Virus record (IMG/VR): IMGVR_UViG_3300027996_001800
Coordinates: 1 to 20,096 of that record
Source: a virus
Reading direction: 5' to 3' (one strand)
Length of the DNA: 20,096 nt
Shown: piece by piece, positions 1 to 20,096 of the stretch
How positions within the stretch are numbered: position 1 is the first letter of the stretch
Layout of the letters: the number at the start of each line of letters is the position of its first letter
Program-made: the position numbers and the translations under genes
The notes under the pieces: model-generated
The model's database searches: none
What the model saw: the letters and a program-made list of their open reading frames with translations, nothing else
Told to the model about the DNA's origin: nothing

Positions 1-2014
1 CTTGTTTTCATAGATATTCAAAATGTCATAAATCATTTTTTCAAGCTGTTTGAAACCATCAATTATCATTCATAACTTGTACTTGTTCTGCATTTAATGC
101 TTGCAACTCTCATTGTTCATTTTTACCATTATATATATCAACAGCTAATCATTTTTCATGTAAACTAGTTCATGGTTGAGCTACTAATCATTTACCTGCA
201 TCAGATAATGCTTGTTGTCTTTCAGAAGTTCTAAATGTATCAGCAACTATTATATCTCATCATACTTCTCTTCAGATAGTAGTTATAGCATCATTTAAAC
301 TTGTACCTACTGAAGTATCTAATGTTACATCTTTAGTTTTTCAATCTATATTAATAGTTTGTGTTGCTACTTGTCCTGTTGGAGTTACTGCTCAAGCTGT
401 AGGTCAAGTTATTGTTTTAAAATCAACTTCTCAAGTATTAGGATTAAATACTCATACTGTTCATGTAGATCATGGAGTTACAACTTGAAATGCTTTTTGA
501 TTAATCTTAGATTTTTCTTCAGCTATTTTTAATTCATATGTCATTTGTTTAGCAAATTGTGCATCTCAATCTATAATAGCTTGTTTTCTAGCTTCTTCAG
601 TTCTAGCTATTTGTTCATTTAATTGTCTATCCGCTCTAGCTATATCTTCTTGTCTAATAAGATCTCATCTCTGAACTCAATATAAATCAGTCATTAATCA
701 AGCTTTTTGATCTAATGTTTTCATATTAAATTCAAATTCAGCCTTATCTTGAGTATCCGCATATTGATAATCCGCATTCTCAATATTATATTGTCTTTGA
801 AGTGCAAATAATTCATCATCTACTGATTCTGTTTCATCTCTAGCTATTTTTAATTGTGCTGATAATGGTAATTGAGGGAATCTATCTTTAACACCTTTCA
901 GTATATTTCTTTTTTCTACATTCAATTCATCTATTTTAGATGCTGTATCATTAGCTTGTTTTCTTAAATCATTAGTAGCTTCTGTTCATTGTTTATATAC
1001 AGCATATTGATTTTCTATATCTGCAAAAATATTAACTCTAGCAGTTAAATAATCTTTATCTAATTGTTCTGTAGCATTTCTAAAATCTTGCTCTGTACTT
1101 ACAGTAGTAACTTTTTTATCTCAAAAAGCATTAATTAAATCTGTTCAATTTTTATTAATGTTATCTGTTTTCATCTTTAATTCAAACTTCCTTCTAGCTA
1201 CTAACATAGCTTCAGTAGGTTCTCATCAATTCATTTTAATTAATCTATTCCAAGTTTCCCCTCATTCTGCTATTTCTCAAGCATTTAATCCATCAAAATA
1301 TATTTCAGGTGTAGCGTTTTTATATTTATTATATTTTTGAAAAACTGCTGATGCTCTTATTGTATCTAAATTATTTCTATCTATCTTTACATTAGATCAA
1401 AACTGATTAAATAAATCAATAGCTTCATCTAAATTACCAGGTTGGAAAGTTAATTTACCTGTATCATCTAAATTAAAATTAATTCATTTAAGTTTAGCAT
1501 AATCTTCTTTTTCATTAGCTATTGTTCATAATGGTTTTCTTATAGGATTTCAAGCTCAATCTATAGTCCATTGAAATCTTTCACCATTTCTTTCTCAAGT
1601 AATTCTATTACCTATGATTTCAATATTTTCAGTTCCTCTATTCTCAAGTAAAGTAGACAGTTCTTTTTGTGTTCAACCTGCATCTTTAAAATCGGCTATG
1701 GTTGTGATCTGTGGCTTGTCCACTTTGTCTACTTTAGTGTCTACTTTAGTATCCACTTTTACCTCAGTTGGTTTCTGTATAGGTTCTTTTATTTCTGTAG
1801 GAGTAGGTCATGCTACTATTTCTTTAGGAGTTGGTTCTATTTTTGTAGGTTCAGTTATTTTTGATATCTCTTCTGTTTTAATAGGAGTAGATGGTTCTTC
1901 AGTGGCTTTCTGTTCAGTTACTCAACTAGCAAAACTTCAAGTGTCATTAAACTCTTGTCTTTGAATAGATTCCTGTTCAGTAGTTAATGTTTTCCCATCT
2001 TTTATTAGAGCCAT
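1..2014 (-). CDS. Long coiled-coil virion protein with C-terminal M15 (VanY-like) peptidase domain, partial
   Basis: Read with TGA as Gly, the frame is open from the ATG at 2014 to the window edge (671 codons; the end is missing). The N-terminal ~100 residues are a low-complexity Pro/Thr/Glu/Lys linker with KVDT repeats. Residues ~110-520 are mostly charged, Gln-rich and helical, as in internal virion or tape-measure-like proteins. From about residue 590 the sequence matches D-Ala-D-Ala carboxypeptidase/endopeptidase family M15: TFRTSERQ, then PGTSLHEKGLAVD with zinc ligands His619 and Asp626, then GHFEY with His664. The family cleaves peptidoglycan stem peptides. I infer a virion-associated lysin that opens the cell wall during DNA entry, rather than a free endolysin, because the domain is fused to a long structural part and is the last gene of the tail cluster. 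No signal peptide is visible. The M15 assignment is strong; the virion role is inferred. Confidence 0.85.
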
Positions 2015-2041
2015 AATATTTTTTTATTATGTATTAAAATT

Positions 2042-2069
2042 AGTATAATTATTTTTTGGTATTTTACAA
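2042..2069 (-). promoter_or_regulatory. Candidate sigma70-like promoter for the M15 peptidase gene
   Basis: On the minus strand, TTGTAA (2064-2069) and TATACT (2042-2047) are separated by 16 bp and lie 28 bp upstream of the ATG at 2014. The spacing equals that of the two stronger promoters in this window. The region is very AT-rich, so a chance match is possible. Confidence 0.4.
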
Positions 2070-2071
2070 TA

Positions 2072-2557
2072 TTATTTATATGCAGTTACTATAAACTTTA
2101 CATCTAAATCGCTATCTACAAAATTCAATTCTATTCAATCTGTTATAAATTTAGAGTGGTCAGCTCTTGTTTTACTTCAACTTGTATTATATATAGCTAT
2201 CATTCTACTACCTAAATCTTGTACTTGAGAAGATCAACTACTATCTTGTATATATTGTCAGAAAGTTGTTCAATCTATGTAAGTAGATAAACTAGTTCAG
2301 CAATCTACTGTAGCATTATTTCATAACCAAGCATTAATTACGTAAGAGCTAGGAGTAAATCAAAATCAAGTAAAATCTACTACTCAAGTTCAACCAGAAG
2401 CTAATTTTGTAAAAGCTAATATTCCAGATGTATTACCTCTTACACTTATACTATAATCCAATTTATCAGCTGTTAATCAAGGAAAATCCTGTACTTTTAG
2501 ATCAAATGCATCTATTGTCTCTACTTTTACTTCTGTTACTGTATCTATTTTAGTCAT
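2072..2557 (-). CDS. Tail-fibre-like structural protein
   Basis: 161 aa starting at ATG 2557; the ATG overlaps the stop of the upstream 488-aa gene by one base (TAATG), a translational-coupling arrangement. About twelve in-frame TGA codons are read as Gly. The middle contains FTGFGFTPSSYVINAW, and the C-terminus has FITDGIELNF followed by DVKFIVTAYK. This resembles the small beta-rich domains at the ends of phage tail or receptor-binding proteins, which carry a GFxPs-type motif and a late DGf-L-F strand. Predicted location is the virion tail. The family resemblance is from memory of the motif, not from a search. It could equally be a minor decoration protein. Confidence 0.6.
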
Positions 2558-4023
2558 TAGTCTTCAATTACAGTATAAATTAATTTTAATTCATATAATT
2601 TAGGATTATTCCCATAATTTGCCGTAGCTGCTCAATCTATATCAAAATCTATTTGAAAAACTATATCATAAAAATTACTTACTTCACTATATATTTCAGT
2701 CCTTCAGTCTGAAGTAACTGTTCATATAGTACCAAAAGCTCATCAATCTATACTAGCTTTTATAACAAGTGTAGAAAGACTAGATACATCTTGTGCATAT
2801 ACTCTAATTTCTTCTATTTTCTTTTTAGTAGTTTTTGTTCATGCATCAAATATAGGTAAAATCATACTTCATGTCCTAATATAGGTTGAATCATCAGCTA
2901 AAAAGTTTCATATAGCACTTGCTGGATAAGAATACCCATAAAAAAAAGATGTATTACTTGTAGAGTTACCTAATCAACTAATAAAATCTGCTGATGTTCC
3001 ATCTGGTCAAACATAAAATATTTGTTCAAATCATTTAGGAAATCATTGTTTAGCATTTCAAAACGAGTAGATACTATCTAATCAATCTTGATTAATCATT
3101 AATAGTTGTCAATCAAATGTAATTAATTTTCATATATCTCATTTTATATAAAACTTAGAACTTCTATCTGATTGAGGAGAATTTGGAATCTGACTATCTA
3201 TTCATGATTGTATTAATTCAGCTTTATATCAATTCATAAAATATAATTGACTATAAAATCAACTAGCTCATCATACTATGTAATCGATTCATTGATGTGA
3301 TATAACAGTTCTTATTTCATCATTTATATTAACTACAGAATCTGCACTCTCACTTAATCCATCCCAAAATATTACTCTTCCATCTGACTGATATAATTTA
3401 AATACTCATCATTGTTGAGTTATTCAAACAATATCTGCTGTTCATAAATTAAAAGTTTCTTGAACTCATGCACTATCTTCTCTATATACTGTTTTTCATA
3501 CTCATATATATAAAAAAGCATCTAAATAATTATACATAGGATATTTATCTGCTTGTGTTCATGTTAATCATGTAGCTAGAGTTGTTTGTGCTAAAGCTCA
3601 AGTTAAATCATACATATTATCACTAAGTATTTTATCATACTTAATATCTGTAGTAGATGGCCATACTGTCATAAAATACGTATAATCATTGAATTCTATA
3701 GCATTTACTATATCACTAGCACTTGTTGCTGTATAATCAGGTACATTATCTGTTCATAAAACATAATAAATAACTCCATCTTCTCACCAACCAAATGTCT
3801 TTTGATTTCAAGTATCTTGTGATACATTTATAAATCAATCTATATCTTTTCAATTCGTTAATACTTTTTCTGTTGAATATGGATTTAACATCACAAATTC
3901 ACTATTTCTTTTTAAATCTAAATTTTCAGCATAAAGAACCTGAGCTGGTTGAGTGAGTTTATCATCATTACTTACACCTCAGTAAAACTTATTCCAAGTT
4001 ATTGATTGTTTACTAAAAGCCAT
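2557..4023 (-). CDS. Large beta-rich tail protein, possibly P22 gp10-like tail stabilisation protein
   Basis: 488 aa from ATG 4023 to TAA 2557-2559. It has 39 glycines written TGA and only about 10 written GGN, the heaviest recoding in the window. The sequence has short repeated units rich in Tyr, Asp and Gly (for example DAFLYIGVGKTVYRED, GGVFKLYQSDGRVIFWDG, GKLITFDGQLLMINQDG) that read like blades of a beta-propeller. It lies directly after a head-tail adaptor-like gene. P22 gp10, in the same genomic place, is of similar length, which supports a tail-stabilisation or hub role. This is an inference from position, length and repeat character; no diagnostic motif is visible. Structural tail protein is likely, the gp10 equivalence moderate. 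Confidence 0.65.
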
Positions 4024-4024
4024 A

Positions 4025-4759
4025 TTAATTTAAAGTTACTGTTAATATTTCACTAGGAGATTCTCTATCTATAGGATAATCCATTAAAATAGGTGATAAG
4101 TTTCTATCCGCTAATTCCGTAGTAGCTTGTGTTCTTTGTCTAATATATTCTTGTTTTTCTGAAGCTGATTCTTGATTCTTACCTTGAGCTTTATATATAT
4201 ATGGTAAAATTCATTGAATAAGGATATCATGATGGTCTATAGGTATAACCATATCTGCTTCTACTGTAGTAGTTGCATAATCTGGAATCTTTTTTATTCC
4301 CTTAACCTGTATTCAATTAGCTATTGCTGCAGTAGGCATAGGTGCAACAAAATAACTATTATCAGCTATATAATAAATAGGATAATCAGAATCTTGATTA
4401 TTTTTATAATAATTCCACTCTCTTGCTAAGTTAGAAGGTTTAATCTCCATAGCTTTTATATATTTAAGAGTGCCATCATCATAAGTTTCTCAATCATAAT
4501 TAATTGAAATATTATTTATCTTTTTTATTCATGCAGTATCTGAAGCCACTACTGGTAATTGATATTCACTTTGATTTACCACCGTAGTGCTTACTGTGAA
4601 AATATCCCAATCATAATCTTCATTTATAGAAGTAACTATATAACTCCAAAAATTATTCTTAACTATATTTAAATATTTAAGAACTTGTGCGTCTGGAAAC
4701 TGTGTGTCATTTGTATGTGTTTGATCTCTAGCTAGATCTATAACTTCAGAAACATCCAT
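4025..4759 (-). CDS. Head-to-tail adaptor-like protein
   Basis: 244 aa from ATG 4759; only a few TGA-Gly codons, one (at 4526-4528) interrupting a shorter apparent ORF. The N-terminus is helical: VIDLARDQTHTNDTQFPDAQVLKYLNIVKNNFW, here given as positions 6-38 with key features FPD, LN and a terminal W. This is the layout typical of phage adaptor proteins that sit under the portal (P22 gp4/lambda gp6-like families). It continues with SEYQLP, then PIYYIADNSYFVAPMPTAA and a C-terminal helical part with DHHDILIQGILPYIY. Its place after the capsid gene and before the large tail protein fits the role. The family is recognised by pattern, not by search. Confidence 0.65.
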
Positions 4760-4761
4760 AA

Positions 4762-4989
4762 TTATTTCTTTTTAGAAAATAAAGATTTTTTAGCTGGTTT
4801 TTTAACTTCTTTAACTTCTTCTTTAATCTCTGTTTTTACTGTTTTTGATATAGTAGGTTTTACTGTTTTTACGATTTTATTAAATCCATCTTCTTTTATA
4901 AAATCTCTTCAAGAAACATGTCTATGTTTTGTTATGTCCACAATGTCTACAATGATTTTCTTACCATCTAGATCTAATACTTTATACAT
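4762..4989 (-). CDS. Small Lys-rich protein of unknown function
   Basis: 75 aa, ATG 4989 to TAA 4762-4764, two bases before the adaptor-like gene. One TGA-Gly is present. The first ~35 residues look folded (MYKVLDLDGKKIIVDIVDI). The rest is a lysine/valine/glutamate low-complexity tail that ends KKSLFSKKK, strongly basic. Similar short basic proteins occur among phage head-completion genes, but no known family is recognised. The tight spacing supports co-translation with the adaptor. Confidence 0.6.
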
Positions 4990-5059
4990 AATAAAAAAAG
5001 TTAATTATTAAATATTAATATATTAACCTTTTTTGTCTATAATGCAATAAAATTTTAGA

Positions 5060-5626
5060 TTAGATGTGGGACCATCTTTTTCAATTCTTTATTTTTGAAA
5101 TATTACTAGCATCTACATTAAATCTTTTAGCTATTTCTTTTTGAGGAATTCATTGACTTAATAATTCTCTTATTTCTAAGACATCATTATCTTTTAATAT
5201 AGATAGTTTATGTTTTTCTCATTTTTTAAGACTTGTTGTATTTTTATACTTATCTCTTCATTTCATAATGCAATCATTAGTGTTGTCTTGAGCTGTTCAT
5301 ATAAAAAGATTTTTTGATCTATTATCATCTCTTATGTCGTTTTTATGACAGGCATATAATTTTGTATTATTAATATCTAATCAATGGAATGTTGAACAAA
5401 TTAATCTATGAACTCAACAAGATCTTTTTTGTCATTCTTTTAATAAATCAACATATAGATATCATGTTGGTCTTTTATTTAGAATAAGTATTTTTCATTG
5501 TTTAAAAGATTTTCCTCATTGCCAATGTTTAATAAATCTATCAACGCTTCTTATTTCTCCTGCTGTTGAAGCAATATAAAATCATTCATATCATGGTATT
5601 TCTTTCCAACTATCGTTTTTATTCAT
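5060..5626 (-). CDS. NUMOD4-HNH homing endonuclease with C-terminal helix-turn-helix
   Basis: 188 aa from ATG 5626. An N-terminal NUMOD4 motif (W7-KEIPGYEGFY, residues 7-17, then STAGEIRS) is followed by an HNH_3 nuclease core with His73 (VHRLI), His94 (CHKNDIRDDN) and Asn102/Asn106. The C-terminal part, residues ~141-185, is a resolvase-like helix-turn-helix (IPQKEIAKRFNVDASNISKI). Such proteins cut intron-free or endonuclease-free alleles and spread by repair. It lies alone between a terminator and the rest of the tail genes with its own promoter, so it looks like a free-standing homing gene inserted into the structural cluster. It is full length with conserved catalytic residues. No flanking intron or intein is evident, since the neighbouring genes are intact. 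Confidence 0.9.
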
Positions 5627-5655
5627 GTTATATAGCTAAATAATAAAGTAGTTAA

Positions 5656-5683
5656 ATTGTATTAACCATAATGTATAAGTCAA
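5656..5683 (-). promoter_or_regulatory. Strong sigma70-like promoter upstream of homing endonuclease
   Basis: On the minus strand, TTGACT (5678-5683) and TACAAT (5656-5661) are 16 bp apart and about 30 bp upstream of the ATG at 5626. They start just after the T-tract of the capsid terminator. The same hexamers and spacing recur at 13868-13895. It would restart transcription for the endonuclease and the tail genes to its left. Confidence 0.65.
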
Positions 5684-5695
5684 GTTTTTTTAAAC

Positions 5696-5725
5696 AAAAA
5701 AAAGAGAGATAAATTAATATCTCTC
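5696..5725 (-). terminator. Intrinsic terminator after the major capsid gene
   Basis: Read on the minus strand, GAGAGAT (5719-5725) pairs with ATCTCTC (5704-5710) around an 8-nt loop. A run of eight T (5696-5703) follows directly. It lies 22 bp after the capsid stop codon and closes the terminase-to-capsid transcription unit. Confidence 0.85.
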
Positions 5726-5747
5726 AATTCTTAGCTTTAGAAAGCGA

Positions 5748-6914
5748 TTATGCTTCAGCAGCTTGTGAAGCGATTGGTAAAGAATACATTCTCTCCGCAC
5801 CTTCAGCAAAAGTTTTTAACCCATAGCGAGCCCATGTCATGTAGCGAGTTCATAATTGTTTTTGAACGTCTTGTACTTTAAGACTAACTTCTTTTTGCAT
5901 TACTAAGTTAATAGCACCTCTTTCCATTATTAAGTTATAGATAGTAACTACTCCCCAATCATCAGCAGCAGCTGTCATTGATGTAGATAGTTTTTTATAT
6001 CATCTTAAAGATGTAAGAGTCATGTCAGTAGTACCATCAACAGCAGTAATACCTTCCATTTTAGCTCTATCAGAAGTAGATAGTTCTATATAAGTAGAAG
6101 CACCAGGAGTACCAGTACCATTAATTGCAAGAATTAAGTTATCTAAAGTTGTAGCAGCAGTACCTGATAAGTCTACGTCTCAAGCAACAGCAGGAGCAGC
6201 AACGAATGTAAATACAACACCACCAATAGTAACAGTATCATTTGCAGTTGGTTCTGTACCAAAATCTAATGTAGCAGTAGTAGTTAAATTAGTTGAAACT
6301 ACTATACTCATGTTTTGGAATTCACCTCTATAACCTTTTTTGTATGAAACATCAGCAGTGTTAAATGTATTACCTAACGCTCCTTGTCCGATCATACTTA
6401 ATTGGTATGGGTCTATAACAGCAACTATATTTGAACCATCAACACCATCATTTAATAATGAAGCATAAGCATCACCATAAGTTGAAACTACATTAGATGT
6501 AGAAAGTGTAACAGTTGAATCAGCAGTAGTTCCAGCATTAGAATATTCATTAAAGAAGTTACCTTCGATATCTTGTTTGATTCTAAATGCAGCTTTTGGA
6601 GCAGCAGAAGCAACTACATCGTATCCATTATCAAGATTATCAACATCATCATAAACAAAAGTTACGATAGGTGTTTTATTGATAGTTAAAGTTTCATTAG
6701 AGAAATTTAGATCTTGATCTGTAACATCTGTATACTTAGTATAAGATTGTACATTTTGGAATTCTGGTCTTGGAAAGTTAATAGTATTCCCGTCTGGCAT
6801 ATCAGCCATAAGAGTTGTATTAGCTAGATCCATAGCAACTAGAGTTTCTTCTAGTAGAGCTTGAACCGTTTTTGTATATTTTTGCTTGTTTAAAGCAGAA
6901 ACTGAATTAGCCAT
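5748..6914 (-). CDS. Major capsid protein
   Basis: 388 aa from ATG 6914 to TAA 5748-5750. The sequence begins MANSVSALNKQKYTKTVQ and continues with GNTINFPRPEF and a QSYTKYTDVTDQDL stretch, the start pattern of P22/HK97-fold coat proteins. Around residues 210-275 there is an inserted-looking module, TVTIGGVVFTFVAAPAVA followed by a Gly/Thr-rich segment. It resembles small beta-domains inserted into some phage coat proteins. The C-terminal part (DDWGVVTIYNLIMERGAI) completes the fold. Its place after a scaffold-like gene and before a strong terminator fits a highly expressed coat protein. Only 3 of about 28 glycines use TGA (near residues 245, 291 and 346), very unlike the tail genes. The terminator and low-TGA, GCT/GGT-rich codon use suggest high expression. 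Confidence 0.85.
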
Positions 6915-6968
6915 AATATTAGTATTAAGTTTTAAAGTTATTTATGTTTAATACTACTATTACCCCTT

Positions 6969-7550
6969 TTATCTGATCTTACCTTTAACTCTTTGGTATT
7001 CCAAATATTTGTTATTAGGAAGTTTTAACGCTTCTTCATCAGTTAAATCAGCGAGTCTTTTTCTTACTTTAACATTAGATCATCTAGAACTAAAGTCATT
7101 GCTAGAAGTAGATTCTTTTGGAGTTTTAGCTTTTACTAAAGCAAGCGCATCTTCAAAAGACATGTTAGGATATTCTTCTAATATAGATTCCATTCAAGTT
7201 CTGTATTCCTTAGCTTCTGGGTTCTCAATAGTGAAAAACCTAAACTCAGTCTTATCAAAACCATTAACTTCATCATAATTATCATAATCTTCCTCGTCAT
7301 CATCAACATCTATATCATTAACTTCTAATGCTTTAAGTCTTTTCTGGAGTTCCGCATTTTCAGCCTTTAATCATTTATTGATTTTTGACATCTTTTTAAA
7401 ATTACTTTTCTTACTTTTGGTAGAGGTTGTATTATCCTCACTGTCTTGTTTAGCGTTAGCAGAGGTATCAGTACCCTCATTAGTTTCTATAGTAGTTTCA
7501 TCTTGACCGTCGCCAGATTCGTCTATTAATTCGAAATCTAATTCATCCAT
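6969..7550 (-). CDS. Scaffold-like acidic protein
   Basis: 193 aa from the ATG at 7550. A TTG at 7637 would add 29 residues, but it sits inside a 10-bp inverted repeat, so the ATG is preferred. The protein is very acidic at the N-terminus (MDELDFELIDESGDGQDET). It then has a Lys-rich, helical segment (KAENAELQKRLKALEV) followed by an Asp/Glu run (DIDVDDDEEDYDNYDE), and ends in a short basic stretch. Acidic/coiled-coil/basic-tail layout and position directly upstream of the capsid gene match phage scaffolding proteins, which guide capsid assembly through a basic C-terminus. There is no sequence signature that proves this. Confidence 0.65.
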
Positions 7551-7604
7551 AGTGTGAATGTTATAATGTAAACCATTTAAGGCTAGAGCATTAAACTCTA
7601 AATG

Positions 7605-7638
7605 TTTGCCATATCGAGAATTTCTGGGATATGGCAAA
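7605..7638. repeat. 10-bp perfect inverted repeat between two structural genes
   Basis: TTTGCCATAT (7605-7614) and ATATGGCAAA (7629-7638) are exact reverse complements around a 14-nt loop. The structure lies between the stop of the coiled-coil gene (7648) and the scaffold ATG (7550). There is no T-run after it on either strand, so it is not a classical terminator. It could be an mRNA-processing or attenuation hairpin, or shield the scaffold leader. Confidence 0.65.
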
Positions 7639-7647
7639 TATTAAAAT

Positions 7648-8112
7648 TTAATCTTCTTCAGCATCATTAGCTGTTAAACTTGGTTTTTCTTCTTCTTCTT
7701 TTTCTAAAGCAGCTATCATTCAATCTATTCTAGTTTGAAAATATCTATTATCCTGAGCTAAACATCTAGTTAAATCTAATGTATTAAAGATCGGACTAGA
7801 ATTTGTTATCCCATACTGATCTCTTATACCTAATGTAAGAAATGTTTTAGCTCTTTCTATTTCCTCATTTATATCTTCTATAAGAATAGACGCTCATTCG
7901 CTTTTTGATTTAATTTCTTCTAATCTATCTATTCAAAACTGCATTCTTTGGTAGTTAACATCATGATTAGATAATACTTGTTCGTTGTCTACTTTAGGGA
8001 AAGCTTGTAATATTTGTGTTTCTAAATTTTCTTGTCTATTTTTACATTTATCTATTATTTTTTGGAATTCTTTACTCTCTTTATATTTCCTTAATTCAGT
8101 AATTTTACTCAT
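7648..8112 (-). CDS. Small charged helical protein, unknown, between portal and scaffold
   Basis: 154 aa from ATG 8112. Its start lies 2 bp after the portal stop codon (8115-8117). It contains three TGA-Gly codons. The sequence is helical and charged throughout: an N-terminal coiled-coil-like part (MSKITELRKYKESKEFQK), a middle with RLEEIKSKSEG, and an acidic C-terminal tail (KEEEEKPSLTANDAEED). No family is recognised. A head-assembly accessory role is suggested only by its position between portal and scaffold in one tight operon. Confidence 0.7.
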
Positions 8113-8114
8113 TC

Positions 8115-10016
8115 TTATTGGTTAGATAATAAACTTGAACTCTCGTTTGCCACTTGACTCATTCACTGAGCCGCAACATTATTTGTTACACTCTCACTTA
8201 CTTGTGTTAATTGCTCAGTGTCTCAACCTTGTACTTTATATAACTCAAGTAATGATTGCCTATAAACCATTGTATTAAGATCTTGTGGTGCAGCTTTTAT
8301 AGCTATTAAGTGTGTTAATGGATCATAATCCTCTTTTACTTCTACAGTTTCACCGTATGATAATAATTCTACATTCTGTATAGCTATTATCTCTTGAGGT
8401 GTAAGTGGAACTTCTATATCAACTTGTGTTTCAGGTATTCAACTAGATATTAAATATCTTCTATATGAATAATTCTGTGCTGCTTTTGGTCTCTCTAGTG
8501 TTTGTAATAATGGTAGGGTGTTAGCGTATGCTAATCTTTCTTTATCTCTTCTCTTGTCTAATTCTGCTACTGTTATAACCTGTATCCTTACAGACTTTTC
8601 ACTTAAGAAATCTTTTTTCCTTAATTCTCTAGGTATTATACTAAATCATGTATCAAAATTAACTACTTTTGTATCTCATTCAGTAAATCTCTCCATATAC
8701 CCCCTTAACCATAATCTTATTAGTTGTTTTTCTCCCCAACTTTCAACTTTTGCAGCTAATGCTAAGTTTATATCTGTATTATCTTGTACTAAGTTATTAG
8801 TAGTAGCTGTTTCTCTCCTATCTGTAGTAGATCATTGAACTACTCTACCTATAGATGTGCTTGACTCAACCTGTCTATCTAATGAATCATCTATTACAAA
8901 TGAATTATCCGCTCTAACATCTCTTTGTATAGGAGCTGCTGCATTTCATAATCCTTCTCATTCTAGTGGGTTTACAGCTATTAGTTTATTAAAACCAAAG
9001 TTTAAATCCTCTTTATTCTTAATTAGTCTAGTATTATACATATACATAGGATACAATTCAGCCATTGATTTATCTAGCCTCAAATTAGCTATCAATGCTT
9101 TTGCCCTCTGTACATCTGATACAAATGTAGCTACTCTATCACCAAACGGATTGTTTGTTCTAGGTTTCCAATATGTAAATGCAAATGGAAATGGTATCAA
9201 TGTAGCGTCTTTCTTCTCTTGTTTAGTTACAGCAACTAACAGTTCACCATCTATGATAGTTCTCTGTTCGTTACCCATTATGAACATTGCTTTTACCGTC
9301 CCTTTTGGTCATACAAATATACCAAAATGTGTATATATTTTATAATTAGGATTATTTGAATTCTCTTGCTTATATGAAGTGTTTAAATCACTATTAACTT
9401 GATCATCTTGTCTAGATCTATCTGAACCTCTTTGATTTCATGTATTTGGATTTAATTCTTCTATGATTTTATCAGAATATCCCTCAGATTCTAAATCAGT
9501 CTTAAACATTTGTTTCTCAAAACCTGTATATGAATAATTACCATTCACGTAGTCCCCGTCAGGGTCCGGTATCCAATTTCTAGGATCTATAGTCTCGAAT
9601 TTTGGCGACTTTGTTACACCACACCATCATACCTTTGGAACTATACCTACTCAATAGAAAAATTTATCCCAATCTCTTTGATATTTAAGGATCTCTATAT
9701 CCTGCTCATTAAAATCCTCTTCTAATGTAGCATTCAAGTTCTTAACTATATAATCCCTTCATATCTTTGTGGATATAAATTTTGATTGTGGTCTGTCCAC
9801 ATAACTTCTAGCCATTAATGCCGAATGTACATTGAATAATGTTGAATCTCCTATCTTATCCTTATTCTTTTTTTGATTATTAAAAAGCTTCAGGTCTCTT
9901 TCAAAGATCTCTCTCTTATTAGTAACAAACCTATATCATCTCTCATATTCTGACGAAATTTGTGACACAATATCATCCTTTCTTAATCAAGTAGCTTTTA
10001 ATATATCTTTTAACAT
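8115..10016 (-). CDS. Portal protein
   Basis: 633 aa from ATG 10016 to TAA 8115-8117; about 15 of 35 glycines are TGA. It forms the dodecameric ring at the capsid vertex through which DNA is packaged. Supporting features are ETIDPRNWIPDPDGDY near residues 155-170, the F-T-Y-W-K-P-R segment with a following long helical stretch (VATFVSDVQRAKALIANLRLD) that suits the stem and wing helices, SIGRVVQGSTTDRRETATTNNL, and a helical, Gln-rich C-terminus. Size, and location directly after the large terminase, match portal proteins of short-tailed phages (P22-type portals are long, about 700 aa). The name rests mainly on context and overall pattern. Confidence 0.8.
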
Positions 10017-10045
10017 AAATAGAATCTTTTATGTAATAATATATC

Positions 10046-10074
10046 TATATTATCCATTGTAGACAGTTTGTCAA
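10046..10074 (-). promoter_or_regulatory. Candidate promoter upstream of portal gene
   Basis: On the minus strand a consensus -35 TTGACA (10069-10074) is followed by AATATA/TATAGA-like -10 sequences 17-19 bp downstream, within the 60-bp gap between terminase and portal. The -35 overlaps a small inverted repeat (GACA, 3-nt gap, TGTC) that could be an operator. The -10 is imperfect. Confidence 0.4.
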
Positions 10075-10076
10075 TA

Positions 10077-11639
10077 TTAATAGTAGACATCTATATCTAA
10101 AATATCCTCCTTTTTCTCCTCGTCATCTGTTAAAAATTTAAGCAACTGATCCTGATTAATCTCTTCCTCCGATTTCTGATTAATTATATCCTCCTCAGAT
10201 ACAGTCCCATCATGGTGATCTTTGATAAGCCAGTACATACGGAAAGAAATAGCATCCATATAATCTGGAGATCTACCTAGTTTCTCTTTAGTATCCTTCT
10301 TACTCTCCAATTTTATCTTATTATCATTATCCATATCTATCTGTCTAATAAAAAGTGCCTCCTCTATTATCTTCTCCTTATACTGACAATCCGGATATAT
10401 ACTCACTTGTGGTAAATACTTCTGTAAATAAAAGAATGATTGAGTCTTTAAATTTTGATAATTCCTCTTCTTATATGTAAGCAGTTTTGCCGCATACGGT
10501 TGAATAGGTGCTTGGTTAGCTATAAATCATTTACAACCTAATAAATCAACCAGTCCTCATCATACTCATACCTCATCCACTATAACATTATTTATCCCTA
10601 CATTATACTCTCCTATAAATGTTTCAATCAATCTAGCCTGTTCAGTAAGACTTGATTTCCTTATCTCTATAATTTTCTTTATATGTAAACCTTGCCATAT
10701 ACATATAACCGTACTATCCCTACCCTGTCTAGCTGCATCACAAGTTATGTAGTTTTTGTCTAAGTCCACTTTATCATTTTTGCGAAAAGTCGCACTTATA
10801 TCATCTATAGAAAAAAGCAGAGCCTCGTCATCTGAGTACTCAAAATTACCATACAATAATCTCTCCCTACTAACTTTATCCAAATTCTTCAAATTCTCTA
10901 TATATGCCTTAGGTAAAAATGGATTATCCGTAGGAAGTGATTGAATAAATCTCCTATGTGATAATAGAGTCTTGTTCTTCCACGGTTTGTAAAAATCCGT
11001 ATATACAAAATTCCTACCTGGATTTAATGTAAGCAATAACTTAGGCTTACTCTGTATCCACATAACAACTTGATACTCATTAAGTGGCTCGTTATAATGA
11101 AGAATACCTTTTCCATTCTGGATTATCCACTGCTCCGACTCCTTCTTATCCTTTGAATAAAAATATGTCTTTCCTGTTAAATTTCTCAGACGAGATGTTA
11201 CTATCTGCTTAGCCTTACCACTAACCTCCTGCGCCTCATCTATAAAGAAACCCGTGTACTCCGTAGAACCCAATCTATCAAAGTTTGGATCACTCGGATT
11301 CTCATTCAAATCCATCAATACCACCATACACCCATTAGTGAATGTCATTATTGATTTCTGATCATCGTACTTATAACTACCATCCTCAAAACCTACCTCC
11401 TTCAAAGTATTTTTAAATGTAATAAATGTAGATAACTTTATCTTCTTCAATTCAGATCTACCTATCCCCCACGTACTACCAGGCTTCTCAGCTATCTGGG
11501 TAGCCAACCATAAAGAACCAAGTAAGGATTTCCCTCAACCAGCTCATCATCAATACGCAATCTCCGTAGTCTCACCATCATGAAGGTAATCCCACGCCTC
11601 TTTCTGCCTCTTAAATAATCTAGTAGGTGTGTTTGTCAT
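10077..11639 (-). CDS. terL: Terminase large subunit (packaging ATPase and nuclease)
   Basis: 520 aa from ATG 11639. The N-terminal ATPase has Walker A GGAGGGKS (residues 30-37), where three glycines are TGA, and Walker B FFIDEAQE with Asp134 and Glu135. A TLNPGR segment around residues 204-209 fits the coupling region. The C-terminal RNase H-like nuclease shows CDAARQGRDS (Asp301, Asp308), IVDEVGVGGGLVDLLG (Asp355, Gly by TGA) and GRSPDYMDA (Asp462). The enzyme translocates DNA into the prohead and cuts it at the end of packaging. Under the standard code the gene would appear as three fragments. About 7 of 33 glycines are TGA, all near the P-loop or in the VDEVGVGGG-GFIA region. It lies 9 bp after the putative small terminase gene. 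Confidence 0.97.
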
Positions 11640-11648
11640 TAGTGTATT

Positions 11649-11963
11649 TTAATTATTGATAATTTGTATATTGATCTGAGATGGTATCAATTGAGGTCAC
11701 TCGTCTCCTATTCACTGAATCTTCTGATTGTGTTTAAATGCCACATCCTTAGCTTGTATAACCTCACCCAACCTAAGCGAACCATCCTTATTCTCCATCC
11801 TCTCTAATACCAAATTATCCGCAGCCTTAATAATCCTCTCATTCTGTCTAATTGTGTAATCCTCACTTTGAAAATCATCTATAGAAAGAGAATCCTGGGG
11901 GTACTGAGTGTCTCAAAGTTTCTGCGTGTCTTGAATAGATATCATAAATTCTTCCTCTGTCAT
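11649..11963 (-). CDS. Putative terminase small subunit
   Basis: 104 aa from ATG 11963, ending 9 bp before the terL start. It is charged and mostly helical, with three TGA-Gly codons. The segment SLRLGEVIQAKDVAFKHNQK recalls the helix that oligomerises terS rings, and the C-terminal peptide IPSQINIQIINN is like the exposed beta tail that contacts the large subunit. No N-terminal helix-turn-helix is obvious, and the protein is shorter than most terS. The call rests on position and weak sequence character. Confidence 0.55.
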
Positions 11964-11991
11964 AATCTCTTGTTATAAAATATTATATAGT

Positions 11992-12558
11992 CTACGCCTT
12001 TTCCCATAAAAATCAATATGCAAAATCTCTCTTATTAGCTACATTATTTAAATATCATTTAGAAACACCTAATGTTTTAGCTGCTAAACTAACACTGCCC
12101 CACTCTTTAACGAACTCTCAGTTCATATCTTTTTGTATAAGAGTATGACTTTTAGGATGGGATTTTCAAGTTTTTCAAAAAAAATGATGAGCACTACCTT
12201 TAATAGGTTTCCTAAGTCAGGTAGCTATTGCGTGTTTCATATTTTTTTGCCTAGTAGTGTATTCTAAATTTTCTAACCTATTATCTGTTTTTATTCAATT
12301 AAGATGATTAACCTCTAATCCTTCCGGACATGGTCAAATATGAGATAACATCACCATTCTATGGACAGTAAAACTATACCTCTTTTTAAATAATACAAAT
12401 TGAAAATATTCATATCAACCATTATTAATATTAGTAGGGACTATATATGTAGAACTGAATTTATGAGATTTAATTTTTCATAAATTACTAATTGTGTACA
12501 TAGGCATCTTTGTTCATGGGATAAGAAAGTCTGGATAAGATTTAAATACTTCTTTCAT
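11992..12558 (-). CDS. HNH homing endonuclease with NUMOD3/NUMOD1-like DNA-binding parts
   Basis: 188 aa from ATG 12558 to TAG 11992-11994. The HNH_3 core is clear: VHRMVML (His66), PEGLEVNHLNG (His85) and TDNRLENLEYTT (Asn93, Asn97). After it come a NUMOD3-like segment (GSAHHFFGKTGKSHPKS) and a NUMOD1-like C-terminus (GEFVKEWGSVSLAAKTLGVSKGYL ... FLWEK, residues ~147-186). The N-terminus lacks a clean NUMOD4 motif but has MYTISNLGKIKS, a diverged form. It is the first gene of the leftward operon, 28 bp ahead of the putative terS. It is a free-standing selfish gene; homing endonucleases are often found next to terminase genes. Confidence 0.88.
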
Positions 12559-12594
12559 ATTAAAAGATTAAAAATAAATGTATGATACATAAGT

Positions 12595-12623
12595 ATTATA
12601 TGTGAAAAAATTAAAAATACAAA
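12595..12623 (-). promoter_or_regulatory. Candidate promoter of the leftward (late) operon
   Basis: On the minus strand a perfect TATAAT -10 (12595-12600) lies 17 bp after a weak -35 TTTGTA (12618-12623), about 37 bp upstream of the first leftward ATG. It would drive the HNH endonuclease, terminase and head genes. The -35 is poor, so a phage or host activator may be needed. Confidence 0.45.
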
Positions 12624-13040
12624 TTTAATTACTATGTATCTTTATCTGAAACTGGGAAAAATTTGGAGGTGGTACAGTAATAATAATAACACAACACCAT
12701 CTTGTGTACCCCCGGCGGGGTCCCTAATTTAAAAACCTCCCCCTTTAATTAATAGAATTTAAAGCTACCTATTTTTAATTAATATAATACCGTGGCTTAC
12801 TTAAGGGAGAACATTTGTATTGTATGTGTTTTGGTGCACATTTCATTCCTTATGTGAACCATATACGCAAACTTATAGAGTATTATGTTGAGTCCTTAAC
12901 TTATACTGTATCCTATTCATTATCCAAAGCTCTTACGGGCTAAGTTTATGTGGGAATAACCTATGGTTTTCGTAGTCTCTCCCCGCCGTTTTTGTATTAT
13001 ATAGATCTTTTATAGAAAGTGAACGGGTTAAAATAGCATT

Positions 13041-13101
13041 TGTACACTAAAAAACATACAAAATGGCTTAAAATAAGGATTTTATTATTAATTAGTGTAC
13101 A
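13041..13101. repeat. 10-bp inverted repeat TGTACACTAA / TTAGTGTACA
   Basis: The arms at 13041-13050 and 13092-13101 are exact reverse complements separated by 41 AT-rich bases. The arrangement suits a dimeric protein bound at two sites with looping, or a cruciform stem. It lies just left of the iteron cluster. Confidence 0.5.
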
Positions 13102-13174
13102 TACTATATATATTGAGATTTATTTTACGAAGGTAAGCCATTTCTCATTTTTACGTGGTAAGATGTAAAAAAAG

Positions 13175-13346
13175 TGTTCACCGTGTTCACCCGACCAAGT
13201 GTAACCAGCATAAGTAAGCCATAAACAGCGGTGAACATATTTTTTACCAAAATGTTCACCCGGCGGGGTTATACAACATTTTCACCAATTGTCAGTGAAC
13301 ACGCACTTCCGAAATTTGTTCACCCACCCCCCAAATTCTGTTCACC
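13175..13346. repeat. TGTTCACC iteron cluster
   Basis: Six exact copies of TGTTCACC occur within 172 bp: forward at 13175-13182, 13184-13191, 13253-13260, 13317-13324 and 13339-13346, and reverse at 13230-13237. Two degenerate copies lie at 13279-13286 and (reverse) 13294-13301. The first two are 9 bp apart. Such short iterated sites next to AT-rich DNA are typical of replication-initiator binding at phage and plasmid origins, or of repressor operators. The primase-helicase starts 0.8 kb to the right. Confidence 0.75.
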
Positions 13347-13375
13347 CACTTTTATTTCCGTAAAAAAAAGCCTCC

Positions 13376-13389
13376 TTGTCAAGTGACAA
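13376..13389. repeat. Short inverted repeat TTGTCA-AG-TGACAA
   Basis: TTGTCA (13376-13381) and TGACAA (13384-13389) are exact complements around two bases. The 2-nt gap is too small for a good RNA hairpin, so a DNA operator is more likely. It lies 7 bp before the 22-bp palindrome. Confidence 0.4.
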
Positions 13390-13395
13390 TTAACA

Positions 13396-13417
13396 ATTCT
13401 TATGTATACATAAGAAA
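13396..13417. repeat. 22-bp perfect palindrome, operator-like
   Basis: The half-site ATTCTTATGTA (13396-13406) is followed at once by its exact reverse complement (13407-13417). A perfect 22-bp dyad without a spacer suits a dimeric regulator. It stands between the iterons and the rightward promoter region. Confidence 0.7.
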
Positions 13418-13569
13418 TAAAAAGTATAAGTTACCTATTTTAAGCCATTTATTAAATAAAAAATATACAACAAAAAAACCTGTTTCACACAGAATATATA
13501 TTTATAATTATTTTTTTACCCCCCAGTTCAGCCCCTGCGTCTTCCGTAGATAAATACTTTTTAAGTTTT

Positions 13570-13741
13570 GGCGCCTTTCGGTCAACTATTACTTTATAAG
13601 ATATATGTTATATATTATAATAAAAAAAAGCCTTATTACAAGACTTTTATTATTAAAACCACACATTTAATCATTTACGACAAGAATGATCATTCATAGA
13701 AGGCATATAAACCCGAGCATAAAATGAACCATAAAGGCGCC
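13570..13741. repeat. 9-bp inverted repeat containing GGCGCC palindromes
   Basis: GGCGCCTTT (13570-13578) and AAAGGCGCC (13733-13741) are exact reverse complements 154 bp apart. Both include the GC-rich palindrome GGCGCC in otherwise AT-rich DNA, and they bracket the stem-loop at 13626-13648 and the palindrome at 13684-13695. Confidence 0.45.
13626..13648 (-). terminator. Possible intrinsic terminator in the control region
   Basis: Read leftward, AAAAGTCTT (13640-13648) pairs with AAGGCTTTT (13626-13634) around a 5-nt loop, with one G-U pair, and the T-run continues to 13622. It would stop leftward transcripts coming from the early region side. The stem is AT-rich, so strength is uncertain. 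Confidence 0.4.
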
Positions 13742-13788
13742 GATAATTATAGATAAACAGAATATAGTAATTAAGAAATCATTCATAG
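13684..13788. repeat. 12-bp palindrome and 11-bp direct repeat
   Basis: GAATGATCATTC (13684-13695) is a perfect palindrome. Its right half belongs to the 11-mer ATCATTCATAG (13689-13699), which recurs at 13778-13788. Both lie upstream of the rightward promoter and may be regulator sites. Confidence 0.45.
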
Positions 13789-13867
13789 GAGAGTTATTAT
13801 TAAATAAGCTACAAGATTATTATACTACACAATTACTTTAAAGTCAAATAAAAAACTACAAAATCTT

Positions 13868-13895
13868 TTGACTTCCGAGTCTTTCTGATTACAAT
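13868..13895 (+). promoter_or_regulatory. Strong sigma70-like promoter of the rightward (early) operon
   Basis: TTGACT (13868-13873), a 16-bp spacer and TACAAT (13890-13895) lie 31 bp before the first rightward ATG at 13927. Hexamers and spacing are identical to the minus-strand promoter at 5656-5683. Confidence 0.65.
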
Positions 13896-13926
13896 AGGGA
13901 ACACTTTACAAATAATATAAAACCCC

Positions 13927-14115
13927 ATGAAAAAGAGAAATTTTTTATTAAAGGAGCACGTACTCTTTATAAATAAGCAGTTTAAAGCCATCGATGAACA
14001 AATTAGAACATTACAAGATAGTAAGAAATGAATATATAAAGCTTTCGACACCACAAAGCAGACATATTACGCTAAATTAAGTGAACTTGTGAGTAATGGA
14101 GAGATAGAAAAATAG
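13927..14115 (+). CDS. Small basic helical protein of unknown function
   Basis: 62 aa, ATG 13927 to TAG 14113-14115, with one TGA read as Gly at about residue 35. An in-frame TAA six bases upstream fixes this ATG as the first start. It is Lys-rich and helical (KEHVLFINKQFKAIDEQIR, then TYYAKLSELVSNGEIEK). It is the first gene after the rightward promoter and precedes the primase-helicase by 42 bp. The position suits a small early regulator or replication accessory, but no family is recognised. Confidence 0.6.
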
Positions 14116-14157
14116 TTCAGGCCACACAATTTTATTTTATATAAAAGTATACAAGAT

Positions 14158-16500
14158 ATGTCTACGATATTTGAGGAGATCAATAATTTACCGATATTAG
14201 AGGTATTAACTAAGGCTGGGATATCTACTAAGAAGATAAGTTGACAGCCACATATGCATAATGTGCTTAAGTCGGACGGTAAGGTTGACACATCTTTTGT
14301 GGTACATGAGACTAAGAATTTAGCTAAGGATTTTTGAGGTAATGGGGATGCTGGAGGACCATTTGATATAATAGGCAGATATGTATTGGATCAGGATACC
14401 CAGACTAATGAGGGTAGGGAGACTACGGCGAACTGGTTTATTTCTAAATGATTAGTTAAGCAGTCAGATACTAAGAAGGAGTATGTCCCTACGCATACTG
14501 GAAAATACTTACTTGAGAACTACGATGGTTTTAAACTAAATGGTTATAAGGATGAGATTTCTGGTTTTTTAATAGGAAGATGAGTGCCGTATGATTGGAT
14601 TCAGAAGAATCATTTAAAGGTTGGTGAGGTATTTGCGGATATATGATATTATGATAATTATTTAACTACTGAGCGTGAGGTTTGGAGGGATGAGGATGGG
14701 AAATATCAGAATCATGAATGAGACGGGGCTAAGAATGTGTGAGTATTTATGTTTCCATGTTACGATGAACATTGAGATCTCATATGATTAAAATTAAGGA
14801 GGAGGGATGGTAAGTTAATTAGAGGGAAGAAGAGTTTTGCTATAGGTAATACTGGTCTTTTATATAATGATATAGATATTAGATCAGCTATTATAGTTGA
14901 GTGAGAGATGGATTACCTAATTTTGAAGCTCCTTTGATTTTCTAGTATAGTAGGTAATTTATGAGGGGTGCAATCAAACAGGACAAGACTGAAGGAGTTA
15001 TTATATGATACGGATAAGATTATATGTTTATATGATACTGATGTAGCGGGGACACAAGCTAAGAAGGCATTAGCTGATATGTTTGGTAGAGTGGTCCATG
15101 AGGTTGTGTTTCCAATAAGAGAGGATAAGAAGGGTGTTGTACTTAGTGATGTGAATGATTTTTATAATGCTTGATATAATACTAAACCTAAATGGGATAA
15201 GATATTGTTAGAGATTAAACAGATAGGTGAGGAACAGGCTAAGAAGGGTAAGTATCCATTTGTTATATTGAGGGAACATATCAAATACTACTATGATATT
15301 GAGTACAAGAAGTTTCAGGAGAAGGGAGCGGTTGCGGATTACCTGTGAGTTAAATCTACGGATTTGGTAAGTATGCGTAAACAGTGATCTATCCAAACTT
15401 ATGAGAATCTTTGTTATTTAGAAGGTTGAAGACCGTGACATTATAATACGTTGGATGAGAATTCGTATTTGAAATATGGTTGAGATGCTGAACCTAGGGT
15501 GCATTCACATATATCATACTTGATAAATAATATATGTGGTGGTAAGAAGAAGAATATAGAATGGGTTCATAAGGCTATACTGTTTAAGTTAACGCATATA
15601 AATAATGTTCATGTACCTGCATTAGTTTTGTATGGTTCATGATGATCATGAAAGGGTACATTTCTTAATTTATTATCTAGGATTTTCTGAAAAGATAATA
15701 CGTTAGTTTGATTAGGTCAGAGGGATTTGGAGAGTAGTTATGATACATATGTATGAGATAAACTTATAGTTGAATTTAAGGAGGTATCAAGCGGGAATAA
15801 GCATAATGATAAAAAAACTTTGGACAGGATAAAATGATTTATAGGAGAACCTTATATAACTATTAATCCTAAATTTCAGCCCGCTAGAGAGGTGAATAAT
15901 ATAGCGTGGTTTCATTTAAGTTCAAATCATGCTGTACCGTTACAGATGGATAGTAAACATAGTGGTAATAGACGTTTTACTGTTATTAAGACGGGGAATG
16001 CTCTTGATTATAAGATTGCTGAGGAGATGAATCATGAGACATTTAAGGACAGGTTAGTTATAAGAGAGTATGTAAATTGGTTATATAAGATGTATCCAGA
16101 GATTCCAGATTCTACAACGTTATCTGCTTTAGATAATGAAGAGAAGAGGAATTTGGAGGAGGCTTGTGAAGGTGGGAGTAATCAATTCTTTGAGTGGTTT
16201 GAAGGAAAGTATCCACAAATAACTAAGATTACTAATCCTGAGAAGAATATGTTACTTCAGGTATATTGTGAAGAGATGTGAGAGGATATCAAGGATTTGA
16301 AATTTAAGCAAAATAATTTTGATTTATGACTAAGCCATAGGTATGAGAAGAAGAGGGTTAAACTTAGATGACAAACTATCAGATGATATTTTATAAGGAA
16401 GACTAAGTTTGAATTAGAAGTTATCCCTGAATCTCTGGATAATTTCTTTAAAGCAGGTGAGATTGAGAAGTTATGTAATAGGAATAATTTTTTTAGTTAA
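14158..16500 (+). CDS. Primase-helicase: Toprim domain fused to SF3 (D5/DUF5906-like) helicase
   Basis: 780 aa from ATG 14158 to TAA 16498-16500, with 29 TGA-Gly codons. The N-terminal ~240 residues include KDFGGNGDAGGPFDIIG, a position where DnaG-type primases have their CHC2 zinc domain, but no zinc cysteines are seen. A Toprim domain follows: VEGEMD (247-252, Gly249 by TGA), NLGGVQ, and YDTDVAG with Asp293 and Asp295. The C-terminal helicase has Walker A GSGGSGKGT (493-501, three glycines by TGA), an FKEVSS Walker-B-like strand, the sensor FHLSSNH (Asn590) and GNRRF with Arg605/606. It should make primers and unwind DNA at the phage fork. Position next to the iteron region supports origin use. 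Confidence 0.93.
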
Positions 16501-16511
16501 TAAAACTAGCT

Positions 16512-16658
16512 ATGAATGAGAGTAAGTATATAGATTATGAAACATATAAAAAGAATTCTCGTATAGAAGAATTACCATGAGATGAGGTAATGGATGGTAT
16601 TCTTCTAGGTTGGGAAAAGGAGTGGGTTTATAGTCCAAATAAATTAGATTTAGTTTAA
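16512..16658 (+). CDS. Small acidic protein, unknown
   Basis: 48 aa, 11 bp after the primase-helicase stop. It contains one TGA-Gly (ELPGDEV) and ends GWEKEWVYSPNKLDLV. No family is recognised. It keeps an open frame between two certain genes with the usual spacing and A/T-rich start context, so it is probably translated. Confidence 0.5.
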
Positions 16659-16671
16659 TAAATAATATAAA

Positions 16672-16980
16672 ATGAAACAATTAGATATATTAGTAGATAA
16701 ATTAGAATTACAGGTGGATCACATGTTTGATACATTATTTAAAATACAGGAACTTGAAGCGAAGCAATGACCAGCAAGACATTTAGGTAATAAGTATAAG
16801 ACAATGATTTGAATGACGATGCAATCTATACTTATGAGGAATTTATGGGATGATTTTGAGAAGAATTGTTTAGATAGAGATAAGAGAGAAATACTTGTAG
16901 CTGAAATATGAAATGCTACATATTTGCATTATAAGGAATTATACAATTTTGATTCTAAAGAAATAGCTAACAATTCTTAA
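16672..16980 (+). CDS. Small helical protein, unknown
   Basis: 102 aa from ATG 16672 to TAA 16978-16980. Three in-frame TGA codons (KQGPA, MIGMT, EIGNA) are read as Gly. The N-terminal part (LDILVDKLELQVDHMFDTLFKIQELEAKQ) is a predicted coiled coil; the rest is Met-rich and helical (KTMIGMTMQSILMRNLWDDFEK). No known motif is seen. It lies between the primase-helicase and SF2 helicase genes, suggesting a role linked to replication. Confidence 0.65.
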
Positions 16981-16995
16981 TAAAGAATATAAATT

Positions 16996-17184
16996 ATGAA
17001 TAAAATAAAATTATATATCATAAAGAAATTATTATGATTTAATAATCACATGAGATTATGACAGATAATTTCTGTATGATTATCAAAAAGACACAAAAAT
17101 GATTCTTTTTATATTTCTGACAAAGAATTACTTACTAATTTAGAAAAGATTAAAAATGAACAAAGCACAACTAACTGAATATAA
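16996..17184 (+). CDS. Small basic protein overlapping the helicase start
   Basis: 62 aa from ATG 16996 to TAA 17182-17184. It overlaps the first 29 bp of the SF2 helicase gene in another frame. Four TGA codons are read as Gly (KLLGFNNH, RLGQIISVGL, TTNGI). The N-terminal half is basic and hydrophobic (MNKIKLYIIKKLLGF); one short membrane or amphipathic segment is possible. Overlap suggests translational coupling. No family is recognised, and as a short ORF in AT-rich DNA it is less certain. Confidence 0.45.
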
Positions 17185-18520
17185 GAAATTTTTTACTTTA
17201 GAGAAACAGGAGTTTAATTTCTTTAGTCAAAAGATGATTAATAAGAAGTATAGATATTATACGAGGGATAAATTACCTCCGATGTATAAAGAAATACTTA
17301 ATTTAGAGAGACTACCTTTTACTACTAACTGAAGCAGTATAAGTTTTAAGCAAAATAAGGTTTCTAATGAAATAAAAGAGAGGTTTGCAGAAAATATTAA
17401 ACTGCAGGAAGAGATAATGAGAGTAGTTAAGAAAAGAAATGAACAGTTCAATTATAAGTGTGGGATAATTAAGGCTAAAACGGGGATTTGAAAATCGCAT
17501 ATATGTATGGATATAATAGAATATTTACAAACCCCTACCCTCATCCTTGTATCTAATTTAAAGCTTATGCAGGAGATGATAGATAAGATAGAGAGTATGA
17601 CAAATTATAAAGCAATGGTGAGCCAGTATGGTGGGAAGTATAAAGATATAGGTTATCTTACAGTAATGACTAAGAAGAGTTTTGATTTATGTAAGGATGA
17701 GGATGAATTATCAGATTTTGATTGTGTTATAGTTGATGAGAATCATCAAGGGTTTACTAAGAAATTTAGGGATAAGTTTAATACAGTTTTCCATAATAAG
17801 GATATATATTTATACGGTTTAAGTGCTACTCCCTACACAGCTGAATTAAACACATCAGACTTGGAGAAATATTATGGTAAGATAATAGAAGTGAAGAAAG
17901 ATTATGATTTTATCCCATCATTCATCTTCTTTAATTATTTTCATATAGAAGACTATGAGTTTGAAGCTTACCATGAATTAAAACAATGATTAATAGATGA
18001 TCCAGATAGAACTAAACATCAAGAAGAGAGAGTTGTTAATAATTTGTCAAAAAAATGTTCATTAATACTTTGTGATAGATTAGAGGATATAGATAATTGG
18101 TTTTGCTTCTTAAGTGAATTAAAATGACACACTGTTATTAAGATCACTTGAGAAACTAAAATAGAAGATGATAAAAAACAATTAAAGGATGCTCTTAAGT
18201 TATCTCTACCCATAATTATTATCTGATCAATACAAAAGACAAGTACGGGCTTCGATTACCCAATTATTGACACTATCTTCTTATTTAGTTCAATTAAGTT
18301 TGAATCCACTGTGATTCAGTCAGTTTGAAGATGACTTCGTAAGTCTCCTTGAAAAACTTCATGTAAAGTATTGGTTCGGAATGACAAAATCTTAGATAAA
18401 CAACGCGTACAAAAAATGAAAGCAATACAAGATGAGTATTGAGTTAGTAACAAAACAGTAGAACAGGTGTATATAAATAAGCAGAGGAAAAAGAAATGAC
18501 AAGTCGCTTTGACTTTCTAA
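17156..18520 (+). CDS. SF2 DNA helicase (DEAD/DEAH-like)
   Basis: 454 aa from ATG 17156 to TAA 18518-18520. Motif I is KAKTGIGKS (residues 106-114, Gly112 by TGA). Motif II is VDENH (Asp194-His197), a DENH variant of DEAH. Motif III is LSATP (223-226). Motif V is STGFDYP, and motif VI is QSVGRGLR (388-395), with both glycines written TGA and Arg392/Arg395 as arginine fingers. The residues before the P-loop are a ~100-aa lead with a possible Q-motif-like region. Phage SF2 helicases of this size (T4 UvsW-like or restriction-type) remodel replication or recombination intermediates. It follows the primase-helicase in the same operon. It is shown as full length; under the standard code it would appear fragmented. 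Confidence 0.92.
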
Positions 18521-18565
18521 TAATTAACTATAATATATTTATATTACTACATAATAAAAAACATT

Positions 18566-19102
18566 ATGGAAACATGGAAAGATATACCGTGATATGAATG
18601 AAAATATCTAGTAAGTAATAAAGGGGAAGTAAAAAGTTTGTTACGCAATATTATATTAAAACCTATTAAAGATAAAGGTTGATATTTAAATGTTAATTTA
18701 TGGTATAATTGAAAGCACTCATTTAAGAAGATACATAGATTAGTTTTACTTACTTTCATAGGAGAATCTAAGTTACATTGTAATCACCAAAATTGAATTA
18801 GAGATGATAATGATTTAGAAAATTTACAGTACTGCACTATTGCTGAAAATAATTTACACAGGTTTAGAGTTCTAGGATATAAAAATAACTTTCAGACAGA
18901 TCATTATTGTAAAGGAAAATTCTGAAAACATAATCACTCTAGTAAAACAGTTCGACAATCTACTACTGATGGAGAGATAATTAAAATATGGGATAGTATG
19001 TCAGATGTACAAAGAGAATTATGAATAAATATAGCAAGTATATCTCGAGTATGCAAGTGAAAGAATAAAACAGCATGAGGCTATAAATGGGAATACACTT
19101 AG
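18566..19102 (+). CDS. NUMOD4-HNH homing endonuclease with NUMOD1-like C-terminus
   Basis: 178 aa from ATG 18566 to TAG 19100-19102. It begins METWKDIPGYEGKYLVSNKG (NUMOD4) and has an HNH_3 core with IHRLVLLTF (His57), CNHQNGIRDDN (His74, Asn82) and LENLQYCT (Asn86). A NUMOD3-like FGKHNHSSK and a NUMOD1-like part (DGEIIKIWDSMSDVQRELGI ... GYKWEY) follow. It is closely related in layout to the endonuclease at 5060-5626, also at DNA level over the first motif. It sits in a 45-bp gap after the SF2 helicase and before the tiny-ORF run, free-standing and intact. Confidence 0.9.
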
Positions 19103-19125
19103 CTTTTAGTTTTTAATAATAGATT

Positions 19126-19302
19126 ATGAACAGCACTACAGAACAATTAACTTCTATATATTCAATACTCGAATGTGTGGACGAAAATTCACTAGATTCA
19201 AAAGCTAGAGAACGACTCAGAGAACGTAAAGAAAGGATAATGGATTTATTAATGGAGGGAAATAAATCAAAAACTGATATTATTTCGTTAATTAACAAAT
19301 AG
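19126..19302 (+). CDS. Small charged helical protein, unknown
   Basis: 58 aa from ATG 19126 to TAG 19300-19302, with no TGA codon. It is helical and charged (SLDSKARERLRERKERIMDLLMEG), then TDIISLINK. This layout resembles small DNA-binding or accessory proteins, but nothing specific is seen. The next gene starts 2 bp after the stop. Confidence 0.55.
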   Translation: MNSTTEQLTSIYSILECVDENSLDSKARERLRERKERIMDLLMEGNKSKTDIISLINK

Positions 19303-19304
19303 AT

Positions 19305-19550
19305 ATGAAAGCATATTTTACAATAGAGACAGCAAAGAAGCTTAAGCTTCCATGTAGGGAGTGAAGAGTTATTGCTTTAGAGTTAGAAGACTGTATTGGA
19401 CATAAACACTACTCAGTGAAGATAGCAATAGAAAATTCTAATAGTAAAAAATTTAATAATATAGATATTGAATACTATGATATTGACTATTTGAAGAACA
19501 AAAAGGAAGTATTAGCTTATTTTTTAAGAGACGATTATGGAGACATGTAA
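19305..19550 (+). CDS. Small protein, unknown
   Basis: 81 aa from ATG 19305 to TAA 19548-19550. One TGA-Gly (CREGRVIALELE). A beta-rich start (YFTIETAKKLKLP; HKHYSVKIAIEN) is followed by an acidic Tyr/Asp stretch (DIEYYDIDYLKNKK). No family recognised. Its last 14 bases overlap the start of the zinc-ribbon gene. Confidence 0.55.
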
Positions 19551-19665
19551 AAATTGTGATTACACAAACGCTAAAAGAACTGGAAGAGCGCATTATGTGT
19601 GCAAAGACTGTTGAAAAGATATAACACTTGAAGTTGTATGCTGGTATGAAGCTTTAAATAAATAA
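19537..19665 (+). CDS. Tiny zinc-ribbon protein
   Basis: 42 aa from ATG 19537 to TAA 19663-19665. Two CxxC pairs, Cys4/Cys7 and Cys22/Cys25 (CKNC, CKDCG with Gly by TGA), form a classic zinc ribbon around a basic loop (NAKRTGRAHY). Such proteins bind nucleic acid or act as small adaptors. The target cannot be told from sequence. It overlaps the preceding gene by 14 bp. Confidence 0.65.
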
Positions 19666-19674
19666 TTAAATATT

Positions 19675-19794
19675 ATGAACACTAAAAAATATGAACAATT
19701 ATTAGAAGAAGCATACAAGTGTTGAGATATAAGCGAAAGTGATTATAAACGACAGTTAGAGAATTTAGAAACTATTTTATACCTTAATAGCTAA
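19675..19794 (+). CDS. Tiny helical protein, unknown
   Basis: 39 aa from ATG 19675 to TAA 19792-19794, with one TGA-Gly (YKCGDIS). It is a single helical hairpin-like chain (KKYEQLLEEAYKCGDISESDYKRQLENLE). The pattern 'helix, G-x-I-s, helix' resembles short coiled-coil (SHOCT-type) elements, but I would not assign a family. It lies 2 bp before the DUF3310 gene. Confidence 0.5.
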
Positions 19795-19796
19795 TT

Positions 19797-20081
19797 ATGA
19801 AAAAAGAGTGTGAATTATGTGGTGTTTTTATTCAAAAGGATATGAATTTATGTAATGGATGTATAGTAGAAAAGGAAAAGGATATTATTAATACACCCAG
19901 TCATTATACAAAATGAGGGATAGAACCTATAGATTTTTCTATTAGTAATAATCTAAGCTTTTGTGAAGGTAATGTTATTAAATATGTTACAAGGTATAAA
20001 CATAAAAATGGTTTAGAAGATCTAAAAAAAGCAGAATTTTATATTAAAAGATTAATACAAGATTATGAAAATAAAATATAA
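19797..20081 (+). CDS. DUF3310 protein with N-terminal zinc ribbon
   Basis: 94 aa from ATG 19797 to TAA 20079-20081. The first ~25 residues have Cys5/Cys8 and Cys19/Cys22, a small zinc ribbon. From residue 32 the DUF3310 pattern is clear: NTPSHYTKGGIEPIDF, GNVIKYVTRYKHKNG, EDLKKAEFYIKRLIQDY. DUF3310 proteins are common in phages, often labelled nucleotide kinase without strong proof. The Gly in YTKGGIEP is TGA. It is the last gene in the window. Confidence 0.88.
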
Positions 20082-20096
20082 GTATAACAGATACCA

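What the first reader, a model, noticed from the sequence alone, without database searches (positions are those of the whole stretch)
10077..18520. Phage genome translated with TGA as glycine (code 25)
Seen: TGA occurs at conserved Gly positions in four unrelated motifs: terminase Walker A (30-37), Toprim VEGEMD, SF3 Walker A and SF2 motifs I and VI. TGG encodes Trp, and TAA/TAG end genes. Known: this reassignment is a hallmark of Absconditabacteria and Gracilibacteria. Inference: the host belongs to one of these barely cultivated groups, whose phages are little described.
Basis: partly seen in the sequence, partly recalled or inferred. Interest (0 to 1): 0.85.

Follow-up and report, generated by a model that had tools for sequence, protein, structure and literature searches.

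The report
Phage with two reassigned codons
This is about half of a tailed-phage genome whose genes read the usual stop codon TGA as glycine, as its probable Gracilibacteria-type hosts do, and its family also reads CGG (normally arginine) as tryptophan, a second change that I did not find reported for such phages.

Summary
The window is a 20,096-base IMG/VR virus contig. With TGA as a stop, long open frames cover 14% of it; with TGA as sense, 80%. There are 215 in-frame TGAs, and the complete genes end in TAA (18) or TAG (3). TGA means glycine: in columns aligned to standard-code phages it faces Gly 98 of 172 times and Trp twice. In related contigs it swaps with GGN 119 times and with TGG 6 times. 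Pfam scores are best with TGA=Gly.
Phages of Absconditabacteria and Gracilibacteria that use code 25 are already published, so the finding as written is a new member of a known kind.
New here: table 25 is incomplete for this family. CGG sits at conserved tryptophan columns, including one in the window's helicase, while CGT, CGC and AGG behave as arginine. Hosts with CGG=Trp have been predicted; I found no report of such phages. Profile tests of CGG were mixed.
Host: replication and HNH genes are shared with TGA-rich contigs in genomes of the Gracilibacteria class. No CRISPR spacer matched. Codon use fits lineages with CGG=Trp but CGA=Arg better than Absconditabacteria with CGA=Trp.
The capsid gene avoids TGA (12 of 106 glycines, against 726 of 1203 elsewhere).

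The parts
2..2014 (-). Large tail/virion protein with C-terminal VanY-like peptidase domain, runs off the window; 39 in-frame TGA
   Evidence: Pfam PF02557 25.4 bits; homologues in relatives; codons
2557..4023 (-). Probable tail nozzle (P22 gp10-like beta-propeller); 39 TGA of 49 Gly codons
   Evidence: Low-confidence model (pLDDT 52.6) whose five best PDB matches are all P22/Sf6/Pa223 podophage tail entries, TM only 0.31-0.36; follows the adaptor gene
4025..4759 (-). SU10-type head-tail adaptor
   Evidence: PF24175 44 bits, cut-off 27
5060..5626 (-). NUMOD4-HNH homing endonuclease
   Evidence: Pfam/PHROG
5748..6914 (-). Major capsid protein; only 3 TGA of 28 Gly codons
   Evidence: phrog_267 58 bits; codon counts
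6969..7637 (-). Probable scaffold protein (TTG start)
   Evidence: position; homologues in relatives
8115..10016 (-). SU10-type portal protein
   Evidence: PF23899 45.4 bits, cut-off 30; 81-87% identical relatives
10077..11639 (-). Terminase large subunit; TGA at 30, 31, 32, 35 of Walker A
   Evidence: Pfam/PHROG; 39% identical to Flavobacterium phage 11b; codons
11992..12558 (-). NUMOD4-HNH homing endonuclease
12560..13926 (.). Intergenic region between the divergent virion and replication arms, with repeated TGTTCACC motifs; possible regulatory or origin region (inference)
   Evidence: sequence and repeats; GC skew flips here
14158..16500 (+). Toprim - SF3 helicase primase; 29 TGA
   Evidence: DUF5906 65 bits, Toprim; PDB primase 6k9c
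17156..18520 (+). SF2 (XPB/RadD-like) helicase; 11 TGA
   Evidence: ResIII, DEAD, Helicase_C; PDB RAD25/RadD
18377..18379 (+). CGG codon (SF2 residue 408) at a column that is Trp in all six relatives
   Evidence: alignment
18566..19102 (+). NUMOD4-HNH homing endonuclease
19797..20081 (+). DUF3310 protein
   Evidence: PF11753 70.7 bits

Best explanation
The window is about half of a roughly 39-kb tailed phage, probably podovirus-like. It is written in the code of code-25 bacteria of the Gracilibacteria class. UGA is read as glycine throughout, in early (replication) and late (virion) genes alike. CGG is read as tryptophan. Both readings are shown by comparison of sequences, not by protein data. 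Inferred: the phage relies on host tRNAs (a UGA-reading tRNA-Gly and a CGG-reading tRNA-Trp), since it and its near-complete relatives carry neither, and on a host in which UGA no longer ends translation. It would then be locked to hosts that use both reassignments, most likely Gracilibacteria lineages with CGG=Trp and CGA=Arg.
For: TGA=Gly: codon counts and open frames. Columns of standard-code phage homologues: Gly 98/172, Trp 2, while TGG columns give Trp 36/62. Opposite TGA in relatives: GGN 119, TGG 6. Pfam: primase DUF5906 65.2 bits with Gly against 50.9 Trp, 47.7 Cys, 58.7 Arg, 59.2 Ser; the terminase is not recognised at all with Trp.

CGG=Trp: 10 sites in six contigs, site-weighted Trp 6.6, Arg 0, Lys 0.1. 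Controls: CGT Arg 14.8/30, CGC Arg 5.3/10, AGG Arg 51 + Lys 35.6 of 149, Trp at most 0.2. Five of eight distinct columns are Trp-majority and none Arg/Lys-majority. TerL residue 61 of a relative is CGG where the aligned standard-code terminases have Trp.

Host: primase relatives in 8 of 353 genomes of the class, all with 8-54 in-frame TGAs; two have the full primase with the same SF2 helicase nearby. HNH and other shared genes. tRNA scan: none in the window or in relative G003, one tRNA-Gln in relative G010.
Against: No CRISPR spacer link in 353 genomes. The virion genes have distant standard-code relatives: TerL 39% in Flavobacterium phage 11b, portals about 26% in TGA-poor contigs. CGG is rare: one clear site in the window itself. 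Re-scoring with CGG=Trp against PHROGs was mixed (up for the window's SF2 and one terminase profile, down by 1-3 bits for most primase profiles). Half of this phage's genome is unseen and could hold a tRNA.
Confidence: 0.87

Rival explanations
1. TGA is read as tryptophan (code 4, Mycoplasma-like host or code-4 phage).
For: TGA-sense frames alone cannot tell Gly from Trp; code 4 is the commoner TGA-sense bacterial code.
Against: Trp faces TGA in 2 of 172 standard-code columns and 6 of 295 non-TGA codons in relatives; TGG columns give Trp; Pfam scores drop under TGA=W and the terminase vanishes.
Confidence: 0.01
2. A standard-code host is infected and the phage switches the code itself with a suppressor tRNA, keeping TGA in late genes as a timer, as in recoded gut phages.
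For: Known for TAG- and TGA-recoded phages (described in PMC10746230); structural genes are rich in TGA.
Against: TGA is equally frequent in the primase, helicase and HNH genes, which would be early genes, and rarest in the major capsid gene. No UGA-reading tRNA in the window or in two 39-kb relatives. Gene sharing is with code-25 genomes. TAG and TAA remain stops.
Confidence: 0.05
3. The host is an Absconditabacterium (CGA and CGG both Trp) rather than a Gracilibacteria lineage with CGG=Trp only.
For: Terminase relatives with dense TGA in genomes G032-G034 and G040, where CGA faces Trp; three genomes of this type (G015, G033, G034) carry a tRNA with anticodon CCG, and the two sequences read (G015, G033) have G73 and an A1:U72 pair, Trp-like features. 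Most published code-25 phages are from Absconditabacteria (PMC10746230).
Against: In genomes with CGA=Trp, alignable CGA:CGG sites are 55:6; in this phage family 5:8 (p=0.0002), and none of the phage CGA sites faces Trp. The primase and HNH links are to genomes G092, G095, G101, G117 and G118; of these G117 reads CGA as Arg, and G092 and G101 read CGG as Trp with no alignable CGA.
Confidence: 0.25
4. The CGG codons are Arg after all: chance Trp-to-Arg substitutions or sequencing errors (TGG and CGG differ by one transition).
For: Few sites; profile scores mixed; one CGG in host contig L089 is not at a Trp column.
Against: Five of eight distinct columns are Trp-majority, from five different contigs, while the control Arg codons CGT, CGC and AGG give Trp a total weight of only 0.2 in 189 sites (about 5e-8 for an assumed rate of 3/189); three contigs share CGG at one primase column; no CGG site is Arg-majority.
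Confidence: 0.1

Closest known systems
Code-25 phages and prophages of Absconditabacteria and Gracilibacteria (Liu et al. 2023, PMC10746230)
   Same: TGA read as Gly throughout, frames collapse under code 11, IMG/VR contigs, patescibacterial hosts inferred
   Different: Those hosts were inferred by spacers, here only by gene sharing and codon use; that study compared codes 25 and 11 only; whether this exact contig is in its tables was not checked (supplements not readable)
RSA-ATP1, Absconditicoccaceae tailed phage (mBio 2026, PMC13059738)
   Same: About 39 kb, tailed, code 25, no close relatives among classified phages
   Different: Carries four tRNAs including tRNA-Gly(TCA), and DnaB/DnaD, NinB and NinG genes; this family has a Toprim-SF3 primase and SF2 helicase and no such tRNA was found
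AGG=Met phages inferred by Codetta (eLife 2021, PMC8629427)
   Same: Phage genomes following a sense-codon reassignment of their host without carrying the tRNA
   Different: Other codon, other host; here a sense-codon change is added to a stop-codon change
SU10-type podophages (portal PF23899, adaptor PF24175)
   Same: Portal and adaptor families, P22 gp10-like nozzle candidate after the adaptor
   Different: No detectable portal or capsid relative in 50,697 phage records; different replication genes and code

Membership tests
NCBI genetic code 25 | TGA = Gly | tested here: met
NCBI genetic code 25 | TAA and TAG are stops | tested here: met
   18 TAA and 3 TAG gene ends, no in-frame TAA/TAG
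NCBI genetic code 25 | All other codons standard (CGG = Arg) | tested here: not met
   CGG faces Trp, never Arg, at the informative sites of the family
Code-25 phages of Absconditabacteria/Gracilibacteria | Code-25-only reading of phage hallmark genes | tested here: met
   TerL, portal, capsid and primase broken under code 11, intact under 25
Code-25 phages of Absconditabacteria/Gracilibacteria | Spacer in a code-25 host genome | tested here: not met
   No spacer-like match in 353 genomes for the window or for 20 kb of a relative; absence is weak evidence because such genomes often lack CRISPR and are incomplete
Code-25 phages of Absconditabacteria/Gracilibacteria | Genes shared with code-25 genomes | tested here: met
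Suppressor-tRNA recoded phages | Phage-encoded suppressor tRNA | tested here: inconclusive
   None in the window or in two 39-kb relatives; half of this genome is missing
SU10-type podophages | SU10 portal and adaptor families above Pfam cut-off | tested here: met
SU10-type podophages | Short tail seen in virions | not testable with these tools
   needs microscopy

The most novel reading that the evidence does not exclude
This phage family uses a doubly altered code, UGA=Gly plus CGG=Trp, taken from its host and without its own tRNAs: a sense-codon reassignment to tryptophan in viruses, which ties them to the subset of Gracilibacteria that made both changes.
Probability: 0.8. Interest if true: 0.62.

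Novelty: new variant of a known kind. Interest (0 to 1): 0.52.

Why it matters
Code-25 phages are known, so the stop-to-glycine part is expected. A second change, CGG=Trp, means that table 25 mistranslates genes of this family at conserved tryptophans. It also gives a finer host marker than TGA alone: whether CGG and CGA are Trp or Arg separates lineages of the class. It bears on whether alternative codes act as barriers to phages, since this family appears to have followed its host through two reassignments. The near absence of TGA from the capsid gene in four relatives suggests that UGA-Gly is a slow or costly codon, which could be tested.

Tried and rejected
Code 4 and other TGA meanings (C, R, S): lower scores. 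CRISPR spacer search in 353 genomes with the window and with 20 kb of relative G010: only AT-rich chance matches, genuine homologous genes and one tRNA region. A genome-contig scan with the portal found nothing. The portal, capsid and nozzle candidate have no match in the phage collection. Rfam: only a sub-threshold chance hit. tRNA scan of the window: none. A CCG-anticodon tRNA in G092, G101 or G118 was not found by pattern, so the CGG-reading tRNA of the favoured host group is not identified. Decoding CGA in the phages was inconclusive: few sites, none facing Trp. Re-scoring profiles with CGG=Trp was mixed. The portal and capsid have no solved relative by sequence.
Full report
WHAT THE WINDOW IS. 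The window is a complete IMG/VR virus record of 20,096 bases with no end repeats, 29.9% G+C. Two arms diverge from an intergenic region near 13 kb. The minus strand carries the virion genes: terminase, portal, probable scaffold, capsid, adaptor, probable nozzle and a large protein with a peptidase domain. The plus strand carries the replication genes: Toprim-SF3 primase, SF2 helicase, DUF3310. Three NUMOD4-HNH homing endonuclease genes lie among them. Portal and adaptor belong to the SU10 families. The gene after the adaptor gave a poor model (mean pLDDT 52.6), but its five best PDB matches are all tail entries of P22, Sf6 or Pa223, so a short tail is likely but not shown. Two relatives of 39,004 and 39,295 bases with the same gene order, apparently permuted relative to each other, suggest that the window is about half of a 39-kb genome.

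IS TGA SENSE? Yes. Long frames cover 14% with TGA as stop and 80% without. There are 215 in-frame TGAs and no in-frame TAA or TAG; complete genes end in TAA (18) or TAG (3). First-order Markov random sequences never gave a TAA/TAG-free run above 240 codons, against genes of up to 781 codons here. The closest relatives (at least 39% identical over the primase, or 63% over the portal) show the same rise.

IS IT GLYCINE? Three tests agree. First, with TGA masked, alignment to standard-code phage proteins (terminases of five Bacteroidota phages, HNH genes of Staphylococcus and Streptococcus phages and Dulem virus 33, helicases, primases) puts Gly opposite TGA 98 of 172 times and Trp twice; TGG faces Trp 36 of 62 times. 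Second, in relatives from five contigs, TGA faces TGA 210 times and otherwise Gly 119 of 295 times; TGG, one mutation away, only 6 times. Third, Pfam scores are highest for Gly among Gly, Trp, Cys, Arg and Ser, and the terminase is not recognised at all with Trp.

A SECOND REASSIGNMENT. Codetta (PMC8629427) predicts CGA and CGG to be Trp in Absconditabacteria, and CGG to be Trp in some Gracilibacteria. I therefore decoded these codons here. In the phage family CGG faces Trp: 10 sites, site-weighted Trp 6.6, Arg 0, Lys 0.1. The control codons CGT, CGC and AGG face Arg and Lys, and Trp with a total weight of only 0.2 in 189 sites. Collapsed to eight distinct columns, five are Trp-majority: primase 584 and 637, TerL 61, portal 289, and SF2 residue 408 of the window (408 counted from the gene's ATG; 412 in the stop-to-stop frame). 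None is Arg-majority. If the true rate were 3 in 189, five of eight would occur with probability about 5e-8. The window's own case is the CGG at 18377-18379, where six relatives have Trp. Caveats: few sites, one clear site in the window itself, and mixed profile scores. CGA could not be decoded; none of its sites faces Trp.

HOST. One genome-contig scan with the portal found nothing. A pattern search for EF-Tu with TGA at a glycine brought named Gracilibacteria and Patescibacteria contigs, and through one of these the 353 genomes of that class could be searched. Primase relatives occur in eight, all with in-frame TGAs. In G095 and G117 the full primase lies beside a relative of the SF2 helicase on contigs that also carry dTMP synthase, dUTPase and endolysin-like genes, recognised by eye only. 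HNH and other small genes are shared with G118, G092 and G117 contigs. No match looked like a CRISPR spacer. Using isoleucyl-tRNA synthetase and phage-like loci, the genomes fall into groups: CGA=Trp (G014, G015, G017, G033, G034, G040); code 25 with CGA=Arg (G103, G117, also G081, G084 and G110); CGG=Trp (G092, G101, few sites); and standard-code members (G077, G091). Two of the CGA=Trp genomes whose sequence I read carry a CCG tRNA with G73 and A1:U72, Trp-like. The phage family's CGA:CGG ratio (5:8) differs from that of CGA=Trp genomes (55:6, p=0.0002). A host with CGG=Trp and CGA=Arg is therefore favoured, not proven.

HOW IT WORKS. Shown: TGA is read as Gly in early and late genes alike and CGG as Trp, and no tRNA was found in the window. 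Inferred: the host supplies the UGA-reading tRNA-Gly and the CGG-reading tRNA and lacks termination at UGA, so the genome is simply written in the host's code and would fail in a standard-code cell. A late-gene timer is unlikely, because TGA makes up 51-59% of glycine codons in primase and helicase, 42-44% in terminase and portal, and only 11% in the capsid gene (pooled over relatives). That capsid avoidance (12 of 106 against 726 of 1203, Fisher p=8e-24) is the same in four relatives. It fits selection against UGA in the most heavily translated gene. EF-Tu of two host contigs shows the same (3/37 and 4/37), but other EF-Tu genes less so.

WHAT IS KNOWN. Code-25 phages and prophages of Absconditabacteria and Gracilibacteria were reported in 2023 (PMC10746230), and a complete one, RSA-ATP1, in 2026 (PMC13059738, with its own tRNA-Gly(TCA)). 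Phages following a host sense-codon change have one precedent that I found, AGG=Met (PMC8629427). In the literature library I found no report of CGG=Trp in phages. The finding as given is a new member of a known kind; with CGG=Trp it is a new variant.

Noticed in passing
window 18377-18379 (+) and relatives L018, L021-L026, L029: CGG codons sit at conserved Trp columns in this phage family, so table 25 mistranslates them as Arg.
   Followed up: yes
window 5748-6914 (-) and its homologues in L022, L023-L024 and L025: The major capsid gene avoids TGA for glycine (12 of 106) although other genes use it for 726 of 1203 glycines; conserved in four relatives.
   Followed up: partly
L038 57-1247, L039 3740-4930: EF-Tu of two Patescibacteria-type contigs uses TGA for only 3 and 4 of 37 glycines; on L039 the genes before it use it for most, while the genes after it use it little.
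   Followed up: partly
window 12560-13926: A 1.4-kb region without convincing genes between the divergent arms holds repeated TGTTCACC motifs and paired inverted copies; possible origin or control region.
   Followed up: partly
L053 3-1352: A 450-codon frame on a code-25 genome contig has 41 glycine codons and no TGA at all, while its neighbour uses TGA for 19 of 25.
   Followed up: no
L023 8635-8708: The 39-kb relative carries a tRNA-Gln(TTG) gene beside its primase; similar DNA occurs in several genomes of the class.
   Followed up: partly
L014, L015, L017 terminase genes: Some relatives have a longer, much diverged terminase (38-41% identical) next to an 82-84% identical portal, suggesting replacement of the terminase gene within the family.
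   Followed up: no
L096 12129-13976, L097 2923-4806: Distant portal relatives (about 26%) in TGA-poor contigs of two genomes of the class that appear to use the standard code.
   Followed up: partly
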